64,000 bases of DNA from assembly GCF_005876855.1 (NCBI RefSeq), contig NZ_QLAE01000002.1, forward strand, positions 1 to 64,000, given 5' to 3'. Positions 1 through 64,000 of this stretch are shown in pieces. The notes under the pieces are model-generated. The model saw nothing but the letters and a program-made list of their open reading frames with translations. It had not been told where the DNA came from and did not search any database. The position numbers and the translations under genes were made by a program. The stretch's first letter is position 1. Every line of letters starts with the position of its first letter. The stretch comes from Stutzerimonas nosocomialis (lineage in GTDB: Bacteria; Pseudomonadota; Gammaproteobacteria; Pseudomonadales; Pseudomonadaceae).

Positions 1-482
1 TGTTCAGGCTGCGCTCGCTTCGGTGCCTGGACCGACCTTGATGTCTCAACGGAACAGGGCACTCCTGGTGACCAGCGCTGCGAGCCGCGCGCCGCGATGG
101 CGAACGGCTCGCCCGACCGGATTTCGAAGCCCCTGATGCATCGCCCTACGCTTCGCGAGCGGTCGCTCCGAACGGCATTCTCCCCTTGCCAGAGCCCCTC
201 GGCCTAGTCCTGCTCCGAGCAGGGCGCTGACGAATCAATCACGTCCGACAATGGGCACGGAAAATCCCTCGCTTGATGCGAAGACGGGCGGGAATGAGCC
301 CACCAAGGCCTCGGCAAAGGCCCTGCAAGGGGCATGTATCGTGCCTGCCGGCCATTCCCCGGCTGGGCGCGATCGTAGGTTCCGACGCGCTGCCGCTCCG
401 TTCGTCTGCTCGCCACCGCCGCCGCGTTGGCGCAGGCTAAGCTTGCGCCCGAAACACTTGCTAGGAAGCCAGGCCGGTAATC
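1..482. other. Left-edge region, no supported gene
   Basis: Both strands hold short open frames (for example 204-500 on the minus strand and 251-508 on the plus strand). None has a convincing ribosome binding site, a recognisable motif or a natural amino-acid composition. I read the stretch as non-coding upstream sequence of the penicillin-binding-like gene, possibly with the decayed end of a neighbour. No tRNA, terminator or repeat was recognised. Confidence 0.5.
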
Positions 483-3400
483 ATGGGCGCAGTATGGCAA
501 TCCGATAGATCTGGAGCTGTGCGTCCATCGCGCGCTTCGTCTGCGACGCCTCCAAACAAATCACCTCAACGTGGACGCCCAGTGGCGCGCCGGCTGGCAT
601 TGCTGTCGGCCGTTTCCTTGCTGGCGGGCGGCGGCTATGTGGCCTGGCAGGAGATCGACAGCTCTCGCTGGCAGGCTCACTGGATCAGTCGCTACGCGGC
701 CGATCTGGACTATAGCGTCGAACCCGGCCCCAGCCCCTCGGTGCAGTTTCCCGATAGCGGTCCGTTCGATCGCCGCCTGGGTTATGCCGACATGCCGGTG
801 TTCATCGAACGCCTGGTTCAGCGCAATTTCCGTATCGAGGCGCAGGCGCGCTTCTCGCCGGCGCTGGAGGACTACGCCAACCGTGGTTTCTTCGTGCCTT
901 ATCCGGAGAAATCCCAGGCGGGCCTCACCATCGACGACTGTCGCGGCGAGCCGCTCTATGCCAACAGCTACCCGCACGAGTACTACGACAGCTTCGAAAG
1001 CATCCCGCCGCTGATTGCAAAGAGCCTGCTGTTCATCGAGGACCGCAACCTGCTGGCCGCCGACCGCCCGATGGCCAACCCCGCGGTCGACTGGCCGCGT
1101 TTCGCCATGGCGGCGTACAGCCAGGTCCAGAAACAGCTCGGGATTTCCGTGCAGTCCGCCGGCGGCAGCACCCTGGCGACCCAGGTGGAGAAGTACCGCC
1201 ATTCACCCGAAGGCCGCACGGGCAGCGGCGAGGAAAAGCTGCGCCAGATGGTTTCGGCCAGCGTTCGCGCCTACCGTGACGGTCCGCAGACCCTCGCCAC
1301 CCGGCAGCGCATCGTGCGCGACTACCTCAACAGCGTGCCCCTGTCGGCAGCACCGGGTCATGGCGAAGTGCACGGCATCGCCGATGGCCTGCGGCTGTGG
1401 TACGGCGCCGACTTCGCCGAGGTCAACCGTCTGCTCGACCCGCGGCGCAATGCCGGTACCGACCTCGAGGCCCAGGGCCTGGCGCTGCGCCAGGTGCTTT
1501 CGCTGCTGATCGCGCAACGCAGGCCTTCCTATTACCTGGGCAAGGGGCGGCAGGACATGGTCGACCTCACCGACAGCCATATCCGCCTGCTGGCCCGTGG
1601 CGGCATCATCGACACGGCACTGCGCGATGCGGCCCTGGCCCAGCACGCCGCATTCCGCGACCTGCGCCGCGAGCCTGCGCTGCGCCCGGTCGAGGCGACC
1701 AAGGGCATCAGTGTGGCGCGGATGCGGGTGGCCGGGTTGCTCGGCCTGCCGCTGTACGACCTCGACCGCATCGACCTGGCGGCCACCACGACGTTGCAGG
1801 GCGACCTGCAGGAACAGATCAGCGATTACCTCGGTCACCTGGCCGACCCGGCGTTCGCCAAGGAGATGGGGCTGCTCGGCGAGCGCATGCTGTCGCCGGA
1901 GAAGACCGCCGACGTGCGCTACAGCTTCACGCTGTTCGAGCGGGCCGGCGAAGGGTTCCGGGTACGGGTGCAGACCGACAGCACCAACCAGCCGTTCGAC
2001 ATCAACGAAGGCAGCAAGCTCGAGCTGGGCTCGACCGCCAAGCTGCGCGTGCTGACGACCTACCTCGAGGTCATCGCCGAACTGCATGGGCGCTATGCGG
2101 GCATGACGGCGGCCGAGCTGCGCCGCGTCGAAGCGGAAGATCCGCTCAGCCGCTGGGCGATCGGTTACCTGGGGGCGACGGGCGACCGTAACCTGCCGGC
2201 AATGCTCGAGGCGGCGCTCGAGCGGCGCTATTCGGCAAGCCCTGCCGAGCGGTTCTTCACCGGTGCCGGCGTGCACCGCTTCGGCAATTTCCGCCGCGAG
2301 GACGACGGCCGCCTGCCGACGCTGCGCGAGTCGCTGCAGGAGTCGATCAACCTGCCGTTCGTGCGGCTGATGCGCGACCTGGTCAGCTACAGCACCTACG
2401 CCATGATCAACCGCGCCGAGCTGCTCAAGGACGACAACAACCCCGCGCGCCTCGAATACCTGACGCGTTTCGCCGATCGCGAAGGTTCGGTGTTTCTCCA
2501 GCGCTTCTGGCAGAAGTATCGCGGCAAGAGCGGCGATGAGCGCATCGAGGCCTTCCTCAACGGCATGCGCGCCACCCCGGTGCGGCTGGCGGCGGTCCAT
2601 CGCTACCTTATGCCGGACGCCGATCGCTCGGCCTTCGAACGCTTCCTGCGAGCCCGCCTGCCCGGCGCCGAGCTGACCGACAAGCAGCTCGACGGCCTCT
2701 ACAGCCGCTACGCGCCCGGCGCCTACAGCCTGCCGGACCAGGGCTACATCGCCCGCGTGCATCCGCTGGACCTGTGGCTGCTGGGCTACCTGCTCGAGCA
2801 TCCGGACGCCACGCTCGGCGAGATCGTCGGCGCCAGCCGCGAACAGCGCCAGGAGGTCTACGGCTGGCTGTTCCGCAGCCGCCACAAGAGCGCGCGCGAC
2901 AGCCGCATTCGGATCATGCTCGAGGTGGAAGCCTTCACCGATATCCACCGGCGCTGGCAGCGCGTCGGCTACCCGTTCGACCATCTGGTGCCGTCGCTGG
3001 CCACTGCCCTGGGCAGCTCGGGCGATCGCCCGGCGGCGCTGGCCGAGCTGATGGGGATCATCCTCAACGACGGGGTGCGGCTGCCGAGCGTGCGCATCGA
3101 CAGCCTGCAGTTCGCGGTGGACACCCCCTACGAGACGCGCCTGGGCATTGCGCCCGGCGCCGGCGAGCGGGTGATGCCGAGCGAGGTCGCCGCGGCGCTG
3201 CGCGAGGCGCTGGCCAGCGTCGTGGAGGGCGGTACCGCACGGCGGCTCAACGGCACCTTCGCGCTCGACGACGGCAGCGTCCTGACCGTCGGCGGCAAGA
3301 CCGGTACCGGTGACAACCGAATCCAGAGCGTGGGGGCTGGCGGGCGGCTGATCAGCTCGCTGGCGATGAACCGCACGGCGACCTTCGTCTTCTATCTGGG

Positions 3401-3587
3401 GCCCAACCATTTCGGCACCCTGACCGCCTATGTGCCGGGCCGGGCGGCGGACAGCTTCCGCTTCACCTCGGCCCTGCCGGTACAGGCCCTCAAGGGCATG
3501 GCGCCGATCCTCAAGCCCTACCTGCAAAGCGGCGCGGCCACCCTGTGCCAGCCCGCTGCGGTGACCACGGCCCAGCTCGTGCCCTAG
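483..3587 (+). CDS. Bifunctional transglycosylase/transpeptidase (class A penicillin-binding-like protein)
   Basis: This 1034-residue protein probably polymerises glycan strands and cross-links peptides in the periplasm. A short cytoplasmic tail is followed by one membrane anchor at about residues 37-55. The family 51 glycosyltransferase part has an EDRN motif around E186 and a GGSTLATQ motif near 227, variants of the usual EDxxF and GGSTITQQ. The penicillin-binding motifs are present as STAK (517-520), SIN (621-623) and KTG (939-941), so the transpeptidase site looks intact. About 320 residues separate SxN from KTG, far more than in ordinary PBP1a/1b/1c, and the protein is long for the family. 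The ATG at 483 has only a weak Shine-Dalgarno, and a start at GTG 519 is possible. It reads alone, ahead of mdcR. The broad function is fairly safe; the exact PBP class is not. Confidence 0.8.
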   Translation: MGAVWQSDRSGAVRPSRASSATPPNKSPQRGRPVARRLALLSAVSLLAGGGYVAWQEIDSSRWQAHWISRYAADLDYSVEPGPSPSVQFPDSGPFDRRLGYADMPVFIERLVQRNFRIEAQARFSPALEDYANRGFFVPYPEKSQAGLTIDDCRGEPLYANSYPHEYYDSFESIPPLIAKSLLFIEDRNLLAADRPMANPAVDWPRFAMAAYSQVQKQLGISVQSAGGSTLATQVEKYRHSPEGRTGSGEEKLRQMVSASVRAYRDGPQTLATRQRIVRDYLNSVPLSAAPGHGEVHGIADGLRLWYGADFAEVNRLLDPRRNAGTDLEAQGLALRQVLSLLIAQRRPSYYLGKGRQDMVDLTDSHIRLLARGGIIDTALRDAALAQHAAFRDLRREPALRPVEATKGISVARMRVAGLLGLPLYDLDRIDLAATTTLQGDLQEQISDYLGHLADPAFAKEMGLLGERMLSPEKTADVRYSFTLFERAGEGFRVRVQTDSTNQPFDINEGSKLELGSTAKLRVLTTYLEVIAELHGRYAGMTAAELRRVEAEDPLSRWAIGYLGATGDRNLPAMLEAALERRYSASPAERFFTGAGVHRFGNFRREDDGRLPTLRESLQESINLPFVRLMRDLVSYSTYAMINRAELLKDDNNPARLEYLTRFADREGSVFLQRFWQKYRGKSGDERIEAFLNGMRATPVRLAAVHRYLMPDADRSAFERFLRARLPGAELTDKQLDGLYSRYAPGAYSLPDQGYIARVHPLDLWLLGYLLEHPDATLGEIVGASREQRQEVYGWLFRSRHKSARDSRIRIMLEVEAFTDIHRRWQRVGYPFDHLVPSLATALGSSGDRPAALAELMGIILNDGVRLPSVRIDSLQFAVDTPYETRLGIAPGAGERVMPSEVAAALREALASVVEGGTARRLNGTFALDDGSVLTVGGKTGTGDNRIQSVGAGGRLISSLAMNRTATFVFYLGPNHFGTLTAYVPGRAADSFRFTSALPVQALKGMAPILKPYLQSGAATLCQPAAVTTAQLVP

Positions 3588-3689
3588 CGCTCGGGGAAGC
3601 GGCCCATCGGCCGCGACGGGATCGTCGCGGTTGATGCGCCAAGGCGACCGGCAGGCATAATCGCAAGCTTCGCCACCTGAGCGCATGCC

Positions 3690-4607
3690 ATGCAGATCGA
3701 TGAAGAACTGACGCTGAAGAAATTGCAGGTGTTCCTGGCGTTCATGCGCAGCGGCAGCCTCGGCAAGGCGGCCGCCGACCTCAACACCAGCAACGTCAGC
3801 GTGCACCGGGCCATCCATTCGCTGGAAGCGGCGCTGCGCTGCCCGCTGTTCAAGCACGAGGGCCGCCATCTGATTCCGCTGGAAAGCGCCTACGTGCTCG
3901 AAGAGCGGGCGCAGAAACTGGTGCAGGAGGTGGTCGAGACGGTGCGCCAGACGCGCGAAGCCGCCGGTTTCTCGGCCGAGCGCTTCAAGCTCGGTGCGCT
4001 CTATTCGCTCACCGTCAAGACGGTTCCGCAGTTGATCATGGGGCTCAAGCTGCGCCGTAGCGAGCTCAACATCGACCTGATCCTGGGCTCGAACGTCGAC
4101 CTGTTCTACAAGCTCAAGAGCATGGAGCTGGACGCGATCCTGGTGTCGCTCAACGACAGCGTCAGCGATGCCGATTGCGCCCAGGTGCCGTTGTTCTCCG
4201 ACGACATCTTCCTCGCCGCGCCGGCCGATTCCCCGGTCGCCCGCCAGGCGGAAGTCGACCTGAGCGAGCTGCGCGACGCCACCTTCCTCACCCTGACCCA
4301 GGGGTTCGCGACCCACCAGGACGGCAACCGGGTGTTCCGCCAGGCCGGTTTCGAGCCGCAGGTGGCCATGCAGGTCAACGACATCTTCACCCTGTTGAGC
4401 ATGGTCAATTCCGGGGTCGGCTATGCGCTGCTGCCCGGTCGGGTGGGGATGGTCTACGAATCCGGCGTGCGGCTGATCCCGCTGCGCGCCGACTACCGCC
4501 TGCAGCAGCACATCGGCGTGGTGTTCCTCAAGGCCAAGGAGCGCGACCCCAACCTGCTCGCGCTCCTCGCCGAATGCCGCATGTACAGCCTGAAACATCC
4601 GGGCTGA
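3690..4607 (+). CDS. mdcR: MdcR, LysR-family regulator of malonate decarboxylation
   Basis: A 305-residue LysR-type transcription factor. The N-terminal winged helix (about residues 10-65) contains the SGSLGKAAADL and SVHRAIHSLE segments typical of the family, followed by a substrate-binding domain to about residue 295. It lies tail to tail with madM (13 bp between stop codons) at the far end of the mdc operon. That is the mdcR position in P. aeruginosa and P. putida type clusters, where MdcR activates mdc genes in response to malonate. The ATG at 3690 follows a short leader and fits the usual LysR N-terminus. Assignment rests mainly on family plus synteny. Confidence 0.9.
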   Translation: MQIDEELTLKKLQVFLAFMRSGSLGKAAADLNTSNVSVHRAIHSLEAALRCPLFKHEGRHLIPLESAYVLEERAQKLVQEVVETVRQTREAAGFSAERFKLGALYSLTVKTVPQLIMGLKLRRSELNIDLILGSNVDLFYKLKSMELDAILVSLNDSVSDADCAQVPLFSDDIFLAAPADSPVARQAEVDLSELRDATFLTLTQGFATHQDGNRVFRQAGFEPQVAMQVNDIFTLLSMVNSGVGYALLPGRVGMVYESGVRLIPLRADYRLQQHIGVVFLKAKERDPNLLALLAECRMYSLKHPG

Positions 4608-4620
4608 GACCGCTGCGCCT

Positions 4621-5391
4621 TCAGCCCAGCATTCCGCGCATGATGAAGAACAGCAGCGACGGGCCGAGCAGGCAGCCCAGCGCGGTGTAGAACGCGGCGG
4701 TGAGGCAGCCGTAGGGCACCAGCTTGGGGTCGGTGGCGGCCAGCCCGCCGGCCACGCCGCTGGAGGTCCCGATCAGGCCACCGAAGATCACCGCCGAGCG
4801 GGGGTTGTTCAGGCCGATGTAGGGCGCCACGAAGGGCGTCGCGACCATCACCAGGATCGCCTTGACCAGCCCGGCGGCGATCGACAGGGCCATCACGTCG
4901 GAACTCGCGCCCAGCGCCGCGCCGGTGATCGGCCCGACGATGTAGGTCACCGCGCCGGTGCCGATGGTGGTCAGGCTGACCGCATCGGTGTAACCGAAGG
5001 CCATGGCCACCGCGACGCCGGCTATGAAAGAGGTGAAGACGCCGATGAACAGCGCCAGCACGCCGACGTAGCCCGCCCGCTTGAGCTCCTCGACGCTGAC
5101 CCCGAAGGCCGTGGCGACGATGGCGAAATCGCGCAGCATCGCGCCGCCCAGCAGGCCGATGCCGGAGAACATCGCGATGTCCACCAGGCCCTTCTGCCCG
5201 CCGGTCAGCGCGCCGCCGATGTAGGAGAGCACGAGGCCGAGCAGGATGGCGATGGCCGAGCCGTGCAGGCGGCCGCGTGTGAACCGCCTGGACAGCCAGT
5301 AGGAGAACCACATGGCGGCGCCGATCACGGCGAACCCGCTGATCAGGCCATAGCCGGAGATGACCTTCATGAGTGAGTCGTACATGGTCAA
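4621..5391 (-). CDS. madM: MadM, malonate transporter subunit
   Basis: A 256-residue, very hydrophobic inner-membrane protein with about eight predicted helices, matching the MadM half of the two-component MadL-MadM malonate:Na+/H+ importer. Its ATG overlaps the madL stop codon by 4 bp, so the two subunits are translationally coupled. It is the last gene of the mdc operon and brings the substrate to MdcADE. There is no clear terminator in the 13 bp before the convergent mdcR stop codon, so readthrough into antisense mdcR is possible. Confidence 0.92.
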   Translation of the reverse strand: MTMYDSLMKVISGYGLISGFAVIGAAMWFSYWLSRRFTRGRLHGSAIAILLGLVLSYIGGALTGGQKGLVDIAMFSGIGLLGGAMLRDFAIVATAFGVSVEELKRAGYVGVLALFIGVFTSFIAGVAVAMAFGYTDAVSLTTIGTGAVTYIVGPITGAALGASSDVMALSIAAGLVKAILVMVATPFVAPYIGLNNPRSAVIFGGLIGTSSGVAGGLAATDPKLVPYGCLTAAFYTALGCLLGPSLLFFIMRGMLG

Positions 5392-5795
5392 ACCCTCGGG
5401 CCGGTGGTCAGGGGCTTGTCGTCGACGCCGGCTTCAGGCTTTTTTTGCCCGATCCGGCTGAGCACCGGGACCAGCGCGAAGGAGGCAGCGACCGCCGCGA
5501 CGCCCGCGAGGATCGCCATCGGTCCGCCCGCGAGCGCGCCGTAGACGTTCTGCTGCGCGGCCATGGCGACCACGATGGGGATGTACACCGCACTCCAGAA
5601 CTGGATGCCCTGCTCGGACGTGCCGTCGAACAGGCCGCGCTTTTTCAGGTAGCTGCCGAGCAGGATGAGGATGACCATGGCGATGCCGACGCCGCCGACG
5701 TTGGCCGGCACGCCGATGAGCTTGCCGAGCATCTCGCCGATGAAGATGCCTGCCAGGGTACACAGGGCCAGGAAGGCCACACCGAAGATAATCAT
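5388..5795 (-). CDS. madL: MadL, malonate transporter subunit
   Basis: A 135-residue membrane protein with about four hydrophobic segments, the small partner of MadM in malonate uptake. The ATG at 5795 is preceded by an AGAGGA ribosome binding site. Upstream lies a 158-bp gap after mdcH, the longest in the operon, which holds an A-rich Hfq/Crc-type motif at 5876-5886. Length and pairing with MadM fit the family closely. Confidence 0.9.
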   Translation of the reverse strand: MIIFGVAFLALCTLAGIFIGEMLGKLIGVPANVGGVGIAMVILILLGSYLKKRGLFDGTSEQGIQFWSAVYIPIVVAMAAQQNVYGALAGGPMAILAGVAAVAASFALVPVLSRIGQKKPEAGVDDKPLTTGPRV

Positions 5796-5875
5796 TGTCG
5801 TTGTCCTCTTGTGCGCGGCCTGGCGGCGGCTCGATGGGCAACCCGCTTTACCGGCGACGCGTGGTGTCGAAGTGA

Positions 5876-5886
5876 TTGTTGTTATT
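5876..5886 (-). promoter_or_regulatory. Hfq/Crc-type CA motif in the mdcH-madL spacer
   Basis: On the coding (minus) strand two overlapping exact AAnAAnAA matches, AATAACAA and AACAACAA, lie about 81 nt before the madL start. They also form codons 2-5 of a tiny frame at 5889-5848 (Met-Asn-Asn-Asn-Asn-His...). In pseudomonads Hfq with Crc binds such motifs to block translation; a role here is inference. Confidence 0.45.
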
Positions 5887-5953
5887 CATCGATCAAGCGG
5901 CGGCCTGGCGTACCTTGGCTGGCACGTCTGCCGCGTCCCGAGAACGCTGCGAT

Positions 5954-6889
5954 CTATGGCGTCTGGCTCACCTCCTGGCGCAACAAGGCGCCCATCGTGT
6001 CCAGCCGGGCGCCGTCGAATGCGACCAGCGTACCCTGTTCGAAAACCCGCCGCGCCAGGCCGGTGAGCACCGTGCCGGGCGGCAGTTCGATGTGCAGCCG
6101 TACGCCGCGCTCGTACGCGGTGCGCAGGGTGCCGTGCCAGTCGACGACGCGGCACATATTGAAGGCCAGGTCCTCGCGCAGGCGCTCGGGGTCGGCGATC
6201 GGCCGCGCCGTGGTGCCGCTCAGGTAGCGCAGGCGCGGGGCGCGCAACTCGACCTCGGCGAAGGCGCTGGCGAGCGCCCTGGCCGGCGCTTCGAGCAGCG
6301 TGCTGTGGGATGGAACGCTGACCGCCAGCCGTTTCGCGGCCGCCGCGCCCAGCGCCCTGGCGCGCCGGGCGACCTGCGCCATGGCGTCGTCCGCACCGGC
6401 GATGACGATCTGGTTGTCGGCGTTGATGTTGGCCAGGTAAACCGGCGATCGCTCGTCGTGCACCTCGGCCAGCAGGCGTTCCACGCTGCCGAGATCGAGG
6501 CCGATGAGGGCGGTCATGCCGTAGCCTCTGGGGTAGGCGCTCTGCATCAGTTCGCCGCGCAGCGCGACCAGCCGAACCGCGTCGCGATAGTCCAGCGAGC
6601 CGGCCACCACGGCCGCCGCATAGGCGCCGACGGACAGCCCCGCCACATAGTCAGGCGTCTGCCCGCCGCTCATCAGCAGGCGCGCGCCGGCGACGCCGGC
6701 GATCAGCAGGCAGAGCTGCACGGCGCGGGTCGAGGCCAGGGCGGCTTCGCTGTCCAGCGCCAGCACGTCTTCGCCGAGCGCTTCCCCGGCCTGCTCGAAG
6801 CAATCGAGCACCTGCGCGTTCTGCGGCAGGCGATGGAGCATGCCGGGCTTCTGCGCACCCTGGCCGGGAAAGGCGAACAGGCTGCTCAT
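5954..6889 (-). CDS. mdcH: MdcH, malonyl-CoA:ACP transacylase (malonate decarboxylase epsilon)
   Basis: A 311-residue FabD-like acyltransferase. It opens with the FAFPGQGAQ signature and carries the nucleophile motif GLSVG near residue 90 and a catalytic histidine in the SVPSHS segment. In the mdc system MdcH loads the first malonyl group onto the MdcC acyl carrier, activating the decarboxylase. I chose the ATG at 6889, which overlaps the mdcG stop (ATGA), because the family signature starts there; the frame stays open further upstream only because it runs inside mdcG. Confidence 0.93.
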   Translation of the reverse strand: MSSLFAFPGQGAQKPGMLHRLPQNAQVLDCFEQAGEALGEDVLALDSEAALASTRAVQLCLLIAGVAGARLLMSGGQTPDYVAGLSVGAYAAAVVAGSLDYRDAVRLVALRGELMQSAYPRGYGMTALIGLDLGSVERLLAEVHDERSPVYLANINADNQIVIAGADDAMAQVARRARALGAAAAKRLAVSVPSHSTLLEAPARALASAFAEVELRAPRLRYLSGTTARPIADPERLREDLAFNMCRVVDWHGTLRTAYERGVRLHIELPPGTVLTGLARRVFEQGTLVAFDGARLDTMGALLRQEVSQTP

Positions 6890-7506
6890 GCGGCCCGCTC
6901 CGCCTGGTCCCAGGGATCTTCGATCAGCCGAGCGCCGGTGGCGCACTTGAGCAGCACCCGGGCCGAATCGCCGGCCCACTCGCGCAGGGCGATGGCGCCG
7001 GAAGGCGTTTCCAGCTGCAGGTCGACCCGGCACGGGACCCTGTCCAGCAGTTGTTGAAGCTCGCGCGCCTCGCTGCGTGAAAACGCGGTAGGGGTACGCA
7101 GCAGCAGGTCGAGGTCACTTTCGGCGCTGACGACCGCGATGCCACTGCCCAGCTGATACCCCACCGAGCCGGTGACGCCCCAGGCCAGGCCCAGGCTGTC
7201 GAGCAGCGGATGCAAGCGGTGCAGGGCGCGCAGCGCGGGGAGATGGCTGTCCGGAAGGCGGGCGATCAGTTGCTCGGGGCCGACGCGAGAGACCACCGAT
7301 TCGCGTCGCATCCAGGCGGCGAAGCGTTGCTCGCGTGTCGCGCCCCGCAGACCGACGGCGATCTGCTCGTCGGCCACCACCGCGCGGCGCACCACGACCG
7401 GTTGGCCGGCCGCGAGCACCTGCCGCGCCCAGTCCGGCGCGTCGGCGGGCAGCTGGGCCGGCGTCATGCCCCAGAGCAGGTCGTGGGGGCGTGGCGTGTC
7501 GTGCAT
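6886..7506 (-). CDS. mdcG: MdcG, phosphoribosyl-dephospho-CoA transferase
   Basis: A 206-residue holo-ACP synthase-type nucleotidyltransferase that attaches the 2'-(5''-phosphoribosyl)-3'-dephospho-CoA prosthetic group to MdcC. The SAESDLDLLL segment around residues 120-130 is the expected nucleotidyltransferase acidic motif. The start at 7506 is set by a near-perfect AAAGGAGG 5-6 nt upstream; an in-frame ATG at 7548 lies beyond the ribosome binding site and is less likely. An exact AATAACAA motif sits just ahead of the ribosome binding site. Confidence 0.9.
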   Translation of the reverse strand: MHDTPRPHDLLWGMTPAQLPADAPDWARQVLAAGQPVVVRRAVVADEQIAVGLRGATREQRFAAWMRRESVVSRVGPEQLIARLPDSHLPALRALHRLHPLLDSLGLAWGVTGSVGYQLGSGIAVVSAESDLDLLLRTPTAFSRSEARELQQLLDRVPCRVDLQLETPSGAIALREWAGDSARVLLKCATGARLIEDPWDQAERAA

Positions 7507-7523
7507 CTGCAGCCTCCTTTTGA

Positions 7524-7531
7524 TTGTTATT
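7524..7531 (-). promoter_or_regulatory. Hfq/Crc-type CA motif upstream of mdcG
   Basis: AATAACAA on the coding strand matches AAnAAnAA exactly and lies a few bases before the AAAGGAGG ribosome binding site of mdcG, a position where Hfq/Crc could hinder ribosome access. It is one of three such motifs in the mdc operon. Function is inferred. Confidence 0.45.
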
Positions 7532-7620
7532 GTCGAGCCGGTGGTCAAGCGTCAGGGGTTTCGGGGTTCCTTTGCGTTGCGTCCTTCGCGGTCCATGCTG
7601 GACATCCTCCTGAAGCCGGC

Positions 7621-8406
7621 TTACCACTGCGCCCGCAGCCGCTCCCGGACCTTCGCCGAAGCGGCCCGATTCGGCGCGCCGAGGCGGCCGCGCAGGTCGG
7701 TGCTGGTGCCGATGTCGGCCACCGCCTGCTGCAGGCAGTCGCGCACCCGTGCCAGATCGTCCGCCGAGGGTTGCTCGATGTGCTCCACCGAGAGGGTTTC
7801 CCAGAGCAGCCCGAGGGTCGCGTAGTTGTCGATGTCGTAGGCCATCGGCGGCACCGACTCGGCCAGCGCTTCCAGTTCCTCGACGCTGCGCAGGGTGATG
7901 CGTGCCGCCGCGGCCTTGCCCATTGCGTGCACCATCACCCCCGGATCGCGCAGGGCGATGATCCGCTGGGCCTGGTAGCCGTGGGCGAGGAAGGCGCCGG
8001 ACATGGCCTTGCCCACCAGCAGCGCGATCACCGGGTGCCCGGCCAGGCGCGCGCGGGCATAGCCGTCCACCGCGCCGGCCAGTGCCTGGTGGATGCCCAG
8101 CGCCTCCTCGCGGCGGCCATAGGCCTGGCTCGGCACGTCGACCACGGCGACCACGACGCGCTTGTCCGCCTTGTCGCGATCGGCTTCGATCACCTCGTCC
8201 AGCGCCTGGCCCAGGGCCCAGCCTTCGAGCAGGCCGACCTCGCCATTGCGTGCGCGCGGGAAGGGGTTTTCGGCATCCGGCACCACGGCGATGTAGCGCG
8301 CGGTACGGCCGGCGAGTTCACCGTCGACCACCTTCACCGAGGCTGGATAGCCCGCCTGTGCCCGGCCACCGGCCAAGGCTTGCAACCAGTTCAGTCCACG
8401 GCTCAT
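7621..8406 (-). CDS. mdcE: MdcE, malonate decarboxylase gamma subunit
   Basis: A 261-residue carboxyltransferase-fold (crotonase-related) protein. With MdcD it forms the malonyl-S-ACP decarboxylase that releases CO2 and leaves acetyl-S-ACP. The ALLVGKAMSGAFLAHG stretch with its Gly-rich turn and the overall length match MdcE. Its ATG overlaps the mdcD stop by 4 bp (ATGA), indicating coupled translation in the expected D-E order. A 114-bp spacer follows before mdcG. Confidence 0.94.
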   Translation of the reverse strand: MSRGLNWLQALAGGRAQAGYPASVKVVDGELAGRTARYIAVVPDAENPFPRARNGEVGLLEGWALGQALDEVIEADRDKADKRVVVAVVDVPSQAYGRREEALGIHQALAGAVDGYARARLAGHPVIALLVGKAMSGAFLAHGYQAQRIIALRDPGVMVHAMGKAAAARITLRSVEELEALAESVPPMAYDIDNYATLGLLWETLSVEHIEQPSADDLARVRDCLQQAVADIGTSTDLRGRLGAPNRAASAKVRERLRAQW

Positions 8407-9269
8407 TGGGCATCTCCTTGATAGAGGGCGCGTACGGCGGCGGCATCGAGCTGCGTGCGGGTGTCGACGTCGGCCAGGCGCCGCAGGTACCAGGCGTGGC
8501 GACGGCTGCGTGGCTGGGGCGGTTTGCCCCGGGCGAACAGCCTGTGCAGTTCGGCACGGATGGCATCGCTGTCGTCGGCGACGTAACTGTCCGCCAGACC
8601 ACTGACATGGCGCTGCTCGCCGCCGGCGAGGCTCCAGATGAAGGGGCGGTCGCGCGAGTCGTATTCCTCGAGGCCGGCTTCCTGCTCGATCACCTGCGGG
8701 CCGTTGAGGCCGACGCGCGCCTCGCGGGTCACCACCAGATAGCTGCAGAGCCCGGCGGCGATGGACATGCCGCCGAAGCAGCCGACCGAGCCCGCGACCA
8801 CGCCGATCACCGGCTGGTACTCGCGCAGCTCGACGATGGCGGCCTGGATCTCGGCGATGGCGGCCAGGCCCAGGTTGGCTTCCTGCAGGCGCACGCCACC
8901 GGTTTCCAGCAGCAGCATGGCGCGGGTGGGAATGCCGCCCCGGTTATCCTCGACGGCCAGCTCCAGGGCCCCGGCGATCTTCGCGCCGCCGACCTCGCCC
9001 ATGCTGCCGCCCTGGAAGGCGCCTTCGATGGCGGCGATCACCGCCGGCTGGCCGTCCAGGGTGCCCTTGGCCACCACCACGCCGTCGTCGGCCTGGGTGA
9101 CGATGCCCTGCTTCGGCAGCCAGGGCGAGGTGACGCGGTCGAACGGATCGAGCAGTTCGCGGAAGCTGCCTTCGTCCAGCAATGCGCGGGCGCGCTGGCG
9201 GGCGCCGAGTTCGACGAAGCTGCGCGATTGCAGCAGGCGGGTCACTTCGTTTGCAGAGGCATCAGTCAT
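8403..9269 (-). CDS. mdcD: MdcD, malonate decarboxylase beta subunit
   Basis: A 288-residue carboxyltransferase-like subunit related to acetyl-CoA carboxylase beta. It partners MdcE in decarboxylating malonyl-S-ACP. Recognisable features are the Gly-rich oxyanion-type segments GAFQGGSMGEVGG and VVAGSVGCFGG. The gene overlaps mdcC upstream by 8 bp and mdcE downstream by 4 bp. Nothing is missing compared with the family. Confidence 0.94.
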   Translation of the reverse strand: MTDASANEVTRLLQSRSFVELGARQRARALLDEGSFRELLDPFDRVTSPWLPKQGIVTQADDGVVVAKGTLDGQPAVIAAIEGAFQGGSMGEVGGAKIAGALELAVEDNRGGIPTRAMLLLETGGVRLQEANLGLAAIAEIQAAIVELREYQPVIGVVAGSVGCFGGMSIAAGLCSYLVVTREARVGLNGPQVIEQEAGLEEYDSRDRPFIWSLAGGEQRHVSGLADSYVADDSDAIRAELHRLFARGKPPQPRSRRHAWYLRRLADVDTRTQLDAAAVRALYQGDAQ

Positions 9270-9561
9270 GGCCGACCTCCTCCAGTCCCTGTTCCAGGCG
9301 CAGGCGCACCACGCCGGGTGTGGCGCCGAAGTCGTGGATGTCGATGTTCAGCGCCGGCGGCGTCTGCTCGCGGAACATGCGCTCGAACAGGTGCCGCCAA
9401 CGCTGCTCGGCGCCGTTGACCGAGGTGACCACCTGGATCGCCAGCGTGCCGGCCTGGCCGGGTTCGAGCAGCACCTCCAGATCGCCCGAGCCGACCACGC
9501 CGACCAGGGCCTTGCCGCGGGCGGGTTGCCCGGCGGCGAATTCGAAAGACAGGGTTTCCAT
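9262..9561 (-). CDS. mdcC: MdcC, malonate decarboxylase acyl carrier protein (delta)
   Basis: A 99-residue acyl carrier protein that holds the acetyl or malonyl group as a thioester. The modified serine is visible as Ser25 in VVGSGDLEV, the attachment position known for the Klebsiella protein. It starts 2 bp after the mdcB stop and overlaps mdcD. The prosthetic arm needs MdcB (precursor synthesis) and MdcG (attachment), both encoded here. Confidence 0.93.
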   Translation of the reverse strand: METLSFEFAAGQPARGKALVGVVGSGDLEVLLEPGQAGTLAIQVVTSVNGAEQRWRHLFERMFREQTPPALNIDIHDFGATPGVVRLRLEQGLEEVGHD

Positions 9562-9563
9562 GT

Positions 9564-10433
9564 TCAGTTGCTCCCAGTCGGCGCCGGCGCGGCGGGCGCC
9601 AGGCGGTCGAGGAAAAGGGTGGCGGCCAGGAGGTCGGCAGCACCACCCGGCGAGGCGTTGAGGGCGAGCATGTCGCGATCGAGCAGGCGCAGCTGGCGGC
9701 GTCCGGCGAGGCTGGAGGCACCGCCGGCGGCGAGCACGGCGCGGGCGCCTTGCTGCATGCGCTCCAGCCCTTCCAGCCCGGCGCGGTGCAGCACGCAGGT
9801 GTCGGTCAGTTGGCTCATGATCGCCAGCAGCGCATCGAGCCGGGCGTTCTGCTCGCCGGTACCGGTGCGGCGGCTGGCCAGCAATTGCGGCAGGCCGTGT
9901 TCGATGACGGCGGGGAAGCCGTGCTGCGCCTGTTCGCGGGCGCCGGGCACGCCGTAGCGGCGGCAGACCCGCGCGCCATGGCTGTCCGGGTCGTAAGGGG
10001 CGGCCGGGTCGTCCAGCCGCGCCAGGGCTGCCGCGCTTGTGGCGATTTCGCCAGCCGAAGCGCCGGTTTCCAGCATCGCCGCCGCACTGAGCAGCCCCAG
10101 CGCCCAGATCGCGCCGCGATGGGTGTTGACCCCGACGGTGACGCGCAGCATCTCCGCTTCACCGTCGCGACCCAGCTGGCCGAGGGTTTCACGCAGCGCC
10201 TGGCTGACCCGGCCTTCGGTCCGCGCCGCCTCGGCCATGGCGGCGAAGGCCGGCCACAGCGATTGCGCCGAGGCGTGCATCAACCCCAGGTGCAGGTCAC
10301 GGTGCGCACCGCTGCCGCGCCGGTCCACCAGCCCCGGCTTGGGCGACAGGTCGGCCTCGTCGATCAGTGCCTGCACCGCCAGGTCCGCCAGCCGCTCGGC
10401 CGGCGACGGCCGTGTTGAAATGAGCGCGCTCAT
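9564..10433 (-). CDS. mdcB: MdcB, triphosphoribosyl-dephospho-CoA synthase
   Basis: A 289-residue CitG/MdcB family enzyme that makes 2'-(5''-triphosphoribosyl)-3'-dephospho-CoA from ATP and dephospho-CoA, the precursor of the MdcC prosthetic group. Family hallmarks are the [19 protein letters not shown] segment near residue 35 and the [13 protein letters not shown] motif. The ATG at 10433 shares one base with the mdcA stop codon (TGATG). The same frame is open upstream to 11066, but only as an antiphase reading of mdcA, so it was trimmed. Confidence 0.93.
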
Positions 10434-12094
10434 CACCAGCTCCTGAACTTGGCGGGCGGGTTGTAGAGGCCGCCGGACCATTCCACCAGCTCGGCGATGC
10501 TCTTGGCCGCCAGCAACTCGCGGCTGGCGTCGTTGCGGCGGATGCCGAGGTCTTCCGGCAGGGCGATCAGGCCCTCGCGGCGCATGCGCTCGGTGTCCTT
10601 GGGATCGTGGCGCAGGCCGATGGCGGTGACGCCGGCCACCGCGGCGATCATCGCCTGGCGTTCCTCCAGCGAACGCGCCTTGTACAGGTAGGCGATGCCT
10701 TCCTCGGTGAGCAGGTGGGTGACGTCGTCGCCGTAGATCATGATCGGCGCCAGCGGCATGCCGCTCTTCTTCGCCACCTCGACCGCGTCGAGCTGCTCGA
10801 CGAAGGTGGGTTTGCCGCCTTCCTGGAAGGTCTCGACCATCTGCACCACGAGCTTCTTGCCGCGCTCGAGCAGGGTCACAGGCTCGGTCATGTCGAGCCA
10901 GGCGGGCGTGGCGTGACGGCGGCCGCGCGGATCGTGGCCCATGTTCGGCGCACCGCCGAAGCCGGCCAGGCGACCGCGGGTCACGGTGGACGAATGCCCG
11001 TCGCCATCGACCTGCAGGGTCGCGCCGATGAAGAGGTCTACCGCGTACTGTCCGGCCAGCTGGCACATCATGCGGTTGGAGCGCATCGAGCCGTCGCGGC
11101 CGGTGAAGAACACGTCCGGGCGCTGGGCGATGTAGTGCTCCATGCCCAGCTCGGTGCCGAAGCAGTGCACGCTCTCGACCCAGCCGGTCTCGATCGCCGG
11201 GATCAGCGTCGGGTGCGGGTTGAGCGTCCAGTTGCGGCAGATCTTGCCCTTGAGGCCCAGGGATTCGCCGTAGGTCGGCAGGATCAGCTCGATGGCGGCG
11301 GTGTTGAAGCCGATGCCGTGGTTGAGCGACTGCACCTTGTGTCTTTCGTAGATGCCGCGGATCGCCATCATCGCCATCAGCACGTGCACCGGCTTGATGT
11401 GGCGCGGGTCGCGGGTGAACAGCGGCTCGATGTAGAACGGCTTGTCGGCCACCACCACGAAGTCCACCCAGCTCGCCGGGATATCCACCCGCGGCAGGTC
11501 GCGCGGGTCGTCGACGATCTCGTTGACCTGGGCGATGACGATGCCATCGGAAAACGCGGTGGGTTCGACCAGCGCCGGGGTGTCCTCGGTGCTCGGGCCG
11601 GTGTAGAGGTTGCCCTCGCGGTCGGCGATGAAGCCGGCCACCAGCGCGACGTTGGGGATCAGGTCCACCAAGAGGCGCGAATAGAGCTCGATGTAGGTGT
11701 GGATGGCACCGACTTCCAGGAGGCCGTCCTCGAGCAACTGGCCGATGCGCAGGCTCTGCGGGCCGGCGAAGGAGAAGTCGAGCTTGCGCGCGATGCCGCG
11801 TTCGAACAGGTCCAGGTGCTCGGCGCGGCTGACGCTCGGCATGATCATGTGCAGGTCGTGCAGCCGGCCGGGGTCGGCCTGGGCCAGGGAGCGGGAGAGG
11901 AAGTCCGCCTGCTTCTGGTTGTTGCCTTCGAGCACCACCCGATCGCCCGGTGCGATCAGTGCTTCCAGTGCCGCGACGATCTTGTCGCTGGGCAACACCA
12001 CGCCATCGGCGAGGTTGCGCACCTGGTCCAGACGCCGGGCCTTTTCAGCGCGACGACGCGACCACTGCGGCGGTGGGGATATTGTTGTTGTCAT
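10433..12094 (-). CDS. mdcA: MdcA, malonate decarboxylase alpha (acetyl-S-ACP:malonate ACP transferase)
   Basis: A 553-residue CoA-transferase-like subunit that swaps acetate for malonate on MdcC, regenerating malonyl-S-ACP in each turnover. Length and long conserved stretches (for example the [15 protein letters not shown] region and [10 protein letters not shown]) fit MdcA. It is the first gene of the mdcABCDEGH-madLM transcription unit. Codons 2-5 form an AACAACAA motif directly after the ATG, and a 14-bp palindrome lies about 45 bp upstream (12138-12151). Substrate and role are secure from the full operon context. Confidence 0.96.
12082..12089 (-). promoter_or_regulatory. Hfq/Crc-type CA motif overlapping the mdcA start
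   Basis: The mdcA message begins ATGACAACAACAATATC; AACAACAA is an exact AAnAAnAA match within codons 2-5. Binding of Hfq/Crc at this position would compete with the initiating ribosome. The same ATGACAACAACAA string opens the kinase gene at 45619. Confidence 0.55.
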
Positions 12095-12137
12095 GCTGAC
12101 TCCACATTTTCCGCGATGTGGAGGGCACGTTAGGTAG

Positions 12138-12151
12138 TGACCGGGCGGTCA
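12138..12151. promoter_or_regulatory. Palindrome upstream of mdcA, candidate operator
   Basis: TGACCG-GG-CGGTCA is a palindrome with perfect 6-bp arms located 44-57 bp before the mdcA ATG, between mdcA and the chemoreceptor gene. Its place suggests a MdcR or other regulator site for the mdc operon; no binding site consensus was available to test it. Confidence 0.4.
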
Positions 12152-12227
12152 TCAATCAAGCTCGGCGTGCAATCGTTACGCTCAGGTTAACGATGGCTCT
12201 GCGCCGGGCGGAGCAGCGTGTCGCTGG

Positions 12228-13544
12228 TCAGTTCTTGAGCTGGTTGGCGAACTGGCCGACGGCGCTGACCACCTGCTTCGCGCCGTCCTGAATCTCGACG
12301 ATCACCGCGCCGGCTTCGTTGGCCAGCGCCAGCCCCCGTTCGGCCTGAGCCTTGCTGCTGGACATGCTGTCCACGGCGGTCTGTGCCAGCGCCTGGTTCT
12401 GCTGCACCACGTCGACGATCTCGGCGGCCGCCTTGCTGGTGCGGCCGGCCAGTTGGCGCACCTCGTCGGCCACCACCGCGAAACCGCGGCCCTGCTCGCC
12501 GGCGCGGGCCGCTTCGATGGCGGCATTGAGCGCCAGCAGGTTGGTCTGCTCGGCGATGCTGCTGATGGTCTTCATGATGGAGCTGATCAGTTGCGACTGC
12601 TTGTCCAGCGCCTCGATGCCGTTGGCCGCTTCCTCTACCTGCTCGGCGATCCGATGCATCACCTCGACGGTCTGCTGAACCACCGCGGCGCCTTTCTGTG
12701 CGGTGTGGTCGGTCTGCTGGGACGTGCCGTAGGCGATGGTGGCCGCTTCGGAAACCGCGCGCTCCTGATGCACCTGGTCGGTGACGACGGTGGCGAACTT
12801 CACCACCTTGTACAGTTTCCCGTAGCTGTCGCGCACCGGGTTGTACGAGGCCTCCAGCCAGACGGTCCGGCCATGGCTGTCGATGCGCTTGAAGCGGCCG
12901 GAGACGAATTCCCCGGCGTTGAGGCGGGCCCAGAAGTCGCGGTAGCCCTGGGAAGCCGCTTCCTCGGGTTCGCAGAACAGACGGTGGTGCTTGCCCGTAA
13001 TCTGTTCGAGCCTGTAACCCATGGCCCCGAGGAAGCGCTCGTTCGCCGTGATCACCTCGCCGTCGAGCCCCAGTTCGATGAAGGCGGTCGAGCGCAGCAG
13101 CGCGTTGATCAGGGCTTCGTGTTCCTTGGATTTTTCGATGGTGCGGGTCAGGTCGTTGGCGCACAGGGTGAATTTGAGGGTGCGTCCCTGGCTGTCCTTG
13201 ATCGGTTCCCAGATCGAGCGCAGCCAGGCTTCCTGCCCGTTGGCGCGCAGCATCCTGCACGCTCCGCTGAAGTGTTCGCCGCGCTTGAAGGTGGCCTGCA
13301 GCTTCTGATAGTTCGGCTGGGTGCGGAACGAGGCGGAGATCAGGTCCTCGATCGGGCGTCCGATCAGGTCCTCGCGCCGGTACAGCATCTCCTTCAGGAA
13401 CAGGTCGTTGGCGTAGCGGATCCGCCCGTCGATATCCAGTTCCAGCACCATCATTTCGCGATAGAGCGAATCCCGGGTCTGCTGGAGGCTGGCGAGCTCT
13501 TCCTGAAGCTGAGCGTTCTTGGCTTTGAGTTTTGTGAAGAACAT
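12228..13544 (-). CDS. Soluble PAS-PAS methyl-accepting chemotaxis protein (BdlA-like)
   Basis: A 438-residue cytoplasmic chemoreceptor without membrane segments. A short N-terminal coiled coil is followed by two PAS domains (about residues 25-135 and 145-260). The C-terminal signalling domain carries the invariant hairpin-tip segment around [25 protein letters not shown]. The layout and length resemble P. aeruginosa BdlA, which governs biofilm dispersion, and Aer-type redox sensors. The cofactor (haem or flavin) cannot be read from the sequence. It stands alone, convergent to nothing, downstream of mdcA on the same strand. Naming it bdlA would be an inference from architecture. Confidence 0.85.
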
Positions 13545-13778
13545 GGGGCGGGTACCGAGGGCTGGACGGCGGGTAACAGGTAGTCGGCAGACCCCTCGAT
13601 CTCTGAAGGCTCAATGATGGCCAGGAGTGAAGCGCTTCACGGCTTCGGCGCTGCCGTGGCGGCCCGGGCGAGCCGCCTGCTTGCGCGCCAGTCAAAGGTG
13701 TTTGCTGGCCAGGCGGCTTTTTCCCGAGGGCGTCGGCGCCCAGACTGCGGGGCCTCGCAGCCATCACCGGAGAACGCC

Positions 13779-14084
13779 ATGATCCACGTCATCGCCACCC
13801 TTCATACCGCCCCGGGCGCCCGCCCGCGGGTGCTCCAGGCCCTCGCCGAGGTCACGCCGCAGGTGCTGGCCGAGCCGGGCTGCCTGGCCTACCAGCCGCT
13901 GGTCGACCTCGCCACCGACATGGCGGCGCAGACGGTCGACGAAGACAGCATCCTCATGTTCGAGCAATGGCAAAGCGTCGATGACCTGCAGGCTCATCTG
14001 CAGATGCCCCATATGCTGCGTTACCGCGAGCGCGTGGGGGACGAGGTTACCCGGGTCACCCTGCGGATACTGACCCTGCCCTGA
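13779..14084 (+). CDS. Antibiotic biosynthesis monooxygenase (ABM)-family small protein
   Basis: A 101-residue dimeric alpha-beta barrel protein of the ABM superfamily. Typical features are the opening IHVIATLHTAPGARPRVL strand-helix and the MFEQWQSVDDLQAHLQ segment. Members act as cofactor-free quinol monooxygenases or as unknown small enzymes; the substrate is not known here. ATG 13779 has a CGGAG ribosome binding site 4-5 bp upstream. The open frame extends further 5' but without initiation signals. It is convergent with the methyltransferase gene. Confidence 0.75.
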   Translation: MIHVIATLHTAPGARPRVLQALAEVTPQVLAEPGCLAYQPLVDLATDMAAQTVDEDSILMFEQWQSVDDLQAHLQMPHMLRYRERVGDEVTRVTLRILTLP

Positions 14085-14088
14085 TCGT

Positions 14089-15033
14089 TCAGGCCTCGCG
14101 CCGGCTGAAGACCAGGGCCTTGAGGCCGGCGTCGGGGTCGATGTCGGCGAATTCCGGCGGGTTGTCCAGGCGCCGCTCGAAACGCAGCTGCGGCGCCTCG
14201 CGGCCCATCTCGTCGATGAGAAAGGCCGGCCCGGTGTCCGGATCGTTGATGCAGGCCAGTACCTGCCCATCGTCGGTGAGCAGTTCGGCCAGCCGGCGCA
14301 GGATCTTCTGGTAATCGCGGGTCAGGGCGAAGCTGCCTTTCTGGAAGCTCGGCGGGTCGATGATGATCAGGTCGTATGGGCCTTCCTTGCGCACCTTGCC
14401 CCAGCTCTTGAACAGCTCGTGGCCGAGAAAGCCGACCCGGCTCAGGTCGTGGCCGTTGAGGCGATGGTTGTCGCGCCCGCGGCTCAACGCGGCCCGCGCC
14501 ATGTCCAGGTTGACCACGTGCTCGGCGCCGCCGGCGACGGCGGCCACCGAAAACCCGCAGGTATAGGCGAAGAGGTTGAGCACGCGCTTGCCGGCCGCCT
14601 GCTCGCGCACCCAGCGTCGGCCGTGGCGCATGTCGAGAAACAGCCCGTTGTTCTGCTTCTGGCCGATGTCCAGCTGGAAGCGCAGGCCGTCCTCGTGGAT
14701 CACCCAGTGCTCCAGCGGCTCGCCGAGCAGGCGTTCGGTGGGGCTGTCCGGCAGGTAGCGGTGCTGCAGGAGCAGGCTATGGGCGCCGCTGGCGGACCAG
14801 GCGGGCGAGGCCGCGACCGCCATCAGCGTGTCCTTCAGGGCGGCCAGCGCCTCGGCATCGGGCGCCCGGAACAGCGCCACCAGCAGCACGCCCTCGAGCC
14901 AGTCCACGGTCAGTTGCTCCAGCCCTTCCCAGCGGCGCCCCCGGCCATGGAACAGGCGGCGTGCTTCTGCGGGGGCGGGGTCGAGTGCGTCGAGCAGCAG
15001 GGGCTGCAGCGTGGCGATAGCGGTGGGCGTCAT
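14089..15033 (-). CDS. Class I SAM-dependent methyltransferase (RlmI/RlmK-like)
   Basis: A 314-residue methyltransferase. The SAM-binding loop NLFAYTCGFSVAA sits near residue 155 and the IIIDPPSFQKGSF catalytic motif near 230. These features resemble the C-terminal part of RlmL/RlmK and RlmI, which modify 23S rRNA. No PUA or THUMP domain is present in the first 120 residues, so it is a shorter relative and its target (rRNA or other) is open. It is transcribed away from the antiporter gene. Confidence 0.8.
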   Translation of the reverse strand: MTPTAIATLQPLLLDALDPAPAEARRLFHGRGRRWEGLEQLTVDWLEGVLLVALFRAPDAEALAALKDTLMAVAASPAWSASGAHSLLLQHRYLPDSPTERLLGEPLEHWVIHEDGLRFQLDIGQKQNNGLFLDMRHGRRWVREQAAGKRVLNLFAYTCGFSVAAVAGGAEHVVNLDMARAALSRGRDNHRLNGHDLSRVGFLGHELFKSWGKVRKEGPYDLIIIDPPSFQKGSFALTRDYQKILRRLAELLTDDGQVLACINDPDTGPAFLIDEMGREAPQLRFERRLDNPPEFADIDPDAGLKALVFSRREA

Positions 15034-15213
15034 GACGATCGGTGATCTGGAAGGCGTGCCAGTTTAACCCCGGCGGCGGGTACGCGGGCGAGCCGTTGAC
15101 GGAGGTCAATCCGCCGCCAATGAACCCACGGTCAGGCGTGCGGCGAGGTCTATACTGCGGATGCCTGCCGATTTGTAACTGGACGTGTACTCGCAGCGAG
15201 ACCCTGTTTGCCG

Positions 15214-16839
15214 ATGGATATTCTCTACCTGATTTTCCTGCTGCTGCTGGCAGTGGGCGCCAGTCGCATCCTCGCCAATCTCATTCCGTTGCCCCTGCCG
15301 ATCCTGCAGATAGTGCTTGGCAGCCTCCTTGCGATGCCGCCGTTCGGCATGCAGATCGAATTGCATCCGGAAATCTTCATGTTGTTGTTCATCCCGCCGT
15401 TGTTGTTCTACGACGGCTGGAAGATTCCCAAGCGCGAATTCACCGAACATGGCGTTGAGATGACCGCCATGTCGCTGGTGCTGGTACTGCTGGTGGTCGT
15501 GGTCGCCGGCTACTTCATCCATTGGCTGCTGCCGGCGATACCGCTGGGCGCGAGCTTCGCCCTGGCCGCGATCCTCTCGCCCACCGACGCGCTGGCGGTC
15601 ATCGCCATCGGCCAGGGGCGCCTGCCGAGGCACATGGCGCACCAGCTCGAAGGCGAGGCGATGATGAACGACGCCACGGGCCTGGTTTCCTTCAAGTTCG
15701 CCCTGGCGGCGGCCATCAGCGGCACCTTTTCGCTGGTCTCGGTGGCCGGCGAGTTCGTGATCGTCGCCCTTGGCGGCCTGCTGATCGGCGCCGGCCTGAG
15801 CTGGTCGGTGGGCAGGCTCAAGCGCTGGATGACCGCGCGCGGCCTGTTCGATCCGGCGGTGTACGTGGTGATGATCCTGCTGCTGCCGTTCGCCGCGTTC
15901 TACCTGGCCGAGCATGCGGGCATGTCCGGCATCCTCTCGGCGGTGGCCGCCGGCATGGTGCAGAGCCGCGTCGACATGCTGCCGGTCAAGACCAGCACGC
16001 GAATCCTCAACCGCAGCATCTGGGAAATGCTCGACTTCAGCTTCAACGGCCTGGTGTTCCTGCTGCTGGGCCTGCAGTTCCCGCGCATCGTCGGCCGCGT
16101 CTGGGAGGCGTCCGCCCACCAGGCCTACGACATGCCGACGCTGCTGTTCAGCGCCGTGGCGATCATGGCGCTGCTGCTGGCGATGCGCTTCGCCTTCGTC
16201 TACGCCTACCACTGGAGCGAAATGCGCGTGCGCCGCCTGCGGGGCGCACCGGTGGAGGACAAGTCGCTCGGCCTGTTCTCGGCGCTGAGCGCGGTGGCGG
16301 GCGTGCGGGGCGCCATCACCCTGGCCGGGGTCCTGTCGGTGCCCCTGATGATCGGCGATACGCCTTTTCCCGGGCGCGACCTGATGATCTTCCTTGCCGC
16401 GGCGGTGATCATCCTCTCGCTGCTGGTCGGCGCGCTCGGTGTGCCCTTTTTCCTCAAGCGGATGCCACACAACGATTTCGAAGAGCACGAGCGCGAACTG
16501 CAGAAGGCCAGGCGCCAGGCGGCGCAGGCGGCGGTCGGCTGGCTGGAGAACTGGCGGCAGGAGAATGCCAGCAGCGACGTCGACCGCTCGGCGCTGCAGA
16601 GCGAGGTCGCCGAGCGGGTGATCGAGTCCTACCGCCAGGACCTCGAAGCGCTGATGGACCGGGAAGACATGGCAAACCAGGCGCGGCGGACCCGGACGCT
16701 GGAAATCGAACTGCGCCTGCAGGCGATCGCGGTGCAGCGCAAGGAGCTGCTGCGCATGCGCAAACGCCATGACATCGACGAGCAGATGCTCCAGGCGCTG
16801 ATCCGCGACCTGGATTATGACGAGGCGGCGCTACGCTGA
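15214..16839 (+). CDS. Na+/H+ antiporter, CPA1 family
   Basis: A 541-residue inner-membrane cation:proton antiporter with about 12-13 helices in the first 420 residues. It carries the CPA1 hallmark SPTDALAVIAIGQ near residue 125 (the essential aspartate) and a conserved EGEAMMNDATGLV motif. The last 120 residues form a charged, probably coiled-coil cytoplasmic tail. ATG 15214 was preferred over the TTG two codons earlier; the ribosome binding site is weak in both cases. The gene ends about 170 bp before the sRNA locus and has no obvious terminator of its own. Confidence 0.88.
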   Translation: MDILYLIFLLLLAVGASRILANLIPLPLPILQIVLGSLLAMPPFGMQIELHPEIFMLLFIPPLLFYDGWKIPKREFTEHGVEMTAMSLVLVLLVVVVAGYFIHWLLPAIPLGASFALAAILSPTDALAVIAIGQGRLPRHMAHQLEGEAMMNDATGLVSFKFALAAAISGTFSLVSVAGEFVIVALGGLLIGAGLSWSVGRLKRWMTARGLFDPAVYVVMILLLPFAAFYLAEHAGMSGILSAVAAGMVQSRVDMLPVKTSTRILNRSIWEMLDFSFNGLVFLLLGLQFPRIVGRVWEASAHQAYDMPTLLFSAVAIMALLLAMRFAFVYAYHWSEMRVRRLRGAPVEDKSLGLFSALSAVAGVRGAITLAGVLSVPLMIGDTPFPGRDLMIFLAAAVIILSLLVGALGVPFFLKRMPHNDFEEHERELQKARRQAAQAAVGWLENWRQENASSDVDRSALQSEVAERVIESYRQDLEALMDREDMANQARRTRTLEIELRLQAIAVQRKELLRMRKRHDIDEQMLQALIRDLDYDEAALR

Positions 16840-16859
16840 AACAGCTGAACCGATTCAGT

Positions 16860-16926
16860 TGTTACCGCATCTTGCGCCGATCGGGCGCGAGGTGAGTGTT
16901 ACGGTAACGGATCGCCCAAGGTTACA
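16860..16926 (+). promoter_or_regulatory. Cluster of GTTAC/GTAAC half-sites, candidate CbrB activator region
   Basis: TGTTAC at 16860-16865, the palindrome GTTAC-G-GTAAC at 16898-16908 and GGTTACAG at 16920-16927 lie 60-125 bp upstream of a -24/-12 promoter. That is the usual distance of an enhancer-type site for a sigma54 activator. In Pseudomonas, CbrB activates crcZ-type promoters from upstream repeats; that this is its site is inferred from position and repetition. Confidence 0.55.
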
Positions 16927-16983
16927 GCCTGATCCGACCTGAGTTTTTCGCTAACCGGTTGAAAACAAAGGATTTCACGTTTT

Positions 16984-16999
16984 TGGCACGCCCTATGCT
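16984..16999 (+). promoter_or_regulatory. Sigma54 (-24/-12) promoter of the Crc-decoy sRNA
   Basis: TGGCACG-N4-ATGCT contains the invariant GG (16985-16986) and GC (16997-16998) ten bases apart, as in RpoN promoters. Transcription would start about 12 bp later near 17010, exactly where the A-rich motif series begins. Confidence 0.75.
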
Positions 17000-17009
17000 T
17001 TCTGTATGG

Positions 17010-17310
17010 CACAACAAAAATAATAAGCGGCAAAAACCAAACAAGAACGATACGTATCGGCTCTCGCACAATAACGACAAGACGGCAGAGACGAAGCTAA
17101 CCGATTCTTTTGGAGAGGAAACGCCAGCGGGCATGACCCGGCGGCCAGTCGAGAATAAAAAACTGCACGAGCAGCTCGGTGACTGGCGGTAGATGGCGCT
17201 TCAGCGACCAAAAGCATCCGTTATCTACTGGGCCGAGATGGCCTCCACCACTTGGTGGGCAGAAAAACAAGAGCGTTCAAACTCAAGGGAGCTTCGGCTC
17301 CCTTGAGTCG
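17010..17310 (+). ncRNA. CrcZ/CrcY/CrcX-type sRNA, decoy for Hfq/Crc
   Basis: An approximately 300-nt untranslated RNA predicted from a sigma54 promoter to a strong hairpin. It contains AAnAAnAA motifs at 17013-17026 (three overlapping copies in AACAAAAATAATAA), 17040-17047, 17154-17161 and 17263-17270, plus a near match at 17070-17077. CrcZ-family RNAs carry about five or six such motifs, are driven by CbrB and RpoN, and titrate Hfq/Crc to relieve catabolite repression. It is not next to cbrAB here, so it is more likely the second copy (CrcY/CrcX type) than CrcZ itself. Short frames across it have no ribosome binding site. The region is markedly AT-richer than its flanks. Confidence 0.8.
17281..17308 (+). 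terminator. Hairpin ending the Crc-decoy sRNA
   Basis: A perfect 12-bp stem (ACTCAAGGGAGC / GCTCCCTTGAGT) with a UUCG tetraloop. The following bases (CGTTCTGG) give only a short U-containing tract, so it may act both as 3' end and as protective structure. Confidence 0.65.
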
Positions 17311-17619
17311 TTCTGGTGTCCGGGATTTATGGGCGCTCTGCAGGCAGCCGCGAATTGCGGGCTTGCGCTGCCATCCGGCGGTGGTCGGCGTCGCCTGGTC
17401 ACGGCGGCCTGTACGCGATCGCATGAATCTGGCCAGCTGCGCAACACGGGTGGGCGCTTCAACGGAATACGGACCCAGCCTCCGAAAACTTCCTTCCTGC
17501 AATTGCCCTTGATCCAAGCGAGCCTTCATTGAAAGGCTCGCCCGCAAGCGGTGTGGCAGCGCTGCCTTCTTAAGTCGTCCGGTTGGAAGCCCGGCGAATG
17601 GATCGCTGAAAACGACGCC
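17311..17619. other. Spacer between sRNA and tRNA-Arg, no supported gene
   Basis: No credible coding frame is present. One inverted repeat, GCGAGCCTT-N6-AAGGCTCGC at 17519-17542, could form a 9-bp hairpin but lacks a T tract. Minus-strand open frames through here run antisense into the sRNA and look like chance readings. Confidence 0.4.
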
Positions 17620-17653
17620 AAAAAAAAGCCCCAGGCGCTTTACCTGGGGCTTT
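17620..17653 (-). terminator. Rho-independent terminator of tRNA-Arg
   Basis: On the minus strand AAAGCCCCAGG-N-CCTGGGGCTTTTTTTT forms a GC-rich stem followed by eight T residues, starting a few bases after the tRNA CCA end. Confidence 0.85.
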
Positions 17654-17657
17654 GATA

Positions 17658-17734
17658 TGGCGCATCCGGCGGGATTCGAACCCACGACCCCTGCCTTCGG
17701 AGGGCAGTACTCTATCCAGCTGAGCTACGGATGC
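17658..17734 (-). tRNA. tRNA-Arg (anticodon CCG)
   Basis: A complete 77-nt cloverleaf is readable on the minus strand. It has acceptor stem GCATCCG/CGGATGC with discriminator G and encoded CCA, a D arm in AGCTCAGCTGGATAGAG, anticodon arm CTGCC-CTCCGAA-GGCAG and T arm with GGTTCGAATCC. The loop CTCCGAA gives anticodon CCG, reading the Arg codon CGG, which is common in this GC-rich genome. No integrase or duplicated att site is visible next to it. Confidence 0.95.
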
Positions 17735-18126
17735 GTTGCGGGCCGCATGATACGCATCTCGCTCGCGGCCGTCCATGGCGCTTCGGCGGCTGCCGGGGGG
17801 CGTGGACGGAGGGGGTGAGTGCGGGGCCCGATGATGAGGCGAAAGCAGCTGGAGCCTCGGGTGGCGTCCGAGCGACTGCTGGCGGCCGAAGGCCGCATCA
17901 CGCCCGGCTATGGGCTGTTAATTTTATCGAACATGTTGTTGCGGTTGCGGGCGCATGGACCTAGCATCCGTTTGAGATTTCAAACGCCACCTGTTCTATC
18001 AGGAACCCCGCAGGCCTGCCGCTCTCTGATCCGGGACGAGGCTGCGCCGCGGCGCTTCGCTCCCTTTCCGCGGCCCCAGGGCCAGGCCCATAACCGGCGC
18101 GCGACGCCGGCTCGAAGGAGACTGCC
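17735..18126. other. Upstream region of gabD
   Basis: About 390 bp without a supported gene. It holds the tRNA promoter on one side and, 140-158 bp before gabD, the palindrome CGTTTGA-GATT-TCAAACG (17969-17986). AT-rich sequence at 17917-17940 may belong to a promoter. Nothing else was recognised. Confidence 0.4.
17969..17986. promoter_or_regulatory. Palindromic candidate operator upstream of gabD
   Basis: CGTTTGA-GATT-TCAAACG has perfect 7-bp arms and is the only strong dyad in the gabD upstream region. A regulator for it cannot be named from this window. Confidence 0.35.
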
Positions 18127-19575
18127 ATGCAACTCAAAGACACTACGTTGTTCCGCCAGCAGGCCTATATCGACGGCGCCTGGGTGGGGGCCGACGGTGG
18201 CCAGGCCATTTCCGTGACCAATCCGGCCACCGGCGAGACGCTGGGCACCGTGCCGAAGATGGGCGCCGCCGAAACCCGGCGCGCGATCGAGGCGGCCGAG
18301 CGTGCGTTGCCCGCCTGGCGTGACCTGACCGCCAAGGAGCGCTCGCAGAAGCTGCGTCGCTGGTTCGAACTGATGATGGAAAACCAGGACGACCTGGGCC
18401 GCCTGATGACCCTGGAGCAGGGCAAGCCGCTGGCCGAATCCAAGGGCGAGATCGCCTATGCGGCCTCGTTCATCGAGTGGTTCGCCGAGGAGGCCAAGCG
18501 CGTCTATGGCGACACCATCCCCGGTCATCAGAAGGACAAGCGCATTCTGGTGATCAAGCAGCCGATCGGGGTGACCGCGGCGATCACCCCGTGGAACTTC
18601 CCGGCGGCGATGATCACCCGCAAGGCCGGCCCGGCATTGGCCGCCGGCTGCACCATGGTGCTCAAGCCGGCCAGCCAGACGCCGTTTTCCGCGCTGGCGC
18701 TGGCCGAGCTTGCCGAGCGCGCGGGCATTCCCAAGGGCGTGTTCAGCGTGATCACCGGGTCCGCCGGCGACATCGGCAACGAGCTGACGGCCAACCCGAC
18801 GGTGCGCAAGATCAGCTTCACCGGCTCCACCGAAGTCGGCGCCAAGCTGATGGAGCAGTGCGCGCCGGGGATCAAGAAGGTCTCGCTGGAGCTGGGCGGC
18901 AACGCGCCCTTCCTGGTGTTCGACGACGCGGACCTGGACGAGGCGGTCAAGGGCGCGATGCAGTCCAAGTACCGCAACGCCGGGCAGACCTGCGTCTGCG
19001 TCAACCGCATCTACGTGCAGGACGGGGTCTACGACGCCTTCGCGCAGAAATTCCAGGCGGCGGTAGAGAAGCTCAAGGTCGGCAACGGCCTCGATGAGGG
19101 GGTGGACATCGGCCCGCTGATCGACGACCGCGCGGCGACCAAGGTACGCGAGCACATCGAGGATGCCGTGGCCAACGGTGCGAAGGTCCTGACCGGCGGC
19201 AAGGCGCACGAGAAGGGCGGCAGCTATTTCGAGCCGACCCTGATGGTGAACGTGCCGCACAGCGCCAAGGTGGCGAAGGAGGAGACCTTCGGCCCGCTGG
19301 CGCCGCTGTTCCGCTTCAAGGACGAGGCCGAGGGTATCGCCCTGGCCAACGACACCGAGTTCGGCCTGGCGGCCTACTTCTATTCCCGCGACCTGGGCCG
19401 CGTGTTCCGCGTGGCCGAGGCGATCGAGGCCGGGATGATTGGCATCAACACGGGGCTGATCTCCACCGAGGTGGCGCCGTTCGGTGGCGTGAAGTCCTCC
19501 GGGCTCGGCCGTGAAGGCTCGAAGTACGGGATCGAGGACTACCTGGAAATCAAGTACCTCTGCTTGTCCATCTGA
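18127..19575 (+). CDS. gabD: NADP+-dependent succinate-semialdehyde dehydrogenase
   Basis: A 482-residue aldehyde dehydrogenase that oxidises succinate semialdehyde to succinate, the last step of GABA catabolism. Visible motifs are TPWNFPAAM (residue ~155), the general-base region LELGGNAPF (~257) and the catalytic cysteine in NAGQTCVCVNR (~290). The opening LKDTTLFRQQAYIDGAW is typical of GabD. The ATG has a GGAG ribosome binding site. There is no gabT immediately beside it; a class III aminotransferase lies 10 kb away. A strong terminator follows, so it is monocistronic. Confidence 0.9.
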   Translation: MQLKDTTLFRQQAYIDGAWVGADGGQAISVTNPATGETLGTVPKMGAAETRRAIEAAERALPAWRDLTAKERSQKLRRWFELMMENQDDLGRLMTLEQGKPLAESKGEIAYAASFIEWFAEEAKRVYGDTIPGHQKDKRILVIKQPIGVTAAITPWNFPAAMITRKAGPALAAGCTMVLKPASQTPFSALALAELAERAGIPKGVFSVITGSAGDIGNELTANPTVRKISFTGSTEVGAKLMEQCAPGIKKVSLELGGNAPFLVFDDADLDEAVKGAMQSKYRNAGQTCVCVNRIYVQDGVYDAFAQKFQAAVEKLKVGNGLDEGVDIGPLIDDRAATKVREHIEDAVANGAKVLTGGKAHEKGGSYFEPTLMVNVPHSAKVAKEETFGPLAPLFRFKDEAEGIALANDTEFGLAAYFYSRDLGRVFRVAEAIEAGMIGINTGLISTEVAPFGGVKSSGLGREGSKYGIEDYLEIKYLCLSI

Positions 19576-19610
19576 GACAGGCCGCGGAGCGGCGCTGGTA
19601 CTTCGCTGAA

Positions 19611-19636
19611 AAGCCGATCGGATGATCGGCTTTTTT
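19611..19636 (+). terminator. Rho-independent terminator after gabD
   Basis: AAGCCGATC-GGAT-GATCGGCTT followed by a run of T residues, 35 bp after the gabD stop codon. Confidence 0.9.
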
Positions 19637-19703
19637 GTGTTCGGGATTTCGGCCCGGGTCGGCTGGTTGCATGGCTGGCTGGGGGCTGCTTGCCGGGCCA
19701 TCG

Positions 19704-19783
19704 ATTCGCGGTCAAGACCGTTCCCACAACCGGGCCCCCGATGCCGAGGGGGCGGTCGGGGACGCCTGGTCTTGACCGAGAAT
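19704..19783. repeat. Nested inverted repeat, possible REP-like element
   Basis: ATTCGCGGTCAAGACC at 19704-19719 is the reverse complement (15 of 16 bases) of GGTCTTGACCGAGAAT at 19768-19783. The 48-bp loop contains a second GC-rich hairpin (GCCCCC...GGGGGC). A weakly related sequence occurs at about 28993-29086, upstream of the IclR gene. Confidence 0.55.
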
Positions 19784-19964
19784 GCTCTGGAAGTACCAGC
19801 GCCTCGACGGATTCGCTGCCGGACAACAGCGAGGCGGGTGCCTTCTGCCGAAGCCTTTCGGCCGACATTCGTCTCGCCAATGGCGCTTGTCCGAGCACGG
19901 GCAGGTGCTATGACTGATCGGGCCGTTTTCGTTCTCGACAGACCAAAATGACTTTTGTATTCTG

Positions 19965-19984
19965 CTGTGCGAAATATGGTTTCG
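19965..19984 (+). promoter_or_regulatory. Candidate IclR-family operator upstream of the acyl-CoA operon
   Basis: CTGTGCGAAAT (19965-19975) overlaps the palindrome CGAAA-TATGG-TTTCG (19970-19984), 46-60 bp before the operon's first ATG. The same 11-mer and a near-identical dyad occur upstream of the IclR-type gene at 27971-28756. Confidence 0.55.
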
Positions 19985-19987
19985 TGA

Positions 19988-19995
19988 AATAACAA
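19988..19995 (+). promoter_or_regulatory. Hfq/Crc-type CA motif in the acyl-CoA operon leader
   Basis: AATAACAA, an exact AAnAAnAA match, 35-42 nt upstream of the ATG at 20030 and well before its ribosome binding site. Whether it lies inside the transcript depends on the unknown start site. Confidence 0.3.
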
Positions 19996-20029
19996 ATCTA
20001 AAAACACACCTCACCAGCGGAGGCCTGCC

Positions 20030-22135
20030 ATGTCAGAAGTCGTTCGGCTCGAGCGCCGGGGCGATATCGCCCTGATCACGGTCAACAATCCACCGGTCAA
20101 CGCACTCGGCGTGGCGGTTCGCTCCGGGCTGCAACAGGCCTTCGAACGCGCCGAGGCCGATACCGAGTTCCGTGCGGTGGTGCTGCTCTGCGAGGGCACG
20201 ACCTTCATTGCCGGCGCGGATATCAAGGAGTTCGGCAAGCCGCCGCAGTCGCCGAGCCTGCCGGAGGTGATCGAGATCATCGAGGCTGGCAGCAAGCCCA
20301 GCGTCGCCGTGATTCACGGCACCGCGCTCGGCGGCGGACTGGAGGTCGCGCTGGGCTGCCATTACCGCATCGCCCGGGCCGACGCCAAGGTCGGTCTGCC
20401 CGAGGTGAAGCTGGGCCTGCTGCCCGGCGCTGGCGGTACCCAGCGGTTGCCGCGTCTGGCCGGCGTCGCCAAGGCGCTGGACATGATCGTCAGTGGCCAG
20501 CCGATCGGCGCGGCCGAGGCGGTCGAGCACCGCATCGTCGACGAGCTGTTCGAGGGCGACCTGGTCGAAGCCGGCCTGGCCTACGCCCGCCGCATGGTGG
20601 AGGAAGGTCGCGCGCCCCGGCGCAGCGGCGAGCAGACCGCCGGCCTGGAAGGCGTCGACAACGCCGCGTTGATCGCCGCCAAGCACGCCGAAGTGGCCAA
20701 GCGCATGCCGGGCCTGTTCTCGCCGCTGCGCTGCGTGGCGGCGGTGGAAGCGGCCACCCGACTACCGCTGGCCGAAGGGCTCAAGCGCGAACGCGAGCTG
20801 TTCGTCGAGTGCCTGCAATCGCCGCAGCGCGCGGCGCTGGTGCATGCCTTCTTCTCCGAGCGCCAGGCGGCCAAGGTCGCCGGGCTGCCTGCCGATGTGT
20901 CGCCCCGCCCGATCAGGAGCGCCGCGGTGATCGGTGGCGGCACCATGGGCGTCGGCATCGCCCTGTGCTTCGCCAATGCCGGGCTGCCGGTCAAGCTGCT
21001 GGAAATCGACGACGCGGCGCTCGGCCGTGCCCTGCAGCGCGCCCGTGATATCTGCGGCGCCAGCGTCAAGCGCGGCAGCCTGACCCAGGCGGCCATGGAG
21101 AAGCGCCTCACGCTGGTCCAGGGTGTGACCGACTACGCCGCGCTCGCCGACGTCGACCTGGTGATCGAGGCCGTGTTCGAGGACATGGGCGTCAAGCAGC
21201 AGGTGTTCGAGCGGCTCGATGCGGTCTGCAAGCCCGGCGCGATCCTCGCCTCCAACACCTCGTCGCTGGACCTGAACCAGATCGCCGCCTTCACCAGTCG
21301 CCCCGAGGATGTGGTGGGCCTGCATTTCTTCAGCCCGGCCAACGTCATGCGCCTGCTGGAGGTGGTGCGCGGCGAGCGGACCAGCCATGAAGTGCTCGCC
21401 ACCTCGATGGCGCTGGGCAAGACGCTCAAGAAGGTCGCCGTGGTGGTGGGCGTCTGCGATGGCTTCGTCGGCAATCGCATGGTGTTCCAGTACGGCCGCG
21501 AGGCGGAATTCCTGCTCGAAGAGGGCGCCACGCCCCAGCAGGTGGACGCCGCGCTGCGTGACTTCGGCATGGCCATGGGCCCGTTCGCCATGCGCGACCT
21601 CTCCGGGCTCGACATCGGCCAGGCGATCCGCAAGCGCCAGCGCGCGACGCTGCCGGCGGGCCTCGACTTCCCCACGGTGTCCGACAAGCTCTGCGAAGCG
21701 GGGATGCTCGGGCAGAAGACCGGCGCCGGCTACTACCGCTACGAGCCCGGCAACCGCACGCCCCGGGAGAACCCGGCCCTCGCCGAGATGCTGGAGGCCG
21801 CTTCGCGGGAAAAGGGCATCGAGCGCCGCGCGCTGGACGAGGCGTACATCATCGAGCGGACAATCTACGCGCTGGTGAACGAAGGCGCGAAGATTCTGGA
21901 AGAGGGCATCGCCCAGCGCTCCAGCGACATCGACGTCATCTACCTCAACGGCTATGGCTTCCCGGCGTTCCGCGGCGGGCCGATGTTCTACGCCGACAGC
22001 GTCGGGCTCGACACCGTGCTGGCGAAGGTCAAGGAACTGCACGCGCGTTGCGGCGACTGGTGGAAGCCGGCGCCGCTGCTGGAAAAACTGGCCGCCGAAG
22101 GCCGCACCTTTTCGCAATGGCAGGCCGGCCAGTAG
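20030..22135 (+). CDS. Bifunctional enoyl-CoA hydratase/3-hydroxyacyl-CoA dehydrogenase (PimF-like)
   Basis: A 701-residue fused beta-oxidation enzyme. The N-terminal crotonase domain (about 1-190) shows the oxyanion segments IAGADIKEF and [13 protein letters not shown]. The NAD-binding domain begins at about 296 with [13 protein letters not shown] and is followed by the C-terminal 3-hydroxyacyl-CoA dehydrogenase domain, including the GFVGNRM motif. It would convert trans-2-enoyl-CoA to 3-oxoacyl-CoA. Order and size with the two following acyl-CoA dehydrogenases match pimF-pimC-pimD of the Rhodopseudomonas dicarboxylate (pimelate) system, which suggests dicarboxyl-CoA or related substrates. 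A GGAGG ribosome binding site precedes the ATG. Confidence 0.88.
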
Positions 22136-22165
22136 CCGCCTGCACCCCTGCTCAGAGGACTACCC

Positions 22166-23362
22166 ATGAACGTCAACTACACGACCGAAGAGCTCGCCTT
22201 CCGCGACGAGGTGCGTGCCTTCCTGTCCACCGAACTGCCGGCGGACATCGCCACCAAGACCAAGCTGGGCAAGCACCTGTCCAAGGAGGACCACCAGCGC
22301 TGGCAACGCATCCTGTCGAACAAGGGCTGGTACGCACCGGGCTGGCCGGTGGAGCTGGGCGGCACCACCTGGGGTCCGGTGGAAAAGCACATCTTCGACG
22401 AGGAATGCGCCGCCTTCGGTGCGCCGCGCACCATCCCGTTCGGGGTCAACATGGTCGCCCCGGTGATCATCAAGTTCGGCACCCAGCAGCAGAAGGATCA
22501 CTACCTGCCGCGCATCCTCTCGGGCGAGGACTGGTGGTGTCAGGGCTACTCCGAACCGGGCGCCGGCTCGGATCTCGCGAGCCTCAAGACCCGCGCCGTG
22601 CGTGACGGCGACCACTACGTGGTCAACGGCCAGAAGACCTGGACCACCCTCGGTCAGCACGCCAACATGATCTTCTGCCTGGTCCGCACCGATCCGGAGG
22701 CCCAGCAGCAGCGCGGCATCAGCTTCCTGTTGATCGACATGAGCACGCCGGGCATCAGCGTGCGGCCGATCATCACCCTGGACGGTGACCACGAGGTCAA
22801 CGAAGTCTTCTTCGACAACGTCCGCGTGCCGGTGGAAAACCTCGTCGGCCAGGAAAACCAGGGCTGGACCTGCGCCAAGTACCTGCTGACCCACGAGCGC
22901 ACGGGCCTGGCCGGCATCGGCGCCTCGAAGGCGGCGCTGGCGCATTTGAAGCGCATCGCCATGAAGGAGGTCTGCGACGGCAGGCCGATGCTCGAAGACC
23001 CGCTGTTCCGCGCCCAGGTCGCGGAAGTCGAGATGCAGCTGATGGCCATCGAGATGAGCACCCTGCGCATCCTTGCGGCGGCGAAGGAGGGCGGCGTGCC
23101 CGGAGCCGAGTCCTCGATCCTCAAGGTCAAGGGCACCGAAATCCGCCAGGCCATCACCCATCTGCTGCGCAAGGTCATCGGCCCCTACGCGCTGCCCTTC
23201 CTCGAAGAGGAGCTGCAGCTGGACTACGACGGCGAGCTGCTGCACGCCGACTACAGCGCGGCGCTGGCCGGCGACTACTTCAACATGCGCAAGCTGTCGA
23301 TCTTCGGCGGCTCCAACGAAATCCAGAAGAACATCGTCTCGAAGATGATTCTCGAGCTGTAA
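22166..23362 (+). CDS. Acyl-CoA dehydrogenase (PimC-like)
   Basis: A 398-residue FAD-dependent acyl-CoA dehydrogenase of the long PimC/FadE-type branch. N-terminal helical domain to about 115, beta domain with QGYSEPGAGSDLASLKT near 130-150, C-terminal helical bundle ending in the GGSNEIQKNIVSK motif. It starts 30 bp after the preceding stop with AGAGGAC as ribosome binding site and is followed 12 bp later by a second, smaller dehydrogenase. Paired large and small subunits are typical of enzymes acting on bulky or dicarboxyl-CoA esters. Substrate unknown. Confidence 0.88.
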   Translation: MNVNYTTEELAFRDEVRAFLSTELPADIATKTKLGKHLSKEDHQRWQRILSNKGWYAPGWPVELGGTTWGPVEKHIFDEECAAFGAPRTIPFGVNMVAPVIIKFGTQQQKDHYLPRILSGEDWWCQGYSEPGAGSDLASLKTRAVRDGDHYVVNGQKTWTTLGQHANMIFCLVRTDPEAQQQRGISFLLIDMSTPGISVRPIITLDGDHEVNEVFFDNVRVPVENLVGQENQGWTCAKYLLTHERTGLAGIGASKAALAHLKRIAMKEVCDGRPMLEDPLFRAQVAEVEMQLMAIEMSTLRILAAAKEGGVPGAESSILKVKGTEIRQAITHLLRKVIGPYALPFLEEELQLDYDGELLHADYSAALAGDYFNMRKLSIFGGSNEIQKNIVSKMILEL

Positions 23363-23374
23363 GGGGGCACCGCA

Positions 23375-24517
23375 ATGGACTTCAAACTGACTGAAGAGCA
23401 GCAGATGCTGCAAGACACCGCGGCGCGCCTGGTGCGCGACGCCTACCCGTTCGAGCAGCGCGAGAAATTCAGCGAGTCTGAACTGGGCTTCTCCGCCGGG
23501 TTCTGGGGACAACTGGGCGAACTGGGCCTGACCGCCGTGCCGTTTTCCGAGGAGATGGGCGGCTTCGGCGGCGGTGGCGTGGAAACCATGCTGGTGATGA
23601 CCGAGCTGGGCCGCGGCCTGACGCTCGAGCCCTACCTGCACTCGGTGATCTTCGCCGGCGGGCTGATCGACCAGCTCGGCAGCGAGGCGCAGAAGCAGGA
23701 CCTGCTGCCCCAGGTGGCGGCCGGTTCGCTGCAGCTGGCGGTCGCCTTCGAAGAACCGCAGAGCCACTACAACCTCAACGACGTGCAGACCCGTGCCGAG
23801 GCCGTGGACGGCGGCTATCGCCTTTCCGGGCGCAAGGCCGTGGTGATCGGCGGGCACAGCGCCGGGAAGATCGTCGTCTCCGCGCGCACCTCGGGCGACA
23901 GCCGTGACGAGGCGGGGATCGGCCTGTTCCTCGTCGACCCGAACGCCCAGGGCGTGACACGCCGCGTCTACCCGACCATCGACGGGCGCAAGGGCTGCGA
24001 GCTGTTCCTCGACAACGTCCAGGTGACGGCCGACGCGGTGCTCGGAGACGTCGGCAATGCACTGCCCGCGCTGCGCTACCAGCAGGGCCGCGCCATCGCC
24101 GCGCAGTGCGCCGATGCGCTGGGCAGCATGCAGGAGGCCTGCAAGCTCACCCTCGACTACCTGAAGACGCGCAAGCAGTTCGGCGTGCCGATCGGAAAGT
24201 TCCAGGTCCTGCAGCACCGGATGGTGGACATGCAGACCGAACTGGAGCAGGCCACCAGCATGGCGATCCTCGCCGCGACCTTCGCCGACGGCGAAGACAA
24301 CGACGACCGCCGCCGCATCCTCGCCGCCGCCAAGTACGTCTGCGCCCGCGCCGGTCGCAAGATCGCCGAGGAAGCCATCCAGCTGCACGGCGGCATCGGC
24401 ATGACCTGGGAATACAACCTCGCCCACCACGCCAAGCGCCTGGTGATGATGGCCCACGAGCTGGGCGACGATGACCATCACCTGAAGGCTTATACGAAGC
24501 TGATGCAGGTGGCGTGA
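23375..24517 (+). CDS. Acyl-CoA dehydrogenase (PimD-like)
   Basis: A 380-residue partner dehydrogenase. It contains the dehydrogenase fold with AVAFEEPQSHYNLN in the FAD/substrate region and the C-terminal IQLHGGIGMTWEYNLAHHAKR motif. It is the last gene of the three-gene unit and is followed by a strong terminator. Unlike the Rhodopseudomonas pim operon, there is no CoA ligase or thiolase alongside, so those steps must be supplied from elsewhere. Confidence 0.88.
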   Translation: MDFKLTEEQQMLQDTAARLVRDAYPFEQREKFSESELGFSAGFWGQLGELGLTAVPFSEEMGGFGGGGVETMLVMTELGRGLTLEPYLHSVIFAGGLIDQLGSEAQKQDLLPQVAAGSLQLAVAFEEPQSHYNLNDVQTRAEAVDGGYRLSGRKAVVIGGHSAGKIVVSARTSGDSRDEAGIGLFLVDPNAQGVTRRVYPTIDGRKGCELFLDNVQVTADAVLGDVGNALPALRYQQGRAIAAQCADALGSMQEACKLTLDYLKTRKQFGVPIGKFQVLQHRMVDMQTELEQATSMAILAATFADGEDNDDRRRILAAAKYVCARAGRKIAEEAIQLHGGIGMTWEYNLAHHAKRLVMMAHELGDDDHHLKAYTKLMQVA

Positions 24518-24542
24518 TCGGCCGAGGTCGCGTGAACGAAGA

Positions 24543-24566
24543 CCCGCTCCCAGGAGCGGGTTTTTT
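24543..24566 (+). terminator. Rho-independent terminator of the acyl-CoA operon
   Basis: CCCGCTCC-CA-GGAGCGGG plus six T residues, 26 bp after the last stop codon. Confidence 0.92.
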
Positions 24567-24604
24567 GTGGGCGGTCGATGCGTGGTTTGGTTTGGATGGT
24601 CGAG

Positions 24605-24893
24605 CGTAGGGTGGATGTCGCCTTTTACATCCACGCGGCGGGTTGGCAACCGTGGATCGGTGGATCGGTGGATCGGTGAAGCGTGATCCACCCTACGGTG
24701 CCGGTTCGAGGGTGGATGTCGCTTTTCACATCCACGCGGTTGGGTTAGCGCCTGTGGTTTGGTGGATCGGTGGAGCGTGATCCACCCTACGGTGCTACGG
24801 TGCTGGTTCGTAGGGTGGATGTCGCTCTTCACATCCACGCGGCTGAGGCGCCGCCGGTGGTTTGGTGGATCGATGAAGCGTGATCCACCCTAC
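24605..24893. repeat. Three tandem hairpin repeat units (GTAGGGTGGATG...GATCCACCCTAC)
   Basis: Three units of about 85-92 bp at 24605-24696, 24707-24790 and 24810-24893. Each runs from GTAGGGTGGATGTCGC (the middle copy lacks the first T), through CACATCCACGCGG or close to it, to GCGTGATCCACCCTAC; the ends are mutually inverted. The units differ by point changes and short expansions (one has an extra GGATCGGT). They fill the space between two converging transcripts. They look like a REP/BIME-type intergenic family rather than CRISPR, since the spacer parts are themselves similar. Confidence 0.8.
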
Positions 24894-24897
24894 GTGC

Positions 24898-26256
24898 TCA
24901 GGCGGGCTTGGCCTGGGTGTCGTCCGCTGTCGCGCTCTGCGGCTTCCACGCCTGCAGCCGGTCGAGGCTGCCGCGGTAGTGCTTGAGTCCCATGCCGAGC
25001 AGGATCATGGCGCCGACCAGGGCGATGCCGGTGACGATCAGCAGCGAATAGCGCAGGGCGTTGTCGTCGCCGAAGACGAAGTCGGTACCCAGGGCCACCG
25101 CCGTCGGGCCGATGCCGAGGCCGACCATGGTGATGACGAACAGGTACACCGCCGAGGCCTGGCCGCGCATGGAGTTGGGCATGATTTCCTGGATCGCCGC
25201 CGGTCCGACGCCGAAGGGCATGGCGATGGTGAACACGTGCAGGGCGATCAGGGCCAGCGCCAGTTCGCCGCTGCCGGCCAGGTACGCGAGGTTGAGCGGC
25301 AGGGTCAGCGCGGCGGAGACGATGCCCACCCGCAGCGGGGCGTCGCGATAGCCGCGGCGGTGCAGCAGGTCGGACAGCCGCCCGCCGGCGATGATGCCCA
25401 GCGAACCGGCCACCGCCACCACCGAGCCGTAGAGCACGCCGACGTCGCTGGCCGACCAGCCGTAGGTGCGGATGAAGAAGGTCGGAATCCACGCCGAGCT
25501 GCCATAGGCGGCGAAGGCCAGGCAGGCGAAGCCGAAGTTGTGGCAGAGCACGGTGCGGCGGTTCTGCCGGATATAGCCGGCCACCTCGCTCAGCGGCACC
25601 TCGACGCCAGCGCCGACGCCCTTGCGCGACGGTTCGCGGATCAACAGCAGTACGGCGGTGAACAGCACCCCGGCGGCGCCGAGGACGAGGAAGATCAACT
25701 GCCACGGGCGCATCATGCCGAGCACCGGCAGTTCCACATCGCCTTGCGCCGAGGCGAACTTGACCACCAGTCCGCCGAGCAGAAAGGCCAGGCCCGAGCC
25801 GATGTAGATGCCCATCGAGTAAACGCTCATGGCGGTGCCGCGCAGCTTGGGCGGGAAGCTGTCGGCGATCAGCGAGTAGGCCGAGGGCGATAGCGCGGCC
25901 TCGCCGACACCGACGCCGATGCGGAATACCAGGAACTGCCAGAACGTGCGGGCGGTGCCGCACAGGGCCGTCATCAGGCTCCACACCAGCACGCCGACGG
26001 CAATGATGCCGCGACGGCTCTTGCGGTCGGCCAGGCGCCCGATCGGCACGCCGCAGATGGTGTAGAACACCGCGAAGGAAAAGCCCATCAGCAGGCTCAT
26101 GTGGGTATCGGTGATGTCGAGATCGCGGCGGATCGGCTCGACCAGCAGGTTGAGAATCTGCCGGTCGACGAAGGACAGCACGTAGGCGAGCATCAGGATG
26201 GCCACCGTCATCCAGGCGCGGGCGCTCGAGGGATAGCCGTTATTGTTGTTGTGCAT
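24898..26256 (-). CDS. MFS transporter (spinster-like 12-helix family)
   Basis: A 452-residue major facilitator protein. The first helix is at about residues 17-37 and the family motif GRLADRKSRRG follows helix 2 near residues 75-85. Overall it resembles organic-acid and spinster-type exporters/importers. The message opens Met-His-Asn-Asn-Asn-Asn, where the Asn codons form an AAnAAnAA motif. A CGGAG ribosome binding site precedes the ATG. Neighbours (hydrolase, IclR, acyl-CoA operon) suggest uptake of a carboxylic acid or ester, but the substrate is unknown. Confidence 0.85.
   Translation of the reverse strand: MHNNNNGYPSSARAWMTVAILMLAYVLSFVDRQILNLLVEPIRRDLDITDTHMSLLMGFSFAVFYTICGVPIGRLADRKSRRGIIAVGVLVWSLMTALCGTARTFWQFLVFRIGVGVGEAALSPSAYSLIADSFPPKLRGTAMSVYSMGIYIGSGLAFLLGGLVVKFASAQGDVELPVLGMMRPWQLIFLVLGAAGVLFTAVLLLIREPSRKGVGAGVEVPLSEVAGYIRQNRRTVLCHNFGFACLAFAAYGSSAWIPTFFIRTYGWSASDVGVLYGSVVAVAGSLGIIAGGRLSDLLHRRGYRDAPLRVGIVSAALTLPLNLAYLAGSGELALALIALHVFTIAMPFGVGPAAIQEIMPNSMRGQASAVYLFVITMVGLGIGPTAVALGTDFVFGDDNALRYSLLIVTGIALVGAMILLGMGLKHYRGSLDRLQAWKPQSATADDTQAKPA
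26240..26250 (-). promoter_or_regulatory. Hfq/Crc-type CA motif within the MFS start codons
   Basis: AACAACAA and AACAATAA overlap within codons 3-6 of the MFS gene, 6-16 nt after the A of the ATG. Binding here would occlude the initiating ribosome. Confidence 0.5.
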
Positions 26257-26361
26257 GGCAAGCTCCGATTGGCGGGGGGCTGTAGCCAGCCCATCCTCAC
26301 TGTTGTCGGAGATCAGCCATCCGGCAAGCTGAATAATCCTCGGATATGTTCCGCGATAGGA

Positions 26362-27282
26362 CTACGGCGTTTCGCTATGCGGAACTCGCGCTGTCGGTCG
26401 AACCTCCTGTCCGCTCTGGTCGCCCACCAGTTCCGGCAGCAGCCAGGGTGACCACAGGTTGTCGGCGAAGCCGCGGCGGAAGAAGCCGAAATGGCCGATC
26501 CGCGTGGCGCCCACGTCGACGGGGGCGATGCGGTGCATGGTCTTCGGTGCGCCGCTATAGAAGCCGTGGAGGGATTCGGTGTTGCGCGCCGACATCATCT
26601 CGTCGTCGGTGAAGGACAACGACGTCAGGGGCGTTCGCACCGCCGCGAAGGCCTGGCGCACCGGCTCGCCTTCGATGCCGACCAGATACTCCGGGTGCAG
26701 GCACCAGCGCCGCCACTGGCGGATCACCCCGGCCGGCAGGTCACCGACCGCGCCGATGCGATCGCCTGGGAAATACCCGGCGACGGCGGTCAGCAGCGGA
26801 GCCAGGCCGTGCCAGAGCAACCAGGCCTTGCGCCGGATCTGCGGGCTGTTCTCGCGCCAGTAGCCGCTGCCGGCGGCGATGGTGACGATGCGGGTCAACC
26901 GGTCGTGGCCCTTGACCAGCGGCAGGATCTGCGCGCCGACGCTGTGGCCGATCCAGTACAGCGGCAGGTCGCCGGCCGCATCGGCGACCGTGGCCAGAAC
27001 CGCGCTGCAGTCGTGGCGGCCCCAGTCGAGGATGTCCACCTGGAGCGTGCGCAGCGGTACCGAACGGGAGCGGCCCATGCCCAGGTAGTCGAAGGTCACG
27101 ACGAGGTAGCCGCGCTCGGCCAGCCAGCTGGCGAAGTCGGCATAGAAGCGCTGCTTCACGCCCATCGCCGGTGCGATGATGACGGCGCCGCGCGCGGGAC
27201 CGCTCGCTGGGTACCAGTAACTGGAAAGGGTGTGGCCGTTGCCGTTGTCGATCGCGCGTTCTTGCGCCTGTATCGTCGTCAT
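26362..27282 (-). CDS. Alpha/beta-fold hydrolase
   Basis: A 306-residue serine hydrolase. The nucleophile elbow is GHSVG at about residue 110, the acid is probably in FTDDEM near 235 and the histidine in RIGHFGFF near 280. It belongs to the predicted alpha/beta hydrolase group typified by the N-terminal HTLSSYWYP...GAVIIAPAMG pattern. Start 27282 has GGAG 9 bp upstream; the longer frame to 27336 is without signals. It is divergent from a TetR gene with a shared dyad between them. The substrate (ester or lactone?) cannot be told. Confidence 0.8.
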   Translation of the reverse strand: MTTIQAQERAIDNGNGHTLSSYWYPASGPARGAVIIAPAMGVKQRFYADFASWLAERGYLVVTFDYLGMGRSRSVPLRTLQVDILDWGRHDCSAVLATVADAAGDLPLYWIGHSVGAQILPLVKGHDRLTRIVTIAAGSGYWRENSPQIRRKAWLLWHGLAPLLTAVAGYFPGDRIGAVGDLPAGVIRQWRRWCLHPEYLVGIEGEPVRQAFAAVRTPLTSLSFTDDEMMSARNTESLHGFYSGAPKTMHRIAPVDVGATRIGHFGFFRRGFADNLWSPWLLPELVGDQSGQEVRPTARVPHSETP

Positions 27283-27283
27283 C

Positions 27284-27291
27284 TTGTTGTT
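27284..27291 (-). promoter_or_regulatory. Hfq/Crc-type CA motif at the hydrolase start
   Basis: AACAACAA lies exactly between the GGAG ribosome binding site and the ATG of the hydrolase gene. Confidence 0.55.
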
Positions 27292-27338
27292 CTCCGCTCT
27301 TTCGCCCGTGCGGCGATCGAAGCAGTATACGAACACCA

Positions 27339-27365
27339 GAATATAATTCTAGAAAATTATTCTAG
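27339..27365. promoter_or_regulatory. AT-rich palindrome, candidate TetR operator
   Basis: AGAATATAATT-CTAGAA-AATTATTCT is a near-perfect dyad in the 99-bp gap between the divergent hydrolase and TetR genes. It ends 17 bp before the TetR start. Its low GC stands out from the surroundings. Autoregulation by the adjacent TetR protein is the simplest reading. Confidence 0.6.
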
Positions 27366-27381
27366 TCAGAAGGGAGGCCGG

Positions 27382-27960
27382 ATGGCCCGCAGTAGCCGCA
27401 AGCAGGAAATCCTCCAGGCCGCGCTCGCCTGTTTCACCGAGTACGGGGTGGAGGCGACCACCATCGAGATGATCCGCGACCGCTCCGGCGCCAGCATCGG
27501 CAGCCTGTATCACCACTTCGGCAATCGCGAACGGATCATCGCCGCGCTGTACCTGGAGGGCATCGGCGAGTACGCCGCGCGGCTCGAGGCCGGGTTGATC
27601 GAGACGCTGGATGCCGAGGCGTGCGTCAGGTTGTTCGTCACCTGCTACATCGACTGGGTGGTGGCCAACCCGGACTGGGCGCGCTTCGTGCTGCACAACC
27701 GCGGGCGGGTCGAGGCGGGGGAGATGGGCGATCGGCTGCGCGAGGTCAACCAGGCCCATGGCGAGCGGGTCGCCGCGATCCTGCGTCGCCACCGTGAAAG
27801 CGGTGCTTTCAGGCGCATGCCAGGTGACTGTTTCATCGCCGTGGTGATCGGGCCCTGCCACGACATGGCGCGCAACTGGCTGGCCGGGCGCTCGCGCACC
27901 GCGCTGGCCGATGTCCGTGAGCTGCTCGCGGACATCGCCTGGGCCAGCGTCAGGGCCTGA
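27382..27960 (+). CDS. TetR-family transcriptional regulator
   Basis: A 192-residue repressor-type protein. The N-terminal TetR helix-turn-helix spans about residues 8-52 (ILQAALACFTEYG...IGSLYHHFGNRERI). The ligand-binding domain has no assignable effector. ATG 27382 follows a GGGAGG ribosome binding site; the longer in-frame extension runs antisense through the hydrolase gene and is not used. It probably controls the divergent hydrolase through the dyad at 27339-27365. Confidence 0.88.
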   Translation: MARSSRKQEILQAALACFTEYGVEATTIEMIRDRSGASIGSLYHHFGNRERIIAALYLEGIGEYAARLEAGLIETLDAEACVRLFVTCYIDWVVANPDWARFVLHNRGRVEAGEMGDRLREVNQAHGERVAAILRRHRESGAFRRMPGDCFIAVVIGPCHDMARNWLAGRSRTALADVRELLADIAWASVRA

Positions 27961-27970
27961 CGGTTAACGA

Positions 27971-28756
27971 TCAGACGCCGAGGCTTTCGATGTCGCGGGC
28001 GAGCATTTCCAGCTGGTGGGCCAGCGAGCCCTTGAGGGTGGCTTCGTCGAGCTGGAACGAGGGGGCGCCGCAGGTCAGCGACATGATGCTGCCGTCGGAC
28101 AGGCGCAGCGGCACGCCGGCGGCCTTCACGTTGCGGTCCCACTCGCCCAGCGACAGGCAGAAGCCGGTGCGTTCGTATTCGGCGAAGGCGCTCTCCAGCG
28201 AGGCCTTCATCGCGTCCCAGCCGTCTTCGTACTTGTCGGCGAGCAGCGCCATCAGGTGCTCGCGCTCCTTCTCCGGGGTGGCGGCCAGGTAGGCGCGACC
28301 CGCGGCGGTGGTCGCCAGCGGCAGGCGTACACCGGCGTCCATGCGCAGCGAGGTGACCTCGGCCGGACGGCAGTTCTCGATGTAGATCATCGACAGGCGA
28401 TCGCGGCAGGTCAGGCCCACCGTGGTGTTGGTGCGCCGGGCGAATTCGTCCATGTAGGGCTTGGCCAGCTGGCGCACCCGCAGGTTGGAGACGTAGGCGT
28501 AGCCCAGGGCGAGCACGCCGGAGTCGAGCTGATACTTCTCCAGCTGCTGCGAGTAGCTGAGGTAGCCGAGCTTGGTCAGCGTGTAGGTCATGCGCGACAC
28601 GGTCGGCTTGGGCAGGCCGGTGATGCGGGCGATGTCCTGGTTGCCCATCACCACCGAGCCGTGGGTGAAAGCGCGCAGCACGTCCAGGCCCCGGGCCAGC
28701 GCCTCGACGAACTTGCGATCCTTCGGGGTGCCGCTGTCTTCAACGTCGTCGCTCAT
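27971..28756 (-). CDS. IclR-family transcriptional regulator
   Basis: A 261-residue IclR/PcaR-type regulator. Winged helix at about residues 15-75 (FVEALARGLDVLRAF...LPKPTVSRMTYTL) and effector-binding GAF-like domain to the end. The start at ATG 28756 matches the usual IclR N-terminus; the upstream extension lacks a ribosome binding site. It is convergent with the TetR gene. A motif in its upstream region recurs before the acyl-CoA operon at 20030, making that operon its likely target along with itself. Confidence 0.85.
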   Translation of the reverse strand: MSDDVEDSGTPKDRKFVEALARGLDVLRAFTHGSVVMGNQDIARITGLPKPTVSRMTYTLTKLGYLSYSQQLEKYQLDSGVLALGYAYVSNLRVRQLAKPYMDEFARRTNTTVGLTCRDRLSMIYIENCRPAEVTSLRMDAGVRLPLATTAAGRAYLAATPEKEREHLMALLADKYEDGWDAMKASLESAFAEYERTGFCLSLGEWDRNVKAAGVPLRLSDGSIMSLTCGAPSFQLDEATLKGSLAHQLEMLARDIESLGV

Positions 28757-29278
28757 GTCTCGGTGGTCTCGCAGGTGGGGGCGGGCGAACGATAGCAGAT
28801 CACCCGGTGGCATACAGCGAACGGGACGATCGTTGCGAGGGAAATGTCTGTCGAATGCGTTTATATTCGATATTTCATTTCGCACAGTAAAACATATTGC
28901 GTGGTTTCGTCGACCGCAAGGCGCCGCCTTGCCGGTTAGTACGAGGAAAGCCGAGCGATGTGGAGACTCGGGAATATGACGGCCACGTTTTCGGGTCGAG
29001 CACTGCAGCGACTCGTTCGCCGGGACGCTCCCCAAGAAGAGGGGCTTTCGATGGAGCGGTCGGGAGGCCTGGTCTCGACTGCGAAGGGATCGGTACGGTT
29101 TGCGCCCAGGGCGGCCCTGATCGCTGCCCGGCTATATAAAGGAAGGAACCCGGTCAGGCCGTCGCCGCGTTGCGTCCGCCTGCGGCGACGGACGGTCGTT
29201 CGGCTCCAGGCGCCGGGACACGGGCGCTGGAGATCGTAATCGCGCCCGGGCAGGCCATTGGGAAAAGCCATTTCGCGC
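28757..29278. other. Intergenic region between the IclR gene and the rpmB promoter
   Basis: About 520 bp without a supported gene. It contains the IclR-type element at 28868-28887 and a degenerate relative of the inverted repeat seen at 19704-19783 (around 28993-29086). A TATATAAAG sequence at 29132-29140 lacks a matching -35 box. Small frames here show no initiation signals. Confidence 0.45.
28868..28887 (-). promoter_or_regulatory. Candidate IclR-family operator upstream of its own gene
   Basis: On the minus strand CTGTGCGAAAT (28887-28877) continues into CGAAA-TGAAA-TATCG (28882-28868), 112 bp before the IclR start. The element matches 19965-19984 in the 11-mer and in dyad layout. Confidence 0.55.
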
Positions 29279-29307
29279 TTGTGAGGTGGGGGGCTTTCTG
29301 ATATAAA
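29279..29307 (+). promoter_or_regulatory. Sigma70 promoter of rpmB-rpmG
   Basis: TTGTGA (29279-29284) and TATAAA (29302-29307) are separated by 17 bp. Transcription would begin near 29314, giving a leader of about 140 nt before rpmB. Confidence 0.7.
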
Positions 29308-29410
29308 GCAGCGCTCTTTTCTAGGGGCCCGGCTCTTCGCACGACGCTGCGGCTGGTAAGACCCCGATGAAACGCGGCGCAGAGCGCCAAATGACTGAGA
29401 GTTCAAGCGG

Positions 29411-29440
29411 CCAACCCATGCCGGGTTGGGCATGTGGTTT
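29411..29440 (+). promoter_or_regulatory. Alternative hairpins in the rpmB leader
   Basis: AACCC-ATGCC-GGGTT and ACCCATGCC-GGGTTG-GGCATG(T)GGT use the same bases and exclude each other. The larger one is followed by TTTT just before the AGAGGG ribosome binding site. This could be an attenuator or ribosomal-protein autoregulatory structure; only the pairing is seen. Confidence 0.4.
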
Positions 29441-29454
29441 TAGAGGGCTGAGGC

Positions 29455-29691
29455 ATGTCTAGAGTCTGTCAAGTTACCGGTAAGGGTCCGGTAACCGGGA
29501 ACAACATTTCCCACGCAAACAACAAAACCCGTCGTCGTTTCCTGCCGAACCTGCAGCATCACCGCTTCTGGGTCGAGTCTGAAAATCGCTTCGTTCGTCT
29601 GCGCGTTTCCGCCAAGGGCATGCGCGTCATCGACAAGCGTGGTATCGATACCGTCCTGGCTGAACTGCGCAGCCGCGGCGAAAAGGTTTAA
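29455..29691 (+). CDS. rpmB: 50S ribosomal protein L28
   Basis: A 78-residue basic ribosomal protein with the diagnostic [11 protein letters not shown] opening and the [19 protein letters not shown] region. It has an AGAGGG ribosome binding site 7 bp upstream. It heads the two-gene rpmB-rpmG operon found in most gammaproteobacteria. Confidence 0.98.
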
Positions 29692-29701
29692 GGAGAACGA
29701 C

Positions 29702-29857
29702 ATGCGTGACCTGATCCGTTTGGTGTCCAGCGCCGGTACCGGCCACTTCTACACCACCGACAAGAACAAGCGCACCACGCCCGACAAGATCGAAATCAAG
29801 AAGTACGATCCGGTCGTTCGTAAGCACGTGATGTACAAGGAAGCCAAGATCAAGTAA
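29702..29857 (+). CDS. rpmG: 50S ribosomal protein L33
   Basis: A 51-residue ribosomal protein beginning [17 protein letters not shown] and containing the [18 protein letters not shown] segment. It has no CxxC zinc motifs, so it is the zinc-independent form. The AAGGAGAAC ribosome binding site right after the rpmB stop sets the start at 29702. A bidirectional-looking terminator follows. Confidence 0.98.
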
Positions 29858-29882
29858 TTGATCCGGCCCTTGACCAAAAAAA

Positions 29883-29904
29883 CCCGCCTCCTGGCGGGTT
29901 TTTT
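29883..29904 (+). terminator. Terminator of rpmBG, possibly bidirectional
   Basis: CCCGCC-TCCT-GGCGGG followed by six T residues, and preceded by seven A residues so that it could also serve the converging aminotransferase gene. Confidence 0.9.
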
Positions 29905-29959
29905 CGTTTCCGGGGTCTGGTTACGCCGGCGGCCGCTCGGGCGGCGCCGGCGCTCGCGG

Positions 29960-31273
29960 TCAGCCCGCCTTGCGGATCGCCTCGGCGAAGCGGCCGAACA
30001 GGTCGTCGATATGGGACTTCTCGATGATCAGCGGAGGCGACAGGGCGATGGTGTCGCCACTGGCGCGTACCAGCAGGCCATCCTCGTAGCACTGGCGGAA
30101 GATGCCGTAGGCGCGCTTGCCGACGCCCTCGGCATGGGTCTCGAACTGCACGCCAGCGACCAGCCCCACGGTGCGGATGTCGGCGATGTGCGGCAGGTCT
30201 TCGAGGTTCTTCAGCGCGCTCTGCCAGTAGCTCTCCAGCTCGATGGCCTTCTGGAACAGGTTTTCCCGGGCGTAGATGTCCAGGGTCGCCAGGGCGGCGG
30301 CGCAGGCGACCGGGTGGCCCGAATAGGTATAGCCGTGGAAGAACTCGATGGCGCTGTCCGGGCCGGTCATGAAGGCGTCGTAGAGCTCGTCGGAGACGAA
30401 TACCGCGCCCATCGGCACGGCGCCGTTGGTCAGGCCCTTGGCGCAGGTGATGAGGTCGGGGGTGACGCCCCAGCGCTGGGACGCGAAGGCTTCGCCGACG
30501 CGGCCGAAACCGGTGATCACCTCGTCGAAGATCAGCAGGATGCCGTGCTTGCGGGTGATCTCGCGCAGTCGCTGCAGATAGCCCTTGGGCGGCAGGATGA
30601 CGCCGGACGAGCCGGACATCGGCTCCACGATCACCGCCGCGATGTTCTCCGCCCCGTGCAGGGTGACCAGGCGCTCGAGCTCATCGGCCTTTTCCGCACC
30701 CTGTTCGGGCAGACCCTTGGCGAAGCGGTTGCGCTCGATGTCCAGGGTGTGCGGCAGGTGATCCACGCCCGGCAGCAGGGCGCCGAAGGCCTTGCGGTTG
30801 TTGGTCATGCCGCCGACCGAGATGCCGCCGAAGCCGACCCCGTGATAACCCAGCTCGCGGCCGATCAGGCGGGTGCGGGTACCCTGGCCGATGGCACGCT
30901 GGTAGGCGAGGGCGATTTTCAGGGCGGTGTCCACCGACTCGGAGCCCGAGTTGGTGAAGAACACCCGGTTGAGCCCGGCCGGCGTGATCTCGCTCAGTCG
31001 CTCGGCCAGCTGGAAGGGCAGCGAGTGCCCCATCTGGAAGGTCGGCGCGAAATCCATCTTCGACAGTTGCTGGGTCACCGCTTCGGTGATTTCCCGGCGC
31101 CCGTGCCCCGCGTTGCAGCACCAGAGCCCGGCGGTGCCGTCGAGGATCTGCCGGCCGTCGTCGGAGGTGTAGTACATGCCCTCGGCACGCTCGAGCAGGC
31201 GCGGCGCGCTCTTGAACTGGCGGTTGGCGGTGAAGGGCATCCAGAAGTGGTCGGGCTGAGCGGTGTGGGCCAT
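29960..31273 (-). CDS. Class III PLP aminotransferase (beta-alanine/GABA:pyruvate type, GabT2-like)
   Basis: A 437-residue omega-aminotransferase. The opening HFWMPFTANRQFKSAPR and the Schiff-base lysine in LITCAKGLTNGAVPMG (~residue 285) are typical of beta-alanine:pyruvate transaminases. Its place between rpmBG and the divergent kauB gene is the same as that of the GabT2-type transaminase in P. aeruginosa, which works in GABA, beta-alanine and polyamine breakdown. ATG 31273 has a GGAGC ribosome binding site. Amino-group donor specificity is not certain. Confidence 0.85.
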   Translation of the reverse strand: MAHTAQPDHFWMPFTANRQFKSAPRLLERAEGMYYTSDDGRQILDGTAGLWCCNAGHGRREITEAVTQQLSKMDFAPTFQMGHSLPFQLAERLSEITPAGLNRVFFTNSGSESVDTALKIALAYQRAIGQGTRTRLIGRELGYHGVGFGGISVGGMTNNRKAFGALLPGVDHLPHTLDIERNRFAKGLPEQGAEKADELERLVTLHGAENIAAVIVEPMSGSSGVILPPKGYLQRLREITRKHGILLIFDEVITGFGRVGEAFASQRWGVTPDLITCAKGLTNGAVPMGAVFVSDELYDAFMTGPDSAIEFFHGYTYSGHPVACAAALATLDIYARENLFQKAIELESYWQSALKNLEDLPHIADIRTVGLVAGVQFETHAEGVGKRAYGIFRQCYEDGLLVRASGDTIALSPPLIIEKSHIDDLFGRFAEAIRKAG

Positions 31274-31431
31274 GGGAAAGCTCCGGAGCAGGGGGCGGGT
31301 TCGCCGAGTCTATGTTTAATAAAACGAACAAAACAAGGCAAAAACCGCGCCGTTCGTAAAAAATATTGATATAGCCCACGGCCCGGTTTAGGGTGCCCTT
31401 TTCCATGGTCGACCACCTCGAGGAATTCCCC
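31274..31431. promoter_or_regulatory. Divergent promoter region of the aminotransferase and kauB genes
   Basis: An AT-rich 158-bp gap. ACGAAC at 31324-31329 and GTTCGT at 31353-31358 form inverted half-sites, and several A-rich stretches precede kauB without an exact AAnAAnAA match. Probably holds both promoters and a shared operator. Confidence 0.4.
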
Positions 31432-32925
31432 ATGACCCGCCTGACACTCGCCGACTGGCAACAGCGCGCCCGCGACCTGCAGATCGAAGGCCGCGCCTTC
31501 ATTCAGGGCGAATACACCGGTGCCGAGGCCGGCGCCACGTTCGACTGCATCAGCCCCCTGGACGGCCGGGTGCTGGCGCAGGTCGCGAGCTGCGACCAGG
31601 CTGACGCCGACCGTGCGGTGGTCAGCGCACGCAAGGCGTTCGAGTCCGGCGTCTGGTCGCGCCTGGCGCCGGTCAAGCGCAAGGCGGTGATGATTCGCTT
31701 CGCCGGGCTGCTCGAGGCCCATCGCGAGGAACTGGCGCTGCTGGAAACCCTGGACATGGGCAAGCCGATCAGCGATTCGCTGCAGCTGGACATCCCCGGC
31801 AGCGCCCGGGCGCTGCGCTGGAGCGGCGAGGCGATCGACAAGATCTACGACGAGGTGGCCGCCACCGCCCATGACGAACTGGGCCTGGTCACGCGCGAGC
31901 CGGTGGGCGTGGTCGCGGCCATCGTGCCGTGGAATTTCCCGCTGATGATGGCCTGCTGGAAGCTCGGCCCGGCGCTGTCGGCGGGCAACTCGGTGATCCT
32001 CAAGCCGTCGGAGAAATCGCCGCTGACGGCGGTCCGCATCGCCGCGCTGGCCCTCGAGGCCGGCATTCCGCCGGGCGTGCTCAACGTGCTGCCGGGCTAC
32101 GGCCACACGGTCGGCAAGGCGCTGGCGCTGCACATGGACGTCGATACCCTGGTGTTCACCGGCTCGACCCGGGTCGCCAAGCAGCTGATGATCTATGCCG
32201 GCGAGTCGAACATGAAGCGTGTCTGGCTGGAAGCGGGCGGCAAGAGCCCGAACATCGTGTTCGCCGATGCGCCGGATCTCAAGGCCGCGGCCGAGGCGGC
32301 GGCGGGCGCGATCGCTTTCAACCAGGGCGAGGTCTGTACCGCGGGCTCCCGCCTGCTGGTGCAGCGTTCGATCAAGGATCGCTTCCTGCCGATGGTGGTC
32401 GAGGCGCTCAAGGCCTGGAAGCCGGGCAACCCGCTCGACCCCGAGACCACGGTCGGCGCGCTGGTCGATACCCAGCAGCTCGGCACGGTGCTCGGCTACA
32501 TCGAGGCCGGCCGCCAGGGTGGCGCCCAGGTCGTGGTCGGTGGCCAGCAGACGCTGCAGGAAACCGGCGGCCTGTATGTCGAGCCGACCATCTTCGACGG
32601 CGTCGACAATGCGATGAAGATCGCCCAGGAGGAGATCTTCGGGCCGGTGCTGTCGGTGATCGCCTTCGACGAGCTCGAAGAAGCCATCGCGATCGCCAAC
32701 GATACCCAGTACGGCCTGGCCGCGGCGGTGTGGACGTCCAACCTGTCCAGGGCCCACCTGGCCGCCAAGGCGCTGCGCGCCGGCAGCGTGTGGGTCAACC
32801 AGTACGATGGCGGCGACATGACCGCGCCCTTCGGCGGCTTCAAGCAGTCGGGCAACGGCCGCGACAAGTCGCTGCACGCCTTCGACAAGTACACCGAGCT
32901 GAAGGCGACCTGGATAAAGCTTTGA
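31432..32925 (+). CDS. kauB: Gamma-aminobutyraldehyde / 4-guanidinobutyraldehyde dehydrogenase
   Basis: A 497-residue aldehyde dehydrogenase that oxidises aminoaldehydes from putrescine, agmatine and arginine breakdown. Motifs: VPWNFPLMM (~residue 165), the general base in WLEAGGKSPN (~265), the catalytic Cys in NQGEVCTAGSR (~300), and the conserved C-terminal FGGFKQSGNGRDKSLHA. ATG 31432 with GAGGAA ribosome binding site was preferred over the ATG at 31393. Length equals that of P. aeruginosa KauB and the neighbourhood is the same. It would act downstream of aguA/aguB and with gabD. Confidence 0.9.
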   Translation: MTRLTLADWQQRARDLQIEGRAFIQGEYTGAEAGATFDCISPLDGRVLAQVASCDQADADRAVVSARKAFESGVWSRLAPVKRKAVMIRFAGLLEAHREELALLETLDMGKPISDSLQLDIPGSARALRWSGEAIDKIYDEVAATAHDELGLVTREPVGVVAAIVPWNFPLMMACWKLGPALSAGNSVILKPSEKSPLTAVRIAALALEAGIPPGVLNVLPGYGHTVGKALALHMDVDTLVFTGSTRVAKQLMIYAGESNMKRVWLEAGGKSPNIVFADAPDLKAAAEAAAGAIAFNQGEVCTAGSRLLVQRSIKDRFLPMVVEALKAWKPGNPLDPETTVGALVDTQQLGTVLGYIEAGRQGGAQVVVGGQQTLQETGGLYVEPTIFDGVDNAMKIAQEEIFGPVLSVIAFDELEEAIAIANDTQYGLAAAVWTSNLSRAHLAAKALRAGSVWVNQYDGGDMTAPFGGFKQSGNGRDKSLHAFDKYTELKATWIKL

Positions 32926-33128
32926 GGAAAAGCAGCTGGAAGCTGGAAGCCAGAGACTGGAAGGCGAAGCAGGCGCAAGCGCGCTGACCTCGACTCTCGG
33001 CGTCAAGCTTCAAGCTGCTTCATTGCCCCCACTTGCCGCTGCGGCGCATCGCGCCCCACTGGTGCTTGCTGCGCGAGAACCAGTGCCAGCGCCATGAACG
33101 GCCCGGCAACCCCGCCGAGCGCGTGGGG
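32926..33128. repeat. Intergenic inverted GAAGCTGGAAGC / AGCTTCAAGCTGC repeat
   Basis: Short GCAGCTGGAAGCTGGAAGC-type direct repeats at 32932-32952 face AAGCTTCAAGCTGC at 33005-33019, forming an imperfect large hairpin between kauB and the converging response-regulator gene. Such sequences are common intergenic repeats in pseudomonads. The rest of the gap contains a Trp-rich frame of uncertain status (33020-33109, minus). Confidence 0.45.
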
Positions 33129-33518
33129 TCACCGGGGTCTCCTGATGAAGCGGCGGATGCGGGCGAGCAGTTCTTCGGGCTGGAAGGGCTTGGTCACGTA
33201 GTCGTCGGCGCCCAGCTCGAGCGCGCGGACGATGTCCACCTCGCGCGCCTTGGCGGTCAGCATCAGCACCGGCACCTTTTCCCAGCCGTTCTGGTTGCGC
33301 AGCCGTTCGATCAGCTCCAGGCCGTCGTGATAGGGCAGCATGATGTCCATCAGCACCAGGTCCGGCGGCGTGCGGTTTTCGATGCGCTCGATGGCCTGCC
33401 GGCCGTCGGCGGCGTGGTCGACCACGAAGCCGTGGCGTTCGAGCATGAAGCGGATCAGGAAGGCGATGTCCTCCTCGTCTTCCACCATCAGGATCTGAGG
33501 ACCGGCGGATTCGCTCAT
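33129..33518 (-). CDS. Single-domain CheY-like response regulator
   Basis: A 129-residue receiver domain with the acidic pocket VEDEED, phospho-acceptor in LVLMDIMLP (~Asp56) and the conserved lysine in YVTKPFQP. There is no output domain, so it must act on another protein or as a phosphorelay intermediate. Its ATG overlaps the stop of the upstream hybrid kinase by 4 bp, so they form a coupled pair. The stop codon itself (GTGA) overlaps a weak GTG frame. Confidence 0.9.
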   Translation of the reverse strand: MSESAGPQILMVEDEEDIAFLIRFMLERHGFVVDHAADGRQAIERIENRTPPDLVLMDIMLPYHDGLELIERLRNQNGWEKVPVLMLTAKAREVDIVRALELGADDYVTKPFQPEELLARIRRFIRRPR

Positions 33519-36337
33519 GGATTCTCCTCGGTGGGCGTAACGGGGTTCTGGGGCCAGTGATCGAGGTGCTGCTGGATCAGCGCCGCGAGGTCGGTGCCGT
33601 GGTGGCGCGACTTGACCAGGCGGCGCAGCACCAGTCGGTTGTCGGTACCCGGCGCGTCGAGGGCCGAGAAGATGATCACCGGCGTCGGCGGGCGCGCGGC
33701 GGCCAGTTCGTCGAGCAGCTTCAGGCCGTCGCCGTCGGGCAGCATCAGGTCGAGGATGGCCAGGTCATGGTGGCGCTGTGCGAGCTGCTCGCGGGCCTCG
33801 GCCAGGCTGCCGGCGCCGTGCAGGTCGATGTCCAGCGGCGCCAGCAGGCTGGAGAGCAGCTCGCGCAGGTCGGCATCGTCCTCCACGTGCAGAAGGCTCG
33901 GCCGGTGCCCGGGAGGGTGCAGGCAGGCGCGCACGCCCTCCATCACCCGCGAGGGGTCGACCGGCTTGTGCAGCCAGTCGAGTACGCCGACCGCGTTGCC
34001 GCGAACGGTACCCTCATCGGTGCTGCGCTCCTGCGGCTGCAGGTCCACCACCAGCACCGGCAGGTGGCGGTAGGCGGCCTGGGTGCGCAGCTGCTGGAGA
34101 AAGGCGATGCCCTCGGCATCGGCCAGCGCCGGGCTCAGGGTCAGGGCCTGGAAGGGCCGTTCGGCGAGCACCTGCAGCGCCTCGTCGGCGCTCGCGGTGA
34201 CCACCGGCGCATAGCCCTGCCGCGCGAGGATCTGCGCCAGCTGGCGGGCGGCGCGGTCGTCGGGCTCGATCACCAGGATTCGCGGCGCCTGGCTGGAAAT
34301 CGGTGTCGGCTGCGGCGCGCCATTGGCCACGGGCAGCCGCAGAAAGAAGCGCGTGCCGCGGCCCTGCTCGGATTCGAAGCCGATCTCGCCGTGCATCTGC
34401 TGGACCAGCGAACGGGTGATGGCCAGTCCCAGGCCGGTGCCTCCGCGGCGGCGCGCGTCGGACGCGTCGGCCTGGGCGAAGCGTTCGAAGATGCGGGGCT
34501 TGAAGGCGTCCGGGATGCCCTGGCCACGGTCGGCCACCGTCAGCAGCAGGCCGTCCTGCTCGAGGCGCAGCGAGACGGTCACGGTGCCGCCGGCGGGCGA
34601 GTGCTTGATCGCGTTGGACAGCAGGTTGTCCATGATCTGGGCGAAGCGGTCGGTATCCACCTCCACCTGGGCGTCGTCGGCGGGCCGCGCCAGTTCGAGC
34701 GAGACCCCGTATTCCCGGGCGTAGGGCCCGATGTCGAACATCGCCTGCTCGACCAGCGGGAGCACGGCGTTGCGGGTGGTATGGAAGGTGAGCCGCCCCG
34801 CTTCGAGCTTTTCGATGTCCAGGATGTCGTTGATCAGGCGCACCAGGCGCTCGCTGTTCTTGTGGGCGATGTCCAGCAGCGGGCGCATGCTCGGCTCGAC
34901 CTCGCCCATCATGCCGTTGGCCAGCATGCCGAGGGCGCCGCGGATGGCCGTCAGCGGGGTGCGCAGTTCATGGCTGACGGTGGAGATGAACTCGGCCTTC
35001 ATCCGTTCCATCTGCCGGCGCGCGGAGATGTCGACGGCCACCGCCAGCACCTGGCAGCTGCCGTCGGCCCGCTGCAGGGGCCGTTTGACCAGCTGCAGCC
35101 AGCGTTCCTGGCCGTGCAGGTCGATCAGGTGCAACTCCGGATAGCGGCGTTCGACGTGCTGCTCGACCAGTTCGGTGTCGCCTTCGAGCAGCGGTTGCAG
35201 CCGCTGGTGGTGTTCCAGTTCGGCCGGCAGCCGGCCCTCGATCTGCTCGGGGCTCAGCCCGACGAGCGCGGCGAAGGCCCGGTTGCAGAGCCGGAACCGG
35301 CCTTGGTCGTCGCGCACGAAGATCAGGTTTTCGTCGGCATCGACCACCTTGCGCAGGAAGCTGCGCTGCTCCTGGAGGCTGTCGCGGTTGCGCTGGTTCT
35401 CGGTGACGTCGCGGGCGATGGCCAGATGATCGCCGAGGCCGGTGGGCACCACGCGCACCTCGAAGACGTTGCCCCGGGCGTCGCGCCACTGGCTCTGGCT
35501 CTGGCGCTCCGTGGCCTGCCGTGCCTGCGGCACCAGCGTCTGTTCGATGTCGCGCGGCACCGCGGTGCGCGAGTCGCCCGGCAGCGACAGGCAGCGCACC
35601 TGTCCGTTCGCGTCGATCTCGTAGAGGGTGTCGGGCACCGCCTGCAGCAAGGCGTCCAGTCGTGCCTCGCCGGCCTGCGCCGCGCTCGCCAGGCGCTGGC
35701 GAATCGACAGGCTGCGGCGGATCGCCCACAGCGCGGCGACGAACAGCGCCATCACCAGCAGGCTGCCGATCAGTGCCAGCGTTCGACTGCGCGCGAGCAC
35801 GGCCTCGGCCGCACGGTTCTCCAGCTCGAGCAGGTGGCGTTCGGCGGTTTCCGCCTCGGCCAGCAGCGCGCGCAGGGCATCCATCGTCTGACGGCCGCCC
35901 GCACCGGCCAGGCGTTCGGCCGCGGCGGCCAGGCCCGCGTCGCGGCGCATCTGGATGTTGGCCGCCGAGATCGCCAGCCGCCGGTCGATGAGCCGGTCCA
36001 GTTCCTGCTGCCAGTCCGGGCGCGGCAGCTCGCGTTGCGCCAGCAGGCCGACCAGCGTGTTGCGCTCCTGCGGCAGGCGCGCCAGGGCTGTCTCGTAGGG
36101 TTTCAGGTAGGGCGCAAGGCCGGTGATGACGAAGCCGCGCTCGCCGGTCTCGATGTCCTGCAGCGACGAGAGCACGTCCTGTATCGCGGTGATCAGTTCC
36201 AGGCTGTGGGTCACGGTCTGGTTGGCGTGGACCAGCGACTGCTGGGTCCGCTTGCCCTGCCAGGCGAGGGCCGCCAGCAGGACGAACGCCAGCACGAAGG
36301 CTAGGCTGTGCCAGCTGATCGAAGGTTTTGCTCGCAA
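33515..36337 (-). CDS. Hybrid histidine kinase CHASE3-PAS-PAS-HisKA-HATPase-REC-REC
   Basis: A 940-residue membrane sensor. Helix 1 (~residues 8-25), a periplasmic CHASE3-type helical domain (~30-180) and helix 2 (~187-207) are followed by two PAS domains (~225-440), a HisKA domain with phospho-His456 in VSHELRTPLT, and the ATPase domain with GTGLGLA (~640). Two receiver domains follow. The first (~690-805) has Ser in place of the phospho-Asp (LTLSPALADAEG), so it is probably not phosphorylated. The second (~815-925) keeps LDLMLPDGDG. Translation starts at a TTG (36337) with a strong AAGGAG ribosome binding site. It is coupled to the downstream single receiver. Confidence 0.88.
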   Translation of the reverse strand: MRAKPSISWHSLAFVLAFVLLAALAWQGKRTQQSLVHANQTVTHSLELITAIQDVLSSLQDIETGERGFVITGLAPYLKPYETALARLPQERNTLVGLLAQRELPRPDWQQELDRLIDRRLAISAANIQMRRDAGLAAAAERLAGAGGRQTMDALRALLAEAETAERHLLELENRAAEAVLARSRTLALIGSLLVMALFVAALWAIRRSLSIRQRLASAAQAGEARLDALLQAVPDTLYEIDANGQVRCLSLPGDSRTAVPRDIEQTLVPQARQATERQSQSQWRDARGNVFEVRVVPTGLGDHLAIARDVTENQRNRDSLQEQRSFLRKVVDADENLIFVRDDQGRFRLCNRAFAALVGLSPEQIEGRLPAELEHHQRLQPLLEGDTELVEQHVERRYPELHLIDLHGQERWLQLVKRPLQRADGSCQVLAVAVDISARRQMERMKAEFISTVSHELRTPLTAIRGALGMLANGMMGEVEPSMRPLLDIAHKNSERLVRLINDILDIEKLEAGRLTFHTTRNAVLPLVEQAMFDIGPYAREYGVSLELARPADDAQVEVDTDRFAQIMDNLLSNAIKHSPAGGTVTVSLRLEQDGLLLTVADRGQGIPDAFKPRIFERFAQADASDARRRGGTGLGLAITRSLVQQMHGEIGFESEQGRGTRFFLRLPVANGAPQPTPISSQAPRILVIEPDDRAARQLAQILARQGYAPVVTASADEALQVLAERPFQALTLSPALADAEGIAFLQQLRTQAAYRHLPVLVVDLQPQERSTDEGTVRGNAVGVLDWLHKPVDPSRVMEGVRACLHPPGHRPSLLHVEDDADLRELLSSLLAPLDIDLHGAGSLAEAREQLAQRHHDLAILDLMLPDGDGLKLLDELAAARPPTPVIIFSALDAPGTDNRLVLRRLVKSRHHGTDLAALIQQHLDHWPQNPVTPTEENP

Positions 36338-36533
36338 ACCGGGTCTCCTTGTCGACCGGTAAGCACTGGCGGCGGCCGGCCCGGGCTCGCGGCGGCGAGG
36401 TTGCCGGGCAGCGTCCTGCCGCGTGTAGCGCTTTACGTGGCGCAGGCCTGGCGGGTCCGCTCCGTCCAGGCACGCTGTCTATTGTTCGACCGGCCGTCCC
36501 TGGGGCGGTTCGTCCGTGGCCCCGGTGGGGCCG
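36338..36533. other. Spacer between the GGDEF gene and the hybrid kinase gene
   Basis: A 196-bp GC-rich gap, the only sizeable one in the signalling cluster apart from those at its ends. It may hold a promoter for the hybrid kinase; no clear boxes were recognised. Confidence 0.3.
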
Positions 36534-38162
36534 TCAGCCGGCGAGGCGGACTTGGTTGCGACCGTTGTGCTTGGCGCTGTAGAGGGCACGGTCGGCCTGC
36601 TCGAGCAGGTCGTTGGGGCGCACGCCCTCGGCGGTTTCGGCGACCCCGGCGCTCAGGGTCACGTTGAAGCGCTGGCCGTCGGCGTTGAAGATCAGCTCGG
36701 CGAAACGCTCGCGGATCTCGTCGATCACCTGTTTGGCCTGGGTGGCCGAGCAGTTGGGGAGGACCGCGACGAATTCCTCGCCGCCGTAGCGGCCCAGGCT
36801 GTCGACGCGGCGCAGGCGCTGACGCATCAGGTTGGCCAGCGCGCGGATGACGTTGTCCCCGGCGGCGTGGCCATGGCTGTCGTTGACCTTCTTGAAGTGG
36901 TCGATGTCGAGCATGACCACGCTGGTGGGCTTGCCCGAGCGCCGCGCACGCTGCACTTCCACCGCCAGGTGTTCCTTGATGTCGGCGTGCTTGAGCAGGC
37001 CGGTGAGGCTGTCGCGCGCCAGCGCGTTGCTCAGCGAGCGGGCCCGCTGCGCATGGGAGAACACCGAGGAAATCAGGGCGTTGTCGCTGATCGGCTTGGT
37101 GATGAAATCGTCGCCGGCCTTCACCAGCGCCGCCATCTGCCGGGTGATGTCGGTTTCGGCCGAGAGGTAGATGATGGTCACCCGCAGCCATTCGTCGTTC
37201 AGGCGGATGGCCTGCGCCAGTTCCGGGCCGGAGCAGCCGGGCATGTTGACGTCCAGCAGCACTACCTCGGGATTGAAGCCGTGCAGGGCCTCGAACAGCC
37301 GGGCGGGCTCGCCGAGCACCTCGACCTGCATCCGCGCGCTGCGCAGCACCAAGGCATAACGCGTCGCCAGCTCCAGATCGTCGTCGATGATCAGCACCCG
37401 GAAGGGCTCGCCCTGCTGCTGGTTCAGGCAGCGCTCCAGGCGTTGTTCCAGGCGGGTGATGTCCAGCGGCCGGGTGAAGTAGCCCTGGGCGCCGGCCCGC
37501 ACCGCGGCCAGCTGGCTGTCGAAATCGTCCCGGTCGTCGATCACCAGCAGGGGCAGCGGCGCCTCCAGGCGCTGCTGGATCGCGGCGACTTGCGGCAGGT
37601 CGTCGTCCTCGCCGAGGCTGAGGATCAGCGCGTCGGGCAGCTGCCGGGCCAGGGCCCCGGCCAGCGCCTGCGCGGTGGCGAAGTGGCTGACCGCGTAGCC
37701 GAAGTTGCCCAGCGTCTGGGTCATGCCGGTCGCCGCGTCGAGATCGCCTTCGAGCAGGTAGATGCTGGCGCCGCCGGCCTCGCTCTGGCTGTCGGCGAGA
37801 ACCGGTTCGGGTGTCGGCGCCGAGGTCGTTCCGGGCATCTGCGCGGCGAATCGGGCGATGTCCCGACCCAGCTGCTCGAGGCTGCCCGCGGCGCTCTGCC
37901 CGGGCACGAGCCAGGTGTCGGCGCGTTGTTCGAGCCGCCTGGCCTCGTCGCCGACCTGGGCGAAGCCGAAGGTCGCGGCCGAGCCGGCGAGCTTGTGCAG
38001 GCGATCGCGGATCTCGCCGAGGTGGTCGAGGGCCTCGGGTTCGCGGTCATGAACGAAACCGGCCAGGCGGGCCAGTTCCGGCAGTTCCAGGCTCAGCCGT
38101 TCGGCGAACCTGTCGGTCAGGGCTTGCAGCTGGCGCTGCAACTCGAGCCCGGGATCAGTCAT
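36534..38162 (-). CDS. Hpt-REC-REC-GGDEF diguanylate cyclase
   Basis: A 542-residue cytoplasmic output protein. An N-terminal Hpt domain carries His56 in RLHKLAGSAATFG. Receiver 1 (~145-265) has lost the phospho-Asp (ILSLGEDDD) and Lys (TRP). Receiver 2 (~270-390) is complete (LLDVNMPG, TKP). The C-terminal GGDEF domain has the active GGEEF at 460-464 and an RRVD inhibitory site five residues before it. It should make cyclic di-GMP in response to phosphotransfer. The start at 38162 overlaps the preceding receiver gene (ATGACTGA). The order suggests it is the output of the neighbouring kinases. Confidence 0.88.
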   Translation of the reverse strand: MTDPGLELQRQLQALTDRFAERLSLELPELARLAGFVHDREPEALDHLGEIRDRLHKLAGSAATFGFAQVGDEARRLEQRADTWLVPGQSAAGSLEQLGRDIARFAAQMPGTTSAPTPEPVLADSQSEAGGASIYLLEGDLDAATGMTQTLGNFGYAVSHFATAQALAGALARQLPDALILSLGEDDDLPQVAAIQQRLEAPLPLLVIDDRDDFDSQLAAVRAGAQGYFTRPLDITRLEQRLERCLNQQQGEPFRVLIIDDDLELATRYALVLRSARMQVEVLGEPARLFEALHGFNPEVVLLDVNMPGCSGPELAQAIRLNDEWLRVTIIYLSAETDITRQMAALVKAGDDFITKPISDNALISSVFSHAQRARSLSNALARDSLTGLLKHADIKEHLAVEVQRARRSGKPTSVVMLDIDHFKKVNDSHGHAAGDNVIRALANLMRQRLRRVDSLGRYGGEEFVAVLPNCSATQAKQVIDEIRERFAELIFNADGQRFNVTLSAGVAETAEGVRPNDLLEQADRALYSAKHNGRNQVRLAG

Positions 38163-38541
38163 GTAGGCGTTTCCAGATGTCCTGTAGGCGTGCGGACAAT
38201 TGCATGGGATCGAAGGGTTTGGCCAATACGTCGCGGGCACCGAGCTGGCGCAGCTCGTCGAGCCGCTCCTGGTCCACGGCACCGGTAAGAAATACCACCG
38301 GCACCTGGGTCAGGTCGATGCGCTGGCCGAGCTGGCGCAGCAGCTCCACACCGTCCATCTCCGGAAGCATCATATCGAGCAGGACCAGATCGGGCGCGAA
38401 ATCCTCCACGCGCGCCAATGCTTCCCTGGCCGACAGACAGCTGAGCACCTCGAAGCCGCCGATCCTTTCCAGTGCCACGCGGGTCACCACCTGGATCGAG
38501 GGAACGTCTTCGACATGGAGAATCCGTTTGAGCTGCTTCAT
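38155..38541 (-). CDS. Single-domain CheY-like response regulator
   Basis: A 128-residue receiver (HVEDVPS, LVLLDMMLPEMDG, LAKPFDP) without output domain. It overlaps the upstream kinase stop by 4 bp and the downstream GGDEF start by 8 bp, so it sits exactly between them in the transcript. It is close in sequence to the receiver at 41002-41388, suggesting a duplication. Confidence 0.9.
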   Translation of the reverse strand: MKQLKRILHVEDVPSIQVVTRVALERIGGFEVLSCLSAREALARVEDFAPDLVLLDMMLPEMDGVELLRQLGQRIDLTQVPVVFLTGAVDQERLDELRQLGARDVLAKPFDPMQLSARLQDIWKRLHD

Positions 38542-40979
38542 GGCTGGTGACCCTCACTGGTCGTTGCCGGTTGTTCGTAGCGCGGCAGCTCGAACCAGAA
38601 GCAGGCGCCGCGGCCCTCTTCGGAGTCGAAGCCGATACGTCCGCCCATACGTTCGATCAGATCCTTGCTGATGGCCAGGCCGAGGCCGGTGCCGCCCTGC
38701 TGGCGGGTGTCCGACGAGTCGGCCTGGGCGAATTTCTGGAATACCCGCCCGCGAAAGCTGTCGCTGATGCCCGGCCCCTGGTCGGTGACGCTGACCCGCA
38801 CGGCGTCGCCACGGGCCTCGGTGCCGATGAGGACCGCTTCGCCAGGCGGCGAGAACTTCGCGGCATTGGACAGCAGGTTGTTCAGAACCTGGTGCAGGCG
38901 CAGGGTGTCGACGCGCACGAGCGCCTCGCTGGTGCCCGTCAGGCGATAGCGCACGCCGAGCCGTTCGGCATAGCCCTCGTTGCTGCGCAGGGCCTGTTCG
39001 AGCAGCGGCTGCAGGGGCTGGATCTGCAGGTCGAAGCGCATCTTGCCGGCGTTGAGCTTGTCCATGTCGAGCAGGTCGTTGATCAGCTCGGTCAGCCGCT
39101 GGCTGTTCTGGTGCGCGATGTTCAGCAGCTCCTGCAGGTGAGAGGGCACTTCCCCGGTCGCTTCGCCGCAGATCAGGGCCAGCGAGCCGGTGATCGAGGT
39201 CAGCGGCGTGCGCAGCTCGTGGCTGACGGTGGAGACGAACTCGCGCTGCAGCTGCTCGATGCGCTTGCGCTCGGTGATGTCGTGCAGCACCGCGACGGCG
39301 CCGATCTGGTCGCCGTCCGGGGCGTGCAGCGGGTCGGCGTTGACCAGCACGTGGCGTGGCCGGCCGTTGAGCACGATGGTCATCTCAAGGTTGGTGATGT
39401 GCTCGCCGCGCAACGCCCGGCGCAGCGGAATCTCCTCTTCCTCGAGCGGGGTGACGCCGTCGGCATGGTAGAGGTCGTAGCGGCTGGCCCACTGCTGCGG
39501 GGAGACCGGCGCGGCGTCCTGGCCGTGCCATTCCCGGGCCTTGTCGTTGAACAGCGTCAGGTTGCCGTCTGCGTCGCAGGCGATCACCGCTTCGGACAGG
39601 GCTTCGAGCAGGCGACGGTTCATTTCCTGCTGCTTGGCCAGCTCGTCCTGTTGCGCGCGGCGCTCGGTGATGTCGGTGACCAGGCCGTGCCAGAGCACCG
39701 AGCCATCGGGTCGCGGCATCGGCGTGGCGCGAGCCTCGACCCAGATCAGCCCCTTGCGCGGATGGTTGATGCGGTGCTCGAAGTGCCACGGCGAGACGGC
39801 CGCGGCGGCGGCACGGATGGTGCGGCTGACGCGCTGGCGATCGTCCGGGTGCATGACCGCGAACAGCGGATTGACGCTGTCGGAGATCTGGTTGGAGGTC
39901 AGCCCGTAGATGCGCTCGATGCCCTCGCTGGCATAGGGGAAGTAGCCGCGCTCGCCGGGTCGCCAGAGGTACTGGAAGAGCATGCCCGGCACTTGGGCCG
40001 CGATCTGCTGCAGGCGCAGCTGGAGCTGCTGCTGGTAGCCCATGTCGTAGGCGATGGCGAGGTAGCCGCGTAGCCGCTGCTGGTCGTCGATGATCGGGGA
40101 GATGCTCAGCTGCACCGGGATCAGGCCGGCGTTGCGATGCCGCATCTGCCATTCGCGCAGCTCGCGCTGGCCGCGTTGCAGCCCGGCGGTCAGCACCTCG
40201 AAACCGGGTTCGATCCGCTGCCCGAACTCCTGCGACATCGCCGAGGCGCGGGCCTGCAGGGCCTCGGCGGGCAGCAGCGTCTGCGCGAAGGGCTGGTCGA
40301 GCAGCTCCACCTCCTTGTAACCGAGCAGCTGCTCGACGGCGGGGTTGATGCTGGCGATGTGTCCCTCCTGGTCGACCACCACCACCGCGCTATTGGCGCT
40401 GTCGAGGATGGCGCGCTGCAGCGCGGCCTGCTCGGCGTGGCGGCGCGTCAGCAGGCGCTGCTCGAACAGGCGGATGACCTGACGGCCGAGGCGCTCGAGC
40501 GCGTCGCGCTGCTGGTCGTTGAGCTGGCGCGGCTTGCGGTCGATCACGCAGAGCGTGCCCAGGTTGAAGCCGTCGGGCGTGGTCAGGGGCGCCCCGGCGT
40601 AGAAGCGGATGTCCGGCGCATCGGTGACCAGCGGATTGTTGGCGAAGCGCGGATCGCGGGTGGCGTCCGGCACTTCGAACACATCGTTGCCCTGGATGGT
40701 ATGGGTGCAGAACGAGATTTCCCGCGGGGTCTCGCTGACGTCCAGCCCGACGCGGCTCTTGAACCACTGCCGGCGCTCGTCGATCAGCGAGATCAGGGCG
40801 ATGGGCGTGCCGCAGAACTGCGCGGCCAGCTGGGTGAAGTCGTCGAAGGCCTCCTCGTCGGGCGTATCGAGGATCTCGTAGCGCAGCAGGGCGGCCAGGC
40901 GCGAGGACTCGCGCTGCGGGGTGTCGCGCGTCGTGTTCAGGTTCGCAGGTTCCATCGGTTTGCCTGGTGCTCGGCTCAT
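38538..40979 (-). CDS. Histidine kinase GAF-PAS-PAS-PAS-HisKA-HATPase
   Basis: An 813-residue soluble kinase. The N-terminal GAF domain (~25-170) has the DTPDEEAFDDF and FCTHTIQ patterns. Three PAS domains follow (~185-310, 320-445, 450-570), then HisKA with His587 in VSHELRTPLT and a complete ATPase domain (GTGLGLAIS). No membrane helices are seen. The ATG at 40979 has GGAG upstream; a second ATG at 40955 is possible. It is flanked by two single receivers, one upstream and one overlapping downstream. Confidence 0.88.
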   Translation of the reverse strand: MSRAPGKPMEPANLNTTRDTPQRESSRLAALLRYEILDTPDEEAFDDFTQLAAQFCGTPIALISLIDERRQWFKSRVGLDVSETPREISFCTHTIQGNDVFEVPDATRDPRFANNPLVTDAPDIRFYAGAPLTTPDGFNLGTLCVIDRKPRQLNDQQRDALERLGRQVIRLFEQRLLTRRHAEQAALQRAILDSANSAVVVVDQEGHIASINPAVEQLLGYKEVELLDQPFAQTLLPAEALQARASAMSQEFGQRIEPGFEVLTAGLQRGQRELREWQMRHRNAGLIPVQLSISPIIDDQQRLRGYLAIAYDMGYQQQLQLRLQQIAAQVPGMLFQYLWRPGERGYFPYASEGIERIYGLTSNQISDSVNPLFAVMHPDDRQRVSRTIRAAAAAVSPWHFEHRINHPRKGLIWVEARATPMPRPDGSVLWHGLVTDITERRAQQDELAKQQEMNRRLLEALSEAVIACDADGNLTLFNDKAREWHGQDAAPVSPQQWASRYDLYHADGVTPLEEEEIPLRRALRGEHITNLEMTIVLNGRPRHVLVNADPLHAPDGDQIGAVAVLHDITERKRIEQLQREFVSTVSHELRTPLTSITGSLALICGEATGEVPSHLQELLNIAHQNSQRLTELINDLLDMDKLNAGKMRFDLQIQPLQPLLEQALRSNEGYAERLGVRYRLTGTSEALVRVDTLRLHQVLNNLLSNAAKFSPPGEAVLIGTEARGDAVRVSVTDQGPGISDSFRGRVFQKFAQADSSDTRQQGGTGLGLAISKDLIERMGGRIGFDSEEGRGACFWFELPRYEQPATTSEGHQP

Positions 40980-41001
40980 CGGGATCGCTCCGGCGGCGCC
41001 A

Positions 41002-41388
41002 TCAGCCTCGTCCGGCTTGCCAGATGGATTTCACCTGGCCAGCCAGCAGCATGGGGTCGAACGGCTTGATGATCACTTCCCGAGCACCCAGCCCGCGCAG
41101 GTACTCGACTTCGTTGGGTTGCACCTTGGCGGTCATGAAGGCCACCGGGATCTCGGCCAGGTCGAGGCACTCGCGCAGCCGCGCGAGGGTCTCGGGGCCA
41201 TCCATGCCGGGCATCATCACGTCGAGCAGGATGAAGTCGGGCGCGAACGCCCGGGCCTGTTCCAGGGCTTCGGGACCGGACGAGCAGCACAACACCTCGT
41301 ACCCGCCGACCACCTCCAGCGCGACCTTGGTCACCGCCTGGATGGAGGGATCATCCTCGACATGCAGAATTCGCCTCAGCTCGTTCAT
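41002..41388 (-). CDS. Single-domain CheY-like response regulator
   Basis: A 128-residue receiver (HVEDDPS, FILLDVMMPGMDG, IIKPFDP). The start at 41388 has a GGGGCGAGA ribosome binding site; the frame upstream to 41427 lacks one. It lies 64 bp after the large PAS kinase and 22 bp before the GAF kinase, and resembles the receiver at 38155-38541. Confidence 0.9.
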   Translation of the reverse strand: MNELRRILHVEDDPSIQAVTKVALEVVGGYEVLCCSSGPEALEQARAFAPDFILLDVMMPGMDGPETLARLRECLDLAEIPVAFMTAKVQPNEVEYLRGLGAREVIIKPFDPMLLAGQVKSIWQAGRG

Positions 41389-41452
41389 CGTCTCGCCCCG
41401 TTGAGTGTAGTGTGCCCATGCTGGCATGGCCGCATGCGGAAAGCAGCCGCCA

Positions 41453-44400
41453 TCACCGGGAGGTCTCCGCGACCTCGTCGGCCAGCGGCAGCTCGAACCA
41501 GAAGGATGCGCCCTGGCCTGGTCTGCTGTCGAAGCCGATCCGTCCGTGCATGCGTTCCACCAGCTCCTTGCTGATCGCCAACCCCAGGCCGGTGCCGCCC
41601 TTCTGGCGGGTGTCGGAGGAGTCGGCCTGGGAAAATTTCTGGAAGATGCGGGTCTCGAATTCCGGGTCGATGCCGGGGCCGCGGTCGGTCACGCTGACCC
41701 GCACCCCGCTGCCCTGGGCGCGGACCGCGACGACCACCACCTCGCCGGGCGGCGAGAACTTGGCCGCGTTGGACAGGAAGTTGGCCAGCACCTGCTCCAG
41801 CCGGGTCTCGTCGACCATCACCTGCCAGTCGCCCACCGGTTCGAGGACGAAGCGCACCTGGTGCTGCTCGGCGTAGGGCTGGTGGCTGCGCAGCGCCTCT
41901 TCGAGCAGCGGGGCCAGCGGCAGCGGCCGCAGGTTGAACACCATCTTGCCGGCGACCAGCTTGTCCATGTCCAGCAGATCGTCGATCAGGCGGCCCAGGC
42001 GCAGGCTGTTCTGATGGGCGATGCCGAGCATCTGGCGCATCGGGCCCGACAGCTCGCCGAGCGCGCCGCCGGTGATCAGCCCCAGCGCGCCGCTGATGGA
42101 AGTCAGCGGCGTGCGCAGCTCGTGGCTGACGATGGAGACGAATTCGCTCTTCATCCGTTCGATGCGCTTGCGCTCGGTGATGTCGCGCACCAGGCCGATG
42201 AACTTGCCCGCCCCGTCATGGCTGACCTGCGATACCCGAAGTTCCACGGTGAACGGCTCGCCATCGCGGCGGATCGCGGTCAGTTCGTGATCGAGCGCTT
42301 GGCGCGCGGCCATCTCCCCGGCCGGCTGGCCGCCGTCGCACAGGATGGCCGCTTCGGGCAGCAGCAGGGACAGCGGGCGGCCGAGGACTTCGTGCTCCAG
42401 ATAGCCGAAGGTGCGCTCGGCCGCGTGGTTGAAGGTCTCGATGGTGCCGCTGTCGTCGGTGATGATGATCGCGTCGATGACGTTGGCGATCAGCAGGCGC
42501 AGGTAGCGCTCGCGCTCCTGCACCTCGTGCTCGGCCTGGGCGCGCTCGGTGATGTCCTGGATGATCGACCAGACCAGCGGCTGGCCGTCGTCGCCGGTCA
42601 TCAGCGCGCCGTTGAGCAGCACCGGCACCTGGGTTCCGTCGGCGTGGCGCAGCAGCGTTTCGTAGGGGCCGTGGAAGCCGTCGCGGGTGAGCAGGTCCAG
42701 AGCCTGGGAGTCGCCGGCCAGGGTGGGCATCAGGCTCAGGAAGCCGAGGTCGGCCAGGGCCCTATCGTCGTAGCCGCTCATCCGGCACAGCTGCGGGTTC
42801 CACTCCAGCATCCTGGCGTCGGAGAGCCGGCTCAGCACGATGCCCACCGGCGCCAGGCGGTAGAGCGCGGCGAAGCGCTCCTGGCTCAGGCGCAAGGCGC
42901 TTTCGGCCTGCACCCGTTGGGTGATGTCCCAGATGAAGCCGTCGTAGCCGACGATCTCGCCGCGGCGATTGCGCTGCGCGCGGCCCTTCTCGCGCACCCA
43001 GACCACCTGCTGGTCGGTATTGATCAGGCGGTAGGTGCGCTCGAAGACGTCCTCGTTCTGCCGTTGCCGGGCGGCGTTGAACGCCGGGAGGTCCTCGGGG
43101 TGGACCAGGCTGGCGAAGCTGCGCACGCGGCTGTCGATCAGCTCCTCGACCCGGTAGCCGGTCAGCCGCTCGATGCCCTCGCTCAGGTAGCTCATCGTCT
43201 GGCTGTCGTCGTTGCGGCTGTTGTAGACCACCCCGGGCAGGTTGCTGACCATGCCGCGGAAGCGGCTTTCGCTCTTCTGCAGCGCGCGGGTGGTTTCCAT
43301 CAGCTCGGTGACGTCGCTGGCGAAGCCCAGAAAGCCGGTGAGCTGCCCCAGGGCATCGGTGATGGTGCTGATGGTCAGGTTGAGCTGGCGAACCCGGCCG
43401 TCGGGGTGCAGGAAGCGCCAGTGGCGGGTTTCCGGGGTGCCGGTACGGGCGATCGCCGAGAGCGTCTCGAAGCCTTCGATGGGGCGGCCCAGGGCGGCGC
43501 TGAGGGCTCGCGCGCGCTCGGCCAGCTGCGCCTCGGGCAGCAGCGCCGCGGCATTGAGCGTGCCGACCACGTCGCCGGCCTTGTAGCCCAGCAGCAGCTC
43601 CGCGCCGGCGTTGAACAGGGTGAGGGTGCCCTGCGGGTCGGTGGCGATGATCGCCACTTCCGACGAGGAGTCGATCACCGCCTCGAGGAAGGCGCGGGCG
43701 CGACGGATGGCCTCTTCCTGCTCGTGCTCGCGGCTGACGTCCTTGAGCGTGCCGTACATCATCAGCGGCTCGCCCTCGGCGTTGCGGCTCAGGACCTGGC
43801 CGCGTACGCGCACCCAGACCCAGTGGCCGTCGCGGTGACGCAGCCGGTAATCATGCTCGAACAGCGCCTGTTCGCCGTGGAAATGCCAGGCCAGGGCTTC
43901 GGCCGCGGAGAATTCGTCGTCCGGGTGGACCAGGCGTGCCCAGAGGCCGATGTCGACCGGCCCCAGGCTGTCCAGGGTGTGGCCGATGATTTCGGCCCAG
44001 CGCGGGTTGATCGTCAGCGCGCCGGTCTGCACGTTCCATTCCCAGGTCCCGGCCTGGGTCGCCTCCAGGACGCCGGTCATGCGCTCGCGCTCGACCTTGA
44101 TGCGCTGGTCGATCGCCTTGCGCTCGGTGATGTCGGCCATGAAGCCGTGCCAGAGCACCGAACCGTCGTCGCGCGCTTCGGCGGTGGTGTAGCCGCCGAT
44201 CCAGGTCAGGCCCTTCTGCGGATGGAGGATGCGGTACTCGAAGCTGCCCGAGCGCAGTTCGTTCGACCATTTGCGAATGGTCCTGTGCGCGTCGTCGTGG
44301 TCGTCCGGGTGGATGGTGGAGAAGGCCAGCGACGGATCCTGCATCAGCGCCTCGGCGCTCACGCCATAGAGATCCCGGCAGCCCTCGCTGACGTAGGGGA

Positions 44401-45619
44401 AGCTGTAGGCGCCCTCGGGCGTGCGGATCATCTGGTAGACCATGCCGGGCAGCAGGCTGGTGATCTTCTGGGTGCGCTCGAGCAGTTCGGCCCGCTCGCG
44501 CTGCTGCTGTTCGCGGGTGAGCAGGTGTTCGCGCTGGGCGTTCAGCCGCCAGCGATGCAGCAGGAGCAGGGCCAGCAGCAACAGCTCGGCGAGCAGCCAG
44601 GCGCTGGACCACTTGCGAAACAGCCGCTGGTTGCCCGCCTCGTGCTCCTCGCGCTGCTCGGTGACGTCATGCCAGACCATCGCCCTGGCCAGGGGCTCGC
44701 GGGCCGGGTCCCGTTCGCTGTGGACGTCGTGCAGCGGAAGCTGGCTGAGCAGGAAATGCCGCCCGCCGGATTCCAGCTGACGGGCCGCAAGCCCGTCTTC
44801 CGGCGCGGCCAGCAGTTTCCGCTCGACCCAGTCGAGCAGGTGCTCGGCCGAGCGGCCGTCGAGCAGCCAGTCGCCGCTGTCGCCGAGGGGCTGGCCGTGC
44901 GGCTGCTGCCAGAGGCTCTGTTCGAGCTGCTGGCGATCGGTGATCAGCGCCAGGCCGGCGTCGATCTGCTTCTGCAGCACGGCCAGGTCCGGAAGGATGT
45001 CCAGGCCGACTTCCAGGGCGCCGATCACCGGGCTGGCCGGGTCGTCGCTGGCCCGCAGGGGGACGATCGCGCGGTTGCCGGCGCCGTTGCGGGCGATGTC
45101 CAGGCCGGAGGCGGGGCGACCCTGCTCCAGCACGTTGCGCAGCAGTTCGCGGTGCTGGGCCACGTCGTCGCCATGGGCCTGCGGATCGTGCAACCGCAGC
45201 AGGGATTTGCCGGCCTCGCCCCAGTAGAGCTCCAGTTGCCGCACCTGGTGTTGCGCCATGGCCTGCCAGGACGGCGCGAGTATGGCGTGCAGGCGTTGGC
45301 GCAGGGCCTGCACGGCGGGAGCGTCGAGGGCGGCGCCGCTGCGCAGCTGGGCGTCGATCTGGCGCACCACCTCGAGCATCTCGGTGTCGCGTGCCAGGGT
45401 GCCGGCGAGCGATTCGGCCTGCTTGAGCAGGCCTTGCTGCGCGTTCTGCAATGCCTGGGTCTGAAAGCGCCCCTGGCGCTCCATCTGCTGTTGCCACAGC
45501 CCGTCGCGCACCCGGTAGCCGTCGTAGGCCAGGAAGGCGAAGAACAGGCTGAGCAGGAGTGTGCCGATGACCAGGGGCGTTACGGGAGCCAGGTGTGTGC
45601 CGATTCTTGTTGTTGTCAT
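41453..45619 (-). CDS. Membrane histidine kinase with six PAS domains
   Basis: A 1388-residue sensor kinase. Helix 1 at about residues 13-35, a long periplasmic region, helix 2 near 340-360, then six consecutive PAS domains (roughly 385-510, 515-640, 650-765, 770-890, 900-1010, 1020-1140). HisKA has His1166 in VSHELRTPLT and the ATPase domain (GTGLGLAIS) ends the protein. There is no receiver, so the next gene's single receiver is the likely partner. The gene starts ATGACAACAACAA, an Hfq/Crc-type motif like that of mdcA. It is first in the seven-gene signalling cluster. Confidence 0.88.
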   Translation of the reverse strand: MTTTRIGTHLAPVTPLVIGTLLLSLFFAFLAYDGYRVRDGLWQQQMERQGRFQTQALQNAQQGLLKQAESLAGTLARDTEMLEVVRQIDAQLRSGAALDAPAVQALRQRLHAILAPSWQAMAQHQVRQLELYWGEAGKSLLRLHDPQAHGDDVAQHRELLRNVLEQGRPASGLDIARNGAGNRAIVPLRASDDPASPVIGALEVGLDILPDLAVLQKQIDAGLALITDRQQLEQSLWQQPHGQPLGDSGDWLLDGRSAEHLLDWVERKLLAAPEDGLAARQLESGGRHFLLSQLPLHDVHSERDPAREPLARAMVWHDVTEQREEHEAGNQRLFRKWSSAWLLAELLLLALLLLHRWRLNAQREHLLTREQQQRERAELLERTQKITSLLPGMVYQMIRTPEGAYSFPYVSEGCRDLYGVSAEALMQDPSLAFSTIHPDDHDDAHRTIRKWSNELRSGSFEYRILHPQKGLTWIGGYTTAEARDDGSVLWHGFMADITERKAIDQRIKVERERMTGVLEATQAGTWEWNVQTGALTINPRWAEIIGHTLDSLGPVDIGLWARLVHPDDEFSAAEALAWHFHGEQALFEHDYRLRHRDGHWVWVRVRGQVLSRNAEGEPLMMYGTLKDVSREHEQEEAIRRARAFLEAVIDSSSEVAIIATDPQGTLTLFNAGAELLLGYKAGDVVGTLNAAALLPEAQLAERARALSAALGRPIEGFETLSAIARTGTPETRHWRFLHPDGRVRQLNLTISTITDALGQLTGFLGFASDVTELMETTRALQKSESRFRGMVSNLPGVVYNSRNDDSQTMSYLSEGIERLTGYRVEELIDSRVRSFASLVHPEDLPAFNAARQRQNEDVFERTYRLINTDQQVVWVREKGRAQRNRRGEIVGYDGFIWDITQRVQAESALRLSQERFAALYRLAPVGIVLSRLSDARMLEWNPQLCRMSGYDDRALADLGFLSLMPTLAGDSQALDLLTRDGFHGPYETLLRHADGTQVPVLLNGALMTGDDGQPLVWSIIQDITERAQAEHEVQERERYLRLLIANVIDAIIITDDSGTIETFNHAAERTFGYLEHEVLGRPLSLLLPEAAILCDGGQPAGEMAARQALDHELTAIRRDGEPFTVELRVSQVSHDGAGKFIGLVRDITERKRIERMKSEFVSIVSHELRTPLTSISGALGLITGGALGELSGPMRQMLGIAHQNSLRLGRLIDDLLDMDKLVAGKMVFNLRPLPLAPLLEEALRSHQPYAEQHQVRFVLEPVGDWQVMVDETRLEQVLANFLSNAAKFSPPGEVVVVAVRAQGSGVRVSVTDRGPGIDPEFETRIFQKFSQADSSDTRQKGGTGLGLAISKELVERMHGRIGFDSRPGQGASFWFELPLADEVAETSR
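45607..45614 (-). promoter_or_regulatory. Hfq/Crc-type CA motif overlapping the six-PAS kinase start
   Basis: AACAACAA in codons 2-5, in the same context (ATGACAACAACAA) as mdcA. Confidence 0.5.
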
Positions 45620-46100
45620 ACAGGCTTTTCGAACGAGCGCCGCTTGAGATTGCGCAACGAGAGCCTTCGCAGGGGGCCGGCCGGTGGCCGCGCGGGCGAG
45701 GCATCGCTACGGTAGCGTGCAAGAGTGATGGCCGGCACCCTTGGCTGGCAAGCGCGCGGCGCCGGTCGGCTGGTCTTTCTCGCACACCGCCCAAGCAAGC
45801 TTAGCGTCTCGCCGCGGGTCTGGCCTGAAACATCCGGTCGATGTTCCGTCGAGGGTCGCCACGGGGGCGACGAAATCCTTGCCGATCGAGCGAGCAGGCC
45901 GAGAGGACGCATGGTTCGCGGGGTGCGAAGACAATCGGACATGGCGACGGTTCCTCTGGAAGCCGGTGCGTCATCAGGCAGAGCGACGATCGGTTATTTT
46001 CTATCGGCAGGGGGGCTGGTGTTATTGAGCCTCGGGCCGATAATGCAGTGCAGGTCGCCCGAGCCTGCCCACTTCCCGACTCCGAGGCAACAGATACGCT
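45620..46100. other. Divergent intergenic region between the kinase cluster and desA
   Basis: A 480-bp gap. Open frames cross it but lack ribosome binding sites and natural composition. It should contain both divergent promoters; GATAAT at 46039-46044 is a possible -10 for desA without a convincing -35. No terminator, RNA or repeat was recognised. Confidence 0.4.
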
Positions 46101-47291
46101 ATGTGGTACAACGGTCTTCTCAACCTGTCGGTCTGGCAGCTCGTGGCCGTCACGCTGGCTGTGACGCACGTGACCATCGTCGCGGTGACGGTGTACCTGC
46201 ACCGCTATTCCGCGCACCGCTCCCTGGAGCTGCACCCTGCGCTCAAGCATTTCTTCCGTTTCTGGCTGTGGCTGACCACGGCCATGAATACCCGCGAGTG
46301 GACCGCCATCCACCGCAAGCACCACGCCAAGTGCGAAACCGCCGAAGACCCCCACAGCCCGGTGCAGAAGGGCCTGGGAACCGTGTTGCGGCGCGGCGCC
46401 GAGCTCTACATGGAAGAGGCCAAGAACGAGGAAACGCTGCGCATCTACGGCAAGAACTGCCCGGATGACTGGATCGAGCGCAACCTCTACAGCCGCTTTC
46501 CGAACCTCGGCATCGTGCTGATGCTGGCGCTGGACCTGGCGCTGTTCGGTGTCATCGGCCTGACCGTCTGGGCGGTGCAGATGATCTGGATTCCGTTCTG
46601 GGCGGCCGGCGTGGTCAACGGCCTGGGCCATGCGGTGGGCTACCGCAATTTCGAATGCCGCGACGCGGCGACCAACCTGGTGCCCTGGGGCATCATCATC
46701 GGCGGCGAAGAGCTGCACAACAACCACCACACCTACCCGAACTCGGCCAAGCTTTCGGTGCGCAAGTGGGAGTTCGACATGGGCTGGGCCTGGATTCGCC
46801 TGTTCAGCCTGCTGAGGCTGGCCAAGGTCAACCGCGTCGCGCCCATCGCCCACCGCGTCGAGGGCAAGGGCCAGCTGGACATGGACACCGCCATGGCCAT
46901 CCTCAACAACCGCTTCCAGATCATGGCCCAGTACCGCAAGCTGGTGATCGCGCCGCTGGTGCGCCTGGAGCTGGCCCGTGCCGACGCCTCGGTGCGTCAC
47001 CATTTCCGCCGTGCCAAGCGGCTGCTGTCGCGTGAGCCGAGCCTGCTGGAAGATCACCACCACGCACGCATCGCGGTCATGCTCGAGCAGAGCCACTCGC
47101 TGCGGGTGATCTACGAAAAACGCCTGGCGCTGCAGCAGATCTGGTCCAAGACCAGCGCCAACGGCCACGACATGCTGGCCGCGATCAAACAGTGGATCCA
47201 CGAGGCGGAAGCCAGCGGCATCCAGTCCCTGCGCGAGTTCGCCGAGCAGCTCAAGACCTACTCGCTACGTCCTGCAACCGCTCTGGCATGA
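46101..47291 (+). CDS. desA: Fatty-acid (phospholipid) desaturase, DesA-like
   Basis: A 396-residue membrane di-iron desaturase that would introduce a double bond into acyl chains and so adjust membrane fluidity. The three histidine boxes are visible: HRYSAHR (~34), HRKHH (~71) and HNNHH (~210). Hydrophobic segments lie around residues 10-32, 45-60 and 145-180. The opening MWYNGLLNLSVWQLVAVTL and the DGC gene just downstream recall the P. aeruginosa desA locus. Ribosome binding is through a GAGG at 46079-46082, rather far from the ATG. Confidence 0.88.
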   Translation: MWYNGLLNLSVWQLVAVTLAVTHVTIVAVTVYLHRYSAHRSLELHPALKHFFRFWLWLTTAMNTREWTAIHRKHHAKCETAEDPHSPVQKGLGTVLRRGAELYMEEAKNEETLRIYGKNCPDDWIERNLYSRFPNLGIVLMLALDLALFGVIGLTVWAVQMIWIPFWAAGVVNGLGHAVGYRNFECRDAATNLVPWGIIIGGEELHNNHHTYPNSAKLSVRKWEFDMGWAWIRLFSLLRLAKVNRVAPIAHRVEGKGQLDMDTAMAILNNRFQIMAQYRKLVIAPLVRLELARADASVRHHFRRAKRLLSREPSLLEDHHHARIAVMLEQSHSLRVIYEKRLALQQIWSKTSANGHDMLAAIKQWIHEAEASGIQSLREFAEQLKTYSLRPATALA

Positions 47292-47431
47292 GCCTTTCGG
47301 GGGCGGCCCGGGTGGCCGTCCCCCGCTAGGGAACTTGCTCAAAGGCGCGCTATCTGACATGCATCTTGTCACGGGGTGGCCCCCCGCACGCGGCTGCAGG
47401 TGTCCTGGAGCCGGCCTTTGGGTACGCGGTC

Positions 47432-48421
47432 ATGAAGCTGGGAGAGCAAGGCGTTACGGGGAAGGAGTCGCCGGGAACCGAGGCGGAAACATTGCTCGCG
47501 CTGATGCATGCGCGCGCGGAGGTCGCGCGGCTCAGCGAGCGCGAACAGATGTTCAGCTCACTGCTCGGCAGCCTCAATGCCGTGTTGTGGGCGTTCGACT
47601 GGAAAGCCCAGCGGATGATCTACGTCAGCCCCGCCTACGAGCGGGTGTTCGGCCGTTCGGCCGCGCTGTTGCTGGCCGATTACGGCGAGTGGCGCAACAG
47701 CATCTACCCCGACGACCTGGACTACGCCCAGAGCACCCTGCTCGACGTGCTCGACTCGGGCGCGGTGGAAGAGCGCGAATACCGCATCATCCGCAGCGAT
47801 GGTCAGCTGCGCTGGCTCAGCGACAAGTGCTTCATCGCCCGTGACAGCGAGAACGGCAAGGGCCCGCTGGTGGTGGGCATCGCCGAGGACATCACCGACA
47901 AGAAGCAGCTGGAGGGCGAGCTGCAACGCCTGGCCACCACCGATGTGCTCACCCAGAGCAGCAACCGCCGGCACTTCTTCGAATGCGCCCAGCGTGAATT
48001 CGAGCATGCCCGCCAGTACGCCACGCCGCTTGCGTTTCTGTTGCTGGACATCGATGACTTCAAGCGCATCAACGACACCTACGGCCACCCGATGGGCGAC
48101 CAGGTGCTGCAGAAGGTCGCCCAGTGCGGCGCCTCTACGCTGCGCCGGGGCGACCTGTTCGGGCGGATTGGCGGCGAGGAATTCGCCGCGGTGCTGCCCG
48201 GCTGCGCACCGGACCTGGCCGAGCAGATCGCGCTGCGCCTGCAGCGCGAGATCCGGCGCCTGGGCTTCGTCTCCGAAGGACGCCTGTTCCGTGTCACCGT
48301 GAGCCTGGGCCTGACCTCGCTCAACGCCAACGACCTGCTGCTCAACAGCCTCTTCGCCCGCGCCGACGCCGGCATGTACCAGGCCAAGCGCCAGGGCAAG
48401 AACCAGATCGTCCTGACCTGA
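47432..48421 (+). CDS. PAS-GGDEF diguanylate cyclase
   Basis: A 329-residue protein (from ATG 47432; an in-frame TTG at 47366 would add 22 residues). A short coiled coil is followed by a PAS domain (~30-155, with the LNAVLWAFDWKAQRMIYVSPAYERVFG motif) and a GGDEF domain. GGEEF is at 247-251, with the inhibitory RRGD site five residues upstream, so it is probably active and feedback-regulated. No EAL domain is present. The Shine-Dalgarno is poor in either case. It lies 140 bp after desA on the same strand and may be cotranscribed. Confidence 0.85.
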   Translation: MKLGEQGVTGKESPGTEAETLLALMHARAEVARLSEREQMFSSLLGSLNAVLWAFDWKAQRMIYVSPAYERVFGRSAALLLADYGEWRNSIYPDDLDYAQSTLLDVLDSGAVEEREYRIIRSDGQLRWLSDKCFIARDSENGKGPLVVGIAEDITDKKQLEGELQRLATTDVLTQSSNRRHFFECAQREFEHARQYATPLAFLLLDIDDFKRINDTYGHPMGDQVLQKVAQCGASTLRRGDLFGRIGGEEFAAVLPGCAPDLAEQIALRLQREIRRLGFVSEGRLFRVTVSLGLTSLNANDLLLNSLFARADAGMYQAKRQGKNQIVLT

Positions 48422-48436
48422 GGCGGCTGGCGGCGG

Positions 48437-49843
48437 TCAGCCCAGGACGGCGTTGAACAACAGGAGCGTGATCAGCGCGCTGAGCCAGCCGAGGGTTGAA
48501 GGAACCGACCAGGTCAGCAACTGTTGCTTGGCGTTCTTCACCCCGAGCATCCGGTTGACCACCCAGAAGTAGCTGTCGTTGAAATAGCTGAAGACCATCG
48601 AACCGATGGCCGCGGCCTGGGCGGCGAAGACCATGTTGACGTCGGGGATCGACGCCAGGATCGGTGCTGCGATGGACGCCCCGGTGATCATCGCGACAGT
48701 ACCGCTACCCTGGATCAGGCGCACCAGCGAGGCGATCACGAAGGGAATCAGCACGGCTGGCAACGGAAGGGTGGCTACCCACTCCCCCATGTATTGACCC
48801 GCGCCGCTGTCGCGCAGCACCGCGCCGAGCGCTCCGCCGGCGCCGGTCACCAGCAGGATGATCCCGGCGCTTTCCACGCCTTTCTCCATCTCCGCGATGA
48901 CTTCATCGCGCGGGCGACGCGGCACCAGACCATAGAGCGCCGCAATCACGCCGAGACCGACGGCGATCACGGGGTTCCCGATGAACGCGACGGTCTGGCC
49001 GAAGAGGCTCTGGGCCAGGGTGCTGTCGCCGTTGAGCTTGGAGAGGGTGACCACCAGGGTGTTGGCGAAGATCAGCAGGATGGGCAGCAGGATCGGCAGC
49101 ATCGAAAGCCACAGCGGCGGCAGCTGGGCTTCGCGGGCGTCGGCGCGTTCGAGCACTTCGCGGTAGGCGGCGGCCGGCTCGATTGGCGGTTGCCCGCTCT
49201 GGGTGATCATCGCCTCGATGCGCGGCCCCATGATGCGTGCGTAAGCCACCAGCACGAACATTCCGGGAATGGTGAACACCACGCCCCAGAAGATCATCAG
49301 TCCGACGTCGATGTTGAAGATTCCGGCGATGCCCAGCGGGCCCGGGGTCGGCGGCACCGCATGGTGGGTCAGCATCAGGCCACCCGCCAGCGCGATGCCC
49401 AGGGTGAGCATGGATTTGCCGGTATTGCGCGACAGGGCGCGCACCAGCGGATTGAGGATGACGAAGGCCGAATCGCAGAAGATCGGCACCGAGACAATGT
49501 AGCCGGTGACCATCATCGCCCACTCCTCGCGCTTGCTGCCCAGCCAGCGGACGAAGCTGTAGGCCATGCGCTCGGCCGCGCCGGAGACCTCCAGGAGGCG
49601 GCCCATCATCACGCCGAAGCCGATGACCAGGCCGATGGTCGACAGCGTGGCGCCAAAGCCGGTGGTAATGGATTTGACCAGCGCGTCGGGTGCCATGCCG
49701 CCGACCAGGCCGGCGATGGACGCGGCGATGATCAGCGCCAGCAGCGCATGTATGCGAGTCTTCAGGACCAGCACGATCAGTACGATGATGGCCAGGACCA
49801 GGCCGACCATCAACTGCGGACCGGCGATGGAAGTTGCGTCCAT
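48437..49843 (-). CDS. GntP-family permease, probable tetronate uptake
   Basis: A 468-residue inner-membrane protein of the gluconate:H+ symporter family with about 12-14 helices. Characteristic segments are HHAVPPTPGPLGIAG (~residue 160) and GSGTVAMITGAS (~380). It lies 58 bp downstream of denD on the same strand and faces away from the ltnD-otn genes. Its likely substrate is therefore D-erythronate, L-threonate or a related sugar acid. AGAGGGA is the ribosome binding site and an A-rich CA motif overlaps its upstream edge. Confidence 0.87.
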   Translation of the reverse strand: MDATSIAGPQLMVGLVLAIIVLIVLVLKTRIHALLALIIAASIAGLVGGMAPDALVKSITTGFGATLSTIGLVIGFGVMMGRLLEVSGAAERMAYSFVRWLGSKREEWAMMVTGYIVSVPIFCDSAFVILNPLVRALSRNTGKSMLTLGIALAGGLMLTHHAVPPTPGPLGIAGIFNIDVGLMIFWGVVFTIPGMFVLVAYARIMGPRIEAMITQSGQPPIEPAAAYREVLERADAREAQLPPLWLSMLPILLPILLIFANTLVVTLSKLNGDSTLAQSLFGQTVAFIGNPVIAVGLGVIAALYGLVPRRPRDEVIAEMEKGVESAGIILLVTGAGGALGAVLRDSGAGQYMGEWVATLPLPAVLIPFVIASLVRLIQGSGTVAMITGASIAAPILASIPDVNMVFAAQAAAIGSMVFSYFNDSYFWVVNRMLGVKNAKQQLLTWSVPSTLGWLSALITLLLFNAVLG

Positions 49844-49855
49844 GGGTAATCCCTC

Positions 49856-49866
49856 TTGTTGTTATT
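49856..49866 (-). promoter_or_regulatory. Hfq/Crc-type CA motif upstream of the GntP permease
   Basis: AATAACAA and AACAACAA overlap in CAATAACAACAAGAGGG directly abutting the ribosome binding site of the permease gene. Confidence 0.55.
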
Positions 49867-49901
49867 GGATGGAGCAACGGCGCCAGGTTGGCGCCGTTTG
49901 G

Positions 49902-50858
49902 TTAGCGATTCATGTCGCGCTGGTGAGCCCTCACCACGCTGTCGAAGTCCGCATCGACAGCAAAGCCCAGCTGCAGCGGGCGCTCGATGTCGAAATCTCC
50001 GGGCCAGCTGCAGACGATGCGTTGTACGCGCTCGTCCGGCTCGAAGCTGACCCGCGCACGCGCCGCGTCGCCACCGACGCGGGCGAGGCTGTCGAGCATC
50101 TCGCTGACCCGCACGCTGATACCGGGAAGATTGAGGGTGCGGCGCAGGCCTAGCGTCTTGCCATCCAGACGCGCGGCGTGCACGAGGTTGTCGATAACGG
50201 TCTGCGGGGACGACAGCCACAGGCGGGTATCGAGCGGCACCGGGCAGTTGCTCGCCTCGCCTGCCAGCGGCTCGCGCAGAATCCCGCTGGCGAACGACGA
50301 GGCCGCGGCGTTGGGCTTGCCCGGACGCACGGAAATGGTCGGCAGGCGGCACACGCGACCGTCGACGAAGCCCTTGCGCGAATAATCGCTGATCAGCAGT
50401 TCGGCCATCGCCTTCTGCGCACCGTAGGAGGATTGCGGTAGCGGCGCGAGCGATTCGGGCACTCGCTCGGGCATCGGCCCGCCGAATACCGCCAGGGAGC
50501 TGGCGAAGACGAAGCGTGGCGCTTGCGCCTGCTGACGGCAGGCCTCCAGCAGGATGCGGGTCGCATCGAAGTTGACCCGCATGCCGAGATCGAAATCGGC
50601 CTCGGCCTGGCCGCTGACGACCGCAGCCAGGTGATAGACCAGGGCTGTATCCGAATCGACCAGCGAGGCGATGAAGACCGGATCGGACACATCGCCCGTG
50701 TAGGACACCACGCGCGGGTCCTTCACCGGACAGGGCGCCAGGTCGACCGAGACGATGGTGCTGCCCGCCGGCAGCAGGTCGTTCGCAGCGGGCGCCAGCA
50801 GCGCCTCGATCAGACGGGCACCGAGAAAGCCGGCACCTCCGGTTACCAGGATCTTCAT
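49902..50858 (-). CDS. denD: D-erythronate dehydrogenase
   Basis: A 318-residue extended short-chain dehydrogenase. The Rossmann motif GGAGFLG is at residues 8-14 and the catalytic YGAQK at about 150. In the known tetronate pathway DenD oxidises D-erythronate at C2 to 2-oxo-D-erythronate for OtnI, OtnK and OtnC. ATG 50858 has GGAG 8 bp upstream; a GTG three codons earlier is possible. It is divergent from the FadR-type regulator gene. Confidence 0.88.
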   Translation of the reverse strand: MKILVTGGAGFLGARLIEALLAPAANDLLPAGSTIVSVDLAPCPVKDPRVVSYTGDVSDPVFIASLVDSDTALVYHLAAVVSGQAEADFDLGMRVNFDATRILLEACRQQAQAPRFVFASSLAVFGGPMPERVPESLAPLPQSSYGAQKAMAELLISDYSRKGFVDGRVCRLPTISVRPGKPNAAASSFASGILREPLAGEASNCPVPLDTRLWLSSPQTVIDNLVHAARLDGKTLGLRRTLNLPGISVRVSEMLDSLARVGGDAARARVSFEPDERVQRIVCSWPGDFDIERPLQLGFAVDADFDSVVRAHQRDMNR

Positions 50859-50932
50859 GCATCGCACTCCGCTTCAGGAGAATATTCGGGGCCGTGGATA
50901 GGCATGCCCCATTCTTGTTATCGACGAATCAG

Positions 50933-50960
50933 GTGACAGGTAGTTGTCATGTTGTATGAT
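50933..50960 (+). promoter_or_regulatory. Promoter with embedded dyad for the tetronate regulator gene
   Basis: GTGACA (50933-50938) and TATGAT (50955-50960) are 16 bp apart. The inverted repeat TGACA-N6-TGTCA (50934-50949) lies over the -35 box and spacer, a classical repressor position for the adjacent FadR-type protein. Confidence 0.5.
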
Positions 50961-51046
50961 GAATTTACTGTTGGTGCAACCGTTCGCACCGCTCTTCTTT
51001 GCCCTCCGTACCGGCAAGGAGCTGCGATGGTTGCCGGGAGACCCGA

Positions 51047-51763
51047 GTGAATATGCTGAACGACGCCACCCCCAAGCTGGCCGAACGACTGGCCAAGCGC
51101 CTGAGCACGGCGGTTCATGAAGGCCGGTTGACCGCCGGGACTCGGCTGCCTACCGAGCAGGCACTGTGCGAGCAGTACGGCGTGAGCCGCACGGTGGTGC
51201 GCGAGGCCATTTCGATGCTCAAGCGCGAGGGCATGCTCACCTCGCGCCAGGGCAGTGGCACCTTTGTCGTTCCCAACCCTTCGGTGGCGCTGCGTCTGTC
51301 GCCGCCGCAGGGCAACTTCGAGGCCGTGGTGGAAATTCTCGAGCTTCGCAGCGCCCTCGAGATCAAGGCCGCCGAGCTGGCTGCGGCGCGCCGCAGCAAC
51401 GCTCAGCTGCGGGCGATGCGCAATGCCTTGGCGGAACTCGACGAGGCGGTCGAGCGCGGCGAGGACGGGGTGCGCGAGGACCTCGCCTTCCACCGCTCGG
51501 TGGTCGCGGCCACGGGTAACCAGCACTTCCTCGAAACCATCGATTTCCTGCACCAACTGGTGCAGCAGGCCATCAGCGTGACCCGTCGCAACGAGGCGCG
51601 TAATACCCGCTACATGCACCAGGTCGATCGGGAACATCACGCACTGCTCGACGCGATCGCCGCCGGTGACAGCGAGGCGGCGCGACGCGCGGCCTCTGCC
51701 CACCTGCACAACGCCGAAGCCCGCCTGCGTGAAGCGCGAAGCGAGGCCGACATCTTCCTATAA
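51047..51763 (+). CDS. FadR-subfamily GntR regulator of the tetronate locus
   Basis: A 238-residue regulator. The winged helix (about residues 10-75) has the GTRLPTEQALCEQYGVSRTVVREAI pattern of GntR proteins, followed by an all-helical FCD ligand domain with the metal-binding type histidines in FHRS and DREHH. The GTG at 51047 has GGGAG at the ideal 7-bp distance, better than the ATG two codons later. It lies between denD and ltnD and is the natural repressor or activator of both arms. Confidence 0.88.
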   Translation: MNMLNDATPKLAERLAKRLSTAVHEGRLTAGTRLPTEQALCEQYGVSRTVVREAISMLKREGMLTSRQGSGTFVVPNPSVALRLSPPQGNFEAVVEILELRSALEIKAAELAAARRSNAQLRAMRNALAELDEAVERGEDGVREDLAFHRSVVAATGNQHFLETIDFLHQLVQQAISVTRRNEARNTRYMHQVDREHHALLDAIAAGDSEAARRAASAHLHNAEARLREARSEADIFL

Positions 51764-51785
51764 CAACCACAAGAGGATTAACCCG

Positions 51786-52694
51786 ATGACAGCGACTTCC
51801 AGCGTTGGCGTGATCGGCCTCGGCTCCATGGGCCTGGGCATGGCGCGTTCCCTGTTGCGAGCCGGGCTGCCGGTATGGGGCTACGACCTCCGCGAGGCGG
51901 TGTGCCGGGCCTTCGTCGCGGAGGGCGGCCAACCGGTCACCGCGCTGGCCGACAGCGCGGCGTCCAGCGACCTGCTGTTCATCGTGGTGGTCAACGCTGC
52001 GCAGACCGAGCAGTTGCTCTTCGGCGAGCAGGGCATCGCCATACACCTGCGCCCGGGCACCGTGGTGATCGCCTGCGCGACCATTTCCGCTACCGCCGCC
52101 CGGCGTCTTTCCGAGCGGCTGGCCGAACGGCAGGTGCTGATGCTCGATGCGCCGATCTCAGGGGGCGCGGTGCGCGCCGCCGCCGGCGAGCTGACGGTCA
52201 TGGCTTCGGGCCCTGCCGCCGCATTCGAACGGGCCGAAACGGCGCTCGGGGCGGTTGCCGCCAAGGTCTACCGCCTGGGTGACGAAGCCGGCCAGGGCTC
52301 GCAGATCAAGCTGGTCAACCAGTTGCTCGCCGGCGTGCACATCGCCGCCGCGGCAGAGGCCATGGCCTACGGCATACGCCAAGGCTGCGACCCGCAGGCG
52401 CTGTATGAGGTGATCAGCCACAGCGCCGGCAATTCCTGGATGTTCGAAAACCGTGTGCCGCACCTGCTGGCCGGCGATTACCAGCCGCGCTCGGCGGTGG
52501 ACATCTTCGTCAAGGACCTGGGGCTGGTGCTCGACAGCGCACAGGACGCCGTCTTCCCGCTGCCACTCACCGCCAGCGCGCACCAGATGTTCAAGCAGGC
52601 GTCGGCTGCCGGGCTCGGCCGCGAGGACGACATCGCCGTGGCGAAGATCTTTCCGGGCGTGCGCCTGCCCGCCGCTGCCAACGAGGAGATGTGA
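51786..52694 (+). CDS. ltnD: L-threonate dehydrogenase
   Basis: A 302-residue member of the 3-hydroxyisobutyrate dehydrogenase family. It shows the NAD-binding GLGSMGLGMA at the start, the substrate loop DAPISGGAVRAAAGELTVMASG (~120-140) and the catalytic lysine in QIKLVNQLLAG (~175). LtnD oxidises L-threonate at C2. The start at 51786 follows AAGAGGA; upstream the frame runs inside the regulator gene. A near-CA motif (AACAACCACAAG) lies before the ribosome binding site. Confidence 0.88.
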   Translation: MTATSSVGVIGLGSMGLGMARSLLRAGLPVWGYDLREAVCRAFVAEGGQPVTALADSAASSDLLFIVVVNAAQTEQLLFGEQGIAIHLRPGTVVIACATISATAARRLSERLAERQVLMLDAPISGGAVRAAAGELTVMASGPAAAFERAETALGAVAAKVYRLGDEAGQGSQIKLVNQLLAGVHIAAAAEAMAYGIRQGCDPQALYEVISHSAGNSWMFENRVPHLLAGDYQPRSAVDIFVKDLGLVLDSAQDAVFPLPLTASAHQMFKQASAAGLGREDDIAVAKIFPGVRLPAAANEEM

Positions 52695-52695
52695 C

Positions 52696-53967
52696 ATGCC
52701 CCTGATCGGATGTATCGCCGACGATTTCACCGGCGCGACCGACCTTGCCAGCATGCTGGTGCGCGGCGGCGCCCGCACCGTGCAGACCATCGGCGTGCCG
52801 CGCCGGCCGCTGGCGCTGGGCGAGGCCGATGCCCTGGTGGTGGCGCTCAAGTCGCGCAACCTGCCGCCGGCCGAGGCGGTCGCGCAGTCGCTGCAGGCCC
52901 TCGACTGGCTGCGTCGGCAGGGGTGCCGGCGGTTCTACTTCAAGTATTGCTCGACATTCGACTCCACCGCCGAAGGCAACATCGGCCCGGTCGCCGATGC
53001 GTTGCTCCAGGCCCTGGGCAGCGATTTCACCGTGGCCTGCCCGGCGTTTCCGGAAAACCGCCGCAGCGTCTTCAACGGGTACCTGTTCGCCAATGACGTG
53101 CCGCTCAACGAAAGCGGCATGCAGGACCATCCGCTCACGCCCATGCGTGACGCCAACCTGCTGCGTGTGCTGCAACCGCAGACCGCACACAGGGTCGGCC
53201 TGATCGACTACCGCACCCTGCGTGGCGGCGTCGAAGCGACCCGCCGGCGAATCGCCGCGCTGCGTGCCGAAGGTGTCGGCATCGCCATCAGCGACGCCAT
53301 CGACAATGAAGACCTGACGGTCCTCGGCGCCGCCTGCGCCGATCTGCCGCTGGTCACCGCGGGCTCCGGACTGGCGCTGGGCATGGCCCAGGACTGGCAG
53401 GCCAGGGGGCTGCTCACGGCCGGCGGCGAAGCCAGTCGGCTGGAGCCCGGCTGGGGTCGCCAGGCAATTCTCAGTGGTAGCTGTTCGCGGGCCACCCTCG
53501 GCCAGATCGAGCAGGCTGCGGCCGTGTATCCCGCGTTTCGCCTCGAGGCCGCCGAGCTGATGGCCCGTGGCGATGCCCTGGTCGCCGAGGCGCTGGCCTG
53601 GGCCGCCGAGCGGCAGGGGCCGATACTGATCTACGCCAGCAGCCCACCCGAGGACGTCCGCCGCGTGCAGCAGCAGTTCGGCGCCCAGCAGGTCGGCGAG
53701 CGCATCGAAGCGGCGCTGGCGACGATTGCACGCGAGCTGGTCGAACGGCAGGGCGTGGGCCGGCTGCTGGTGGCCGGCGGTGAAACCTCCGGTGCGGTGG
53801 TTGGCGCGCTGGGTATCGAGGGCTTGCGCATCGGGCCGAGCATCGATCCCGGCGTGCCCTGGACCCAGACGCTCGGCCAGTCCGGGCGGCCGCTGGCGCT
53901 GGCGCTCAAGTCCGGCAACTTTGGCAGCGCCGATTTCATGGTCAAGGCCTGGGAGATGCTCGCATGA
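52696..53967 (+). CDS. otnK: 3-oxo-tetronate 4-kinase (DUF1537 family)
   Basis: A 423-residue four-carbon acid-sugar kinase. The N-terminal domain opens with CIADDFTGATDLASML and the C-terminal nucleotide domain carries LLVAGGETSGAVV (~360). It phosphorylates 3-oxo-tetronate at O4, giving the substrate of OtnC. It starts directly after the ltnD stop (1 bp) and overlaps otnC by 4 bp. The long upstream open frame is antiphase ltnD and was removed. Confidence 0.92.
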   Translation: MPLIGCIADDFTGATDLASMLVRGGARTVQTIGVPRRPLALGEADALVVALKSRNLPPAEAVAQSLQALDWLRRQGCRRFYFKYCSTFDSTAEGNIGPVADALLQALGSDFTVACPAFPENRRSVFNGYLFANDVPLNESGMQDHPLTPMRDANLLRVLQPQTAHRVGLIDYRTLRGGVEATRRRIAALRAEGVGIAISDAIDNEDLTVLGAACADLPLVTAGSGLALGMAQDWQARGLLTAGGEASRLEPGWGRQAILSGSCSRATLGQIEQAAAVYPAFRLEAAELMARGDALVAEALAWAAERQGPILIYASSPPEDVRRVQQQFGAQQVGERIEAALATIARELVERQGVGRLLVAGGETSGAVVGALGIEGLRIGPSIDPGVPWTQTLGQSGRPLALALKSGNFGSADFMVKAWEMLA

Positions 53968-54605
53968 GCGAAGAAAGCGCATTGCGCGAGGAAATCGTCG
54001 AAATCGGCCGTTCGCTCTACCTGCGCGGGCTCAGTCCCGGCTCGTCGGGCAACATCAGCGCGCGCCTGGACGACGGCTGGCTGCTGACGCCGACCAACGC
54101 CTGCCTCGGGCGGCTGGACCCGGCCGATATCGCCAAGCTCGACTGGCAAGGCAACCACCTGGCCGGCAAACCGGCCTCCAAGGAGGCCTTCCTGCACCGA
54201 GCCGTCTATGAGGGGCGTGAAGACTCCGGCGCCATCGTGCACCTGCACTGCACCCACTCGGCGGCGGTGTCCTGCCTGGACTGCCTGGACGCGACGTCCT
54301 GCCTGCCACCGCTGACGCCCTATTTCGTCATGCGTGTCGGCAGGCTGCCGCTGATTCCCTATCACCGCCCCGGCGATCCGCAGCTGGGCGAGGCGATTCG
54401 CGGGCTGGTCGGGCAACACAGTTCGGTGCTGCTCGCCAATCACGGGCCGGTCGTCTCGGGCAAGACCCTGGAGGCGGCCACCTACGCCATCGAAGAACTC
54501 GAAGAAACCGCCAAGCTGTACCTGTTGCTGCGCCAGCAGCCGGTACGCCCGCTCGATGATGACCAGATCGAAGAACTGCGCCAGACCTTCGGCGCCCAAT
54601 GGTGA
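53964..54605 (+). CDS. otnC: 3-oxo-tetronate 4-phosphate decarboxylase (class II aldolase family)
   Basis: A 213-residue metal-dependent class II aldolase-fold enzyme. Metal ligands are visible in HLHCTHS (~93-99) and a later His in the ANHGPVVSGK segment (~155), with the acidic residue in SKEAFLH (~76). It decarboxylates 3-oxo-tetronate 4-phosphate to dihydroxyacetone phosphate, feeding glycolysis/gluconeogenesis. ATGA overlap with otnK. Confidence 0.9.
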   Translation: MSEESALREEIVEIGRSLYLRGLSPGSSGNISARLDDGWLLTPTNACLGRLDPADIAKLDWQGNHLAGKPASKEAFLHRAVYEGREDSGAIVHLHCTHSAAVSCLDCLDATSCLPPLTPYFVMRVGRLPLIPYHRPGDPQLGEAIRGLVGQHSSVLLANHGPVVSGKTLEAATYAIEELEETAKLYLLLRQQPVRPLDDDQIEELRQTFGAQW

Positions 54606-54611
54606 CTGCCC

Positions 54612-55388
54612 ATGCCACGATTCGCTGCCAACCTCAGCATGCTGTTCAACGATGCCCCTTTCCTGGAGCGCTTCGGCCGTGCCGCCGCCGCAGGCTTCAA
54701 GGGTGTGGAGTACCTGTTTCCCTATGATTTCGCACCGGCCGAGCTGGCCGGGCGGCTGGCCGAGCATGGCTTGAGCCAGGTGCTGTTCAACCTGCCGCCG
54801 GGTGATTTCGCCGCGGGCGAGCGGGGCATCGCGGCGCTGCCGGGGCGGGAGGCGGAGTTTCGCGAGAGCGTGGACCGCGCCGTCGAATACGCCCGCGCGC
54901 TGGATTGCCCGAGGCTGCACGCGATGGCGGGGCTGGTGAGCGACGAGCGCGAGCGTCCGCGGATGCGCGAGGTGTATCTGGAGAATCTGCGCTATGCCGC
55001 GCGGCGGCTGGCCGAGCACGACCTGACGCTGTTGATCGAGCCGATCAACAGCCGCTCGATGCCCGGCTATTTCATCAATTACCAGGCCGAGGGCCACGCG
55101 ATTCTGGCCGAGCTGGGCGAGCCGAACCTGCGGGTGCAACTGGACCTGTTCCACGCGCAGATCATGGAGGGCGACCTGGCCGCCTGCTTCAGGCGATTCC
55201 AGGCCGGTATCGGACACATCCAGATCGCCGGGGTGCCGGATCGCCACGAGCCGGACCTGGGCGAGGTGAACTACCCCTACCTGTTCGCCCTGCTCGACGA
55301 GGCCGGCTACGACGGCTGGATCGGCTGCGAGTACAACCCGCGGGACCTCACCGAGGACGGCCTGGGCTGGTTCGCGTCCTGGCGCTGA
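54612..55388 (+). CDS. otnI: 2-oxo-tetronate isomerase (hydroxypyruvate isomerase family)
   Basis: A 258-residue TIM-barrel sugar isomerase of the Hyi/OtnI family. The opening [18 protein letters not shown] and the metal-ligand segments LLIEPIN (~Glu143) and GCEYNP (~Glu240) are visible. It interconverts 2-oxo- and 3-oxo-tetronate between DenD/LtnD and OtnK. It starts 6 bp after otnC and ends the operon; no clear terminator separates it from the converging aguA gene 7 bp away. Confidence 0.9.
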
Positions 55389-55395
55389 GGCGCCG

Positions 55396-56496
55396 TCAGC
55401 GCGGCAACGGCTGCTGCTGGGTGATGCAGTGGATGTTGCCGCCGCCGAGCAGGATTTCCCGGCCCGGCACCATCACCACCTGGTGCTCGGGGAACACCTC
55501 GGCCAGGATGCGCTCGGCCTCGGCGTCCAGCGGGTCGCCGAACGCCGGCGCGATGATGCCGCCGTTGACGATCAGGAAGTTCACGTAGCTGCCGGCCAGG
55601 CGCACCGACGGGTCGCGTGGCTGGCTGCCGTCGAGCGCCACGACGCCGGCGCATTCCTCGGCGCTGGCATGCAGCGGGCCGGGGATCGGCATCCTGTGTA
55701 CGGTGATGGCCCGGCCCCGCGCGTCCCGTGCCTTCTCCAGCACGGCCATGGCCGCCTGGCAGCGTACGAAGTTGGGATCGGCCGGATCATCGGTCCAGGC
55801 CAGTAGCACTTCGCCCGGGCGGACGAAGCAGCAGAAGTTGTCGACGTGCCCGTCGGTCTCGTCGTTGTAGAGGCCGTGGGGCAGCCAGATGATGCTGTCG
55901 ACCGCCAGGTGCTCGCGCAGCACGTTTTCGATCTGCTCGCGGGACAGGTGCGGGTTGCGGTTGCGGTTGAGCAGGCATTCCTCGGTGGTGATCAGGGTGC
56001 CTTCGCCGTCGACGTGGATCGAGCCGCCCTCGAGCACGAAGCCCTCGGTGCGGTAGCGGTCGCAGCGCTCGATCTCGAGGATCTTCTGCGCCACCTCGTC
56101 GTCGCGCTGCCAGTCGGCGTAGAGCCCGCCGTCGAGGCCGCCCCACGCATTGAAGGTCCAGTCCACGCCACGCAGGCCGCCCTTGCCGTCGATGACGAAG
56201 GTCGGGCCGGTGTCGCGCACCCAGGCATCGTCGGTACTCATTTCCACCACGCGGATGCGTGCATCGTCCAGCGCCGCGCGGGCGACGTGATACTGCCCGG
56301 CGGTGGCGCAGACGGTGACCGGTTCGAAGCGGGCGATGGCGCGGGCTACCGCGGCGAAGGCGTCCTGCGCCGGCGCGCCGTTGTCACGCCAGTTGTCCGG
56401 GCGCTGCGGCCAGACCATCCAGGTCTGGCTGTGCGGGGCCCATTCGGCGGGCATGAAGTAACCGTCGGTGCGCGGCGTGGTGGTCAGGGTGGTCAT
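55396..56496 (-). CDS. aguA: Agmatine deiminase
   Basis: A 366-residue guanidino-group hydrolase that converts agmatine to N-carbamoylputrescine and ammonia. The catalytic cysteine lies in the C-terminal GGGNIHC motif (~357). Other signatures are [16 protein letters not shown] near the start, [13 protein letters not shown] (~95) and [13 protein letters not shown] (~155). ATG 56496 fits the family N-terminus better than the upstream ATG at 56583. It is transcribed after aguB from the AguR-controlled promoter. Confidence 0.95.
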
Positions 56497-56601
56497 GGCG
56501 ATGTCCGTGTGGGGTGGAAGGCGGCGAGGGTCTTTTCCACCGACTGTTTGGCCTGGCGGTGGAAACGCTGCGCGGTTTTCCACCCTGCGACTGGCTGCGG
56601 C

Positions 56602-57483
56602 TCAGTTGGAGGGCAGCGAGCCATCCAGCGTGCGGATCGGGCTGTACAGGTTCGGCCGGCGGTCGCGGAACACGCCCCAGGCGCTGCGGATGTGCTCGAG
56701 CTGGTCGAGGTCGAACCGATGCACCAGAACGCCTTCGCTGGTCTCGTCCATTTCCTCGACCTTGGCGCCGAACTGGTCGGCGATGAACGACGAGCCGTAG
56801 AAGGTGATGTCGTAGCCGTCCTGCTCCTCGCGGCCGATGCGGTTGCTGGCGATCAACGGCATCAGGTTGGCGCCGGCATGGCCCTGCTGCACGCGCTGCC
56901 AGTGGTCGCGCGAGGTGATGGTCGAATCATGCGGCTCGCTGCCGATGGCGGTCGGGTAGAACAGGAGTTCGGCCCCCATCAGCGCCATGCTGCGGGCGGT
57001 CTCGGGGAACCACTGGTCCCAGCAGATCGCCACGCCGATCCTGGCGTAACGGGTGTTCCAGACCTTGAAGCCGGTGTCGCCCGGGTTGAAGTAGTACTTC
57101 TCGTGATAGCCGGGGCCGTCCGGGATGTGGCTCTTGCGGTAGACGCCGAGCAGCTTGCCGTCGGCATCGATGATGGCGATGGAGTTGAAGCGCGCGCGCC
57201 CCGACAGCTCGAAGAAGCTCACCGGCAGCACCACCTGCAGCTCGGCGGCGACTTTCTGGAAGTGCTGGATGGCCGGGTTCTCCTCGACCGGAGTGGCCAG
57301 CTGCAGGTATTCCGGGTTCGGCTTCTGGCAGAAGTAGGGGGTCTCGAACAGTTCCTGGATCAGGATGATCTGCGCGCCCTTGGCGGCCGCCTCGCGGACC
57401 AGCTTCTCGGCGTTGGCGATGTTCGCTTCGCGATCCCAGGAACAGGCCATCTGGGTGGCGGCAACGGTAACGATACGGGACAT
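56602..57483 (-). CDS. aguB: N-carbamoylputrescine amidase
   Basis: A 293-residue nitrilase-superfamily enzyme that hydrolyses N-carbamoylputrescine to putrescine, CO2 and ammonia. The Glu-Lys-Cys triad is visible in IQELFETPY (~43), YRKSHIPDGPGYHEKYYF (~120) and GVAICWDQWFPE (~157). It precedes aguA by 105 bp on the same strand. The product putrescine can be handled by the GabT2/KauB/GabD-type enzymes encoded elsewhere in the window. Confidence 0.95.
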   Translation of the reverse strand: MSRIVTVAATQMACSWDREANIANAEKLVREAAAKGAQIILIQELFETPYFCQKPNPEYLQLATPVEENPAIQHFQKVAAELQVVLPVSFFELSGRARFNSIAIIDADGKLLGVYRKSHIPDGPGYHEKYYFNPGDTGFKVWNTRYARIGVAICWDQWFPETARSMALMGAELLFYPTAIGSEPHDSTITSRDHWQRVQQGHAGANLMPLIASNRIGREEQDGYDITFYGSSFIADQFGAKVEEMDETSEGVLVHRFDLDQLEHIRSAWGVFRDRRPNLYSPIRTLDGSLPSN

Positions 57484-57593
57484 GGAAAACCTCGCGGATG
57501 CTGGCGGTTGCGGCCCGGGGTGGGCGCTGCGAAATTTATTCGATACTTATCCGGATTGAAAGCGCTATCTGTCGCATTGAAAGCCATTTGAAA

Positions 57594-57620
57594 ACTATAA
57601 GACCGATAAATATCGGTCAA
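57594..57620 (-). promoter_or_regulatory. aguBA promoter with AguR-type operator
   Basis: On the minus strand TTGACC (57620-57615) and TATAGT (57599-57594) are 15 bp apart. The perfect palindrome GACCGATA-TT-TATCGGTC (57618-57601) fills the spacer and overlaps the aguR stop codon. A bound TetR-type dimer would block RNA polymerase. AguR is the obvious candidate. Confidence 0.65.
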
Positions 57621-58273
57621 TCCGGAGGCGTTCGTTTGGGCAGGAAGGGTGGCAGGTAGAGGCCCAGGTAGGCGTCGAAGACCCGCATGCCTTCCTCGGC
57701 CATGCGCGGCGTGATGCTGCCGTGCAGGTGCACCGAGCGGGCGTAGACACGGTCGCCCAGCTCCATGGCCAGGGCGAACACATCGACGTCGCGGGGCAGC
57801 GCGGGCAGCTCGAAGTGCCGTTCAAAGAGGACCTGCATCAACCCGGCGAGTTCGATGTCGTGCTGGCGGTCGGCCTGGGTGACCTCGGCCAGGCCGTGCT
57901 GGGCGAGGATCAGCTGGCGGGCCGCGGCGTCGCCCTGGTAGATCGCCAGCATGCGCTGCTCGATCAGCCGCGAGAGGTCGTGCCAGCTGTCCAGGCTGCC
58001 GTGGTCCACCGGCTGCTGCAGGCTGGCGCGAAAGGCGGCGTGAACGTCGGCGGTGAGCGCTTCGAGCAGCGCCGGCACGCTGGCGAAGAAGTGGTAGACC
58101 GAGGAGGGCGGGATCGTCGCGCGCTCGGCCACGCTGTAGATCGACAGCCCGGCCACGCCCGCGTCGGCGAGCAGTTCGCGGGCGGCGGCAAGGATCTGTG
58201 CGATGCGCGCCTGGCTGCTGGCGCGTGGCTTGCGGCCCGAAGGGGTACGTGGAGGCGTGTCGGCTGTGGTCAT
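57617..58273 (-). CDS. aguR: AguR, TetR-family repressor of agmatine catabolism
   Basis: A 218-residue TetR-type regulator with the helix-turn-helix at about residues 22-68 (ILAAARELLADAG...IPPSSVYHFFASV). It precedes aguB and aguA as in P. aeruginosa, where AguR represses aguBA until agmatine or N-carbamoylputrescine is present. Its ATG overlaps the stop codon of an upstream LysR gene, an arrangement that links the two regulators in one transcript. The stop codon lies inside the candidate operator. Confidence 0.88.
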   Translation of the reverse strand: MTTADTPPRTPSGRKPRASSQARIAQILAAARELLADAGVAGLSIYSVAERATIPPSSVYHFFASVPALLEALTADVHAAFRASLQQPVDHGSLDSWHDLSRLIEQRMLAIYQGDAAARQLILAQHGLAEVTQADRQHDIELAGLMQVLFERHFELPALPRDVDVFALAMELGDRVYARSVHLHGSITPRMAEEGMRVFDAYLGLYLPPFLPKRTPPD

Positions 58274-59217
58274 GGGGCGCTATTGGATGCCAGCGCCGGG
58301 GCGGATGCAACGGGCGTCGCCGGCGTTTCGCCCGCCGGGGGCGACATCAGCAGGTCGCGGAAGGTCTTGACCAGCGGTTCGCGGCTGCGCCCGCGGCGGG
58401 TGAGCAGGGTGAACGGCGCCTGGTAGCCGAAGGTGGCCGGCAGCAGCACCTTGAGCCGACCCTGGTCGGCCCAGGTCTGCGCGTAATGCTCCGGCAGGTA
58501 GCCGATATAGGCGCCGGAGAGCACCAGGATCAGCTGCGCCTCCATGCTCTCCACCGTCGCCGCGCTGTCCTTGAAGCCGTGCCGCGCCAGCTCCGCCTGG
58601 CTCCAGTAGCCGCGCCCGACCATGCGCTGCTGGGTGATCAGGTCGGCGGGAATGCGCCGTTCGCCGAACAGCGGATGGCGGTCGCTGCAGTAGAGCCAGT
58701 GCTGCTCGCGGTAGAGCGGCTGGTAGATCAGCCCGCTCATGCGCGTATAGAAAGCGCCGATCGCCACGTCCAGCCGGTTCTCCAGCACCGCCAGCTGCAG
58801 CTCGTGGGGCCCCATCACCGACAGGCGCAGGTGCACCCCGGGGTTTTCCGCGCTGTAGGCGCCGAGCACGGCGGCCAGCGGCAGCGCCGGGTCGCTCACC
58901 GTGGAGTCGATGATGCCCAGCGACAGCGTGCCGCTGAGCTCGCCCTTGAGCGCGGCGGCGTAGCGTTCGAAGCTCTCCAGCTCGGCCAGCAGGCGCAGGC
59001 TTTCCTGGTAGAAGGACTCGCCCTTGGCGGTCAGCCGGAAGCCGCCACGGCCGCGGTGGCAGAGGCTGAAACCGAGCGTCGTCTCCAGCTGGCTCATGTA
59101 GGTGCTGATGGCCGAGGTGGACAGGTTGAGCGTCTGCTGCGCGGCGGCAAACCCCTGCTGGCGCACGACCGCGACGAAGATGCGCAGCAGCTTGATGTCC
59201 GGTTGGGCGTTGTTCAT
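58270..59217 (-). CDS. LysR-family transcriptional regulator
   Basis: A 315-residue LysR-type protein. The helix-turn-helix (about residues 8-65) includes [24 protein letters not shown] and the effector domain fills the rest. It overlaps aguR by 4 bp (ATGA) and is divergent from macA across 167 bp. It could regulate agu genes, the exporter, or an unlinked target; the sequence does not decide. Confidence 0.85.
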
Positions 59218-59384
59218 GACGGCTCCTGAAGCGGGATCGGGGCAGTCTAAACCAGCGCGCTGTGACCGGTGCCTCGCGAACCCTGCGGGACTTTACCGAT
59301 TCATTACCTCGGGCTTACCCCGACCAAACGAAGCGCTTCCTATAGTGGCCGCACCTCTGTCATGCCGGCTGGAGTGCCCTTCGC

Positions 59385-60584
59385 ATGCCTCGTTCTACCC
59401 GTACCCGCCTGTTGTTCGCCGTTGCCCTGGCCGTCGTCGCCGGCGGCGGCTACTTCGCCTACACGACCTTCTACCCCGGTCCGACCCAGAGCCGCCTGCT
59501 CACCGCCGAGGTGCTGCCGCGCAACATCGAGCAGAGCGTGATCGCCACCGGCACCCTCGAAGCCTTCGAACAGGTGAGCGTCGGTGCCCAGGTCTCCGGG
59601 CAGATCAAGACCCTGGCGGTCGCGATCGGCGACACGGTGAACAAGGGCGACCTGATCGCCGAGATCGACTCGCTGACCCAGCAGAACGCCCTGAAGAACG
59701 CGCGGGCGGCGCTGGCCAACGTCAAGGCCCAGCGCGCGGCCAAGGTGGCGGCGCTCAAGCAGGCGCAGCTGGCCTTCGACCGGCAGAAGCGCATGCTCGA
59801 GCAGCAGGCCAGTGCCCGCGAGGACTTCGAGGCGGCCGAGGCCACGCTGGCCACCGGCAAGGCGGAAATCGCCGCCCTCGACGCGCAGATCGAGCAGGCG
59901 CAGATCCAGGTCTCCACCGCCGAACTCGACCTCGGTTACACCCGCATCGTGGCGCCCATCGACGGCACCGTCGTCGGCGTGCTGGTCAAGGAGGGCCAGA
60001 CGGTCAACTCCGCGCAGTCGGCGCCGACCCTGGTGAAGCTCGCCCAGCTCGACCGGATGACGGTCAAGGCGGAAATCTCCGAAGCCGACGTGGTGCGCGT
60101 GGCGCCTGGCCAGCCGGTCTACTTCACCACCCTCGGCGAACCGGACAGGCGCTACCGTGCCACGCTGCGCAGCGTCGAGCCGGCGCCCACCTCGATCAAC
60201 ACCGAGGACAGCGCCAGCAGCGCCACGAGCAGCAGCACGGCGATCTACTACAACGGCGTGTTCGACGTGCCCAACGAGGAGGGCAGGCTGCGCATCTCCA
60301 TGACGGCCGAGGTGTACATCGTGCTGGCCCAGGCGCGCGGGGTGCCGACCATTCCGGTCGCCGCCCTGGGTCGCCCGGCCCGCGACGGCAGCTACAGCGT
60401 GCAGGTGCTGCAGGACGATGGCCGCATCGTCGAGCGCAGCATTCGCACGGGGCTGGAAGACAGCCTCAACGTCGAGGTCACCGAGGGCCTGTCGCTGAAC
60501 GAGCGCATCGTGCTCGGCGACTCTTCCCAGGCCAGCGCGAGCCCCGTCCCGGGCCGTCGCGGCCCGCCGGGCATGAGGCTTTGA
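59385..60584 (+). CDS. macA: MacA-type periplasmic adaptor of a tripartite efflux pump
   Basis: A 399-residue membrane-fusion protein. One N-terminal anchor (~8-26), a biotinyl-lipoyl-like domain ([13 protein letters not shown]...), a long coiled-coil hairpin (~100-175, Ala/Gln/Lys-rich) and C-terminal beta-barrel domains. It would link MacB in the inner membrane to the outer-membrane channel encoded two genes on. A Ser-rich loop ([10 protein letters not shown], ~275) is a small oddity. The set also resembles PvdRT-OpmQ, but no siderophore genes are nearby. GGAG lies 10 bp before the ATG. Confidence 0.88.
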
Positions 60585-60586
60585 GC

Positions 60587-62539
60587 ATGGGCGCCTTCCT
60601 CGAACTCAAGGGGCTGCGGCGGGAATTTCCCGCCGGCGACGAAACCCTCACGGTGCTCGAAGACGTCGACCTGGTCATCGAGCGTGGCGAGATGGTCGCC
60701 ATCGTCGGTGCGTCCGGTTCCGGCAAGTCGACCCTGATGAACATCCTGGGCTGCCTCGATCGGCCCAGCGCCGGCACCTACAGCGTCGACGGCCGCGAGA
60801 CCGCGAGCCTCGACGCCGACGAACTGGCGCGCCTGCGCCGCGAGCACTTCGGCTTCATCTTCCAGCGCTATCACCTGCTCGCCGACCTCGACGCCATGGG
60901 CAACGCCGAGATTCCGGCGGTCTACGCCGGCATCGACAGCGCCACGCGCCGCGAGCGCAGCGTGAAGCTGCTCGAGCGGCTCGGCCTGGGTAACCGGCTG
61001 ACCCACAAGCCCGCCCAGCTTTCCGGCGGCCAGCAGCAGCGCGTCAGCGTCGCCCGTGCCCTGATCAACGGCGGCCAGGTGATCCTCGCCGACGAGCCCA
61101 CCGGCGCCCTGGACCGCAGCAGCGGCCAGGAGATGCTGGCCCTGCTGCGCGAGCTGCATGGCCAGGGCCACACGGTGATCATCGTCACCCACGACATGAG
61201 CGTGGCGCAGAGCGCCGACCGGCTGATCGAGATCAGCGACGGGCGGATCATCGGCGATCGCCGGCTGGCGGAGGACAAGGTCGAAGCCGTTGCGCCGCTG
61301 GCCGACGTGGTGGAGCCGCACCCCGGCCTGCTGCGCCGCGCGCGGGTCGGCCCGTTCGGCGAAGCCCTGCGCATGGCCCTGCTGGCGATGCTGGCGCACA
61401 AGCTGCGCACCTTCCTGACTATGCTCGGGATCATCATCGGCATCGCCTCGGTGGTCTCGGTGGTCGCGCTCGGCCAGGGCTCGCAGCAGAAGATCCTGGA
61501 GAACATCAGCGCCATCGGCACCAACACCGTCGACGTGTTTCCCGGCAGGGGCTTCGGCGACCGCAACTCGGCGAAGATCCAGACGCTGGTGCCGTCGGAC
61601 GCCGAGGCGCTGGCCGGCCAGGCCTTCGTCGACAGCGTGACGCCGACGGTCTCCACCAGCAGCACCCTGCGCTTCCGCTCCCAGGCGCTGAGCGTGTCGA
61701 TCAACGGCGTCGGCGAGCAGTTCTTCCGCGCCAAGGGCTATGGCTTCCGCCAGGGCGCGGGCTTCGACCGGGCCGACGTGCGCGCCTCGGCGCAGAGCGT
61801 GGTGATCGACGACAACACCTGGAAGAAGGTCTTCGGCAGCGGCGATGCGCTGGGCAAGGTGATCATGCTGGGCAACATGCCGGCCCGGGTGATCGGTGTG
61901 CTCGACCCCATCCAGAGCAGCTTCGGCAACAACGATTCGCTGCGCGTCTACGTCCCCTACACCTCGGCGATGAACCGCCTGCTCGGCCAGTCGTACCTGG
62001 CCAGCATCACCGTGCGCATCCGCGACGACGTCGCCAGCGAAGCCGCCGAGCAGGGCATCGTGCGGCTGCTGACCCGCCGCCACGGCACCGAGGATTTCTT
62101 CGTGGTGAACACCGACACCATCCGCCAGACGATCCAGAAGACCACCCAGACCATGACCGTGCTGATCTCCATGATCGCGCTGATTTCCCTGGTGGTCGGC
62201 GGCATCGGGGTGATGAACATCATGCTGGTGTCGGTCACCGAGCGTACCCGCGAGATCGGCGTGCGCATGGCCGTCGGCGCGCGGCAGAGCGACATCATGC
62301 GCCAGTTCATGATCGAGGCGGTGCTGGTCTGCCTCATCGGCGGCGGCCTCGGGGTGCTCGCCGCGCTGGGCTTCGGCGCGGTGTTCGCGCGCCTCTCCAG
62401 CGAATTCACCCTGATCTTCTCCACCGGCTCGATCGTCGCCGCGTTCGCCTGCGCGACGGCCATCGGGCTGATCTTCGGTTACCTGCCGGCACGCAACGCC
62501 GCCCGCCTCGATCCGGTCGAGGCCCTGTCCAGGGAATGA
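60587..62539 (+). CDS. macB: MacB-type ABC exporter (ATPase plus membrane domain)
   Basis: A 650-residue fused half-transporter. The N-terminal ATPase shows Walker [10 protein letters not shown] (~43), signature LSGGQQQR (~145) and Walker B ILADEP (~165). A helix near residue 275 leads to a large periplasmic MacB domain, and three C-terminal helices follow (~525-640). It drives export of a macrolide, peptide, lipid or siderophore-like substrate through MacA. It starts 2 bp after macA and overlaps the next gene by 4 bp. Confidence 0.9.
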
Positions 62540-63909
62540 ACAGCATGATCCGTAGCCTCTCGACCCTCATCGGCTGCCTGCTGCTGACTGCCTGCAGTTC
62601 GATGAGCACCTCCTACCAACAACCCCCGGTAACGCTGCCGGCCAGCTGGCAACAGGCCCCGAGCGGCGGCACGACGCTGCCGGACGCCTGGTGGAGCGCC
62701 TTCGAGGACCCGGCCCTCGATGCCCTGGTCAGCGAAGCGCTGGCGCGCAACAACGACCTGGGCACGGCACTGCTCAACGTCCGCCGCGCCCAGCTGCTGG
62801 CCGGGCTCGCCGACGACGCGCGCTATCCGCAGGCCGGCGCCAGCGCGGGCGGCCAGACCAGCCGCCACGTGCGCGGCGATACCGCGAGCACCCGCAGCTA
62901 TTCGCTGACCGGCTCGGTGAGCTGGGAGATCGACCTGTGGAATCGCCTGGGCAGCAGCGCCGATGCCGCGCGCCTCGAAGCCCTGGCGACGCAGGAGGAC
63001 TACCAGGCCGCCGAGCTGACGCTGGTCGGCACCCTGGCCAATCTCTACTGGCAGATCGGCTACCTCAACGAGCGCATCGCCGCGAGCGAGCAGAGCATCG
63101 CCTATGCCCGCCAGACCCTGCAGCTGGTGCAGGTACGTTTCGACGCCGGCCAGGGCTCGTCGCTGGAACTGGCCGAAGCCCGGCAGAGCCTGGAAAGCCA
63201 GCAGGCGAGCCACGTGGCGCTGCTGCAGGAGCGGGTCGAGCAGCGCAACGCGCTGGCGCTGCTGTTCGACGGGAGCACGCCGGTCGCCTTCGCCGAGCCG
63301 CAGACCCTGGCGCAGACCGTTCTGCCCGAGGTCGACGCCGATCTGCCGGCCAGCCTGCTCGGCCGCCGCCCGGACCTGCGCGCCGCCGAGCTGCGCCTGC
63401 GCAGCAGCCTGAAATCGGTCGATGCGATTCGCGCCAGCTACTACCCTGACCTCAGCCTCACCGGGACCCTGGGCTACGCCAGCGACCGTCTCGGCGAGGT
63501 GCTGCGTAACCCGGTGGCCGCGCTTGGCGCCGGGCTGACGCTGCCGTTCCTGCAATGGAACCAGATGCAATTGGACATCGCCGTCTCCCGGACCGACTAC
63601 GAGCTGGCCGTGGTGGGTTTCCGCCAGAGCCTCTACCAGGCGCTGGTGGACGTGGAAAACAACCTCGCCGCGCGGCGGCACTACGCCGAGCAGGAAGCCA
63701 TGCGCGAGCGCGCCCTCGAGGCCGCGCTGGAAGCCGAGCGCATCTACCGCATCCGCTACGAGGCCGGCGCGGTGGACCTGCAATCCTGGCTCAGCGCCCA
63801 GGACACCCGCCGCACGGCCCAGGTCAGCCTGACCGAAACCCGCCTGAACCGCTTGCAGGCACAGGTCGCCCTGACCCAGGCCCTGGGAGGCGGTGTAGCG
63901 CAGCCCTGA
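62536..63909 (+). CDS. Outer-membrane efflux lipoprotein (NodT/OprM-type TolC family)
   Basis: A 457-residue outer-membrane factor. The signal peptide ends in the lipobox LLLTACS (Cys about residue 22), so it is a lipoprotein. Two repeated helical-barrel halves follow, with the conserved [16 protein letters not shown] near 275. It completes a MacA-MacB-OMF pump in one operon. The ATGA overlap with macB indicates coupled translation. Confidence 0.9.
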
Positions 63910-64000
63910 CCGTCGCGTCCCGAGGCGCCACGCCGCCGGCCAGAAACGGCGCCCTGCGACAATTCGTCCGATCCTCCGTTCGTCGGCTCATGTGCGGCTA
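63910..64000. other. Right edge, no gene seen
   Basis: Ninety bases after the efflux operon. No terminator or coding frame could be assigned. Confidence 0.3.

Follow-up and report, generated by a model that had tools for sequence, protein, structure and literature searches.

The window, a stretch of 64,000 nucleotides from Stutzerimonas nosocomialis, contains a CrcZ-family small RNA gene on the + strand at 17011 to 17329, preceded by a gene encoding a CPA1 Na+/H+ antiporter (15208 to 16839, +; TIGR00831, 393 bits against 280) and followed by a tRNA-Arg (CCG) gene (17658 to 17734, −). A sequence-only reading of this DNA had placed a CrcZ-type RNA between these two neighbours, both of which were verified, and had suggested a covariance-model search as a check on the family assignment. 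Rfam cmscan returned a match to RF01675 (CrcZ) of 171.3 bits, compared with a gathering score of 95 bits, that covers positions 1 to 398 of the 398 in the model. The limits given here for the gene are those of this match; the proposed RNA gene is real, but the match runs slightly past the end at 17310 suggested earlier, to 17329, and the mature 3′ end would lie near 17308 to 17312.

The predicted fold of 17011 to 17325 is more stable than 100 shuffles (z-score −3.7). Six AAnAAnAA motifs, starting at 17013, 17016, 17019, 17040, 17154 and 17263, form the four blocks that had been described from the letters. The first block (17013 to 17026, +) holds three overlapping motifs in 14 nt and has a predicted unpaired fraction of 0.90–0.98; the second (17040 to 17047, +) is predicted to be unpaired about half the time (0.54), the third (17154 to 17161, +) at 0.98 and the fourth (17263 to 17274, +), which lies directly before the terminal hairpin, at 0.85. 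The blocks thus range from 0.54 to 0.98, compared with 0.43 for the RNA overall. Dinucleotide shuffles contain a mean of 0.57 such motifs, and six or more were obtained in 3 of 2000. The hairpin, a perfect 12-bp stem (17281–17292 paired with 17297–17308, +) closed by the TTCG (UUCG in the RNA) loop recognised previously, is of the terminator type. It is not followed by a clear T run, a feature shared with the canonical crcZ of the same genome, which likewise lacks a clean one, and it was not among the terminators listed by a generic terminator scan. GACGnAGCUAACnGAUUCUUUUGGAG, which is strongly conserved across the family, is not an A-rich site (positions 17090–17115 and 17208–17226 of the window are concerned); in a fold of four sequences, one of them entered without 11 nt of its 5′ end, it pairs largely with the distant CCAAAAGCAUCCGUUAUCU.

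Promoter elements and putative partners in the same genome

The GTTAC/GTAAC repeats and the dedicated σ54 element noted earlier could both be located upstream of the RNA. A CbrB-type forward subsite, F1 (TGTTAC, 16860–16865, +), begins at −151 from the Rfam 5′ end, the antiporter gene ending 20 nt before it. An extra TGTTAC (16897–16902, +; −114), conserved in the sister genome, lies one base before a reverse subsite GTAACG (16904–16909, +; −107) that we take as R2, and a further GTTAC is found at 16921–16925 (+; −90, or −89 in the sister genome). The −24/−12 element TGGCACGCCCTATGC (16984–16998, +; −26), with the spacing GG-N10-GC, is the sole match to TGGCAC-N5/6-TGC on either strand of the window. 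According to the text available from PMC6296734, CbrB subsites have the forward form TGTTAC and the reverse form GTAACA, R2 of the P. putida crcZ being GTAACg, and CbrB contacts at least two subsites with variable spacing, none of the three being essential.

Comparison with 115 family copies indicates that the −24/−12 element, F1 and R2 stand in the usual register. GGCA-N8-GC occurs at −29 to −22 in 114 copies (exactly at −26 in 102), TGTTAC at −155 to −145 in 98, and GTAAC in the R2 register, at −111 to −103, in 80. The R1 subsite, GTAAC at −133 to −112, is found in 106 of the 115 and is missing from the window copy, which has F1, R2 and the extra TGTTAC at −114. A composite pattern, TGTTAC..GTAAC..GGCA-N7-TGC, composed after both promoters were known so as to fit both, has two occurrences in the 4,755,882-base genome, one before the window RNA and one before the canonical crcZ, and its backwards control has none. 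The promoter register and this genome-wide rarity fit control by CbrB and σ54, and CbrB would act at the window promoter through these subsites. The possibility of a chance match was ruled out by the Rfam score, the shuffles and the genome-wide promoter pattern.

The same genome encodes one Hfq, one RpoN and a Crc protein (matching the PDB catabolite repression control protein at E 4.5e-162). The search for a cbrB-side copy, suggested with the idea that the window RNA is an unlinked second member, was successful: a canonical crcZ lies between cbrB and pcnB (RF01675, 321.7 bits). Since this place is occupied by another copy, the window copy, which is not there, is a second member of the family unlinked to cbrAB.

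Distribution of second copies among relatives

All 56 genomes of the genus contain an RF01675 match and two matches are listed in 30 of them, although in one of these (G037) a single copy seems to be split between contigs, and the genus-wide search used stricter filters with which weak matches may be lost. Among the 56, a second copy behind the antiporter gene is found only in the window genome and its sister (G002), which we take as Stutzerimonas azotifigens 115A1. The antiporter itself is present in 24 of the 56 at E 1e-50, three of the 24 being only 40–42% identical. In blastn, the window-type RNA is found at 2 of the 24 antiporter loci, those of the window genome and its sister; at one further locus the match is limited to 14 bases (E 0.52), and cmscan, run on 13 of the 24 loci, finds no CrcZ. 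In another genome of the genus (G001), an RsmY small RNA (95.5 bits; L079:3182–3303, −) lies directly behind an antiporter relative of 72% identity, so that another regulatory RNA stands at the corresponding place, on the other strand. A DNA search of 398 genomes of the family gave, among the matches listed, 95% identity in the sister genome only, the remainder covering part of the query with at most 86% identity. An exact 29-base pattern searched in named genome contigs, where near relatives are possibly not covered, retrieved one record, that of S. azotifigens 115A1. As for a mobile origin, blastn of 16840–17335 against plasmid and phage records gave no match at E 1e-5.

We fetched 95 copy-bearing loci (29 from the genus, 38 Pseudomonas-type, from a genus that we take as Pseudomonas, and 28 from 12 other genera), and the antiporter occurs at the sister locus only. 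Names such as CrcY-like and CrcX-like are assigned here by gene context. The Pseudomonas-type loci have cbrB (14), an HMG-CoA lyase gene (13), a CrcX-like neighbour (8) or none of these (3). Other second copies in the genus number 27, of which 21 were fetched (those of G008, G017, G019, G020, G044 and G054 being left out). Neither the antiporter nor cbrB occurs in the flanks retrieved with these 21; an acyl-CoA dehydrogenase gene flanks 17 and a CoA-transferase gene 19, identified through profile matches below the NCBIfam naming cut-offs. In the window genome, its sister and six other genomes of the genus, no CrcZ was found around the closest acyl-CoA dehydrogenase homologue, which in the window genome and its sister may mark a different locus from the CrcY-like one since no CoA-transferase gene lies beside it.

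Gene context distinguishes the window copy from each of the named family members. P. stutzeri A1501 is reported to have CrcZ and CrcY (PMC6606865, in the text available), and P. syringae to have CrcZ, CrcY and CrcX (PMC8871633, likewise). With the CrcY of Pseudomonas and the CrcY-like copies of the genus, the window copy shares its status as an unlinked extra copy with the same type of promoter, but it lacks the neighbours typical of these, HMG-CoA lyase in the former and CoA-transferase and acyl-CoA dehydrogenase in the latter. The CrcX-like third copy of Pseudomonas-type genomes is similarly an unlinked family member, yet has other neighbours and does not form a supported group with the window copy in trees. 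Beyond the sister genome, none of the copies examined shares the chromosomal position of this putative CrcZ-type decoy. The family itself is already known, and we found no published mention of a copy in the S. nosocomialis/azotifigens lineage in the open-licence literature.

Copy number varies elsewhere in the family. A single-contig genome from another genus (G126; L227–L231) has five CrcZ-family copies, more than the three named members CrcZ, CrcY and CrcX; in the same genus, G064 and G102 have four each and G079 three. At L169, in a genome with 9% contamination, two copies lie in tandem 160 nt apart (G436:C1:6292288–6292664 and 6292825–6293200) and are followed by an acyl-CoA dehydrogenase gene. 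In four genomes of genus g6 (G060, G117, G131 and G145), second copies of 245–249 nt score 61–66 bits, below the Rfam cut-off, and may be either shortened members or relics.

Divergence and descent of the window copy

The window RNA resembles cbrB-linked CrcZ in its full-length model match, its σ54 element at −26, the register of F1 and R2, the core GACGnAGCUAACnGAUUCUUUUGGAG and the presence of A-rich blocks, and it ends in a UUCG hairpin of the same kind as that of its own canonical crcZ. Unlike CrcZ, it is not beside cbrB and has no R1 subsite, and its 319 nt fall 58 nt short of the length of its genome's canonical copy; 23 of the 24 cbrB-linked genus copies used measure 371–401 nt and one 277. 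Both the window copy and the sister copy have six motif sites in four blocks, compared with 13 sites in six blocks in the canonical crcZ of the window genome, whose block at 57–70 is broken in the window copy and one of whose two 3′ blocks (270–280 and 296–306) is missing from it. Four blocks or fewer are found in seven of the 115 family copies, the window and sister pair included.

Identity of the window copy to the CrcZ copies of the genus is 72–78%. After that of the sister copy, the 11 next-highest counts of identical positions belong to ten genus CrcZ copies and one CrcY-like copy, and the highest of them (242) is with a genus CrcZ. Trees were built from 86 and 115 rows, leaving out nine of the 29 cbrB-linked genus loci (L003–L031) and three loci cut by contig ends (L049, L053 and L054), and taking in part of the further copies listed in other genera. 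The pair forms a group of its own (100/100) on a long branch of 1.38 (86 rows) or 1.18 (115 rows) changes per column. The cbrB-linked CrcZ copies of the genus group without it (79/94 with 86 rows, 97/94 with 115), and so does the CrcY-like clade of the genus (100/100 with 86 rows, where all 21 fetched copies fall together, and 100/99 with 115). In the best 86-row tree the pair stands beside the Y and X copies plus two others with support of 58/0, and in the 115-row tree, whose bootstrap had not settled, it joins the cbrB-linked copy of another genus (L233; 68/73), a joining flagged by the program as long branches meeting. Seven AU tests of parentage gave p values of 0.105–0.505, and since none was rejected, both duplication of CrcZ and relocation of CrcY or CrcX are compatible with the data.

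Our tentative account of this divergence, which we hold at somewhat less than even confidence, is that the pair represents a separate lineage that arose by duplication and relocation behind the CPA1 antiporter gene in an ancestor of the window genome and S. azotifigens 115A1, evolved rapidly into a reduced decoy with four A-rich blocks and a changed layout of CbrB subsites, and was then kept by selection. We regard it as rather unlikely that the copy is instead, by descent, the previously described crcY or crcX at a new position and not the product of a separate crcZ duplication, a question of origin that is compatible with a decoy function. Such relocation draws on the AU tests, in which joining the pair to the CrcY-like clade of the genus (p 0.31) or to the Y and X copies of Pseudomonas-type genomes (p 0.40) was not rejected, on the placement beside Y and X, supported at only 58/0, and on the exclusion of the pair from the cbrB-linked genus copies. 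Grouping with the genus CrcZ is, however, equally allowed (p 0.50), the pair falls outside the CrcY-like clade in both trees, and ten of the 11 next-highest identity counts are with genus CrcZ. Moreover, other genus members that lack the copy beside acyl-CoA dehydrogenase also lack one behind the antiporter gene.

A putative auxiliary decoy maintained in two genomes

The window and sister genomes are 90.6% identical across the F to R sites, 95.5% in the −24/−12 region and 94.9% in the RNA, whereas the promoter spacer (16913–16980) is 55.9% identical and the downstream DNA (17326–17420) 40%. The antiporter genes are 94.3% identical overall and 87.1% at third codon positions. Past the terminator the genes differ: the window has tRNA-Arg and a succinate-semialdehyde dehydrogenase gene, while the sister has a gene for a hydrolase weakly resembling PHA depolymerase (below cut-off) and a gene that looks peptidase-like by eye, and no tRNA-Arg was found within about 22 kb downstream of its copy. 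These identities and the different downstream genes imply that the promoter and RNA have been kept as a unit beside a break in gene order. The contrast with the diverged spacer and downstream DNA, a footprint drawn from one pair of genomes, suggests that the promoter elements and the RNA are under selection; neither genome has lost the hairpin or any of the four A-rich blocks.

We consider it very likely, with a probability of roughly 0.9, that the region from 17011 to about 17310 encodes an auxiliary CrcZ-family decoy RNA for Hfq and Crc, induced by CbrB and σ54. On a poor carbon source, CbrB would occupy TGTTAC (16860) and GTAACG (16904) and from there activate σ54-RNA polymerase at the −24/−12 element at 16984. 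Through its four A-rich blocks, the resulting RNA would engage Hfq, together with Crc, at the distal face and titrate it away from catabolic mRNAs, supplementing the canonical CrcZ from the cbrB locus. Transcription of the window RNA, its dependence on CbrB and RpoN, its binding to Hfq and its relief of catabolite repression are all expected by analogy with the family; the 407-nt CrcZ of PAO1, with six A-rich stretches, is reported to bind and titrate Hfq via the distal face (PMC4063720, in the text available). Because its A-rich blocks are fewer and shorter than those of CrcZ, the window RNA is probably the weaker, auxiliary decoy.

It is improbable, in our estimation, that the RNA is instead specialised, whether by serving as a lower-capacity decoy under certain conditions or by arising in part from transcription that continues out of the antiporter gene, which would link it to salt or pH stress. 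The antiporter gene does end close to F1, no + strand terminator was found by the scan in 16700–17900, and read-through from cbrB into crcZ is reported in P. putida and A. vinelandii (in the available text of PMC8871633 and PMC6292655). The missing terminator is weak evidence since the same scan misses the hairpin of the window RNA itself, and the conserved promoter elements of the RNA argue that the window promoter matters. That the copy is a decaying relict of a CrcZ or CrcY duplicate, no longer working as a decoy, would agree with its 319-nt length, fewer motif blocks, missing R1 and long branch, but is very improbable given that the RNA, the −24/−12 element and the F to R sites are more alike than the spacer, the downstream DNA and the third codon positions of the antiporter gene, and that the blocks and hairpin persist in both genomes.

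As an auxiliary decoy, the window RNA would give a model of carbon-catabolite control in this Stutzerimonas lineage with two decoys, one of them naturally trimmed, with six motif sites compared with 13 in the canonical copy. If it does represent a separate lineage, its activation threshold or Hfq-binding capacity may differ from that of CrcZ, and it would provide a natural reduced decoy with which to measure how many sites titration needs.
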